Assembly: GCA_938038265.1 (NCBI GenBank)
Contig: CALHRC010000189.1
Location: 1-38,424, forward strand
Length of the DNA stretch: 38,424 bases
Direction: 5' to 3'
Source of the DNA: an uncultured bacterium
Lineage (GTDB): Bacteria > Spirochaetota > Leptospiria > Turneriellales > Turneriellaceae
Below are positions 1-38,424 of the stretch, piece by piece (positions within the stretch are counted from its first letter, which is position 1; each line of letters begins with the position of its first letter). The translations under genes and the position numbers were made by a program. The notes beneath the pieces were generated by a model, which was not told the origin of the DNA, made no database searches, and saw only the letters and a list, made by a program, of their open reading frames with translations.

Positions 1-2
1 CG

Positions 3-551
3 CAGCGCACTCTCGAAGCGGAAACTGCTATGCTGGATGGTAACCGGTGGAGTTTTGATAAGGTTGTGTTAACCCGTTTTGATGAGCAGGGCCAGTTTTT
101 ATCGCGCCAGACCATCCCCGGCTATATGGAAACCTTGCCTGAGTCGATGGGTGATCTTATTGGGGGCATCCAGACTACGCAGGCTGATGAGCGAAATATT
201 TTTGAGTTGGTGCGTCTTATTGAGCATCGCCGTAAGACAGGTGCGAAAACCGATGCCTATGAAACTGAATTCTGGTGGCACCTCAGTTACCCGCTGATTT
301 GTTTTTTTGTTACTTTTATTGGGGGGCTTTTGGGCAGTGTCGGTGGTAAGATCGGTAACCGGCACAGTAAGGGTTCGGTGGCTTCAAGTATCGGGCTGGC
401 GATGGTGTTTACGATTGGGTATTTTTTCGTTATGTATTTTGGTACCGCTCTCGGTGACAGTTCCATTTTGCCGCCGCTTTTGGCTGCCAATATAGCCAAT
501 ATTGTTTCGGCTGTGCTGGCTATTTATGTGTTTAAAAAATCAGATTCCTGA
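3..551 (+). CDS. LptF/LptG-family LPS export permease, C-terminal part (5' truncated)
   Basis: The reading frame is open from the first bases of the window, so only the C-terminal 182 or so residues are present. The visible part has a soluble beta-rich stretch, then a cytoplasmic segment leading into three hydrophobic helices (from about WHLSYPLICFFVTFIGG onward) and a short charged tail, the arrangement at the C-terminus of YjgP/YjgQ (LptF/LptG) permeases. In the known family these form the inner-membrane part of the LptB2FG transporter that extracts lipopolysaccharide. LptF and LptG cannot be told apart from this end. The stop overlaps by 12 bases with the 3' end of the convergent phosphatase gene, so there is no room for a separate terminator. 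Confidence 0.75.
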   Translation, partial: QRTLEAETAMLDGNRWSFDKVVLTRFDEQGQFLSRQTIPGYMETLPESMGDLIGGIQTTQADERNIFELVRLIEHRRKTGAKTDAYETEFWWHLSYPLICFFVTFIGGLLGSVGGKIGNRHSKGSVASSIGLAMVFTIGYFFVMYFGTALGDSSILPPLLAANIANIVSAVLAIYVFKKSDS

Positions 552-1355
552 GTTGGGGGGATGTTTCATTAGTAACCGAAAGGCTTCGATGGCGCGTGGG
601 TCGCCACCAATGAGGCCATAGCTGATCGTGTCCGGTTTATTGAGTGGTATGGCTTCAAAGTTCGCATTGAGTAGCGGAAAGCCGCGTTCGGCAAATAGGG
701 CAGCGCCGGCGGCGATATCCCATTCTTGCTTTGGCTTACGGGAAAGGATCAAATCATAATCGCCACGGGCGACCAACGCCAGTTTATAGGCCACCGAACC
801 GATAGCTGACGGTAGGCCGCCATGCAGGTCGGCAAACAGGTTTTGCTTATTCTCGGTGGAAGAGATGCAGTACCGCACGTCATCAAAAGAGTGAATTTGT
901 CGTTGGGTAAAGTCGATTGGTTGTTCAAACGAGCGCACTCCCAAACCGCGGCCACCTGAGATATAGACTTCAAGGGCTGGATTATAGATAAACCCCAGGA
1001 TGGGTGTTCCGGCTTGTAGCAAGCCGACGGAGACGCAGAATTCCGGGATTCCTTGGATGAATTTATTGGTGCCATCGAGAGGGTCAATAATCCAGACATA
1101 GTGGCTGGTATGCCGGTCGTGGTTAACTCCCCCATGATCTTCGAGAATCTCTTCAGACAAAATGGCATCTTCGGGAAAGTGGCGGCGCAGGGCGGCTACG
1201 ATCAGGTTATTGGCGGCAAAATCAGCTTCACTGACTGGGTTATTGGCGCTTTTTTCAGTTACCCGCAGGTCGCTTTTTCTAAAGAATTTCATTAGCTCCC
1301 GGCCGGCATCTTGCACTACCTGGTACATGATTTCGTAGCGCTTGTTTAGGAACAT
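540..1355 (-). CDS. Inositol monophosphatase-family / CysQ-like 3'(2'),5'-bisphosphate nucleotidase
   Basis: A 271-residue Li+-sensitive Mg2+-dependent phosphatase of the IMPase/CysQ/FBPase fold. The family signatures are present in order: PVSEADFAAN near the N-terminus, a SEE motif (metal-binding acidic pair), WIIDPLDGTNKFIQG (the DPxDGT metal/phosphate site) and EWDIAAGAALFAERG (WDxAAG) near the C-terminus. The open frame extends upstream, but the start at 1355 is preferred because it overlaps the metF stop as TGATG, typical of translational coupling. Family members act on 3'-phosphoadenosine 5'-phosphate or on inositol phosphates; the motifs alone do not decide, although retention of the GTNKF-type motif favours CysQ. 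It is the second gene of a metF-phosphatase pair. Confidence 0.85.
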   Translation of the reverse strand: MFLNKRYEIMYQVVQDAGRELMKFFRKSDLRVTEKSANNPVSEADFAANNLIVAALRRHFPEDAILSEEILEDHGGVNHDRHTSHYVWIIDPLDGTNKFIQGIPEFCVSVGLLQAGTPILGFIYNPALEVYISGGRGLGVRSFEQPIDFTQRQIHSFDDVRYCISSTENKQNLFADLHGGLPSAIGSVAYKLALVARGDYDLILSRKPKQEWDIAAGAALFAERGFPLLNANFEAIPLNKPDTISYGLIGGDPRAIEAFRLLMKHPPNSGI

Positions 1356-2350
1356 CAGCCATACTCCGGTAGCTTCAGTTGTTGTTTGACCCGAATGGCG
1401 CTTAATGGATCGCCCATAATAAAAAAATGGATACCGCGCACCCCCATGCTGCGACAACCTGTGATAAATTCTACTGCCCAGTTTTCTCCCACCTGGCTCA
1501 TGGCTGCTGGCCCGTTGTTTTCAGCGCGGCGCATGCTGCGTAACAGGGCTTCGGGGATTTTGATGCCAAACTTGGTTTGCATGCGTTCTAATTGCTTCAG
1601 ATTTTTTGGAATGCGGATGCCGGGGATCACCGGGAAAGTGTGACCCCAGCAATCCACCACTTCGGAATAAAACTGTTCAAACACCGCCAGATCAAAGATC
1701 ATCTGGCTAATGGCAAAATGCGCCCCGGCTGTTTTTTTCTTCTCTAAATAAGCAATTCTAATATCGGGGGGATCTTCAGGGTAACAAGCGGCGCCAATGC
1801 AGAATTGGGTGGGGATTCCCTTGCGGAATTTATCGGGGGGATCAAAATTTTTGCGCACCAGGTATTCGCCCCGGTTCATCGCTGTGATCTGTTCAATGAG
1901 TTGCCAGGCATAACTATACCCGCCGGGTACCGGTCGGAATTCCGCTTCCAGGCCATCGGGAGGGTCACCCCGTAAAGCAAGGATATTGCGCAGACCAAAG
2001 TAATGGTGGTCGATGAGCATATTTTCGAGGTCTTCTTTACTGACCCCACGGCAGGTCAGGTGGGCGATTGCCGTCAGGTTTTCTTTGGTTTGGGCGTAAT
2101 GGGCAATAGGCAGGGTACCGCCCCGCAGCGAGCCGCCGGCGCCATGGGTAACGGAAATAAAATCAAAGCCGGCTTCATGAAGCTGGCTGATCTGCTGGAA
2201 GACTTCCTCAAAGTCGGTACCGTTTCTTGGGGGTATAATTTCCGCTGAAATACTAAAGACTTTGGAATCAATGATTTCGAGTACACTGGGAGCAGACAAA
2301 TCGGGCCCGGAAGACACGTGTCGAAAATTGGCCCGCATACAGGTTGTCAA
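1355..2350 (-). CDS. metF: Methylenetetrahydrofolate reductase
   Basis: A TIM-barrel flavoprotein of the MTHFR family (331 residues from this start; bacterial MetF is usually about 280-310) that reduces 5,10-methylene-THF to 5-methyl-THF for methionine synthesis. Visible family features: FSISAEIIPPRNG at the first strand, the early FISVTHGAGGS segment, HLTCRG, the NILALRGDPP substrate/flavin loop, IGAACYPEDPP, GAHFAISQMIFD and FPVIPGIRIP, in the usual order. The first 20-25 residues are not conserved, so the true start may lie slightly downstream, for instance a GTG near residue 12. It is divergent from the M23-type gene, and the spacer between them probably carries both promoters. The downstream phosphatase is coupled by a 1-base overlap. 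Confidence 0.9.
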   Translation of the reverse strand: MTTCMRANFRHVSSGPDLSAPSVLEIIDSKVFSISAEIIPPRNGTDFEEVFQQISQLHEAGFDFISVTHGAGGSLRGGTLPIAHYAQTKENLTAIAHLTCRGVSKEDLENMLIDHHYFGLRNILALRGDPPDGLEAEFRPVPGGYSYAWQLIEQITAMNRGEYLVRKNFDPPDKFRKGIPTQFCIGAACYPEDPPDIRIAYLEKKKTAGAHFAISQMIFDLAVFEQFYSEVVDCWGHTFPVIPGIRIPKNLKQLERMQTKFGIKIPEALLRSMRRAENNGPAAMSQVGENWAVEFITGCRSMGVRGIHFFIMGDPLSAIRVKQQLKLPEYG

Positions 2351-2431
2351 GAGATGATAATGGCAAAAGGCTTGACCGGCTCAGTTGCTCCCGGTTTTTT
2401 GCCGATATACATACAGGGGTTATGCCGGCTT

Positions 2432-3556
2432 ATGCCCAAGCAAAAAGCTAAATACACTAAGAAGAAACCAAGTTATAAATCTGGTTTAACGCGTGCCCGC
2501 CAGCAGCCGATAGAGGTAGTGCATACCATCGAAGAGAGCGAAGTACAGAGCGTTCCGCAACCACCTTATTCTCTTGCTCTTGTAGGGCAGTTGCTTGGCT
2601 GGCTTGCCGCCCGGCACGCTCAATTTAAGGCCACCATCAAACGCAAGAAAGAAGAGCGTCTGACCCTTATGTTCATCCCCCATAATGAGCGGTCTATTCG
2701 CAATTATCATATCAGTAATTTGACGCTTACCATCATTCTTTCGATTGTATCTTTTTTGCTGGTGGTCAGTTCTTTTTTGGTGATCATGCACAACAGCACG
2801 GTACAGGAAGTCGATAAAATGAAGGTTTCCCAAAAAGATGCCCAACTGCAGTTTGCCAAGATTCGTGAGGAGATCAAAAGTATTGGCGAGACTTTTGCTG
2901 AAGTGCGTGACATGATTTCATCCCTCTATGGCTATGCCAAAGGTAAAGATGAAGCTGTTGCGGTCTTTGCGGCAGGCGGTGTGGATCTAAAGGCAATGAC
3001 AACCCAGTTTGATGCTGAAAGCGCCGACAAGAAAGATGCTGATGCAATCCCTCTTGAGGTTTTTCTGCTTGAACGCATTGCCGATGATATGCATATTTCG
3101 CAAGAAAAGCTCAGTGATGTGCAGGATTTCCTTAAGAAGAGAGAGAAAATCATTCGCAATACACCTACCCTGTGGCCGGTACGTGGTTATATTATCAATC
3201 CTTACGGTTTTGTACGCGGGGCAGACCGTTTGAATGCCGCTTATAACCGCGGGGTAGATATTGCTTCCCACCCCGGAGCTGTGGTAAACGCAACCGCGCC
3301 GGGTATTGTTGTTTCTGTTCAAAAAGATTCCCGTTTTATGTACACGGTGCGTATCCGCCATAACTATGGCTATGAGACCGTTTACCAGGGTCTTGAGCGG
3401 GTGACCGTGGCCACTGACGAGAAGATCAGCAAAGGGGAAAGCATTGGCTATATTGGCCATTCCAATGATATTCTCGAAGCCATACTTCATTATGAAATTC
3501 ATATCGGGGTTGAGCCAGTCGATCCGATGCCATACCTGAGCCATACCGGCAGTTAA
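2432..3556 (+). CDS. Membrane-anchored LytM/M23-like protein with a degenerate active site
   Basis: A 374-residue protein: basic N-terminus, one hydrophobic helix (about residues 98-117, ILSIVSFLLVVSSFLVIM), a coiled-coil stretch after it, and a C-terminal LytM/peptidase M23 domain (about residues 250-365). By eye, several catalytic positions are lost: the HxxxD zinc motif reads N272-R-G-V-D276, the YxHL histidine position is glycine (Y318-Q-G-L) and the HxH motif reads I351-L-H353. Such degenerate LytM proteins (EnvC, NlpD) are known to regulate amidases rather than cut peptidoglycan. The start at 2432 is chosen because upstream codons overlap the divergent metF and look unrelated. Three bases separate it from the bactofilin gene, a pairing known in several phyla to control cell shape. 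Confidence 0.82.
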   Translation: MPKQKAKYTKKKPSYKSGLTRARQQPIEVVHTIEESEVQSVPQPPYSLALVGQLLGWLAARHAQFKATIKRKKEERLTLMFIPHNERSIRNYHISNLTLTIILSIVSFLLVVSSFLVIMHNSTVQEVDKMKVSQKDAQLQFAKIREEIKSIGETFAEVRDMISSLYGYAKGKDEAVAVFAAGGVDLKAMTTQFDAESADKKDADAIPLEVFLLERIADDMHISQEKLSDVQDFLKKREKIIRNTPTLWPVRGYIINPYGFVRGADRLNAAYNRGVDIASHPGAVVNATAPGIVVSVQKDSRFMYTVRIRHNYGYETVYQGLERVTVATDEKISKGESIGYIGHSNDILEAILHYEIHIGVEPVDPMPYLSHTGS

Positions 3557-3559
3557 CCT

Positions 3560-3922
3560 ATGTCAAAGACACAATCCATCAATACTGCTGAAGCAATCAA
3601 TACTATCATCGGCGAAGGTGCCCAGTTTAATGGTGAATTTATTCTGCCGGGTAGCCTGCGGATTGATGGCACATTCTCTGGGAAAATATTGTCAGAAAAT
3701 AAGGTCATTGTCGGCCCAACCGGTCATGTCAAAACCAATATCCAGGCCCGGCAGGTGATCGTCGCCGGCCAGGTGGATGGCAATATTTACGCGGTAGATG
3801 GCGTTCACCTGCTTTCAACAGCGAGAGTTTATGGCGATATTGTTTCTGCCAATCTGGTGGTGGATGAAGGTGTCGTGTTTGAAGGTCGCGCCCGCATCAA
3901 CCAGTTTACGGGGTTGCCCTGA
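3560..3922 (+). CDS. Bactofilin (polymer-forming cytoskeletal protein)
   Basis: A 120-residue bactofilin. A short flexible N-terminus (to about residue 20) is followed by the right-handed beta-helix domain, with the typical repeated G-x-I/V spacing: GEFILPGSLRIDGTFSGKI, VIVGPTGHVKTNI, VIVAGQVDGNIYAVDGVHL, ARVYGDIV, LVVDEGVVFEGRAR. Bactofilins polymerise without nucleotide and scaffold cell-wall enzymes or envelope structures; in Leptospira and other curved bacteria they are linked to cell shape. The start lies 4 bases after the stop of the M23-type gene and the stop overlaps the next start as TGATG, so the three genes are very likely one translational unit. Confidence 0.92.
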   Translation: MSKTQSINTAEAINTIIGEGAQFNGEFILPGSLRIDGTFSGKILSENKVIVGPTGHVKTNIQARQVIVAGQVDGNIYAVDGVHLLSTARVYGDIVSANLVVDEGVVFEGRARINQFTGLP

Positions 3923-4389
3923 TGCTGGTGCAAGCTGCTAGAACTGAACAACAGTCCGGCCAGCAAAGCACGGTGCGGCGACCGCCGGCAGGGGCCACCA
4001 CAGCAAAACCCGGGTTATTTGCCGAGATGTTGGCGTTAAGTAAAAGTACCGAAGTCCGCCGCAAGACCAAGACCCCCCGTGAGCAGCTCGACGACCTGCT
4101 TGCCGATCTCGACGCGGCGGAACAGCGGTTTGCCACTTCCCCTGACCGGCGGGAATTTGAACAATACCGGGCGACTATCCGCAAATTGACCTCATTTCTG
4201 CTACAGAATGGACATAAATTCCAGCAACTGCAAAGTAAACAGGGTACAAAAGTGCATGAAATTGTCAGGATCATTGATCAAAAAATGTCACAGTTATTAC
4301 ACAATTTCTTGCGCCGGCGTAACGATGTAGTGATTGCCTTGCATGTTATGGGTGAAATTCGCGGTCTGGTGGTGGATGTCTTCTCGTAA
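3922..4389 (+). CDS. YaaR family (DUF327) protein
   Basis: A 155-residue protein. The first 45 residues are low-complexity (Q, P, A, K rich); the rest is helical and matches the DUF327/YaaR pattern: REQLDDLLADLDAAEQRF, a YRATIRKLTSFLLQNGHKF segment, KVHEIVRIIDQKMSQLL and the closing GEIRGLVVDVF that is diagnostic of the family. The function of the family is not established. The TGATG overlap with bactofilin suggests a shared role, perhaps in envelope assembly; that is an inference from position only. No signal peptide or membrane helix is seen, so the protein is probably cytoplasmic. Confidence 0.82.
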   Translation: MLVQAARTEQQSGQQSTVRRPPAGATTAKPGLFAEMLALSKSTEVRRKTKTPREQLDDLLADLDAAEQRFATSPDRREFEQYRATIRKLTSFLLQNGHKFQQLQSKQGTKVHEIVRIIDQKMSQLLHNFLRRRNDVVIALHVMGEIRGLVVDVFS

Positions 4390-4846
4390 CGTGGAAACAT
4401 TTTCTGTTTTCTTCTTTTCTGTTTGGCATTTGCATACTACGGTTTCTAAAGAGAATATTCTGTCGGCAAAATGGCAAACGACAGCTGCCGGGCCAGCGAA
4501 GAGCACCTATGCCCGTGAGGTACAACTGTGGCTGGAGCAGTATTTTGCCGGTCGGCAGACAGCTCATACTTTTAAGCTTAACTTGCAGGGGAGTGTGTTT
4601 CGTTCGCAAGTCTATTCTGTGCTGCAGGCATCCCGCTATGGTGACACCATGAGCTATGCTGAACTTGCCCTCAGGGCAGGCTACCCCCGAGCCCAGCGCG
4701 CGGTGGGGACCGCGATGAGTTTAAACCAACTGCCGGTGTTTATTCCCTGCCATCGGGTATTGGCGGCTCATGGGCTTGGCGGCTATACCCCAAGTCTGGA
4801 AATCAAAAGACGTCTTTTAGCCCTCGAAGCGCGGAATTTCAGCTGA
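4376..4846 (+). CDS. ogt: Methylated-DNA--protein-cysteine S-methyltransferase
   Basis: A suicide repair protein that takes the alkyl group from O6-alkylguanine onto its own cysteine. The C-terminal DNA-binding/active-site domain is complete: FRSQVYSVLQASRYGDTMSYAELA (helix-turn-helix start), RAVGTAMSLNQLPVFIPCHRVLAAHGLGGYTPSLEIKR contains the PCHRV active-site cysteine and the GGY loop. The N-terminal half is short and poorly conserved, and no Ada-type Zn domain is present, so it is an Ogt/MGMT-type protein of about 156 residues. The start is uncertain: ATG 4376 overlaps the DUF327 gene by 14 bases, and GTG 4391 is an in-frame alternative. Confidence 0.88.
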   Translation: MSSRNVETFSVFFFSVWHLHTTVSKENILSAKWQTTAAGPAKSTYAREVQLWLEQYFAGRQTAHTFKLNLQGSVFRSQVYSVLQASRYGDTMSYAELALRAGYPRAQRAVGTAMSLNQLPVFIPCHRVLAAHGLGGYTPSLEIKRRLLALEARNFS

Positions 4847-4876
4847 CATCCCTGTTGCATCTGCTATTGCGTCATC

Positions 4877-5833
4877 ATGAAAACTGTTGTTGTCTGTGGA
4901 ACAGCGATTGCTGCCTATGGCTTCCCCGGTGGGCATCCTTTTGGACCAGATCGCCATGACGCTTTTTTGCAGGAATTCAGGCGGCGTGGGTTGCCCCAGG
5001 CGGTAACCCAGGCAGAGCCGGTGATGGCGACGCCCGAACAATTGGCCTGGTTTCATACCCCATCTTATATTGAAAAAGTCAGACGTTTGTCGGAGCTTGG
5101 TCACGGTTTACTGGATTTCGGGGATACGCCGGCTTTTAAGGGCGTCTATGAGGCCGCCGCCGCTGTGGTTGGCAGTGCTCTGTTGCTTGTTCAGGAAATC
5201 CTGAACAAGCGGGCAGCCAATGGTTTTCTGCCCATTGGGGGATTGCACCATGCCCGGCGCGATTCAGCCTCAGGCTTCTGCGTTTTCAACGACTGCGGGG
5301 TTGTGATCGAGTATCTTTTGGCACAGAATTTCAACAGGGTGGCCTATGTCGATATTGACGCCCACCATGGCGATGGGGTATTTTATGCTTTTGAGAGTGA
5401 TCCTCGCCTTATCTTTGCGGATATCCACCAAAGTGGAATTTATCCCGGTACTGGCGATGAAGATGAAACGGGTAAAGGGACAGCGACCGGCTACAAACTA
5501 AACATCCCCCTAAGTTATGGTGCGAATGATAATGATTTTCGTTTTCATTGGCCCCGGGTGCTATCCTTTTTACGCGAAAAAAAACCCGAATTCATTTTGC
5601 TACAGTGCGGGGCCGATAGTATTGCCGGTGACCCGATTACAGGTATGGCCTTTTCTCCCGAAGTGCACCGCCAGGCTGCCCGTGATCTGGCGCAACTGGC
5701 AGCAGAGGTGTGTGCCGGCAGGCTGATAGCGTTTGGCGGGGGTGGCTATAACCGCCGTAACTTGGCTCTGGCTTGGAACCATGTAGTCGAAGAGCTAGTG
5801 CAAGCTGCTTTGTTCAGGAATTCTAAGAACTGA
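4877..5833 (+). CDS. AcuC-like histone deacetylase-family protein
   Basis: A 318-residue zinc hydrolase of the arginase/deacetylase fold. Key motifs: GGLHHAR (H124, H125, charge-relay histidines), DIDAHHGDG (D161 and H163 as zinc ligands), a third acidic ligand in QCGADSIAGDP, and the GGGGYNRRN loop carrying the catalytic tyrosine. Family members remove acetyl or similar groups from lysine or polyamines; the substrate is unknown here. A near-perfect palindrome related to the spacer repeats lies inside the gene (5186-5209, read as VQEILNKR), and the last seven codons overlap another copy of that repeat, so the C-terminus FRNSKN is encoded by repeat DNA. Confidence 0.88.
   Translation: MKTVVVCGTAIAAYGFPGGHPFGPDRHDAFLQEFRRRGLPQAVTQAEPVMATPEQLAWFHTPSYIEKVRRLSELGHGLLDFGDTPAFKGVYEAAAAVVGSALLLVQEILNKRAANGFLPIGGLHHARRDSASGFCVFNDCGVVIEYLLAQNFNRVAYVDIDAHHGDGVFYAFESDPRLIFADIHQSGIYPGTGDEDETGKGTATGYKLNIPLSYGANDNDFRFHWPRVLSFLREKKPEFILLQCGADSIAGDPITGMAFSPEVHRQAARDLAQLAAEVCAGRLIAFGGGGYNRRNLALAWNHVVEELVQAALFRNSKN
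5186..5209. repeat. P2-type palindrome inside a coding region
   Basis: CTTGTTCAGG, four bases AAAT (centre AA/AT) and CCTGAACAAG-type arms form a near-perfect 24-base inverted repeat with one central mismatch. It is the same sequence as the intergenic P2 palindrome (GTTCAGGAATTCCTGAAC) except for one base at the centre. It lies in the deacetylase gene without breaking its frame. Confidence 0.6.
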
Positions 5834-5935
5834 TAGGGAATTCCCCATCGGGAAAACCATCCCCCATAGGACATAATATAAGTTTTTGAGTCCCTAAAAA
5901 CCTATAGCCGCCGCGATTTACCATTCTTTTAAAGA
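5814..5935 (+). repeat. Composite intergenic repeat R1, copy 1 (P2 + P1 palindromes + 100-base unit)
   Basis: It begins in the last codons of the deacetylase gene with a partly decayed P2 palindrome (5814-5831), followed directly by P1 (GATAGGGAATTCCCCATC, 5832-5849). Next come a CCCATAGGACATAATATAAG block, an inverted repeat GTTTTTGAGTCCCTAAAAAC and CTATAGCCGCCGCGATTTAC. The same order of blocks is found at 25896-25985, and on the other strand at 11215-11329. Further small palindromes follow at 5963-5974 (TGGCTTAAGCCA). No coding potential is seen. Confidence 0.7.
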
Positions 5936-6028
5936 ATAAACGAAAGAATAAACACGGAGCTGTGGCTTAAGCCAAATAGCTTGTTATGCCCAAATCTGGA
6001 AAGGTAAGGGGTACCACAGAACAATAAT

Positions 6029-6058
6029 TTGACACCTTGTTTGGGATTTGGGTATATT
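6029..6058 (+). promoter_or_regulatory. Sigma-70-type promoter for panD
   Basis: A perfect -35 hexamer TTGACA (6029-6034) and a TATATT -10 (6053-6058) are 18 bases apart. Transcription would start near 6065, leaving a short leader before the GTG at 6093. The rest of the spacer 5936-6028 holds only small palindromes. Confidence 0.6.
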
Positions 6059-6092
6059 CCTTATAGGGGGCTATGCTCCCAGTGAGGCTGTA

Positions 6093-6449
6093 GTGCTAAT
6101 CCAAGTAATGCATGCAAAAATACATCGGGCAACCGTTACTGATGCCAACCTCTACTATGAGGGCAGCCTTACTGTCGATGAAGAATTGCTTGAGGCTGCC
6201 GGATTATATGAATATGAAAAGGTGCAGGTGGTAAATGTTACCAATGGCCAGCGTCTGGAAACCTACCTTATCAAAGGTGAGCGGGGTTCGGGTGCCATCT
6301 GCCTTAACGGTGCTGCTGCCCGCTTGGGCCACTATGGTGACAAGGTGATCATCATTGCCTACTGCCAACTGACCCCTGAAGAAGTCCCTCTCCACAAACC
6401 CAAGATCGTTTTAGTTGACGATAACAATAAAATTAAAAAAACGCTTTAA
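6093..6449 (+). CDS. panD: Aspartate 1-decarboxylase proenzyme
   Basis: A 118-residue pyruvoyl-dependent enzyme that makes beta-alanine from aspartate for pantothenate/CoA synthesis. The self-cleavage site Gly24-Ser25 is visible in YYEGSLTVD, and the C-terminal core ([22 protein letters not shown]...GDKVIIIAY) is typical. The GTG at 6093 is chosen as start because it places the motif KIHRATV at the usual distance from the N-terminus ([12 protein letters not shown] aligns with the common MIRTMLxGKLHR) and has GAGG five bases upstream; ATG 6108 is an alternative. The gene has its own promoter and is followed 1 base later by the acetyltransferase. Confidence 0.93.
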
Positions 6450-6450
6450 C

Positions 6451-6906
6451 ATGCCGCCTGATCTCGTCATTGCCGATGATCCGACGGTTATTGATTACCG
6501 CGCCGTGCAGGCTATTTTTGAAGGGGTGGGTTGGGGCGACCGTGGTGGTGCTGCTTACCTCAGGCGGGCTTTCTGTGCAAGCCAGGTATCTTTGTTTGTC
6601 TGCCAAAAACAGGGGGGGGATGTACTTGCTTTTGCCAGGGCTCTATCCGATGGTGTCTATTATGCCACCATCCACGACTTTATTGTCGCCCCTGCCTGGC
6701 AGAAGCGAGGGATTGGTTCTTGCTTACTCAAGGCTTTATTAAATCGGCTGGCGTACATCCCCACGGTGTTCGCCCCTGCCTTGCCAGACTCTGTGGAATT
6801 TTACTGCCGCCGGGGGTTTGTGCAACGCGGCTATGCAGTGGCTCGTTTTCTAAACCCTGAAAAAGAGCGGTTCTTTGCTGAACTTTCAAAAAAAACGGCC
6901 CCTTAA
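6451..6906 (+). CDS. GNAT-family N-acetyltransferase
   Basis: A 151-residue acetyl-CoA-dependent acetyltransferase. The GNAT motif A is clear: a strand (YYATIHDFIVAPAWQKRGIGSCLLKALLN) ending in the Q-x-x-G-I-G acetyl-CoA pyrophosphate loop. It is followed by a strand/helix pair with EFYCRRGFVQRGY, the usual motif B tail (YxxxGF). The substrate cannot be told. Starting right after panD suggests co-transcription; a role in PanD maturation (as for PanZ/PanM in enterobacteria, which are GNAT proteins) is possible but unproven. No good ribosome site precedes ATG 6451; a TTG at 6415 inside panD is an alternative start. Confidence 0.8.
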   Translation: MPPDLVIADDPTVIDYRAVQAIFEGVGWGDRGGAAYLRRAFCASQVSLFVCQKQGGDVLAFARALSDGVYYATIHDFIVAPAWQKRGIGSCLLKALLNRLAYIPTVFAPALPDSVEFYCRRGFVQRGYAVARFLNPEKERFFAELSKKTAP

Positions 6907-6954
6907 GGCTGTTACTGTCATTATCCCTTTATATAAACTATTAAAAAGGTCAAT

Positions 6955-7590
6955 ATGTTATTACGATTGCTAATGTACTTTTTTATTTCCGCAGCAATGC
7001 TAAGACAGTTCAACACGGAACGTCCTGATTTTGTCTCAGAATTAGAATACCAGGTTTTTGAAGAGCACAATCTTCTCCGCTCAAACCCCCGCGAGTATGC
7101 CCGATTTTTAGAAGAAAGGTTGGCCTATTTCAAAGGAAATTTATATTTATTGCCTGGTAGCGTGCCCCTCCAAACATACGAAGGCAGGCGGGCAATGGAA
7201 GAGGCCATTGCTTTTCTAAAAAAGCAAGAAGCATTACCCACGTTTACTCTGAAGAAAGGCATGAGCCAGGGGGCGCGCGATCATGTGAATGATCATGGTC
7301 CGGCAGGCAAAATCGGTCACACCGGCAGTGACCGCAGTTCACCTTTTGATCGCATCAATCGTTATGGTAAATGGATTTCTACGGCTGGTGAGAATATCTG
7401 TTATGGTTTTTCTGATGCCCGTGAAGTTCTGGTACAGTTACTTATGGATGACGGAGTGCCAGACCGGGGGCATCGCGATAATATTTTCAACAGTGCCTTT
7501 CGTGCGATTGGTGTCGCCTGTGGCCCCCATGTCATTTATGATCACATCTGTGTGATTACCTATGCAGGGGATTACCAGGATAAACCATAG
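6955..7590 (+). CDS. CAP-domain (SCP/PR-1-like) exported protein
   Basis: A 211-residue protein with a hydrophobic N-terminus (MLLRLLMYFFISAAML) consistent with a signal peptide or anchor. The CAP domain follows: an N-terminal helix (YQVFEEHNLLRSNPREYARFL), GHTGSDRSSPFDRI with the cavity histidine, GENICYGF and GHRDNIFNSAFRAIGVACG with the second histidine. Bacterial CAP proteins are secreted or envelope-bound; their functions are poorly known. It is convergent with the hydrolase gene, with only 20 bases between them. Confidence 0.82.
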   Translation: MLLRLLMYFFISAAMLRQFNTERPDFVSELEYQVFEEHNLLRSNPREYARFLEERLAYFKGNLYLLPGSVPLQTYEGRRAMEEAIAFLKKQEALPTFTLKKGMSQGARDHVNDHGPAGKIGHTGSDRSSPFDRINRYGKWISTAGENICYGFSDAREVLVQLLMDDGVPDRGHRDNIFNSAFRAIGVACGPHVIYDHICVITYAGDYQDKP

Positions 7591-7610
7591 CAGTTTTTTT
7601 CTGAAAAGTT

Positions 7611-8513
7611 TCAAGAAAGAAACAGATCTATCGCTTTTGCAACTGCTGTTGGTTGCAGCATGTGTAGGTGGTGGTTGCCCGGCAGGGTAATATAAGTCAT
7701 TTTTCTGACGTGACCTCTGCGCTTGTCAAAATGTTCCGCAAGAACAGGGAGGGTCTGTTCTGCTTTAACTAGTAGCACTTCAGCGCTGGTGCGCTGTAAA
7801 AAGGCAGTGACCTGATCTTCGCTGAGCCGGTAGAGAGAGGGTTGCTTAAGTCGCGGGTCAGAATTCCAAAAGTAGCCCTGCCGGGTTTTAGATAACCCGC
7901 GTTTGGCTAACAAGCTGGCAGCTTCCTGGCCGATCTCTCCCGCGCTTGCTCTAGCGGCGATAGCTGCCTCTTTCGATGGGTAATAGCGCTGCTGGGTGAG
8001 GATTTTCCGCGATGCAGCCTGAATAGCTATTGCCATATGTTCGGGCAACTCCTGTGGCGGGGTGGTAATGGGGCCAATGCCCTCAATTAAGATTATTTTC
8101 TGGAAACGATCTGGAAAAACCCCTGCCGCAAGTGATGCGACCCCGGCGCCCATAGAGTGGCCAATAACGGAAACCTGTCTGAGTTTCAGCGCATCGATTG
8201 TCTGGAACACAAACGGTACCAGTTCCAGGTAGTGTTGCCGGGCCCCGCGCGGGAAACGATATGACTTGCCGTGTCCGGGAAAATCGACAGCGATCAACCG
8301 ACGGTGCGGCAGAGCTTCGGCCAGCGGACGAAAGCTTTCGGCATTATCAAGCCAGCCATGAAAGCAGACCAGCGGCTCGCCATCGCCGGGAAATTCAATT
8401 GCGGCGACTGTATGGCCACCGGCTTCCAGACGCAGTTCTTTTGTCTTTCGCATGAGTCCGTAGGAGCAAAGGCAGACAGGCAGAAAATTATAAAGAAAAA
8501 ATACCACAAGCAA
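7611..8513 (-). CDS. Alpha/beta hydrolase
   Basis: A 300-residue serine hydrolase of the alpha/beta fold. Visible: oxyanion segment CFHGWLDNAESF, DFPGHGKSYRF after strand 4, the nucleophile elbow GHSMGAGVASL, and the C-terminal histidine in LPGNHHLHMLQP. The order and spacing resemble the MEST/epoxide-hydrolase-like branch; the substrate is unknown. The first 20 residues are hydrophobic and may be an artefact of an early start; ATG 8453 (MRKTKELRLEAGG) would give a soluble 280-residue protein and agrees better with the fold. Confidence 0.85.
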   Translation of the reverse strand: MLVVFFLYNFLPVCLCSYGLMRKTKELRLEAGGHTVAAIEFPGDGEPLVCFHGWLDNAESFRPLAEALPHRRLIAVDFPGHGKSYRFPRGARQHYLELVPFVFQTIDALKLRQVSVIGHSMGAGVASLAAGVFPDRFQKIILIEGIGPITTPPQELPEHMAIAIQAASRKILTQQRYYPSKEAAIAARASAGEIGQEAASLLAKRGLSKTRQGYFWNSDPRLKQPSLYRLSEDQVTAFLQRTSAEVLLVKAEQTLPVLAEHFDKRRGHVRKMTYITLPGNHHLHMLQPTAVAKAIDLFLS

Positions 8514-8602
8514 AAAATCTATATAACGTTATATAGAATTAGTCGTCTGGCTATCCTTGGATAGGTCGGGAAGGGTTGCGGCTGTTCTGGGCAGCTTCTT
8601 AA

Positions 8603-8640
8603 GTAGGGAATTCCCCATCATGTTCTTAGCATTTTTGAAC
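8603..8640. repeat. P1-P2 palindrome pair in a divergent spacer
   Basis: P1 (GTAGGGAATTCCCCATC, 8603-8619) is followed by GTTCTTAGCATTTTTGAACA (8622-8641 approximately). The latter matches the reverse complement of the decayed P2 at 5814 at about 16 of 20 positions. The spacer lies between the divergent hydrolase and GST-like genes, and no R1 unit is attached here. Confidence 0.55.
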
Positions 8641-8709
8641 AGGGTTGGCTGCATGCGAGATTGGATTGGTTAATAAGCATTTCGCTTGTCCTCTAAGCTT
8701 ACCATCGCG

Positions 8710-9429
8710 ATGTGGGGTATGACGCCTGAAGAAGCAAAAACATCCCCCCTGATTCTGCATGGCTTCCCGGTGAGCAATTATTACAATAAAATTAAGCTGG
8801 CCCTGCAGTTGAAACAAATTCCTTTTCACGAAGAAAAGGCGTCGCCTTCCCGGGAAGAAGCCTATCTGGAGAAAAATCCGCTGGGATTTATTCCGGTGTT
8901 ACAGGTGGGCAATCGGTACTTGTCTGAAACCCAGGCAATTGCCGAGTTTCTCGAAGAAGTCTGGCCTGAACCCGGCTTATTACCAGAGGATGTACTGGCT
9001 CGGGCCAATATCCGCCGGGCGGTGAGTTACATTGAAAATTACATCGACGCGCCGTTGCGCCGTTTGGCGTACCAGAGGGGGGGTGAGCAGATTCCCGAAC
9101 CGCCGGAATTGCGTGACGAGATTGAGCGGGCTTTGGCTGCTTTGGGGCGTATTGGTTTGTTTTCGCCCTGGTTTCAGGGAAATGCGGTTTCCTGGGCGGA
9201 TGTCGTTGCTTTTGTCACGTTGGTACCTGTCGATGAATTATACCAAAAGTTAATTGGCGACAGCCCTATCAGACAGGCGGCATGGTTTGGTTCTTATATG
9301 GCACACTTGCATGGCCAGCCGCTGTTCGCGGCCATTGAAGCCGAGCGGCAAAAGGTGCGCAAAGTATTACGACGGGCGCAGAATATGGCAGCCGGGCAGG
9401 AGAATCCGCGGTTTTTGGGGTTAAGGTAA
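8710..9429 (+). CDS. Glutathione S-transferase-like protein
   Basis: About 239 residues with the GST two-domain plan. The N-terminal thioredoxin-like domain starts at LILHGFPVSNYYNKIKLAL; the usual catalytic Ser/Tyr/Cys region corresponds to PVSNYY. The conserved cis-proline is in GFIPVLQVGNRYLSETQAIAEFLEE, where SETQAI is the SNAIL-type glutathione contact. An all-helical C-terminal domain carries the N-capping motif SWADVVAF. It probably conjugates or reduces small electrophiles, substrate unknown. The start is uncertain: TTG 8686, ATG 8710 and ATG 8719 are possible. Confidence 0.82.
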   Translation: MWGMTPEEAKTSPLILHGFPVSNYYNKIKLALQLKQIPFHEEKASPSREEAYLEKNPLGFIPVLQVGNRYLSETQAIAEFLEEVWPEPGLLPEDVLARANIRRAVSYIENYIDAPLRRLAYQRGGEQIPEPPELRDEIERALAALGRIGLFSPWFQGNAVSWADVVAFVTLVPVDELYQKLIGDSPIRQAAWFGSYMAHLHGQPLFAAIEAERQKVRKVLRRAQNMAAGQENPRFLGLR

Positions 9430-9553
9430 TTCCTGGTTTGATGTCGCAGCTGGGGGATGATCCTACCGGCAAAAACAGGAAAGTGCAAAAAAAAATCACC
9501 CGGTTTTTCAAAGATTCGCTCAAGGTTTTAGTAAATCTGGCGGATAATGAATT

Positions 9554-10120
9554 GTGGACTACCTTGCTTTTATCCTCTTCGGAATTGGATTATTACTGGT
9601 AATTACCGGGCTGCTGCTACAGTATGGTGACAAGCCAACGGTTGCCATCCCGGAGAGAGCGGTACCCAGGCCCCCGACGCAGCCGGTCATGCCCCATGAA
9701 CCAGTTGCCACAGTGCAGCCACCGCCGCCTCACACCCGGCAGACCCAACCCGATCCGGCGGTGGCGGTTAGAGTTGCGGGAGAAAATCCAAAGTTATTTC
9801 GCAAAGATGCTTATCTTTATTTAGACCAGAGTGGCAAAAACCGTTATGGCGGAGATTCTGGATATTTCAATATGGAAAATGTCTCTGGAATTCGTCGTTT
9901 TGGTCGGGGTGTATTTTCTTATGACGGTTTTTCCTTTCATTTTGAGCATGATTCCGGTCGGCAGAATTTTCCTCTCGAAGCTCTGGAGCAGATTGCTTTT
10001 TACCCTAACTGTATTGTGCTGGTGCCGCGAGAGAAATTACCTGCCGCGCTGTTGTTTGTCGATGAAACCGACAGCATAAGGCAGATGTTGGAAACTTTCC
10101 GCACAGACAATGGTGGTTAA
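9554..10120 (+). CDS. Membrane-anchored protein of unknown function, Pro-rich linker
   Basis: 188 residues starting with GTG. One N-terminal helix (YLAFILFGIGLLLVITGLLL) is followed by a proline/glutamine-rich linker (about residues 28-72) and a globular C-terminal domain of about 110 residues (LFRKDAYLYLDQSG ... SFHFEHDSGRQNFPLEALEQIAFYPNCIVLVP). The C-terminal domain has a beta-rich look reminiscent of small PH-like sensor modules, but I do not recognise the family. The 3' end overlaps the next gene by 11 bases, so the pair is likely co-translated. Confidence 0.65.
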   Translation: MDYLAFILFGIGLLLVITGLLLQYGDKPTVAIPERAVPRPPTQPVMPHEPVATVQPPPPHTRQTQPDPAVAVRVAGENPKLFRKDAYLYLDQSGKNRYGGDSGYFNMENVSGIRRFGRGVFSYDGFSFHFEHDSGRQNFPLEALEQIAFYPNCIVLVPREKLPAALLFVDETDSIRQMLETFRTDNGG

Positions 10121-11153
10121 TCCCAGTACAGTCAAGCTCTATAGCCGCCGGCCATCCGGCAGAAGAAGGCTGATCGTCTGGTTAGTGTTGCTGCTATTGG
10201 TGGGGGGCAGTGCTTATGCCACCTATTATTTTCGGGAATGGATTTTCTTTCGCTTTGAGAATGACCAGCAGGGTGAAATACTCCGTCGCCTGGCTGAGAG
10301 CGTTGAAGTGGTGCGCAGTAAAGCTACCGGGCAGGAGGTTGCCACTGAAATTGCTAAAGATAAAACTCTAACTGAGTTCTTTGCCCTGCTGGATTCGATG
10401 AAGAATGTGGAATCTCTCATGGGGGTGGTGCAATTTGCGCGCGGTAAAGTACTCTTTGAGCTATTCGCCATTGTACCGGCGCGCAATCGGTCTCTCTATT
10501 ATGATATTTTCTTTCTGGAATTTGTCGAACGTTATGCCATGCCCAAGCAGCTTGATGCAGTCGCCTGGCAGCAGGCCATACTCTCGCTACGTAAGGCAAT
10601 GGCATTAAATTTGCCTGACGAGCTGAAAAAAGAAGCAGCTCGCCTGCTGGCAGAACTATACCTCTGGGGTGGCAGACCATTTTGGACATCTGCCTATGAG
10701 TTGTTAGAGCAGCACAGTCCGGGCAAAGAGGAAACTATCCGCCACCTGTTTAATATCATGTTGGCGCGCAATACGCCGGATTTTGAAAAACTGACAGCGA
10801 TCTTTTCAGAAGAGCCGGTATTGTTGTGGCAGGCGATCTATTACCTCAAAGCGGGCAATACCCCTCTGGCATATTCTATACTGTATAAGTTGGCTGATGC
10901 GGGAGAAGAGGCGCAGATCCGCAATAACGCACTTTATCTTCTCGGGCGCATCCAGGGCAAGGAAAAGCGCCATCGCCAGCAGATCTATTATTACCGCAGG
11001 ATTGATGCTGTAGAATTTCTGCCGCGGGCGCCATGGTTTTTAGACGAGTTTGCCTATGTACTACGTTTTGTGGGCGACAGTGGCGAGTCACAGCGCTTCA
11101 TTGCCCAATATGAGAAAATCGTACTGGAGCAGCGCACCCAGCCAGGACAATAG
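10110..11153 (+). CDS. Membrane-anchored helical-repeat protein of unknown function
   Basis: 347 residues: a basic N-terminus, one transmembrane helix (about residues 22-41, LIVWLVLLLLVGGSAYATYY) and then an almost entirely helical region with degenerate TPR-like pairs (KEAARLLAELYLWGG, AIYYLKAGNTPLAYSILYKLADAGEEAQIRNNALYLLGRIQGKE). No catalytic motif is seen. It overlaps the preceding gene by 11 bases; two single-pass proteins encoded together suggests an envelope complex. The large spacer after its stop contains repeats. Confidence 0.65.
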   Translation: MVVNPSTVKLYSRRPSGRRRLIVWLVLLLLVGGSAYATYYFREWIFFRFENDQQGEILRRLAESVEVVRSKATGQEVATEIAKDKTLTEFFALLDSMKNVESLMGVVQFARGKVLFELFAIVPARNRSLYYDIFFLEFVERYAMPKQLDAVAWQQAILSLRKAMALNLPDELKKEAARLLAELYLWGGRPFWTSAYELLEQHSPGKEETIRHLFNIMLARNTPDFEKLTAIFSEEPVLLWQAIYYLKAGNTPLAYSILYKLADAGEEAQIRNNALYLLGRIQGKEKRHRQQIYYYRRIDAVEFLPRAPWFLDEFAYVLRFVGDSGESQRFIAQYEKIVLEQRTQPGQ

Positions 11154-11214
11154 AGGGTATCGGCCCTCCAACCCATGTGGGGCTTAAGCGCTGGATTTAA
11201 GTGAATATTTCTTT

Positions 11215-11350
11215 AACGGGGCAAAGCGCACAGGTGATACGGTTTTTTTAGTTACTAAAAAAACCGGTATTATGTCCCATAAGGTCTTTTGGGTGTGGAT
11301 TTCCATCCCCAGATAGGGAATTCCCCATCACGGTTCAGGAATTCCTGAAC
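11215..11350 (-). repeat. Composite intergenic repeat R1, copy 2 (inverted), with P1 and P2
   Basis: Read on the minus strand from 11329: P1 (GATGGGGAATTCCCTATC), a 30-base variable part, a TTATGGGACATAATA block, and the inverted repeat GTTTTTTTAGTAACTAAAAA. P2 (GTTCAGGAATTCCTGAAC) is perfect and lies at 11333-11350, on the other side of P1. The order of blocks is that of copies 1 and 3, but the GCCGCC block is not kept. The copy sits after the stop of the preceding gene, as the other two do. Confidence 0.6.
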
Positions 11351-11450
11351 AAAGAAAGAGCCCGGGGGGAGCGGAAGACCGGCAGGCCATGGCCGGTATC
11401 CCCTACGGGGACAGCTGGGCTACAGCGAGGGGGTGGGCAAGCTCCCTATT
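11343..11450 (+). repeat. GC-rich structured repeat R2, copy A
   Basis: After P2, AACAAAGAAAGAGCCCGGGG and a GACCGGCAG block match the segment after P2 at 31733. A short hairpin TCCCC-TAC-GGGGA (11399-11411) occupies the place of hairpins in the other two copies (31807-31823 and 32148-32163). No reading frame is supported. The rest of this spacer (11451-11510) shows nothing I can assign. Confidence 0.45.
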
Positions 11451-11510
11451 TCATTATTTCTAACCAACAACGTTAAAATGCTATTTCACACTAAAGAATT
11501 TTTGTTGGGT

Positions 11511-11539
11511 TTACCAGTGCCCATATTTGAGTTTACAAT
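11511..11539 (+). promoter_or_regulatory. Probable promoter of the signalling/transport operon
   Basis: TTACCA (11511-11516) and TACAAT (11534-11539) are exactly 17 bases apart. The -10 is embedded in the inverted repeat GTTTA-CAATA-TAAAC (11531-11545), which could be a binding site. A leader of about 65 bases with the palindrome CTCTCGAGAG (11592-11601) leads to the GAGAGGA ribosome site before ATG 11610. Confidence 0.45.
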
Positions 11540-11609
11540 ATAAACAACCGATAAAAAAAAGTAGTACAGCAGTAGTCTGTAAAAAACAGCTCTCTCGAGA
11601 GGATAATCT

Positions 11610-12410
11610 ATGAAAATGCGACGGAAAATATTTATTGGTGCCATCTTGGTGGTTGCTATTAGCTATCCGGTACTGGGAATCGATGATTCTCTGAAGGCTG
11701 GCAAGGACCAGGAGTTACAGAAAGCCAAAGAATTAGAAAATACTGAAAAAGCGCTCGACCAGCAGATTAAAGAATTAAATGTCATGTTGCAGCGCTACAA
11801 TATTCTGAAAAATGTCCCGGTAAAATATACGCCTGCAAACACTGTCTTCAGTAAAGGTGATGACTACATTGAACTTGACAGTTACAATTTCATCCCCATG
11901 AGTTTTAACTATGGCTACCAGGTTGGCACTCGTTTGAAGAAAATGCGTCTCTACTTCAGCGGCGAAAGCCTTACTAAAGTAGTTTCGCTGGTCTATGAGC
12001 ATAATTTCAAGGAGCATACTAAGTATATCAGCGAAGTAACCGATCCATCACCGGTTGACGATAACACAAACGACATTACGATCTGTACTGCGTTTAATTC
12101 ACCTTCCGGTAATGAGCAGAGAGCCAGCGATAATAATAAAGATAATAAATCAGGCGAAGGCGTTCAGCAAGATTGGATGATCGGTGGTTGTACCTCTTTG
12201 AACAAAAAGTTTACCTATAATGTGACCCTTGAGCGCATGGAAAATACTATTACTAATCCGCTGCGTATCAATTTTAAGCGCGATTTCTATGTGCCTCACC
12301 TCAAGTATTTTGAGAAGCTATATCGCTTTACCGAAGAGTTTCAGAAGCGTTACGGTACCAATAACGACGTAGTGACGATTGAAACTTTGAAAAAGTCGCT
12401 GCAATATTGA
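11610..12410 (+). CDS. Exported coiled-coil protein of unknown function, first gene of a five-gene operon
   Basis: 266 residues with a good signal peptide (MKMRRKIFIGAILVVAISYPVLG, probable cut after about residue 23). A charged coiled coil follows (about residues 25-65, KAGKDQELQKAKELENTEKA...), then a globular domain with two cysteines (CTAFNSP and GGCTSLN) that could form a disulphide, and an Asn/Asp-rich loop (residues about 150-190). I do not recognise the family. GAGAGGA upstream is a strong ribosome site. The kinase gene starts one base after its stop, so the protein may be the sensed or controlled periplasmic partner; that is an inference from position. Confidence 0.7.
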   Translation: MKMRRKIFIGAILVVAISYPVLGIDDSLKAGKDQELQKAKELENTEKALDQQIKELNVMLQRYNILKNVPVKYTPANTVFSKGDDYIELDSYNFIPMSFNYGYQVGTRLKKMRLYFSGESLTKVVSLVYEHNFKEHTKYISEVTDPSPVDDNTNDITICTAFNSPSGNEQRASDNNKDNKSGEGVQQDWMIGGCTSLNKKFTYNVTLERMENTITNPLRINFKRDFYVPHLKYFEKLYRFTEEFQKRYGTNNDVVTIETLKKSLQY

Positions 12411-12411
12411 T

Positions 12412-13584
12412 ATGTCGGGGGGGAATGCCCCAGGGGCCGGCGGTGACCGGCCTCTCTCCTCTCTTGAAGCGGCGGTACTCAGGGAGTCTCCTTTCCCTGT
12501 TTTTGCCGCTGATATCCGTTATCGTACTGTTTATCATAACGAAGCCATCCTGCAGTTGCTCGGCCTAACCCAAGAGCCGCGGCTAATCCGTCGCACCTGT
12601 TATTCTTTTTTTTACCATTTTGATAAGCCCTGTAGTTTCTGCCCATTTACCTCGTCGCGTTCGCTGGCAGAGCCGCAGACCCATGCATTGACGATTACCA
12701 TCCCCAATGAGCTGCTGCCACGAGAAATTCATCTTGAGATCAGGCATGTCGTAATTGAAGACCGCGCGCAGGGGAAAATCGTCATCGAGTACCTGCGCGA
12801 TATTACCTGGCAGAGGCTAAAAGAAATGGAATTTAAGCGCAATGAACGCCTGATTGCTTTGGGACTAGTGACCCGTCTGGTCGCACATGAGCTGCAGAAC
12901 CCGCTGGCCGGTATCAATCTGACCTTGCAGACTCTGATGAGTATCGCGGGCAATAAAGATGAGCTGCAAAAGAAGGTTGAGATCATGCAGCGAGATCTTG
13001 AAATGGCGCGTCTCATTATTGCGGACATCCAGAATTTTAACCGGCGCGATGCCCTGCAGATGCAGTCGCTCGAATTGAAAAAGTTGCTTGAAGATTCTAT
13101 CAACAGTATGCGCAGGTTAGCTCCGCGTTCGCGTGCGGTTACCGATGTACAGTTTCGCCTATTCTGGCGGGCTGCCCCGGATATTAAAATATTCGGCAAT
13201 GAAACCCGTCTGCACCAGGTACTCGCCAACCTCATAAAAAATAGTTATGATGCCGCCCAGCGTCCCGGGCGACGCCCAGGCCCGCTCATTTTCTGGATTT
13301 CCGTGAGCCTCAAGGAGCAAGAAGACGGGGGGGATGTACTTACCCGACTCAAATCCCGTCCCCTGGTTGAAGTGCGCATCATCGACAATGCTGGGGGGAT
13401 TTCCAAGGATGTCTTAAGAAGAATATTTGACCCCTTCTTTACAACAAAAAAAAAGACCGTAAAAGGAAGTGGCTTGGGTTTATTTGTCGTGCAGAAAATA
13501 TTGGAAGAACATCTGGCAACCATCGATATGACATCCCGCGGGCACTATGCTACCGTAACACTTTTGTTTGAGTTAGTTGAATAA
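12412..13584 (+). CDS. PAS-domain sensor histidine kinase
   Basis: 390 residues, no membrane helix, so probably cytoplasmic. Order: PAS domain (about residues 18-135) with a Cys/His cluster C63-x5-H69-x4-C74-x2-C77-P, a HisKA dimerisation helix with the phospho-acceptor H159 (LVAHELQNPLAG), and a HATPase_c domain with N-box NLIKNSYDAA, G1 DNAGGIS, F-box DPFFTTKKK and G2 GSGLGLFVV. It should phosphorylate the receiver protein encoded next, whose start follows its stop directly. Seven-G runs occur at 12417-12423 (codons 2-4) and 13327-13333. The cysteine cluster resembles that of other PAS domains thought to bind metal or sense redox state. Confidence 0.92.
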   Translation: MSGGNAPGAGGDRPLSSLEAAVLRESPFPVFAADIRYRTVYHNEAILQLLGLTQEPRLIRRTCYSFFYHFDKPCSFCPFTSSRSLAEPQTHALTITIPNELLPREIHLEIRHVVIEDRAQGKIVIEYLRDITWQRLKEMEFKRNERLIALGLVTRLVAHELQNPLAGINLTLQTLMSIAGNKDELQKKVEIMQRDLEMARLIIADIQNFNRRDALQMQSLELKKLLEDSINSMRRLAPRSRAVTDVQFRLFWRAAPDIKIFGNETRLHQVLANLIKNSYDAAQRPGRRPGPLIFWISVSLKEQEDGGDVLTRLKSRPLVEVRIIDNAGGISKDVLRRIFDPFFTTKKKTVKGSGLGLFVVQKILEEHLATIDMTSRGHYATVTLLFELVE

Positions 13585-14634
13585 ATGCAGCAGACTATTC
13601 TTACTACCGAGGCAAGTTACGGGGCAACTGATCGCAAGCCCCGCATTCTGCTTGTTGAAGATTCTGAATCGATAATGCTGGCCATTCATGATTTTTTGGT
13701 GCCCCACTTTGAAGTAGTGACTGCCGATTCCGCCGAAGAGGCGCTGCAGGCTACTGGCCGCCAACATTTTGACCTGCTGATTACCGATATCAACCTGCCG
13801 GGGAACAGCGGTTTCGATTTATTCCGCCGGATGAAAGCATCTGACCCGAATCTCAAAATCATTTTGATTACCGCATACGACATCAATTCCTATATCCACC
13901 TGATCAGTGATCTGGGTATTGACCAGGTAATCTCAAAACATAGTAACCTGAGTTTGGCGGATATTTTTGTCGCTGCAACAAAAACCATCAGCGGGGATAT
14001 TTTTGGCGTAAAAAAATATTTTCCCGATCTAAGGGTATTGTTCCCTTCCGAAAAATCGGATAGCAATGAATTGATCAACCGAGAGCTTAGAAGTCTTACC
14101 ATCCGAGATTCTAATGAAAGAGAGATGGCCATAGATAGCGTTAGTCGTTTGCTTTTTGAGTATGGCAAAATACCGGAGTCGCTTAGTAAGTTGGTACTTG
14201 ACGAGATAACTACCAATGCGATGATTCGCGCGCCGCGCAACGCTGACGGCAGTTATAAATACCAAAAAGTCATTGCCGAAAAAGATATGCTCATCCCCAA
14301 TGAGAACATCCGCCTTGCGCCTGAAGATTATTTTATTCTGCAATACGGTTTTTATGACCAGTGGATGATTTTAGTGTGTATTGACCCGCACGGTAGTCTG
14401 ACCAAAGAAGAAGTGCTCTACAGGCTCAAGCGTCACATAAACCTCAACCCCGGTACTGGTTTGCCGGAAGGGCTGACCGATTCCCACGGCAGAGGAATTT
14501 TTTTGCTGCGGGAACACCTCAGTCATCTGATTTTTAATATCCACCGCAAACGCAAGACAGAGGTCATCTGTTTGTATAACCGCATTAGTGATGCCCCTTA
14601 TAAAAATATTTCCATTTATGAAATCACTGACTGA
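13585..14634 (+). CDS. Response regulator with RsbW-like ATPase output domain
   Basis: 349 residues. The N-terminal receiver domain (about residues 18-140) has the acidic pair in LLVEDSES, the phospho-acceptor D68 in LLITDINLP, the ITAYD threonine/alanine segment and the lysine of VISKHS. The C-terminal part (about 185-335) resembles a GHKL ATPase of the RsbW/HATPase_c_2 type: LVLDEITTNAMIRAP fits the N-box and DSHGRGIFLLREHLSHLIFNI the G-rich lid and following helix seen in anti-sigma kinases. No DNA-binding domain is visible. It may therefore act by partner switching rather than by direct promoter binding. It overlaps the ABC ATPase gene by 17 bases. Confidence 0.82.
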   Translation: MQQTILTTEASYGATDRKPRILLVEDSESIMLAIHDFLVPHFEVVTADSAEEALQATGRQHFDLLITDINLPGNSGFDLFRRMKASDPNLKIILITAYDINSYIHLISDLGIDQVISKHSNLSLADIFVAATKTISGDIFGVKKYFPDLRVLFPSEKSDSNELINRELRSLTIRDSNEREMAIDSVSRLLFEYGKIPESLSKLVLDEITTNAMIRAPRNADGSYKYQKVIAEKDMLIPNENIRLAPEDYFILQYGFYDQWMILVCIDPHGSLTKEEVLYRLKRHINLNPGTGLPEGLTDSHGRGIFLLREHLSHLIFNIHRKRKTEVICLYNRISDAPYKNISIYEITD

Positions 14635-15349
14635 TCCAAGCGAATTACTCACTCTTGAACATTTGTCATTTTCGTATGGCAAGAAGTCGGTTTTTACAGC
14701 TCTCAATTTAACTTTTCAGAAAGGAAAGTTCTATTGTATAGTAGGTCCATCAGGCTCTGGTAAAAGTACCCTATTGTATATTCTCGGTGGCTTTCTACGC
14801 CCGAGTGCGGGGCGTTATACTTTTGAGGGGCGCGGCGTCTATGGCCTGGGTGAAATAGGCCTAGGTGCTTTTCGCAAAAAAAATATCGGCTATTTGTTTC
14901 AGGATTTTCGCCTATTGCCTTTCCTTACTGTCGAACAGAATATTCACTTTCCGGTACTATTCACCGGCAAACGCTTTGATAAAGAATATGCCGCTGCCTT
15001 GATGATGGATTTAGGGATTTACCACCGGCGCAAAGCTTATCCCGCAGATATTTCTGGTGGCGAGGCACAGCGCTGCGCTCTCGGGCGGGCCTTGATCATG
15101 CGTCCTAAGTTATTGTTGTTGGATGAACCGACGGGTAATCTCGACCAAAAAACCGAGCTGGAAATTCTCAGTGTTTTACAGAAATTAAACGCTGATGGTT
15201 TGACACTCATCTGCGTTACCCACAGTCCTACTATCATGAAAGCAGCCGATGTTGTACTAACGATGGATGGCCACTCTCTGAAAGCGACAAAAGATATAGC
15301 CAAAATCAATCGTGCCATGGTGCGCCGAAACAAGGATGCCGAGAAATGA
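14618..15349 (+). CDS. ABC transporter ATP-binding protein (LolD/MacB type)
   Basis: 243 residues from ATG 14618. Walker A GPSGSGKST (residues 43-51), Q-loop FQDFRLLPFLTVEQNI, signature ISGGEAQRCALGRAL, Walker B LLLLDEPTGNLD and the H-loop in VTHSP are all intact. The DEPTGNLD variant and the short length place it with FtsE/LolD/MacB ATPases that pair with FtsX-like permeases, as encoded by the next gene (stop/start overlap ATGA at 15346). Such pairs handle lipoprotein release, efflux, or signal transfer across the membrane. The start inside the preceding gene is preferred because conserved sequence begins just after it. Confidence 0.92.
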   Translation: MKSLTDPSELLTLEHLSFSYGKKSVFTALNLTFQKGKFYCIVGPSGSGKSTLLYILGGFLRPSAGRYTFEGRGVYGLGEIGLGAFRKKNIGYLFQDFRLLPFLTVEQNIHFPVLFTGKRFDKEYAAALMMDLGIYHRRKAYPADISGGEAQRCALGRALIMRPKLLLLDEPTGNLDQKTELEILSVLQKLNADGLTLICVTHSPTIMKAADVVLTMDGHSLKATKDIAKINRAMVRRNKDAEK

Positions 15350-16719
15350 ATAGGTTACTCGAAACACTGTTGTTTCTCTGGCGGCGGGTTTATCTGATTT
15401 TCTATCTTGGGAAAAAACATTTCTGGCGCAGTTTATTTTCCTCTCTCGGCTTATTTCTGACATTGTCGATTGTGATACTGATACTGGGTATTTTAAGACC
15501 GGTCAAAGAGATGTTGGTCAAAAAAATGGAAGGTAGCCTGCCGTCAGAGATGATCCGATTGACGGCGCCCGACAAGCAGGTAATGCGCAATCCATTTGCC
15601 ATATTTCAGGCGGATAAAGATACCCTGCTGGGTGTTACCACTGACGAGATAAACAAAATCAAGACCTGGCCCGAAGTAAAAAAACTCTATGTCACTCAGG
15701 TGTTGCAGCGTCCGGGGATGGCTAGTATCGATCATCCGTTGATTAACCAATTAGGGTTCAAATTCTATTTTGATGTCATGTTTCAGGGAGTCAATCGGGA
15801 GTTAGTGCGTCCCTACCTGCATTGCATGAAAGATTTTAGGGTAGAAAAAGATACCGATGAAAATGGTAATCCAATTAATGTGATTCCTCTGGTGGTGCCG
15901 GAAACCTTTGCCGAAATTGCCTATACCTATGCGATGATCAACGGTCTGCCAGATTTCAAGCCCAAAGATCTGCTGGGTTTAAGGTTGAAGATTCGTCTGG
16001 GGGAAAGCACACTGGGGATTCGCTCTAAAGATGCAGAATCGGCGATTGGCAAGGTCTGCGGCTTTGTTCCGCAGGGGCTGGTCAGCGCGGCTGGCGCTCC
16101 TTTCGATTTTGTTAGGGAGCAGCACCTGCGCCGTAAGCAGAGAAACGCTCTGAATTCTTTTGATCAGATATTTCTTCTCGTTGAGAATCCCAAAGATATT
16201 CCAGCAGTGCAGAAAAAAGCCAAGGCGATGGGGTTAAGTTTTCCGCTGCAGTCTAAAAAATATAACGAAATATACAAAGCGCTGGAAAAACTTGATTACC
16301 TCTTCTGGACTATAGCGATTGTATTACTTATGTTAACTTCAATTTCGCTGGCGAATTCCTTTATGCTGCTGGCTATTGAAAAAAAATATGAATTTGGTCT
16401 TTATCTGGTCTTTGGCGCCTCTCCGCTTTTTCTCTGGTTACTGATGTTCGTAGAGGGGGCGTTCTGGGGATTTTTTCACTCCGGCTTGAGTCTTTATGCT
16501 GCCGATGGTCTTTTTTTATATTTACAGAATCATCTAGCTGATATTCCGTTTCTCTCCAAAATTGATATCGGTGGCTGGGAGAATATCCGCCTTGAAATTA
16601 GCCGCAGCGAGCAATTTGCGATTGTTGCGGGAGCTACTGTCTTTGCCGGTATTTCTTCACTCGCACCTGCCATTATACTGCTTGGGCGCAAGACTTTGGA
16701 GCTGGTAAAAAAAGATTAA
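15346..16719 (+). CDS. FtsX-like ABC transporter permease
   Basis: 457 residues with the 1+3 helix plan of FtsX/MacB/LolC-E permeases. There is a first helix near residues 27-50 (SSLGLFLTLSIVILILGIL), a large extracytoplasmic domain (about 50-315), and three C-terminal helices (LFWTIAIVLLMLTSISLANSF, LFLWLLMFVEGAFWGFFHSGL, IVAGATVFAGISSLAPAIILL). The coupling segment AIEKKYEFGLYLVFGASPLFLW between helices 2 and 3 is the usual E-K-x-x-x-G-x-x-x-x-x-G-A motif. It is the last gene of the operon and converges on the DHH gene; a weak hairpin (16732-16744) lies in the 45-base gap. Confidence 0.88.
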   Translation: MNRLLETLLFLWRRVYLIFYLGKKHFWRSLFSSLGLFLTLSIVILILGILRPVKEMLVKKMEGSLPSEMIRLTAPDKQVMRNPFAIFQADKDTLLGVTTDEINKIKTWPEVKKLYVTQVLQRPGMASIDHPLINQLGFKFYFDVMFQGVNRELVRPYLHCMKDFRVEKDTDENGNPINVIPLVVPETFAEIAYTYAMINGLPDFKPKDLLGLRLKIRLGESTLGIRSKDAESAIGKVCGFVPQGLVSAAGAPFDFVREQHLRRKQRNALNSFDQIFLLVENPKDIPAVQKKAKAMGLSFPLQSKKYNEIYKALEKLDYLFWTIAIVLLMLTSISLANSFMLLAIEKKYEFGLYLVFGASPLFLWLLMFVEGAFWGFFHSGLSLYAADGLFLYLQNHLADIPFLSKIDIGGWENIRLEISRSEQFAIVAGATVFAGISSLAPAIILLGRKTLELVKKD

Positions 16720-16764
16720 GAGCACCACATCCCCAAACGTTGGGAGGCGCTTCGAGCTGCCATA

Positions 16765-17847
16765 CTAAGAACGCGCTTGCTCGCAGGCTTTGTATATGGC
16801 GGCCACCAGCTTACGGCGCAAAAGACGGTATGAGCCATCAACTTTGAGTCCCGCGGCGTTTTTATGACCGCCGCCCCCAAATTCACGGGCAACTGCCGCG
16901 ACATCCAAATCTCCTTTGGATCTTAAACTGCATTTAAGACCGCCATGGGTTGCGGTAATAACAGCCGAAAGCTGGATATCTCTTACCCCAAGTAATATAT
17001 TGACGATACCTTCATTAGGCGAGTCTCCCACTTCAAGGCCGCGTAGCATCCGAGGCCTAACTTCAGCAATTGCGCAGCCGCGTTTTTTATCGATATGGGT
17101 TTTTTTAAGAACCCGTTGCAGAAAGCGCAGCCTGTCTGCTGGCTGTGCTTCATACAGCGCGCGATAAACAAAATCGCTGTGAATACCCAGGGAAACCAAC
17201 TCACCGCCCGCTATATGGGTACGCAGGGAAGTTTTCGGATAGCGAAAATTGCCAGTATCTGCTACGATGCCGGCATAGAGCGGCAAAGCAGCTTCTTTTT
17301 TTATTTTAATTTTTAGGTGGTGGTAGAGATCCCAAACCAGTTCTGCGGTTGCGCCGTAAGAAGGGTCAACGCAGAAATTGCTCTGTGCCGGCAGGATATG
17401 ATGGTCAATGGTAGCATAACTACAGCCGGCGCTCAGGAATAATTCACCAACCCGCTCACTGCGTTTGAGTTCCGAGCTGTCAAGAATAAAGACAAAGCGC
17501 TGCTGGATTTTTTTAACCAGATCAGGATGGTTTTGCTCTTCGACCTGCACGTCTTTTACCAGCCCAGTGGGATCCATAAATCGGAGGTATTCCGGTGTCG
17601 CTTCGTTATTCAGTATGATCACGTCTTTTTTTAGGCTTTTGAGTAAATAGTACAGGCCAATTTCACTACCGATGCCATCCGCGTCAGCGCCGACATGAGT
17701 TGTCAGAAGAAATGATGTATGTTTATGGATATACCGCGCAATGCGGGGCAATACCGGCGAGCTTGGCCGGTAATTTTTCAGTAAGCTGGCGGCTATTTGT
17801 CCGCTCAAACGCGCCGTATCTTTTTCTGCGGAATAATATGAGTGCAC
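16765..17847 (-). CDS. DHH/DHHA1 phosphoesterase (NrnA-like)
   Basis: 360 residues starting with GTG. The DHH domain shows THVGADADGIGSE (metal-binding aspartates), ILDSS, IDHH and ADTGNFRYPKTS. The DHHA1 domain ends in GGGGHKNAAGLKV, the substrate-recognition loop. NrnA-type proteins degrade short oligoribonucleotides and 3'-phosphoadenosine 5'-phosphate, so it may share a substrate with the CysQ-like protein of this window. The length is slightly above usual NrnA (about 320), owing to a 30-residue N-terminal extension. The tRNA-Lys gene lies 47 bases upstream on the same strand and may share its promoter. Confidence 0.86.
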   Translation of the reverse strand: MHSYYSAEKDTARLSGQIAASLLKNYRPSSPVLPRIARYIHKHTSFLLTTHVGADADGIGSEIGLYYLLKSLKKDVIILNNEATPEYLRFMDPTGLVKDVQVEEQNHPDLVKKIQQRFVFILDSSELKRSERVGELFLSAGCSYATIDHHILPAQSNFCVDPSYGATAELVWDLYHHLKIKIKKEAALPLYAGIVADTGNFRYPKTSLRTHIAGGELVSLGIHSDFVYRALYEAQPADRLRFLQRVLKKTHIDKKRGCAIAEVRPRMLRGLEVGDSPNEGIVNILLGVRDIQLSAVITATHGGLKCSLRSKGDLDVAAVAREFGGGGHKNAAGLKVDGSYRLLRRKLVAAIYKACEQARS

Positions 17848-17894
17848 ACTTGTAGGATTTTCAACAGTTAGCTAAAATGAAAAGCACAATTATT

Positions 17895-17967
17895 TGAGAA
17901 GCCCGGGAATCGAACCCGGGACCCACTGCTTAAAAGGCAGTTGCTCTACCGACTGAGCTAGCTTCTC
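17895..17967 (-). tRNA. tRNA-Lys(TTT)
   Basis: A complete cloverleaf on the minus strand: perfectly paired 7-base acceptor stem (GAGAAGC with GCTTCTC), D-arm GCTC...GAGC, anticodon stem ACTGC/GCAGT with loop CTTTTAA (anticodon TTT), and T-arm CCGGG-TTCGATT-CCCGG. The discriminator base is A, and CCA is not encoded. Confidence 0.97.
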
Positions 17968-18050
17968 GGTTAGTTGGCTTTTTTTTATTTGGTGTCAGGC
18001 TGTCAAAGAAAAAACTGTTGGCTGTTTGATTTGCTCTGGTACTGGGGGCA

Positions 18051-20996
18051 ATGAAGCTGCTGCTACCCCTGGGTCTGGCGCTGTTCATTACAGCGCAGGC
18101 TTATACTGCAGAGTCTGAAGCCTGCCAGAGTCTAAGAAAGGCGCTGACCAGCGAAGCGGCCACATTGCCCTCCGGTCTTGAAAAAGATCTGTTGTTGCAC
18201 TGGCTGGAGCAACCGGCAGAAACTGTTGAAGGCCAGCTGCTGGCTTATGCCCTGAAGTTGCAACTGTGGAGTCTGCGCGCCGCGCTGCAATCTCAGGTAA
18301 ATATCCCCGCAGGAACACGCAGCTACCTAAGCCAGTTAGCTAACCACCATCTGGAACTTGACCCTTCCCAGCTGACCGGTCTTTGGCCTCTGGTGGAAGC
18401 CTACCGCCAACTTGCCCAGCGGCGCTATGCTGCTGCCAGTGCGCAATTTCGCCGTGTGGCTCAAGAACAAAACTTAAGCGAAACCATCCGCGCAGCAGCT
18501 ACTGCCTTAGCCGAGTTATATGAACCTACCACAAGAACAGCAAAGAAGGGGGGGATGTTTCAACGGATACAGGAATGTCTGTTTGTGGATGCCGGTGCCC
18601 GACAGCAATTTTCTGCCAGCCTACGCCAATGGCGAGAAGCGATCCCCACGATTGTTCGGGAAAGTGGTTATTTCCGTCTTGCAGGTGATTCTATAATTGA
18701 AATACATTACGCTGGGAATAGTAAAGAGCTGCTGCTTTCCCTGAAACAGAATGGCCGAGAACTACTTGAGGCGCGCCCCCGGCCGGTCTTTCGTGCTCAA
18801 AAACCCTGGGAGATCGACGAAGTTATGACCATGGACGGCGCGGTGGCAGCTGGTCTGCAACTGGAATTTCTGTTCGGGCGGGACAGCCAAGGCGGGCGTT
18901 TTGATCTTAACCTGAAAGGGCAGACCGGTAATGGTTCGCTGCGGGTAGATTGGCAAGCCTTATCTGAGGTATTTCTATACCTGCCTGCTGTGGTGCGGCA
19001 GAACAAAGCGAGCTTTACGGTCAGCCTGCCAGCAGCCGGTGGACTTCTGCCGGAAGTCTTTTTCAGTATAACATTTGAGAAAAATTTCCCGCGTGAGATT
19101 TCTCTTGAGAAACGAAACGGTACCAAGCTTGGGTTTCGAGAGCTTGCGTTTAATGAGCGTGTCAGGGAACCTAACTTTTCTGTCAGGCCCACAGTGGTTG
19201 GTTTACCCATACCTGCTAACCTGCTTGATTCCATGTTGCTGTCGAGCCTGTTCCCTGCCGATAAGGCAAGCAATGCCAGCCAGCTTGAGCTTTACCATGA
19301 TCTCAGTTTATTGGCGCAAAATAAAGTGGATGCACTACAATTGGCTCGTAAATACAGCGCCCGTTCCGCCCAGGAGGCCGAGGTTCGTCTCTTTGCGGGT
19401 TGGTTTTATGCTGCCGCCTATGACTTTACCGCCGCCCGACAACAGTACGAACAGTACTTTGCCGCCCAAGAGAAAGACGACAAGAAAAAAAATGTCTCTT
19501 TTCGGCTGATGTTTCCCGAAGAACCACAAAAAGCCTACCTAAGCAATCTGATTCATGAGGGGTTGTATGCCGAGGCGGCACGCTATGCTGCTTATCTAAA
19601 AGAATCAGCTTATTTGTGGGGTAAACCTGTGGAAGGCCTCGCCGCCGAATTAGCTTTAGCGGATATCTACCTGCGGGCGGCTAATTATGCTGCGGCCCAG
19701 GTCAGCTTGGCTGCTGTGATCAAACAAGCGGCAGAGTTGAGCGATGGTGAACTACAGCGCCAGGCACAGTTGCGCCAGTTGGTAGTGGGCGGCTACCTCG
19801 GTAAACTTCCCGGTAAGATAGAGACGGCGCTCTATCCTGCCGCGGCAGCTGAACTACTACAGGCCCTGTCTCTTCCCGGCGGGGTGCCGGTGCGTTTGAA
19901 AGAGGGGACTGTTCTACCAGGGGAAGGGCGCAATTTCTGCGCTCCGGCGTCGCTGCAATATGTCATTCGGGTACTATCGGGCAAAGTAGTATCCCAGAAG
20001 GAGATTGCCGCTGAAATGAAAACAACCGCCGAGGGTACGGAGCTGCGCTCTATTTTGGCTTATTTGCGCTGGCATGGCTTTTCTGTCAGGGTCTTTCCCG
20101 CCGACAGCCAGGAGGTTGCCGCCCACCTCACACGGGAAGAGCCGGTGATCGCATTGTTATGGCCGCCCGATAGCTCCATCGGGCATGTCGCTCCGGTTAT
20201 AGGGGTTGACATCCCCCGTGATGTGTATTATTTTTATGAGCCAGCGCGCCCCTTTGGCATGGAAGCATTGACGGGACAGGAGTTGGCCCGCCAGCAGGCC
20301 CAGACGGGCAGTATCATGCTGGCTGTCAGTCGCGGGGCGATAAAAGATTCAGATAAGGCCACATTATCCGTTGTGGATTTCTTTGACCGGTTTCTACAGG
20401 CTCCGCCCGGCGAGCGTCTGGTTCTGTTAGAAAAAATTGCTGCCGATGATGAGGCAAAACGATATCGGGGGGTTGTCGCTGCGCAGCGGGCATTGGCCTA
20501 TGCCCAACTGAGCGATAGTCGCTCCTTAAATGCTGCCCAAAAGCAAGCAGCGATGGCGCTACTGTCTCAGGCGCAGCCTGAATCGTCCCTGGAATATAAG
20601 GCGTTTGCCGAACTGGCGCTGCGGGCCGGGCAGATTGACACAGCAGAGTTATGGCTTAAGGCGGCGCTGGAAGCTCGGCCAGCGGATGTGTTCACCCGCC
20701 TTCGCCTGGCAGAGATTGCCCTAAATAGGGGGCAATGGGAGCAAGCTGCCCAAGCTCTAAAGGATGTTTTGCGTTTTGCGCCGGTTGGTCTGCAGCCGAT
20801 GGTCTTACAGCAGTTAGCGGTGGTGGCGCAGCAACGCGGAGATAAGAAAGAAGCTTTTGCTTGGCAGGGGTGGGCAATAACACTTGCCGGCAGTGAACAG
20901 GATAGGGCAGCCTATTGGGAGGCTCTGTCAAGAGAGGTATCCAAAGAAGCTGCAGAATTCTTACGGATAATGGCAGGCATGAGCAACTCTGAGTAA
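18051..20996 (+). CDS. Exported TPR protein with an internal C39-like peptidase domain
   Basis: 981 residues with a signal peptide (MKLLLPLGLALFITAQAYTA) and GGGGG just upstream of ATG. The N-terminal 600 residues are largely helical with a beta-rich insert (about 220-370). Residues about 620-755 form a C39-like papain-fold domain: C630 in NFCAPASLQYV and H712 in GHVAPVIGVD, with E730 in YFYEPA where most members have Asp-Pro. The oxyanion glutamine usually six residues before the cysteine is not visible. TPR repeats follow to the C-terminus (ALRAGQIDTAELWLKAALEARP, ALNRGQWEQAAQALKDVLRFAP). It could process exported peptides or bind them. The small [2Fe-2S] gene follows closely. Confidence 0.8.
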   Translation: MKLLLPLGLALFITAQAYTAESEACQSLRKALTSEAATLPSGLEKDLLLHWLEQPAETVEGQLLAYALKLQLWSLRAALQSQVNIPAGTRSYLSQLANHHLELDPSQLTGLWPLVEAYRQLAQRRYAAASAQFRRVAQEQNLSETIRAAATALAELYEPTTRTAKKGGMFQRIQECLFVDAGARQQFSASLRQWREAIPTIVRESGYFRLAGDSIIEIHYAGNSKELLLSLKQNGRELLEARPRPVFRAQKPWEIDEVMTMDGAVAAGLQLEFLFGRDSQGGRFDLNLKGQTGNGSLRVDWQALSEVFLYLPAVVRQNKASFTVSLPAAGGLLPEVFFSITFEKNFPREISLEKRNGTKLGFRELAFNERVREPNFSVRPTVVGLPIPANLLDSMLLSSLFPADKASNASQLELYHDLSLLAQNKVDALQLARKYSARSAQEAEVRLFAGWFYAAAYDFTAARQQYEQYFAAQEKDDKKKNVSFRLMFPEEPQKAYLSNLIHEGLYAEAARYAAYLKESAYLWGKPVEGLAAELALADIYLRAANYAAAQVSLAAVIKQAAELSDGELQRQAQLRQLVVGGYLGKLPGKIETALYPAAAAELLQALSLPGGVPVRLKEGTVLPGEGRNFCAPASLQYVIRVLSGKVVSQKEIAAEMKTTAEGTELRSILAYLRWHGFSVRVFPADSQEVAAHLTREEPVIALLWPPDSSIGHVAPVIGVDIPRDVYYFYEPARPFGMEALTGQELARQQAQTGSIMLAVSRGAIKDSDKATLSVVDFFDRFLQAPPGERLVLLEKIAADDEAKRYRGVVAAQRALAYAQLSDSRSLNAAQKQAAMALLSQAQPESSLEYKAFAELALRAGQIDTAELWLKAALEARPADVFTRLRLAEIALNRGQWEQAAQALKDVLRFAPVGLQPMVLQQLAVVAQQRGDKKEAFAWQGWAITLAGSEQDRAAYWEALSREVSKEAAEFLRIMAGMSNSE

Positions 20997-21031
20997 GCTA
21001 TAGTTTAGTGGAACCCGATTTCAACAGTCTC

Positions 21032-21250
21032 ATGCGTCCCCACAAAATCTGTCTCTGCCGGAGCGTCACCCGGGAGCAGATTATCGCGGCTGTCAGGGCC
21101 GGCGCGCGTTCCCTGCCGGCGGTACAGCAGGCCACTTTGGCAGCGACGGGCTGCGGCACTTGTTTTCCGCGGCTTTATGAAGTTTTTGAGGAGGCTATGC
21201 GGATTGTCGCCGATGAAGAAGCAGGCCAAAGACGGCTTGAGCAATTATGA
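21032..21250 (+). CDS. BFD-like [2Fe-2S]-binding domain protein
   Basis: A small protein (72 residues from ATG 21032, or 80 from GTG 21008). It has the four-cysteine pattern of bacterioferritin-associated ferredoxin: C7-x-C9 (KICLCRSVT) and C41-x2-C44 (ATGCGTC), 31 residues between the pairs, with helices around. Such domains bind a [2Fe-2S] cluster and pass electrons or sense iron. No bacterioferritin gene is in the window. The start codon cannot be fixed, as neither candidate has a strong ribosome site. Confidence 0.8.
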   Translation: MRPHKICLCRSVTREQIIAAVRAGARSLPAVQQATLAATGCGTCFPRLYEVFEEAMRIVADEEAGQRRLEQL

Positions 21251-21286
21251 AGTGGTATTTTGAGAAAAATGCCGATACTATAGGCA

Positions 21287-23296
21287 ATGGGGATATTTTT
21301 GTCAGTCGGCAGGCAATTTACCGCAAACCACAGCAATATGGTATTCTACCGGGTTGAAACCGTAAAAAAGAAATTAGGCGTTCGGCGGTCGGTGAAATTG
21401 GCGGCCAATACATTATTTATTTCCCTACAACATGGGGGGATGGCTCTGTTGTTCTGGGTCTGTTCTCTTTTAGTGGGTGGTTCGCTGGCAGCGCAGCCGG
21501 TAAATTTGCGCCGTGATCTGGAGCGATATACTCCGTTTCCAATTACTGAAACACAGGAGCTGGCGCAGGATCTCGATTTTGATCCCCGTGGGGTAGCTGA
21601 TACACTGACGGCACGCCTGTCCCAGTTTTATCTCAGCGATCCTTCCCGTAAAAAAATTGAGCAGCGCCAGTTGCTCGATGGCGACGAAAACCTCTATGTC
21701 AGAGAGTGGAATGTCAACATCCAGCGGTTATTCTTGCGCGATCTCTTGGCGCAGCCGCAGAGTAGCTTTCTGATCAAAGAGGCGCCCAATATCTCGCTGA
21801 TGCACGCCACTCTTGCCAGGGCCTTGCTGCGCCAACGTAAGCCGTATCATGCGGCCTATCATTTTGCCGCGGCCCTGCAATACCGCAGTTTGCGTATGGA
21901 TCCTGAGGTTTTCATCAATTCAGATCGGCTGGCTTTGTTAGAACCAAATAATCCCCAGATTGCCGCAGCGCGCCAATATGCTGACGCCCGCCGCGAACTT
22001 GAGGAAGCCCGCGCCGAACTAAAGCGGGTTCAAAGGGAAATATATGCCGCAGAAGACAACCTAATTGCAAAACAAGCTCCGGCAAGTGACGAGGCATTAC
22101 GCCGCCAGCAAGAAGAGAACCGCCGTCTGTTGCAGGATCAACTGGCCCAAAACCGGAATTTGTTGCAGCGGCAACAGGGGCGGGTCAGTGAACTGGAAAT
22201 CCGTATGAAAGAGCAGGAACAGAATTTTGAGCGGTTTGCTGTTGAATACAATGCCGAATCCTCGCGCCTTCTGGTAGAAACAGCTGAGCTGGTGCGCCAA
22301 CTGGAAGATGCCATTAAAGAACGGCAGAAGATTGTGAATAAGAAAGTGCTGTATAAAACAGAATTTAACCAGACATTATTGCACGATTACAGCCAAAATC
22401 GACAGTTTGCGGCGTATGCCAATTTACTGGAAGCGGCTTCGCGTTTAGATGAGCGCAACCCACAGATTCCTTTTAAGTTAGGTGTTGAATATGCTTCTTC
22501 GCAGGATATCCGTCGGGCGATCTATGCCTATGAGAAAGCATTGGAAGCTCAGGCTAAAGCGCCGCCCGAGCTAAAATTAGAGGTTCGGCAACTGTATGAT
22601 CTTCAGGTAGCTCTGGGTAGTCTGTATTTTCAGGCAAACCGCATGGTGGACAGCGCTTATTTCTATGAGCAGGCGCTGCTCATCGCTCCTGATGAAAATG
22701 CGCGCTCCAACCTTACTTACCAGGTAGCTCGCTTTCATATTGAGCGTACCGGCAATTACCGCCGTGGGATTGAACTTCTAAAACCATATAAAGCTACTTT
22801 ATTGCAGATGAATCCTACTGATATGGTTGGCCGCCTGAATTGGGTCAAACAGCGTTTTCTGGTCAGTCGTCTTCTAGCTAATGCTAATGAAAAAATCGGT
22901 GACGAAAAGGGCTTACTGCTTGAATTACAGGCGGCAATTGACGCCCACGGGGATCTCGAACAGATGATTGCCAGCCAGAGGCAAGAGGTAGAGTCTCTGT
23001 TCAAAGAAGTGCAAGAAGCCAAGAAACCGTTATTAAACGAAACCCGTATGGCTGAATTCAATGAATTCCGCCGGCTGGAGGAGCGGCACCAGGCGCAGCA
23101 ACTGGCTCTTAAGGAAATGCTGGCCCTGCGTAACAGCCTGCCTTTGGGCAAGGTTTATTTTCAGTTAGCCTCTGCCAGGCGTGCCGAAAATGATATTGCC
23201 GGCGCACTCGCAATTTACCAGCAGGCAGAGCTGTTAGGATTGATGCCTGATGAGGCCCGCCGGCTGGCAGAAGAGCTGCGGCGGCAGTTTCGTTGA
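21287..23296 (+). CDS. Exported coiled-coil and TPR protein
   Basis: 669 residues from ATG 21287. A hydrophobic export segment (MALLFWVCSLLVGGSLAAQ) lies at about residues 52-70, so the true start may be ATG 21338 or ATG 21440. A helical repeat region (about 150-240) is followed by a long coiled coil (about 240-370, EEARAELKRVQREIYAAEDN...) and TPR-like repeats (about 370-520, AIYAYEKALEAQAKAPPE; DSAYFYEQALLIAPDENA). The C-terminus is another charged helix. No enzyme motif is seen. It could be a periplasmic scaffold; it lies between the small Fe-S protein and a large cNMP-like protein. Confidence 0.75.
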   Translation: MGIFLSVGRQFTANHSNMVFYRVETVKKKLGVRRSVKLAANTLFISLQHGGMALLFWVCSLLVGGSLAAQPVNLRRDLERYTPFPITETQELAQDLDFDPRGVADTLTARLSQFYLSDPSRKKIEQRQLLDGDENLYVREWNVNIQRLFLRDLLAQPQSSFLIKEAPNISLMHATLARALLRQRKPYHAAYHFAAALQYRSLRMDPEVFINSDRLALLEPNNPQIAAARQYADARRELEEARAELKRVQREIYAAEDNLIAKQAPASDEALRRQQEENRRLLQDQLAQNRNLLQRQQGRVSELEIRMKEQEQNFERFAVEYNAESSRLLVETAELVRQLEDAIKERQKIVNKKVLYKTEFNQTLLHDYSQNRQFAAYANLLEAASRLDERNPQIPFKLGVEYASSQDIRRAIYAYEKALEAQAKAPPELKLEVRQLYDLQVALGSLYFQANRMVDSAYFYEQALLIAPDENARSNLTYQVARFHIERTGNYRRGIELLKPYKATLLQMNPTDMVGRLNWVKQRFLVSRLLANANEKIGDEKGLLLELQAAIDAHGDLEQMIASQRQEVESLFKEVQEAKKPLLNETRMAEFNEFRRLEERHQAQQLALKEMLALRNSLPLGKVYFQLASARRAENDIAGALAIYQQAELLGLMPDEARRLAEELRRQFR

Positions 23297-23351
23297 TAAA
23301 CCTTGACAATGGGCTTTAAGTTGCAATGTTTGCTCTTTGGGAATTTATTTT

Positions 23352-25853
23352 ATGCAAGCTCTATCTGACAAACCGGTAGTAAATGTCCCGGCTCCGGCGG
23401 GTACTTTGATTATATCGAGCGGTTCAATCGCTGTAACTTTAGTAATCCTGCAGAAAGGGCAGGCCAGTATCCGTTACCTTTCTCCAACCGAGCCTGAACA
23501 GATCACCGATTCCCGCTATTTCTATTCACTACAGGCTCCGGCTATTCTAGGTGCGTCAGCTCTCGTTGGAAATGGGGTCTATTCTTCTTATATTGTCTCT
23601 GAGGCAGATTCCGTTATTTCCTGTTATGCGACAAGCCGTGATCACCTGCTCAAAATTTTTGCTTCCAAGCCCAATATTGCGGTTTTGTTCCTGCGTTCGC
23701 TTTTAAAAGAAGTAAGTGAGCTGCAGGGGCGTATTAAAATTGCGCAGGAAACAAAAGCACACCTTGCCAACCTGGTCAATGGCTGTGCGCTTGGTTTTAC
23801 TGCGCTTACCCCGGAATTATTTTCAGCAAATAAGCTGGCTTTTCAGGATGAAATAGTATTACAGGCGCGCGAAACGGTTCAGGCATTTCAAGAGTCTGGC
23901 GGAGTCATCCCCAGTCCGCTTTCTGTCGCCTTTTTGAATGCCGGTCATGCGTCACTGTTAGGTGAGCAGGTGGATGAAGATGCCCAGCAGGTGACAGACA
24001 CTGATTTTGAGCTGGTCCGACGTCTGGTGTCGCTGCCACCCGAATTGCTGGCTGCCATGGCACAACGGGATCCTGCGATTTTTATGCTGGCGGGTGAAAA
24101 AATGGCCGGGCGTTATGACCAACTGTTCAGTCAAATGGTGCAATTACAGGAAGCCTGTGCGGATATAGCTCGGGTCTGTTTTGAAGGTGATGGATCGTGG
24201 GTGGAACGTCTGGCCCTGCAGACGGATATGTTTGAACAGAAAATTTCTTCAGCAGATGTGCGCGATATCAGAGCCCTGGTTGAATTTTTCCGGCACGGCG
24301 CTGAAGAAGCGCGTAAACGTTATTTTCGTCTCTGGGGGGTGGATGCCCCTGCTCCAGCTGAGGAGTCGTGGGGTAAGATTGTCAGGTTCGCTTCAAAGCC
24401 CATGAAGGAAGCCAGACCTGCGGTAGAAACCAGCGAGGCCGCACCGGCGACGGGCTCTAGTCGCGATCTGACGGAAATCAAAGATGCTGCCCGTAAGATT
24501 ATCATGTGGTCCGGGCTTGGCGAAGAAAAGTACAAAGCCTATGTGGAGCTGTATGGTAAACTGAAGAAACTGCATAATCCGCTCGATCCTGACGATGAGA
24601 GCCGTAAGATCCGCCGCCAAATGAACAATATGTTCTGGGATATCTATGAGGCGGTATTACTCAAGCATTTGCGAACCAAAGAAAAATTACCTTTGGTCGC
24701 GGAACTGTTTTTAAACTTAGGTTATCTCGAAGAAGATCTGTTAGATGAAGAACATCTGGTTTTTCTGTTAGATGCCGCGCGGCAGAACAAAATGCCTTAT
24801 ACTAAATACCCGATACACACTGCAGTCGAATGGTTTACGTTGATTTATGAAAAAAAAGTTCCAACGAGTATCGATGAGTTAGGGCTTACTTTTTTTGAAA
24901 CCCTGCGCCAAGATCCCGATAACAAAAACAAAGGCTGGCGCCGCGAGAGTGATTTGCCCCCTGATCTGAATTCAGGCGAGGCGCGTGTGAAACATGAGCT
25001 GCGTAAAGTGTTTATCACCCAGACAAAGCTTACGTCAGGGCAGATCATGAGCTTTCTTAATCCGCTCAATCGCTATATGATTACGCAGAATATCCATAAT
25101 GCATTAGTGACCAAAGCCAAGCTTGGTGAGAATATCGATAAGCTGCTTAACGTCGATTTCAGTGCCTTCCACCGCGAAGTATTATTTACCGATGAGAAGC
25201 ACGGCATTAACCGGGAATTTATTCAGGTTGAGGTTATCCCCAATTTTATCTTGACACCTATTGCGGGAACCCAGTTTCAGTTTTGGCAGGATAGGGAAGG
25301 GAATGACCGGATGTCGCGCGGTCGTCTGGTCTGTCCCATCCTCGCATTTGCTGACCTCTACTCTATTTTGTTAATCGCGACAGCCCGCTATCGCTGGGAA
25401 AGTCTGAAAACCCAGTTAGGTCCCGACTGGAACAATATTTCTGTTTCTTCGCTTACTGCCGACTATACCGACTATGTACAGTTCTTGCATAAAAACAAAG
25501 AGCTGAGTCCCGAAATGAAAGAAAAAGTGGCTACCGAACTTAAACGACACCGCGAAGACTGGCAGCGTTTTGCGCATGATTACTCAGTGTATCTTAAATA
25601 CGAATCGGAAGGCACACAGCGGCTGAATAAGGTTATCCGGCGTATTTTAACCAAACACATTCCCTTCAGAAAAGAGATCCGCGAAAGGCTGATCAAATTG
25701 CCCGCTTATGCGGATGTAGTGATGAAATCAACAAATATCCGCCGTAGAAAGGCTGCCGAATTGCGCCCCCGTTATCAAAAATACGAACGGGATATTGGGC
25801 GTCTGCCGGATGAGCTGGCTTATACACTGAAATTCTATAATATGGAGTTTTGA
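23352..25853 (+). CDS. Large protein with a degenerate cyclic nucleotide-binding-like domain
   Basis: 833 residues from ATG 23352. The first 135 residues read as a CRP-type beta-roll followed by a C-helix (LLKIFASKPNIAVLFLRSLLKEVSELQG). In the phosphate-binding cassette the conserved Gly-Glu and Arg are missing: the corresponding stretch is LGASALVGNGVYSSYIV. So it may not bind cAMP/cGMP in the usual way. The remaining 650 or so residues are mostly helical and charged (for example LKKLHNPLDPDDESRKIRRQ, YTDYVQFLHKNKELSPEMKE) with no domain I recognise and no membrane helix. Large proteins of this layout occur in spirochaetes; their function is unknown. Confidence 0.7.
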   Translation: MQALSDKPVVNVPAPAGTLIISSGSIAVTLVILQKGQASIRYLSPTEPEQITDSRYFYSLQAPAILGASALVGNGVYSSYIVSEADSVISCYATSRDHLLKIFASKPNIAVLFLRSLLKEVSELQGRIKIAQETKAHLANLVNGCALGFTALTPELFSANKLAFQDEIVLQARETVQAFQESGGVIPSPLSVAFLNAGHASLLGEQVDEDAQQVTDTDFELVRRLVSLPPELLAAMAQRDPAIFMLAGEKMAGRYDQLFSQMVQLQEACADIARVCFEGDGSWVERLALQTDMFEQKISSADVRDIRALVEFFRHGAEEARKRYFRLWGVDAPAPAEESWGKIVRFASKPMKEARPAVETSEAAPATGSSRDLTEIKDAARKIIMWSGLGEEKYKAYVELYGKLKKLHNPLDPDDESRKIRRQMNNMFWDIYEAVLLKHLRTKEKLPLVAELFLNLGYLEEDLLDEEHLVFLLDAARQNKMPYTKYPIHTAVEWFTLIYEKKVPTSIDELGLTFFETLRQDPDNKNKGWRRESDLPPDLNSGEARVKHELRKVFITQTKLTSGQIMSFLNPLNRYMITQNIHNALVTKAKLGENIDKLLNVDFSAFHREVLFTDEKHGINREFIQVEVIPNFILTPIAGTQFQFWQDREGNDRMSRGRLVCPILAFADLYSILLIATARYRWESLKTQLGPDWNNISVSSLTADYTDYVQFLHKNKELSPEMKEKVATELKRHREDWQRFAHDYSVYLKYESEGTQRLNKVIRRILTKHIPFRKEIRERLIKLPAYADVVMKSTNIRRRKAAELRPRYQKYERDIGRLPDELAYTLKFYNMEF

Positions 25854-25895
25854 GGGAACAACCCAAGCCTTGTTTCAAAAATCCCCAGAACTTAG

Positions 25896-25985
25896 GATGG
25901 GGAATTCCCTACCCCATAATATCCCCCATGAGATAAGTTCTTAGTAACTAAAACCCTATAGCCGCCACGATCTACTCTGCTTAAA
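25896..25985 (+). repeat. Composite intergenic repeat R1, copy 3
   Basis: P1 (GATGGGGAATTCCCTACC, 25896-25913) is followed by CCCCCATGAGATAAG, the inverted repeat TTCTTAGTAACTAAAA and CCTATAGCCGCCACGATCTAC, in the same order as copy 1. A decayed P2-like stretch (TTTCAAAAATCCCCAGAAC, about 25872-25890) precedes P1. It follows the stop of the cNMP-like gene. Confidence 0.68.
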
Positions 25986-25991
25986 AAGTAC

Positions 25992-26133
25992 GCAGGTAGG
26001 TTACCCAAGGCCGTGGTTTCAGGGTTGTCATTTTTGGCATGCTTTTTGCTGGTAATTACCTGCTTAATTCATGTTAAGCAAATCCCTGTAGTTTTCTCTC
26101 TCCATCTCCCGGCTTTGGGGCCGGGATTTTTTT
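25992..26133 (+). ncRNA. Candidate structured small RNA or structured 3' region
   Basis: Three stems and a terminator lie in a row. GCAGGTAGGTTACC (25992-26005) pairs with GGTAATTACCTGC (26051-26063). TGCTTAA-TTCATG-TTAAGCA is a perfect hairpin at 26061-26080 that shares three bases with the previous stem, so the two compete. The last is the rho-independent terminator at 26107-26133. CAGGG (26031-26035) can also pair with CCCTG (26084-26088). No reading frame is supported, and no match to SRP RNA, RNase P or tmRNA cores is visible. It could instead be the untranslated end of the preceding transcript. Confidence 0.35.
26107..26133 (+). terminator. Rho-independent terminator
   Basis: A perfect 7-bp stem TCCCGGC / GCCGGGA with a 6-base loop (TTTGGG) is followed by seven T residues. 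It separates the upstream cNMP-like gene or the candidate RNA from the nrdJ promoter. Confidence 0.85.
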
Positions 26134-26249
26134 ATTAAAAGCAATTGACGGGGTTATTGGCAAATACAATCTGCTCCCCCGCAGTATTTGGCTGTGGCGT
26201 TGTTTTGGGATGTTATATACCGACTGGTGTACATAAATTAACCTAATAC

Positions 26250-26278
26250 TTGACTGCAGGTTATGAGTTATATATTAT
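26250..26278 (+). promoter_or_regulatory. Sigma-70-type promoter for nrdJ
   Basis: TTGACT (26250-26255) and TATTAT (26273-26278) are 17 bases apart, each one base off consensus. The leader is about 110 bases with one small hairpin (GAGG-CGTCCA-CCTC near 26296-26309) and ends in GGGAGGG before the ATG. An AT-rich TTATATATTATATCATAA stretch covers the -10 region. I do not see a B12-box or cobalamin riboswitch core. Confidence 0.6.
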
Positions 26279-26395
26279 ATCATAATGCGACATAATGAGG
26301 CGTCCACCTCTTAGGTTGCGGGCGATCTGGTCGTTATATAAAATAAGACAACTGGGCAATTAAATCCTACTTTAAGTTTTGGGAGGGCAGAGGCC

Positions 26396-29300
26396 ATGAA
26401 GGTAACCCGTTTATTCACGCGCGACAAAAAAGATATCTATGAAGATATTCTATTTGAGAAGCGCACATCAAAAATTACCAATCCGGACGGCAAAGCCGTT
26501 TTTGAAGCGGGGGATGTAGAAGTTCCCTCGTTTTGGTCGCAGGTTGCGACGGATATTCTAGCACAAAAGTATTTTCGCAAAGCTGGTGTGCCCCGGTTTA
26601 CTAAGCGGGTGCCTGAAGAAGGTATTCCCGAGTGGTTACAGCGCAGTGTACCCGATGAAGAGGCCCTGTCCAAGCTACCACCGGAAGAGCGTACTACCAG
26701 AGAGACATCCGCCCGCCAAGTAATGCACCGCCTGGCCGGTACCTGGACTTACTGGGGTTATAAATATAAGTATTTTCACACAGAAGAGGATGCCCGTGCG
26801 TTTTATGATGAGCTTTGCTATATGTTGATGCACCAGATGGCAGCGCCTAATTCTCCCCAGTGGTTTAATACTGGCTTGTTTTGGGCTTATGGTCTTGACG
26901 GCCCTTCACAAGGGCACTATTATGTGGATCCTGATACTGGGCGGTTGACCAAATCTAAAACTGCGTATGAGCACCCACAGCCCCACGCCTGCTTTATTCA
27001 GGGGGTTGAAGACGATTTAGTAAACCCAGGTGGCATTATGGATCTCTGGGTCCGCGAAGCCCGCCTCTTCAAGTATGGTTCCGGAACCGGTAGTAACTTT
27101 TCCCGTTTACGTGGCGAAAATGAATCGCTTTCGGGGGGTGGCAAGTCGTCAGGCCTGATGAGCTTTCTGAAAATTGGCGACACGGCTGCTGGCGCGATCA
27201 AGTCAGGGGGTACCACCCGTCGGGCCGCCAAGATGGTGTGTCTTGATGTCGATCATCCAGATGTTGAACAGTTCATTGACTGGAAAGTAGTGGAAGAAGC
27301 TAAAGTGGCTTCCCTGGTCGCCGGTTCCAAACTAATTAAGAGGGTCATGAAAGAATTGTTGGCTGCCTTGCGTGGTTGCACGGAAACACCCTCCTTATTA
27401 GATCCGCGTAGTAATGCCAAATTGGCAGCAACACTCAAAAAAGCCCGGGCCGCGTTTATTCCCGAGAGCTATATCCAGCGGATTATCGAGCTGGCCAAGC
27501 AGGGTTATACCGAAATTGAGTTTGAAGAATATGACGTTGATTGGACCAGCAAAGCTTACCAGACGGTAGCCGGTCAGAACAGTAATAACTCCATCCGACT
27601 GACTAATGCGTTTCTAAAGGCAGTTGAGGAAGATCGCCCGTGGGAGCTCATCCGTCGGGTTGATAAAAAAGTAGCGAAAGTCGTACCAGCACGCGAGCTG
27701 TTTGAGCGCATGAGTTATGCGGCATGGTCCTGCGCTGATCCGGGGGTACAGTTTGATACCACGATCAACGAATGGCATACCTGTCCGGCGGATGGTCGTA
27801 TTAACGCCTCTAACCCGTGCAGCGAATATATGTTCCTCGATGACACCGCCTGTAACCTGGCCTCACTCAATCTAATGAAATTCTATGATGAAGAGCGCAA
27901 CCGCATTGATCTGGATGCTTACCGCCACGCAATCCGCCTCTGGACTATTGTATTAGAGATCTCGGTGCTTATGGCTCAGTTCCCCTCACAGCGGATTGCC
28001 GAACTGTCGTATAGGTTCCGTACACTTGGCTTAGGCTATGCTAACCTCGGTACCTATCTAATGGTATCGGGGATCCCCTATGCGTCGCAACAGGCCTATG
28101 CCCTGACAGGCGCCCTAACTGCAATACTGACAGGTGTTGCTTATAAAACTTCAGCTGAAATGGCTGCCGAGCTGGGGCCCTTCCCCGGTTATGAACGAAA
28201 CCGCGAACATATGCTGCGGGTCATACGCAATCACCGTCGGGCAGCTTACAGCGCACCTAATGAAGAATATGAAGGTCTGAGCATTAAGCCAATGGGGATC
28301 AATCCCCGTTATGTTGCTGAAGATATACTGGCGGCTGCCCGTACCGCATGGGACGAAGCTCTGTCTTTCGGGGAGCAGTACGGCTACCGCAACGCGCAGA
28401 CCACGGTAATTGCTCCTACCGGTACTATTGGTCTGGTAATGGACTGCGATACTACTGGTATTGAGCCTGATTTCGCTTTAGTGAAATTCAAAAAACTGGC
28501 TGGTGGTGGTTATTTCAAAATCATCAATAAGTCAGTGCCGCTGGCCCTGAAAAATATCGGTTATTCTAAAGACCAGATCCAGAAAATCGTAGAGTACGTG
28601 GTGGGAACTGGGCATTTCAAAGACGCGCCGTATATCAACACAGAAAGCCTCAAGTTGCGCGGCTTTACCGATGAAATCCTCGAAACCCTTGAACGCAATT
28701 TGGTAACCGCGTTTGATCTTACTTACATTTTCAACCGGTACTCGGTCGGTGATGCTTTCCTTGAAAATAATCTCAAAATTCCCCGGGAAGTGTTTGAAAA
28801 ACCCGATTTCAATTTGCTCAAACACCTCGGCTTTGAACCAAAAGAAATTGATGCTGCCTCTGAAGTTATCTGTGGCACCATGATGATTGAGGGAGCCCCA
28901 TTTTTGCGCGAAGAACATCTCTCGATTTTCGACTGTGCCAATAAATGCGGCAAGAGGGGCCAACGTTACATCCCCTACAGCGCTCACCTCTATGTGATGG
29001 CAGCGGCCCAGCCTTTTATTTCTGGGGCAATTTCCAAAACCATCAATATGCCCCATGAAGCTACTGTAGAGGATGTCAAAAACGCCTACCTGACCTCCTG
29101 GAAGCTCATGCTCAAGGCAAACGCACTGTACCGCGATGGCTCAAAATTGTCGCAGCCCTTATCGGCAATCGGAGAAAGTTTGTTTGATTCTATTGACGAC
29201 GCCGATGAAATTAGCGCCCTTAGCTCGGCGCCTGCCGTGGCCAAGGCAGAAAAACTGGCTGAAAAAATTGTCACCCGCTATATTGGCCAGCGTCGTCGCC

Positions 29301-29938
29301 TGCCAAACCGCCGCGGTGGTTATACCCAGAAAGCGGTTATCGGCGGGCACAAGGTATTTCTGCGAACCGGTGAATACGAAGATGGCACCCTCGGCGAAAT
29401 CTTCCTCGATATGTACAAAGAAGGGGCCGCTTTCCGTAGTATGATGAACGGCTTTGCCATTGCGATTTCTCTTGGCTTGCAATATGGCGTGCCGCTCGAA
29501 GAATTTGTTGAGGCTTTCACTTTCACCAAGTTTGAGCCCAATGGCCCGGTAATTGGGCACGATCGTATCAAGATGGTCACTTCCGTTATGGATTTCATCT
29601 TCCGCGATCTAGCAGTAAATTATCTCGGCCGTGACGATCTCGCCCAGGTGCCCGCAGAAGCACTGCTACTGGAAAAGCCTGTCAGGGAAGAAAATGACCA
29701 TTTTAAGACGGATGAATTTAGCGAAGGTGAGGCGTATCTTGATAGGTCTTTCAGTGTATCCGCAACCGCGACAAGTACTAGAAAATTGAAACCGCAAGTC
29801 ACACCAGAGCAGTTGGCGGAAGCGCGCGCTAAAGGTTATGCCGGCGAGCCCTGCCCCGAATGTAACTCACTTACGCTGGTGCGTAATGGCTCCTGCCTCA
29901 AGTGCGAAACCTGCGGCGCAACTACCGGTTGTAGCTGA
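26396..29938 (+). CDS. nrdJ: Vitamin B12-dependent ribonucleoside-diphosphate reductase (class II)
   Basis: 1180 residues, reducing ribonucleotides to deoxyribonucleotides with adenosylcobalamin and without need of oxygen. Active-site cysteine C199 (HACFIQ) starts the core, and the NPCSEY motif supplies N473, C475 and E477 of the radical site; AGTGSNF-like [13 protein letters not shown] and [19 protein letters not shown] are typical of NrdJ. The C-terminus ends in a zinc-ribbon-like cluster ([10 protein letters not shown]...CLKCETCG), the cysteine tail that takes electrons from thioredoxin or related donors. A strong promoter and the GGGAGGG ribosome site precede it. A single-gene class II enzyme fits an organism that meets variable oxygen. 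Confidence 0.96.
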
Positions 29939-29968
29939 AAAAACAATGTCAACAGGGGGGATGGCTCC

Positions 29969-31519
29969 TTGAATAGAGTTCTGTTCCTTCTGGCAACGGC
30001 GACACTTGTGGTCGCCGTTTTTTATTGCCAGCCCCATAAAGAGTTTCGCGGCGAAAAACTTGAAACCGGATATTGGGCTCTCAGAAAAGGCGAACGACTG
30101 GCGCGGGAAAAATGTTCTACTTGTCATCTGGCGCCTGAACCCGGCGAGCTTGAGCAATATACCTGGGAATATATGCTCGCCTACATGGGGCTGTATTTTG
30201 GGATCGGCAGTGAAAATCGACTTGCGTTTGATGAAGGCTTTCTAAACCACTACCGCCTGCGGACTGCTCTGCTCACCCACCAGAAGACAGTCGGGATTGC
30301 CGGTTCGCTTGCCAGAGAAGAATTTTATGCAATACGCAATTACTACCTGGCAAAATCAAATACATCCCCCCCAGCACTCTTACCAGAATTTCCAGTAGCG
30401 TCATTTTTCGAAAGTAATGATCTCAAAAAATCCACTGTTGCTGCCGTATCACTTCTGAAATACCAAGAAGGAAAACTATATATAGGTGATGCGGCAAATC
30501 CAGCACTAGAAATTCATGATCTCATATCAGGCATAAGAGAGCGAATGCCAGCCGATAGCCCGCCGGTCTCCGTAAGGTTTGATGAACGGGGCCCCTATGT
30601 CACCTTGATTGGTGATTTATTGGGGACAGCACCCGCCGTGCGCAGCGCTGCGCTAACCCGCATAGAAGGTAAACGCTTGCGTCTGCTTGCCGGGCAGCTA
30701 ACACGCACCGCCGGCGTTTTGCTAACCGATATTGATAGTGACGGTTGTATAGATCTGTTAAATCCGGGCTTTGGCGCCCCTCTCTCAGGTGGTATTTACC
30801 TAATTGCCGGTTTTTGTCGGAAAGCAATAAGCGAGCAAGTCTTGCTCCAGCGCGATGGTGCTGTCGCCGTCGAGCCATTCTCGCTGTTCGGTAAACCAGG
30901 TTACTTGTTGGCTTTTGCCAATGCCCGTGAAGGGTTAACTTTTCTGGCTTTTGAAAATGGCAAACCTGAGTTTCGGGATCTGTTGCAGCTTCCTGCGACA
31001 ACGGGCTTGACTGCTATGAAACTGGCAGATTTTTCGGGGGATGGTAAGCTGGAAATCTTACTTACCGGCGGCGATAATGCCGATGCCGGGCCATATAACT
31101 CCATTAAGCCCGCTATGGGTGTTCGCATCCTGGAGGCCAGTTCCGGTGTTGTCGAGGAAAAATATTTTTTTCATTATCCCGGTGCCTTTAATGTAGCCGT
31201 GGGGGATATCAACCGCGATGGTAGGCAAGATTTTGTCGTGGTCAGTTATTTCAGTGACCTGCGCAAAGCAGAACCAGATGACGCACTGTTGTTTCTAAAC
31301 GAAGGTGAATATCAATTCCGGATTCTACGTCTGCCTGCAACAGGGAGATTTTCTACAGTTGAGATTGCAGATTTAAACCACGATGGTTGGCCAGATATTC
31401 TTTTAGGAAGAGCAGAGTTGCCGTATGAACAAAGGATTGGTGTTGAGATCCAGAAGCGTGAATTCCCAGCAAGGCGAAGTGCCATCCTCCTCTTAAGAAA
31501 TACCGGCCGTATGCAATGA
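29969..31519 (+). CDS. Exported CxxCH and FG-GAP/VCBS repeat protein, possible lipoprotein
   Basis: 516 residues starting with TTG, with AGGGGGG nine bases upstream. The N-terminus is hydrophobic and ends in C20 (TLVVAVFYCQP), compatible with a loose spirochaetal lipobox. C49-S-T-C52-H53 is a c-type haem-binding signature within a small helical domain (to about residue 125). The rest is a beta-propeller with at least four calcium-binding-like loops: DIDSDGCID, DFSGDGKLE, DINRDGRQD and DLNHDGWPD. A haem domain joined to an FG-GAP propeller suggests an envelope electron-transfer or sensing protein. Its relation to nrdJ, 30 bases upstream, is unclear. Confidence 0.8.
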   Translation: MNRVLFLLATATLVVAVFYCQPHKEFRGEKLETGYWALRKGERLAREKCSTCHLAPEPGELEQYTWEYMLAYMGLYFGIGSENRLAFDEGFLNHYRLRTALLTHQKTVGIAGSLAREEFYAIRNYYLAKSNTSPPALLPEFPVASFFESNDLKKSTVAAVSLLKYQEGKLYIGDAANPALEIHDLISGIRERMPADSPPVSVRFDERGPYVTLIGDLLGTAPAVRSAALTRIEGKRLRLLAGQLTRTAGVLLTDIDSDGCIDLLNPGFGAPLSGGIYLIAGFCRKAISEQVLLQRDGAVAVEPFSLFGKPGYLLAFANAREGLTFLAFENGKPEFRDLLQLPATTGLTAMKLADFSGDGKLEILLTGGDNADAGPYNSIKPAMGVRILEASSGVVEEKYFFHYPGAFNVAVGDINRDGRQDFVVVSYFSDLRKAEPDDALLFLNEGEYQFRILRLPATGRFSTVEIADLNHDGWPDILLGRAELPYEQRIGVEIQKREFPARRSAILLLRNTGRMQ

Positions 31520-31551
31520 AATAGTGCAAACCAAGAAGCAGAATTTTTAAG

Positions 31552-31575
31552 ATAACTATGGAACTCCATAGTTAT
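31552..31575. terminator. Inverted pair of the CATAGTTATG element, possible terminator
   Basis: ATAACTATGG (31552-31561) and CCATAGTTAT (31566-31575) form a perfect 10-bp stem with a 4-base loop AACT. It lies 33 bases after the stop of the FG-GAP gene. There is no T-run on the plus strand after it, so function as a terminator is uncertain. It is built of two copies of the iterated element. Confidence 0.4.
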
Positions 31576-31727
31576 GGTGGGGAATTCCCTATCAGGCACC
31601 ATCCGACAGGTGGTGTCGGAAGGGTATGTTTGTGGTTAAAGCTCACGGATAGGTTTTTCCCCATTTGTTCAGGAATTCCTGAACAGAAATTTTCACTATA
31701 GTATGGAATTCCATAGCATAGTTATGG
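31576..31727. repeat. Cluster of P1, P2 and related palindromes
   Basis: P1 (GGTGGGGAATTCCCTATC, 31576-31593), the hairpin CCGACA...TGTCGG (31603-31619), the perfect 20-base P2 TGTTCAGGAATTCCTGAACA (31666-31685), the palindrome TATGGAATTCCATA (31702-31715) and CATAGTTATG (31717-31726) stand one after another. Three of the four types are centred on GGAATTCC. No gene is seen here. Confidence 0.7.
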
Positions 31728-31732
31728 AACTC

Positions 31733-31830
31733 CTGAACAAAGCAAAGCCCGGGGGTAGTGCAGGACTGGCAGCTTGCGGTTAAACTTCGAGCGGACTGCG
31801 AAAAGCGGTGCCCCCTATGCACCTCTTTAT
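31733..31830 (+). repeat. GC-rich structured repeat R2, copy B
   Basis: CTGAACAAAGCAAAGCCCGG, then a GACTGGCAG block, matches copy A after its P2 element. The 3' half (GAGCGGACTGCGAAAAGCGG) matches copy C (GAGCGCCTGGCGCGAAAACC). The hairpin GGTGC...GCACC lies at 31807-31823. From here to the tRNA (31831-31960) I see only a hairpin around 31872-31892 and no clear promoter. Confidence 0.45.
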
Positions 31831-31960
31831 ATCGACTTGCTCTACAGAAACCCTCAAACAATGTATGGGGTTACGAGCGTAATATATTCGTAAAAACCTT
31901 GCTGAGGTGTCTTGATTCCCAATCTTGACTCGATCTGCTGCCTGCGGATGCCATAACTAT

Positions 31961-32032
31961 GCCCCGGTAGCTCAATGGATAGAGTATCGGTCTCCGAAGC
32001 CGGTGATGCAGGTTCGATTCCTGCCTGGGGCA
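31961..32032 (+). tRNA. tRNA-Arg(CCG)
   Basis: A complete cloverleaf: acceptor GCCCCGG with CTGGGGC (one G-T pair), D-arm GCTC...GAGT, anticodon stem TCGGT/GCCGG with two G-T pairs and loop CTCCGAA (anticodon CCG), and T-arm GCAGG-TTCGATT-CCTGC. The discriminator is A, and CCA is not encoded. The iterated element (31952-31961) reaches its first base. Confidence 0.96.
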
Positions 32033-32077
32033 CAGATTCGTCCCATAGTTATGGCTTTAAAGGCATAACTATGGCTT

Positions 32078-32230
32078 TAAAGCGAGATCGGGGGAGCCGA
32101 AAACGCCCAGCACGGCGGCAGGGTTGAGCGCCTGGCGCGAAAACCGGTGGCCCATAAGGGCCAGCCGCCGGGCGGTGCCCGCAGGGCAGGGCGGTTGAGG
32201 CCGGGGGCGGCTAGCCCCCGCCCTACTTTT
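32078..32230 (+). repeat. GC-rich structured repeat R2, copy C, ending in strong hairpins
   Basis: After two copies of the iterated element, each followed by the block ATGGCTTTAAAG, a GC-rich stretch shares blocks with copies A and B. It contains TGGCCC-ATAA-GGGCCA (32148-32163) and GGGGGC-GGCTA-GCCCCC (32203-32219), the latter followed by TTTT. This could end the tRNA-Arg transcript. An open frame runs through it (from 32147), but its sequence is low-complexity and not protein-like. Confidence 0.45.
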
Positions 32231-32278
32231 CCTTATTATCTGCTTGACGCACCATATAAAACCTGCTTCTTCCAATCC

Positions 32279-32746
32279 ATGCGGTATTTAACTGCCATAA
32301 CTATGCTGCTGGTGCTACTAGGTGGATGTAAAGCCCGAATTTTTACCGACGTTTCAGTAGAGCTAAAGAACCTGGAAGATGTTTTCCCGGGAGAATTCCG
32401 GGGAGAGACGCTTGAATTGCGGCGTAAAGACAGCGCTTTGCGTATGGGCGCGCGCGAGTATCTGGTAGGGCTTTATGGCGCCCAAGCCAGTTTTCAGGCC
32501 TGGGAATTTGACGAACCACCGGCCGCTAAAGAGGCTCTTGCCAATCTAGAGCGGCAAAAAAAAGAAGAGACAATGCAAAGTTTCAGTTCTGAGCGCAGCA
32601 CAGAATATCGTTTTGATTATACACTTGAAGCCGGCGAGGCGGGGATTATGTTTACCAATAAGGTTTTTCTCTTCGCGATTGAAGCGCCGAACTATGACCG
32701 TCTGGTGGAATTTTTAAAAGTGGCAAATATTGCCAGAATACAATAA
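32279..32746 (+). CDS. Small lipoprotein of unknown function
   Basis: 155 residues from ATG 32279. The signal peptide MRYLTAITMLLVLLGGC ends in a lipobox (LLGGC). The mature part is mixed alpha/beta, with a charged helix (KEALANLERQKKEETMQSF) and a final segment APNYDRLVEFLKVANIARIQ. I do not recognise the family. The open frame extends 44 codons upstream into the GC-rich repeat; that part is not counted. The iterated element forms codons 6-9 of the signal peptide (AITM). The FecR-like lipoprotein gene follows after 10 bases, so both are likely one transcript. Confidence 0.72.
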   Translation: MRYLTAITMLLVLLGGCKARIFTDVSVELKNLEDVFPGEFRGETLELRRKDSALRMGAREYLVGLYGAQASFQAWEFDEPPAAKEALANLERQKKEETMQSFSSERSTEYRFDYTLEAGEAGIMFTNKVFLFAIEAPNYDRLVEFLKVANIARIQ

Positions 32747-32756
32747 GGGGGATGGC

Positions 32757-33752
32757 ATGAAACAATTAGCGGGGTTTTTAGTTGTTTTGCTGGCGTTGGT
32801 CGGCTGTAAAAAAGAAGAGAAAAAAGCAGTGAAATCAGAGCGAGCTGCCGTTGTAACCTTTGTCAAAGGCACGGAAGCCCGTATTGATCGCGAAGGGTCT
32901 GGTATTGCGGTTAAACCGGGGGAGTTTGTTTTTGTCAAAGATGTTCTGGTTACCGGAGCAAAGTCGAATATCGATTTGCAGTTATCTGAAGATCGGGTGG
33001 TTAAGATTAGCGAGAAGAGTCGGGTTGAGATCAGCGAAATGCTGGCAACCATTGACGGGGCTACGAATGACAGTCTGAATTTGGTTGCCGGCGGTATTTA
33101 TTCCAAAGTAGGTAAGTTGTCAAAAGGTTCCAGTTTCTCTGTACGTACCCCTACTGCGGTGGCGGGTGTACGCGGTACGGAATTTTATGTTGAGTCAGAC
33201 GAGCAGGGCCAGAGCTCGATCTCTGTTACCGGCGGTAAGGTTGAGGTTGAGTCAGTGACAGGGGAGAAGTCTGTTGTTGAAGAAGGCCAAAAAGCCGAAG
33301 TAAAAAAAGATGGTAAAGTGGAAGAGAAGGGGCTTGCCCAGGCAGAAATTGCTAAATTGAAAGGATATGGCGATATCAAGGCATTTGACAAAGCAGAGTT
33401 TGCCGGAATCAGTGACAAATTAAAAGATGTGAAGCTGCTTAAAGAGAAAAAAATGAATTTTAACGAGTTACAGCAGCAGTTCTCGCCCGGTGGTGGCAAA
33501 AAAAGCGATGTTCTGGATGAGCAGGGTAAAGACCTTAAGGAAAAAGGTGAACAGCAGATGCAGCAAATGAAGTCGAAGGGGGATGAGCTGCGTAAATCTC
33601 TTTCGCCCGATGCGATGAAAGGCGATAGTCTCAAAAGTGACGCTTTAAAAAAAGCGGATGATATTAACACTCCGGATACTGGTAAGGCTGATAAAAAAGT
33701 AGAAGAAGGCAAGAAGGAGCTCGATAAGTTAAAGAAGAAAAAGTTATTCTGA
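32757..33752 (+). CDS. FecR-domain lipoprotein with a Lys-rich helical tail
   Basis: 331 residues, with signal peptide and lipobox MKQLAGFLVVLLALVGC and AAGGGGG before the ATG. Residues about 30-185 form a FecR domain: ARIDREGSGIAVKPGEFVFV, SNIDLQLSEDRVVKISEKSRVEI, SFSVRTPTAVAGVRGTEFYV and SVTGGKVEVESVTGEKSVVEEGQKA. The last 130 residues are charged and helical (KEKGEQQMQQMKSKGDEL). The classic partner FecI/FecA genes are absent, so it is a free FecR-type envelope protein, as is common in spirochaetes. The domain may bind peptidoglycan or other envelope parts; that is unproven. The gene is followed by mqnD after 2 bases. Confidence 0.85.
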   Translation: MKQLAGFLVVLLALVGCKKEEKKAVKSERAAVVTFVKGTEARIDREGSGIAVKPGEFVFVKDVLVTGAKSNIDLQLSEDRVVKISEKSRVEISEMLATIDGATNDSLNLVAGGIYSKVGKLSKGSSFSVRTPTAVAGVRGTEFYVESDEQGQSSISVTGGKVEVESVTGEKSVVEEGQKAEVKKDGKVEEKGLAQAEIAKLKGYGDIKAFDKAEFAGISDKLKDVKLLKEKKMNFNELQQQFSPGGGKKSDVLDEQGKDLKEKGEQQMQQMKSKGDELRKSLSPDAMKGDSLKSDALKKADDINTPDTGKADKKVEEGKKELDKLKKKKLF

Positions 33753-33754
33753 TC

Positions 33755-34612
33755 ATGAGGGAGGTATCGCTGGCTATAAGTCCTTGCCCGAATGATACCT
33801 TTGCTTTTTATCATTTTATACACTCGCCGGCCTTGCGGGGCCGGTTTCGGGTGGTACATCCTCTGTATGCAGACATCCAGCAGTTAAATGAGTTGGCCCT
33901 GGCTGGAGACCCCGATATTGTCAAGGTTTCTTTTCTCGTGGCTGGTGAGTTGTTGCATAGTTATGACTTACTCCCTTCTGGGGGTGCTATTGGGTATGGG
34001 GTCGGGCCTTTATTATTGGCCCCGCCGTGGGGGCTCCAGGTAGCAAAAGGTCAATCATTGCGGGTAGGTTTGCCAGGCAAGAATACATCCGCCCACCTGT
34101 TGTTTGAATATTACGCGAACCATACCCACTTACGGCATAGTTATGGCATTACCAAGCAGCATATGCTTTTTTCAGAGGTTATGCAGCGGTTGCAGGATGG
34201 TTCTCTTGATCTTGGCGTGGTGATTCATGAGGGGCGTTTTGTGTACCAGGCAGAAGGACTGCAGTTACAAGAGGATTTAGGTGCTTTCTGGGAACGAAAT
34301 AGTGGTTATCCGGTGCCTTTGGGGGCTATTCTTGTCAGAAAAACTCTGTCGGATGAGATTAAAGAAGATATTCGTTTGACTTTAAGGAAGAGTATTGAAC
34401 GCGCAATGGCGTCTTTTACGGCCCGGGATTCAGGTTATATGGCAGATATTTTACCATTTGTAGCCCGACATGCCCAGGAACTGTCTCCTGGGGTAATGGA
34501 AGCACATATAAGCACTTATGTGACCCAGGAGACCATTGAGTTGTCCCAGCAGGCGTTGGCGGGTGTTCAGTTCTTCTGGCAGCAGGGTAAAACACTGCTT
34601 GCAGGCTCCTGA
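33755..34612 (+). CDS. mqnD: 1,4-dihydroxy-6-naphthoate synthase
   Basis: 285 residues of the periplasmic-binding-protein fold. The start AISPCPNDTFAFYHFIH is the MqnD hallmark. VSFLVAGELLHSYDLLPSGGAIGYGVGPLLL and VGLPGKNTSAHLLFEYY follow, with the catalytic-site histidine region in LGVVIHEGRFVY. The enzyme converts cyclic de-hypoxanthine futalosine to 1,4-dihydroxy-6-naphthoate in the futalosine route to menaquinone. The other mqn genes are outside the window. Two copies of the iterated element lie in the gene, each read as HSY. It follows the FecR gene at once, which may be chance. Confidence 0.93.
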   Translation: MREVSLAISPCPNDTFAFYHFIHSPALRGRFRVVHPLYADIQQLNELALAGDPDIVKVSFLVAGELLHSYDLLPSGGAIGYGVGPLLLAPPWGLQVAKGQSLRVGLPGKNTSAHLLFEYYANHTHLRHSYGITKQHMLFSEVMQRLQDGSLDLGVVIHEGRFVYQAEGLQLQEDLGAFWERNSGYPVPLGAILVRKTLSDEIKEDIRLTLRKSIERAMASFTARDSGYMADILPFVARHAQELSPGVMEAHISTYVTQETIELSQQALAGVQFFWQQGKTLLAGS

Positions 34613-34632
34613 GAGTAGCATAGTTATGGCTT

Positions 34633-35226
34633 ATGGTGAATCCAATATTTGATACCGACAAAGCTCGATTAGAGTTAAAGGCGGCTATCCAACAATATTC
34701 TTTTCGGGAGGATCACGACAAACTATTTACCCTCGCATCCGGTAAGCAGAGCCCTTATTATTTTGACCTGAAGCAGACCCTGTTACAGCCCCGGTATTTA
34801 AAGTTGGCTGCTGGCTTGCTTTTGCAGTCAATCCACCGCTATTGCCCCCACGCGAAAGCAGCGGGGGGGCTAACTATGGGGGCGGATCCCCTGACGTATG
34901 CCATAACTATGGCGGATAACGACCAAGGTGGCAGCTTGCTGCCCTTGGTCGTTCGCAAACAGGCCAAAGACCATGGGAGTAAAAAGCCGGTCGAGGGAGC
35001 CTTAAGTATGCTGCAAGCCGGCGATCCTGTTTTGTTGTTGGAGGATGTCATAACTACGGGAATGTCCGCTCTGCTCGCGTATGAAGTTATAGTCTCATTG
35101 GGTTTTCAGATAAGCCATTGCTTTGCAGTATTGGATCGCGATGAAGGGGGGCGTGGCGCTTTGCAACAGCGCGGCATTGAACTACATACTTTATTTACTA
35201 TAGATGATTTCAGGAGTCGGACATGA
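34633..35226 (+). CDS. pyrE: Orotate phosphoribosyltransferase
   Basis: 197 residues, making OMP from orotate and PRPP in pyrimidine synthesis. Visible: FTLASGKQSPYYFDLKQTLL (N-terminal substrate loop), GGLTMGADPLTYAI, VVRKQAKDHGSKKPVEGAL (flexible catalytic loop with lysines) and the PRPP motif VLLLEDVITTGMSALL. The ATG has no clear ribosome site; the iterated element (34619-34628) occupies that position. Another copy at 34902 is inside the gene. The stop overlaps the malQ start as ATGA. Confidence 0.94.
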   Translation: MVNPIFDTDKARLELKAAIQQYSFREDHDKLFTLASGKQSPYYFDLKQTLLQPRYLKLAAGLLLQSIHRYCPHAKAAGGLTMGADPLTYAITMADNDQGGSLLPLVVRKQAKDHGSKKPVEGALSMLQAGDPVLLLEDVITTGMSALLAYEVIVSLGFQISHCFAVLDRDEGGRGALQQRGIELHTLFTIDDFRSRT

Positions 35227-37166
35227 AGTATCAATATGGTTCCCAGAAAATTACCGGTGTTGCCATACCCGTTTCATCACTGGTGTCTGAAAAATCCTGT
35301 GGGATAGGCGAGTTTGCCGATTTGCCGCTTCTGGCGGAATGGTGTGCTGCCCGAGGCATCAAGCTGATACAGATATTGCCCGTGAATGACACCGGTACAG
35401 AACCCACTCCGTATTCTGCCCAAAGTTCCCTGGCATTGAATCCTGTTTACCTGCGTTTCGAGGATATTCCCGGATATGCCCAATATCTAACAGAGATCAA
35501 GACTTTTCGCACTGAGCAGAAAGTTAAGCGGCGGGTAGATTATCGGGCGGTATATGCCTTTAAGGTGAATATTCTGCGCCGGATGTATAAAGACCAGAAG
35601 AAAGCAATTCCATCCGACCCTGAGATTTTGAAGTTTTTGTCAGATAATGATTGGTTGAAAGTATATGCCGTTTACAAGGAGCTGAAAGAGCGTCATGACC
35701 AGCGTTCCTGGCAGGATTGGGGTCAGTTCAGGGATCCTCATGTTTCTTTTATTGACGACTATTTTGAGCGGCATCGTGAGGAGTTATTCTTTTATGTCTG
35801 GGTGCAGTGGTTGTTGGATCGCCAGTTGCGGCAGGCGGTCTTTTCTTGTGAATCGAGGGGGGTGATGTTAAAGGGGGATATCCCCATTTTGATGAATGAG
35901 GACAGTGTCGATGTTTGGGCGCAGCGGGAGTTTTTTGATTTGCGTTATCGTGCGGGGGCTCCACCGGATATGTATTCTATTGAGGGACAGAACTGGGGAT
36001 TTCCCGTTTATGAGTGGAGTGCACTTAGAAGCCATAACTATGCCTGGTGGCGCAGGCGAATTGCCCGGGCAGATCGCTATTATCATGCGTACCGAATTGA
36101 CCATGTATTGGGATTTTTCAGAATATGGCGGATACCAGATAGTGAATATTCTGGCCTAATGGGCCATTATTCCCCTGCATCATACATTTCGCGCGAAGAT
36201 CTTCAGGAGAATGGTTTCGATAACGGCCGTATCCGTTGGTTATCGGTACCACACATCGCCGGTCATGAGATTTCAGCTGCTTTGGGTGATAATTCAGGCA
36301 TAGTTATGGCTCAATATCTCGACCAGATCGAAAATCAGGATCTCTATCTGCTCAAGGATAGCATCGCATCCGAGAAAGCAATTGCTAATTTGCCAGAAAA
36401 TCAGCAAATCAAAGATTTTCTGCTGTATTGGCACCGCCAGCGGGCTCTGCTGCCACTTGAGAATGATAACTTCTTCCCTTTCTGGAACCGCAGAGATGTT
36501 TATTCCTATAAGTCTTTAGAAGAAGAGGAGCAAAAACGACTCGAAAACCTGATAAAAAAGCACGAGCAACAATCAGAGCAGATATGGGAACAACAAGCCC
36601 GTGAGTTGCTGGCTATTATGCAACAGGATCATGAAATGCTGGTTTGTGCGGAAGACCTGGGCGCTGTGCCCGATTGTTTACCCCAAGTGCTCTCTGATCT
36701 GCAGATACTTGGCTTGCGGGTGGAACGCTGGACGCGGGATTATAAATCTGCAAGCCATAACTATGTCCCAGTCAAGGAATATCCTGAGCTATCAGTAGCT
36801 ACCAGCTCTGTGCATGACTCATCTACCCTGCGCGGTTGGTGGCAAGAAGAATTTGATAAATCCCTATACCTTAAACACATAGGGGTGGATGTAGCTCCCG
36901 AGCCGGAACTTTCACCCATACTGGCTGAAGCTATCCTCAAAAATCTGGCAAAATCTGCTGCCAGGCTTCTAATCATCCCCCTCCAGGATTTTCTGGCTCT
37001 TGATGCTGAAACCCGTTTGGTCAGAGCAGATGAAGAGCGGATCAACATACCAGGGACAGTCAATGACACCAACTGGAGCTATCGCATACCAATGACGCTG
37101 GAAGCTCTGCTATCGGGCTATTCGGCATTAAACAGAAAAATTAATTCAATATCAAATAGAGCATAA
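35223..37166 (+). CDS. malQ: 4-alpha-glucanotransferase (amylomaltase, GH77)
   Basis: 647 residues, transferring alpha-1,4-glucan chains between maltodextrins. GH77 motifs: GDIPILMNEDSVDVWA, the substrate-binding GQNWGFPVYEW, the nucleophile aspartate in YRIDHVLGFFRIW, the acid/base glutamate in VCAEDLGAVPDC and the transition-state aspartate in TSSVHDSSTLRGWW. It is a little longer than the usual bacterial enzyme (about 500), with an insert of charged helices at about 360-460 (EEEEQKRLENLIKKHEQQSE). Three copies of the iterated element are inside. It overlaps pyrE by 4 bases although the pathways differ. Confidence 0.94.
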   Translation: MKYQYGSQKITGVAIPVSSLVSEKSCGIGEFADLPLLAEWCAARGIKLIQILPVNDTGTEPTPYSAQSSLALNPVYLRFEDIPGYAQYLTEIKTFRTEQKVKRRVDYRAVYAFKVNILRRMYKDQKKAIPSDPEILKFLSDNDWLKVYAVYKELKERHDQRSWQDWGQFRDPHVSFIDDYFERHREELFFYVWVQWLLDRQLRQAVFSCESRGVMLKGDIPILMNEDSVDVWAQREFFDLRYRAGAPPDMYSIEGQNWGFPVYEWSALRSHNYAWWRRRIARADRYYHAYRIDHVLGFFRIWRIPDSEYSGLMGHYSPASYISREDLQENGFDNGRIRWLSVPHIAGHEISAALGDNSGIVMAQYLDQIENQDLYLLKDSIASEKAIANLPENQQIKDFLLYWHRQRALLPLENDNFFPFWNRRDVYSYKSLEEEEQKRLENLIKKHEQQSEQIWEQQARELLAIMQQDHEMLVCAEDLGAVPDCLPQVLSDLQILGLRVERWTRDYKSASHNYVPVKEYPELSVATSSVHDSSTLRGWWQEEFDKSLYLKHIGVDVAPEPELSPILAEAILKNLAKSAARLLIIPLQDFLALDAETRLVRADEERINIPGTVNDTNWSYRIPMTLEALLSGYSALNRKINSISNRA

Positions 37167-37205
37167 ACCACTTGTCGGCCAATGTTATGGCTGGAGCTTA
37201 GGTTT

Positions 37206-38042
37206 ATGAATTCGCCTCTAACCCAGCAGGAATTGCAGGAAGCTTATGAATTTTTAAGCAAAAAGGCGGATTTCCCGCTACAGGCTGGGATTATTCTCGG
37301 TTCCGGTCTTGGGGACCTGGCAGATCTGCTGGAGCGAAAAATCTCTGTTCCATTTCATGAGATCCCCCATTTTCCTGCTTCCGGTGTGGCAGGTCACAAA
37401 GGCGTATTTCATTTCGGATTTCTTGATAATGTAGCAGTCGCTGTCATGCAGGGTAGGGTTCATTATTATGAAGGGAATCACCCTTCGCGGGTTACCATAG
37501 GGGTAAGGCTTATGGCCTTGCTTGGGGTACGCTCTCTTATTGTCACCAATGCTGCTGGGGCTGTAAATCCGAATTTCAAACCGGGAGACTTAATGTTGAT
37601 AACTGATCACCTAAATCTGACAGGTGCGAACGCTCTGCTTGGCGCGCATGTGCCGGAATGGGGGGAGCGCTTTGTGGATATGAGTGAAGCCTATTCGCTA
37701 CAGCTCCTTAGTTATGCCAGAGAAGTCGGGGAAGCCGGCAATATCATACTCCAAGAAGGGGTCTATTGTGCTATGTCGGGTCCAACCTATGAGACCCCAG
37801 CAGAAGTACGGATGATACAACGATTGGGCGGTGATGCCGTCGGTATGAGTACTGTTTACGAAGTTATGGCTGCCCGGCAGATGGATATGCGAGTTTTAGG
37901 AGTCAGTCTTATCAGCAACATGGGAGCCGGTATTCTGCAGCAACCGCTAAACCACGAAGAAGTAATGGAGACCGCAGCGCGGAGAAAAACCGATTTTATC
38001 AACCTCATAAGGGGGGTCATCTTTCTTATCGATAAAGAGTAA
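37206..38042 (+). CDS. Purine nucleoside phosphorylase (trimeric class)
   Basis: 278 residues. Key features: phosphate-binding GIILGSGLGDLADL, FPASGVAGHKGVFHFG, GRVHYYEGNHPSRV, NAAGAVNPNFKPGDLMLITDHLNLTG, GVYCAMSGPTYETPAEVRMIQRLGGDAVGMSTVYEVMAARQ and the base-binding asparagine in SLISNMGAG. It splits inosine/guanosine (or adenosine, depending on type) with phosphate for purine salvage. ATG 37206 is preferred over ATG 37182 because GGAG lies upstream and the family begins near it. Sequence after it (38043-38106) is AT-rich with T-runs but shows no stem. Confidence 0.93.
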   Translation: MNSPLTQQELQEAYEFLSKKADFPLQAGIILGSGLGDLADLLERKISVPFHEIPHFPASGVAGHKGVFHFGFLDNVAVAVMQGRVHYYEGNHPSRVTIGVRLMALLGVRSLIVTNAAGAVNPNFKPGDLMLITDHLNLTGANALLGAHVPEWGERFVDMSEAYSLQLLSYAREVGEAGNIILQEGVYCAMSGPTYETPAEVRMIQRLGGDAVGMSTVYEVMAARQMDMRVLGVSLISNMGAGILQQPLNHEEVMETAARRKTDFINLIRGVIFLIDKE

Positions 38043-38106
38043 CTTTTTTTGCCATAATTATATTTTTTTTCTGCATTTTTGCAAATTTTCGCGATTTCTC
38101 TGGGTA

Positions 38107-38130
38107 TATATCTATAGTATGATAGATATA
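38107..38130. promoter_or_regulatory. Inverted repeat across a start codon, candidate operator
   Basis: TATATCTA (38107-38114) and TAGATATA (38123-38130) are perfect 8-base arms with an 8-base gap that contains the ATG at 38119. Ribbon-helix-helix proteins commonly repress their own genes from such AT-rich inverted repeats, so this may be an autoregulatory site. Confidence 0.45.
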
Positions 38131-38424
38131 GTAAAAACCAGTTTCAGCGTCAGTGAAACAACATACCAGCTGATCCAAGCAGCAGCCCAAAAGTCAGGGA
38201 AATCAGTCTCTGAAATTGTGCGAACCCTTTTTCTGAAAATTATATCTCAGAATATAAACGCGAGTCCATCCTCACGCGCTACCATTGAGTATGCTGTCGG
38301 GCCCAATAACAGAAAGATCTACGTCAGCATACCGTCAGGCATGTCGCAGGCATTAGGTTCCCTAAGGAGCTGGCGTCGGTTGTCAATCAGCGCTTTATTG
38401 GAATCAGCGGTTCAATTTTTGTCT
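38119..38424 (+). CDS. Ribbon-helix-helix-like protein with two motif copies (3' truncated)
   Basis: An open frame of 102 codons runs off the window. Two RHH/CopG-like units are seen: VKTSFSVSETTYQLIQAAAQ plus KSGKSVSEIVRTLFLKII (about residues 5-43), and KIYVSIPSGMSQALGSL plus RRLSISALLESAVQFLS (about residues 67-102). Each has the beta-strand with alternating residues followed by two helices. Two units in one chain would give a single-chain pseudo-dimer. Partner genes, for example a toxin or plasmid-type gene, are beyond the end. No ribosome site precedes the ATG, so the transcript may be leaderless. Confidence 0.6.
   Translation, partial: MIDIVKTSFSVSETTYQLIQAAAQKSGKSVSEIVRTLFLKIISQNINASPSSRATIEYAVGPNNRKIYVSIPSGMSQALGSLRSWRRLSISALLESAVQFLS

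Follow-up and report, generated by a model that had tools for sequence, protein, structure and literature searches.

The window, i.e. the whole stretch of 38,424 bases that was analysed (contig C189 of genome G000), contains 14 exact matches to the 10-mer CATAACTATG. Thirteen are located between positions 31567 and 36765, a region harboring a predicted tRNA-Arg(CCG), a predicted lipoprotein gene, mqnD, pyrE and malQ; one lies apart at position 3359. Dinucleotide shuffles of the window gave an expectation of 0.06 copies, and 0 of 100 shuffles reached 14. Upon uniform placement of 58 copies in 2,000 simulations, the densest 5.2 kb held at most 4 copies as compared to the 13 observed. The dense cluster noticed in a preliminary description of this DNA is thus real, and the sharp change in density claimed near 31.5 kb is supported.

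Seven of the clustered copies are genic and six lie in spacers, with plus and minus orientations mixed (Table 1). As had also been described, the copies in mqnD, pyrE, malQ and the lipoprotein gene are read in different frames (HNY/HSY, ITM/IVM). The tRNA-Arg(CCG) has copies on either side (31952-32073), the upstream one overlapping its first base. The single copy outside the cluster, at 3359, is probably protein-driven, because the DNA encoding RHNYGYE is very similar at the sites in two relatives (L044, L052).

Table 1. Matches to the 10-mer in the window, with one single-mismatch site
Feature	Position	Strand
Intergenic; adjoins the palindrome GGGAATTCCC	31567..31576	-
Intergenic; within a run of nested palindromes (GTTCAGGAATTCCTGAAC, TATGGAATTCCATA)	31717..31726	-
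Final G is the first base of predicted tRNA-Arg(CCG)	31952..31961	+
Intergenic; 11 bp past tRNA-Arg; inverted pair with 32064..32073	32044..32053	-
Intergenic; second arm of the inverted pair with 32044..32053	32064..32073	+
Predicted lipoprotein gene (32147-32746); AITM, signal-peptide-like stretch	32296..32305	+
mqnD (HSY); in place as compared to relatives, LLHSYDLLPSGG versus LLDTYDILPSGA	33956..33965	-
mqnD (HSYG); alignment ambiguous by 2 residues	34136..34145	-
Short spacer between mqnD and pyrE	34619..34628	-
pyrE; YAITMADN versus YAIVLEAH in relative G006, equal length by eye	34902..34911	+
malQ (SHNYAWW); no indel as compared to solved amylomaltases	36033..36042	+
malQ (GIVMAQ)	36299..36308	-
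malQ (SHNYVP); no indel at the word as compared to the potato enzyme	36756..36765	+
Isolated copy in a gene; peptide RHNYGYE	3359..3368	+
Sole one-mismatch site of the coding patches; inside DVITTG, a motif typical of PRPP-binding proteins	35049..35058	+

Genomic distribution and gene copies

The genome-wide count proposed in the preliminary description was performed for G000 (2.61 Mb, 234 contigs, 83% complete) and revealed 58 copies of the 10-mer as compared to 2 of the reversed control word. All contigs carrying a copy were read, together with control contigs; 19 copies lie in called ORFs (minimum 130 aa) and the other 39 between genes. Sixteen of these 19 are found on only three contigs, C189, C113 and C140, in patches of 0.7-5.2 kb: seven in the window, seven on C113 (2.0-4.5 kb and 12.2-12.9 kb) and two on C140 (5.5-6.5 kb). 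Thus, the cluster described for C189 was confirmed; similar patches on two further contigs and the intergenic position of most genomic copies had not been foreseen. Inside the patches the word occurs about once per 0.4-0.6 kb. Their base composition is ordinary and gives no sign of foreign origin.

Contigs joined at repeats might mix G000 with an element-rich strain, since the assembly is fragmented and 21 of the 57 copies on contigs analysed whole are found at most 500 bp from a contig end, as compared to 5.2 expected. Apparently, this excess arises because the intergenic copies belong to repeats at which the assembly seems to break. The boundary at 31.5 kb on C189 falls in a mosaic of palindromes, so that a chimera could produce it, but the patches on C140 (one) and C113 (two) are contig-internal with word-free genes on either side and are not explained in this way. 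Together with a reported contamination of 0.08% and the ordinary composition, this makes an assembly or binning artefact very unlikely.

The patches comprise 9.3 kb of coding DNA with 16 exact copies and one single-mismatch site, as compared to 4 exact copies and 25 single-mismatch sites in 419 kb outside them. When synonymous codons of the patch genes were shuffled, which addresses the codon bias raised in the preliminary description, 1.9 ± 1.2 exact copies were obtained, with a maximum of 7 in 500 shuffles; therefore, the gene copies are kept as DNA and not as protein, as had been proposed, and codon bias fails to account for them. Both stop-free codon frames are used, HNY/HSY as well as ITM/IVM. 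Considering also the window shuffles, the reversed control word and the placement simulations, the probability that chance or codon bias of the patch genes produced the pattern is practically negligible; they may account for the isolated copies on C53, on C56 and at window position 3359.

Comparison with homologues, likewise suggested earlier, showed that in alignable genes the word replaces resident sequence in place and no insertion has occurred. Length is unchanged at the first mqnD site, at both gcvPB copies (the alignment of the C-terminal one being ambiguous by one residue as compared to the nearest relative), in yggS and, by alignment to solved enzymes, in malQ; pyrE was judged by eye, and the second mqnD site is ambiguous.

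Core, flanks and intergenic repeats

The flanks of the 16 patch copies are constrained as well. Position -2 is G in 15, -1 is C in 13 and +12 is C in 13 copies; -3 is A or T in 15 and +11 is G or C in 14, and +13 shows no preference. The gene copies hence follow a bounded, partly degenerate 15-bp consensus, WGCCATAACTATGSC, and not the perfect palindrome GCCATAACTATGGC as the extended form. Because their flanks are constrained but degenerate, the gene copies look like a recognition word and not like pasted sequence.

Exact sites with a bounded consensus and a near-palindromic core typical of dimer sites, 3-13 per array in both orientations and in unchanged composition, would also be consistent with locus-specific arrays bound by a DNA-organising or DNA-anchoring protein and selected in place in genes, comparable to matS, parS or Noc sites but more closely spaced and present at multiple loci. 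The word, however, differs from canonical parS, TGTTTCACGTGAAACA, which is separately present twice on C33; its centre is AC/GT in 58 of 65 CATANNTATG sites, a near-invariance that would be unusual for a symmetric dimer; and patches of a few kb between word-free genes are unlike a domain. Furthermore, the orthologues of three patch loci are scattered in family member G004 (3.04, 3.95 and 4.10 Mb, with parS at 1.41 Mb). These positions had suggested a large terminus domain, but word-free flanks around patches of only a few kb speak against it. We regard binding-site arrays as rather unlikely.

At least 19 of the intergenic copies form the first hairpin of one genome-specific structured repeat, often located at contig ends. 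It consists of the hairpin GCCATAACTATGGC, a second hairpin around CTATCTAACGTTATAT and then TTTTAGTAACTAA; folding of one unit gave z-scores of -4.75 (RNA) and -5.37 (DNA). A search of five repeat-bearing contigs against Rfam (E ≤ 1) returned only tRNAs and no match to the repeat. Two candidate identities were set aside: an integron attC site, considered for AACGTTATAT and CTATCTAAC in the repeat, appears unlikely as the R' box GTTRRRY is not matched by GTTATAT, and RAYT-driven mobility was rejected as no match to PF01797 was obtained in G000 at 83% completeness.

The repeat is embedded in mosaics of further palindromes, e.g. GTTCAGGAATTCCTGAAC, whose 16-bp core TTCAGGAATTCCTGAA occurs 204 times in G000 and 0 times in 12 family genomes. 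These mosaics, e.g. L063:3400-3907, L065:1-330 and L083:10417-10811, are specific to G000, and contigs often end there. GTTCAGGAATTCCTGAAC or a one-base variant was also found inside genes (L062:9856, L065:12741, L068:2366, L073:5446, L073:5554 and L078:2015), mostly read as VQEFLN; at L065 and the second L073 site it appears in place as compared to solved homologues, and GGGAATTCCC lies between the two L073 copies. Other words are over-represented as well: CATCCCCC/GGGGGATG about fourfold in the genes of G000, window included (162 versus 41), ACATCCCCCC about 15-fold in coding DNA (41 versus 2.7) and GGATATATCC about 11-fold over Markov expectation, with seven genic copies (L065:12016, L066:1694, L076:3144, L079:7000, L090:4119, L090:19394 and L092:15242) and none in spacers.

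A core common to the G000-specific repeat and to genes is what would be predicted if the hairpin GCCATAACTATGGC had been copied via single-stranded intermediates into nearby quasi-matching sites, replacing resident bases. Such local templated spread would agree with the spacer copies contained in patches on C189, C113 and C140, with the all-or-none exactness of the word and with the in-place occurrence of VQEFLN-encoding GTTCAGGAATTCCTGAAC in genes. Sites with three mismatches are slightly depleted in the patch genes (36 versus 47 with whole genes counted, reached by about 4.5% of random gene sets, P about 0.045), a weak deficit which had looked strong when counted by position (28 versus 48) and became marginal with whole genes. 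Verbatim copying, however, would not predict the coding flanks. At -3, +11 and +13, the intergenic repeat mostly has T, G and A, respectively; the gene copies have A or T at -3 and C at +11 in 8 of 16 cases, unlike the repeat yet constrained, so they are not simple pastes of it. In addition, the patch at 2.0-4.5 kb on C113 lacks spacer copies. Templated spread consequently appears unlikely to us.

Possible origin of the patches

Tentatively, and with less than even confidence, we favor CATAACTATG as the core of a word of the HIP/DUS class that would be recognized in a sequence-specific manner; in G000 it takes the form WGCCATAACTATGSC, and its gene patches would have come from an unsampled, word-rich relative. 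A protein would read this word, which is kept as DNA, stands in genes by in-place substitution and also forms the first hairpin of the intergenic repeat. In the putative donor the word would be dense across the genome; its dense coding patches, 0.7-5.2 kb in size and now on three contigs, would have entered by homologous recombination, e.g. by natural transformation, the remainder of G000 being without the word. Since the patches are no compositional outliers, any donor would be a close relative. Import fits the patch size, which resembles that of recombination tracts, as well as the sharp borders, the exactness and, given a close donor, the ordinary composition. ComEC, which is present in G000, is widespread and no proof of competence.

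Several observations argue against import. A genome rich in the word turned up neither among 392 further genomes of the phylum nor among 12 family members, a set without a congener; the 14-mer GCCATAACTATGSC occurs 31 times in G000 and at most once in each of these 392 genomes. Family member G010 has just 22 copies of the 10-mer and not one per 580 bp. Moreover, the core is also a hairpin of the repeats of G000 itself, which pure import does not explain. In viral contigs, the 14-mer gave single chance-like matches only, among the loci listed, and the 20-mer palindrome was absent.

Two family members carry the 10-mer weakly and with another flank. Of the 22 copies in G010, 15 have the core between G or C at either side, usually as GCATAACTATGC; in G008 this holds for 7 of 10 copies. 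The core in this flank is enriched and mostly genic in both. These flank variants resemble dialects of one word. At L103:14873-14910 of G010, two copies form the long perfect palindrome CATAACTATGTTTGTGGCATGCCACAAACATAGTTATG within a predicted gene, near its start.

The preliminary description, whose interpretation is partly supported, had offered a bound domain, a segment acquired from an element-rich genome, or active spread of a small element. The flanks tell against plain pasting of one element, and patch size and patchiness against a large domain. It is conceivable, if doubtful, that housekeeping genes at a few loci are recoded by a DNA-reading system so as to carry dense arrays of the 15-bp WGCCATAACTATGSC, with the same site in a genome-specific hairpin repeat; the result would be a chromosomal mark of a new, locus-specific kind and not a genome-wide word.

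Comparison with known systems

A literature search returned no paper about the word; the string turned up only in papers on unrelated subjects. BIME, NIME and SDR5 of Nostoc are intergenic mosaics or small dispersed repeats. The intergenic copies in G000 resemble them in forming a hairpin within mosaics that are built of small palindromes and specific to this genome; the gene copies differ, being length-preserving substitutions and not insertions, and there is no RAYT match. SDR5 is mentioned in PMC4390886. The sites of matS/MatP, parS/ParB and Noc type are likewise near-palindromic, confined to a limited part of the chromosome and also found in genes, but the word occurs once per 0.4-0.6 kb in few-kb patches. 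Its identity with parS was rejected because the sequence differs and canonical parS lies elsewhere.

HIP1 and the alternate HIPs of cyanobacteria are spread genome-wide and associated with methyltransferases (Elhai 2015, PMC4390886). Like them, the word is short, palindrome-like, exact, in place in genes and accompanied by lineage-specific variants. It differs in its patchiness, its length of 10-15 bp and its asymmetric AC centre; the genome has 58 copies versus 2 of the control, but those in coding DNA keep to patches on three contigs. In Neisseriaceae, DNA uptake sequences and dialects of them occur genome-wide (Frye et al. 2013, PMC3630211). They share a core with lineage-specific flanks in genes and spacers and would explain the import of word-rich tracts; however, the word is patchy, and a genome-wide density near one per kb is not found in G000. 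The likeness to HIP1 and uptake sequences drawn earlier thus holds for the exact word, its placement in genes and its lineage-specific flanks, but not for genome-wide spread.

The genomes that have yielded HIP1 and uptake sequences are already saturated with them, so that the origin of such words is unsettled. G000, in contrast, carries an exact word in a few kilobase-size patches whose word-free neighbours serve as internal controls. The question of origin becomes testable here, as strains should differ in distinct ways under import, local hairpin copying and selection of site arrays.
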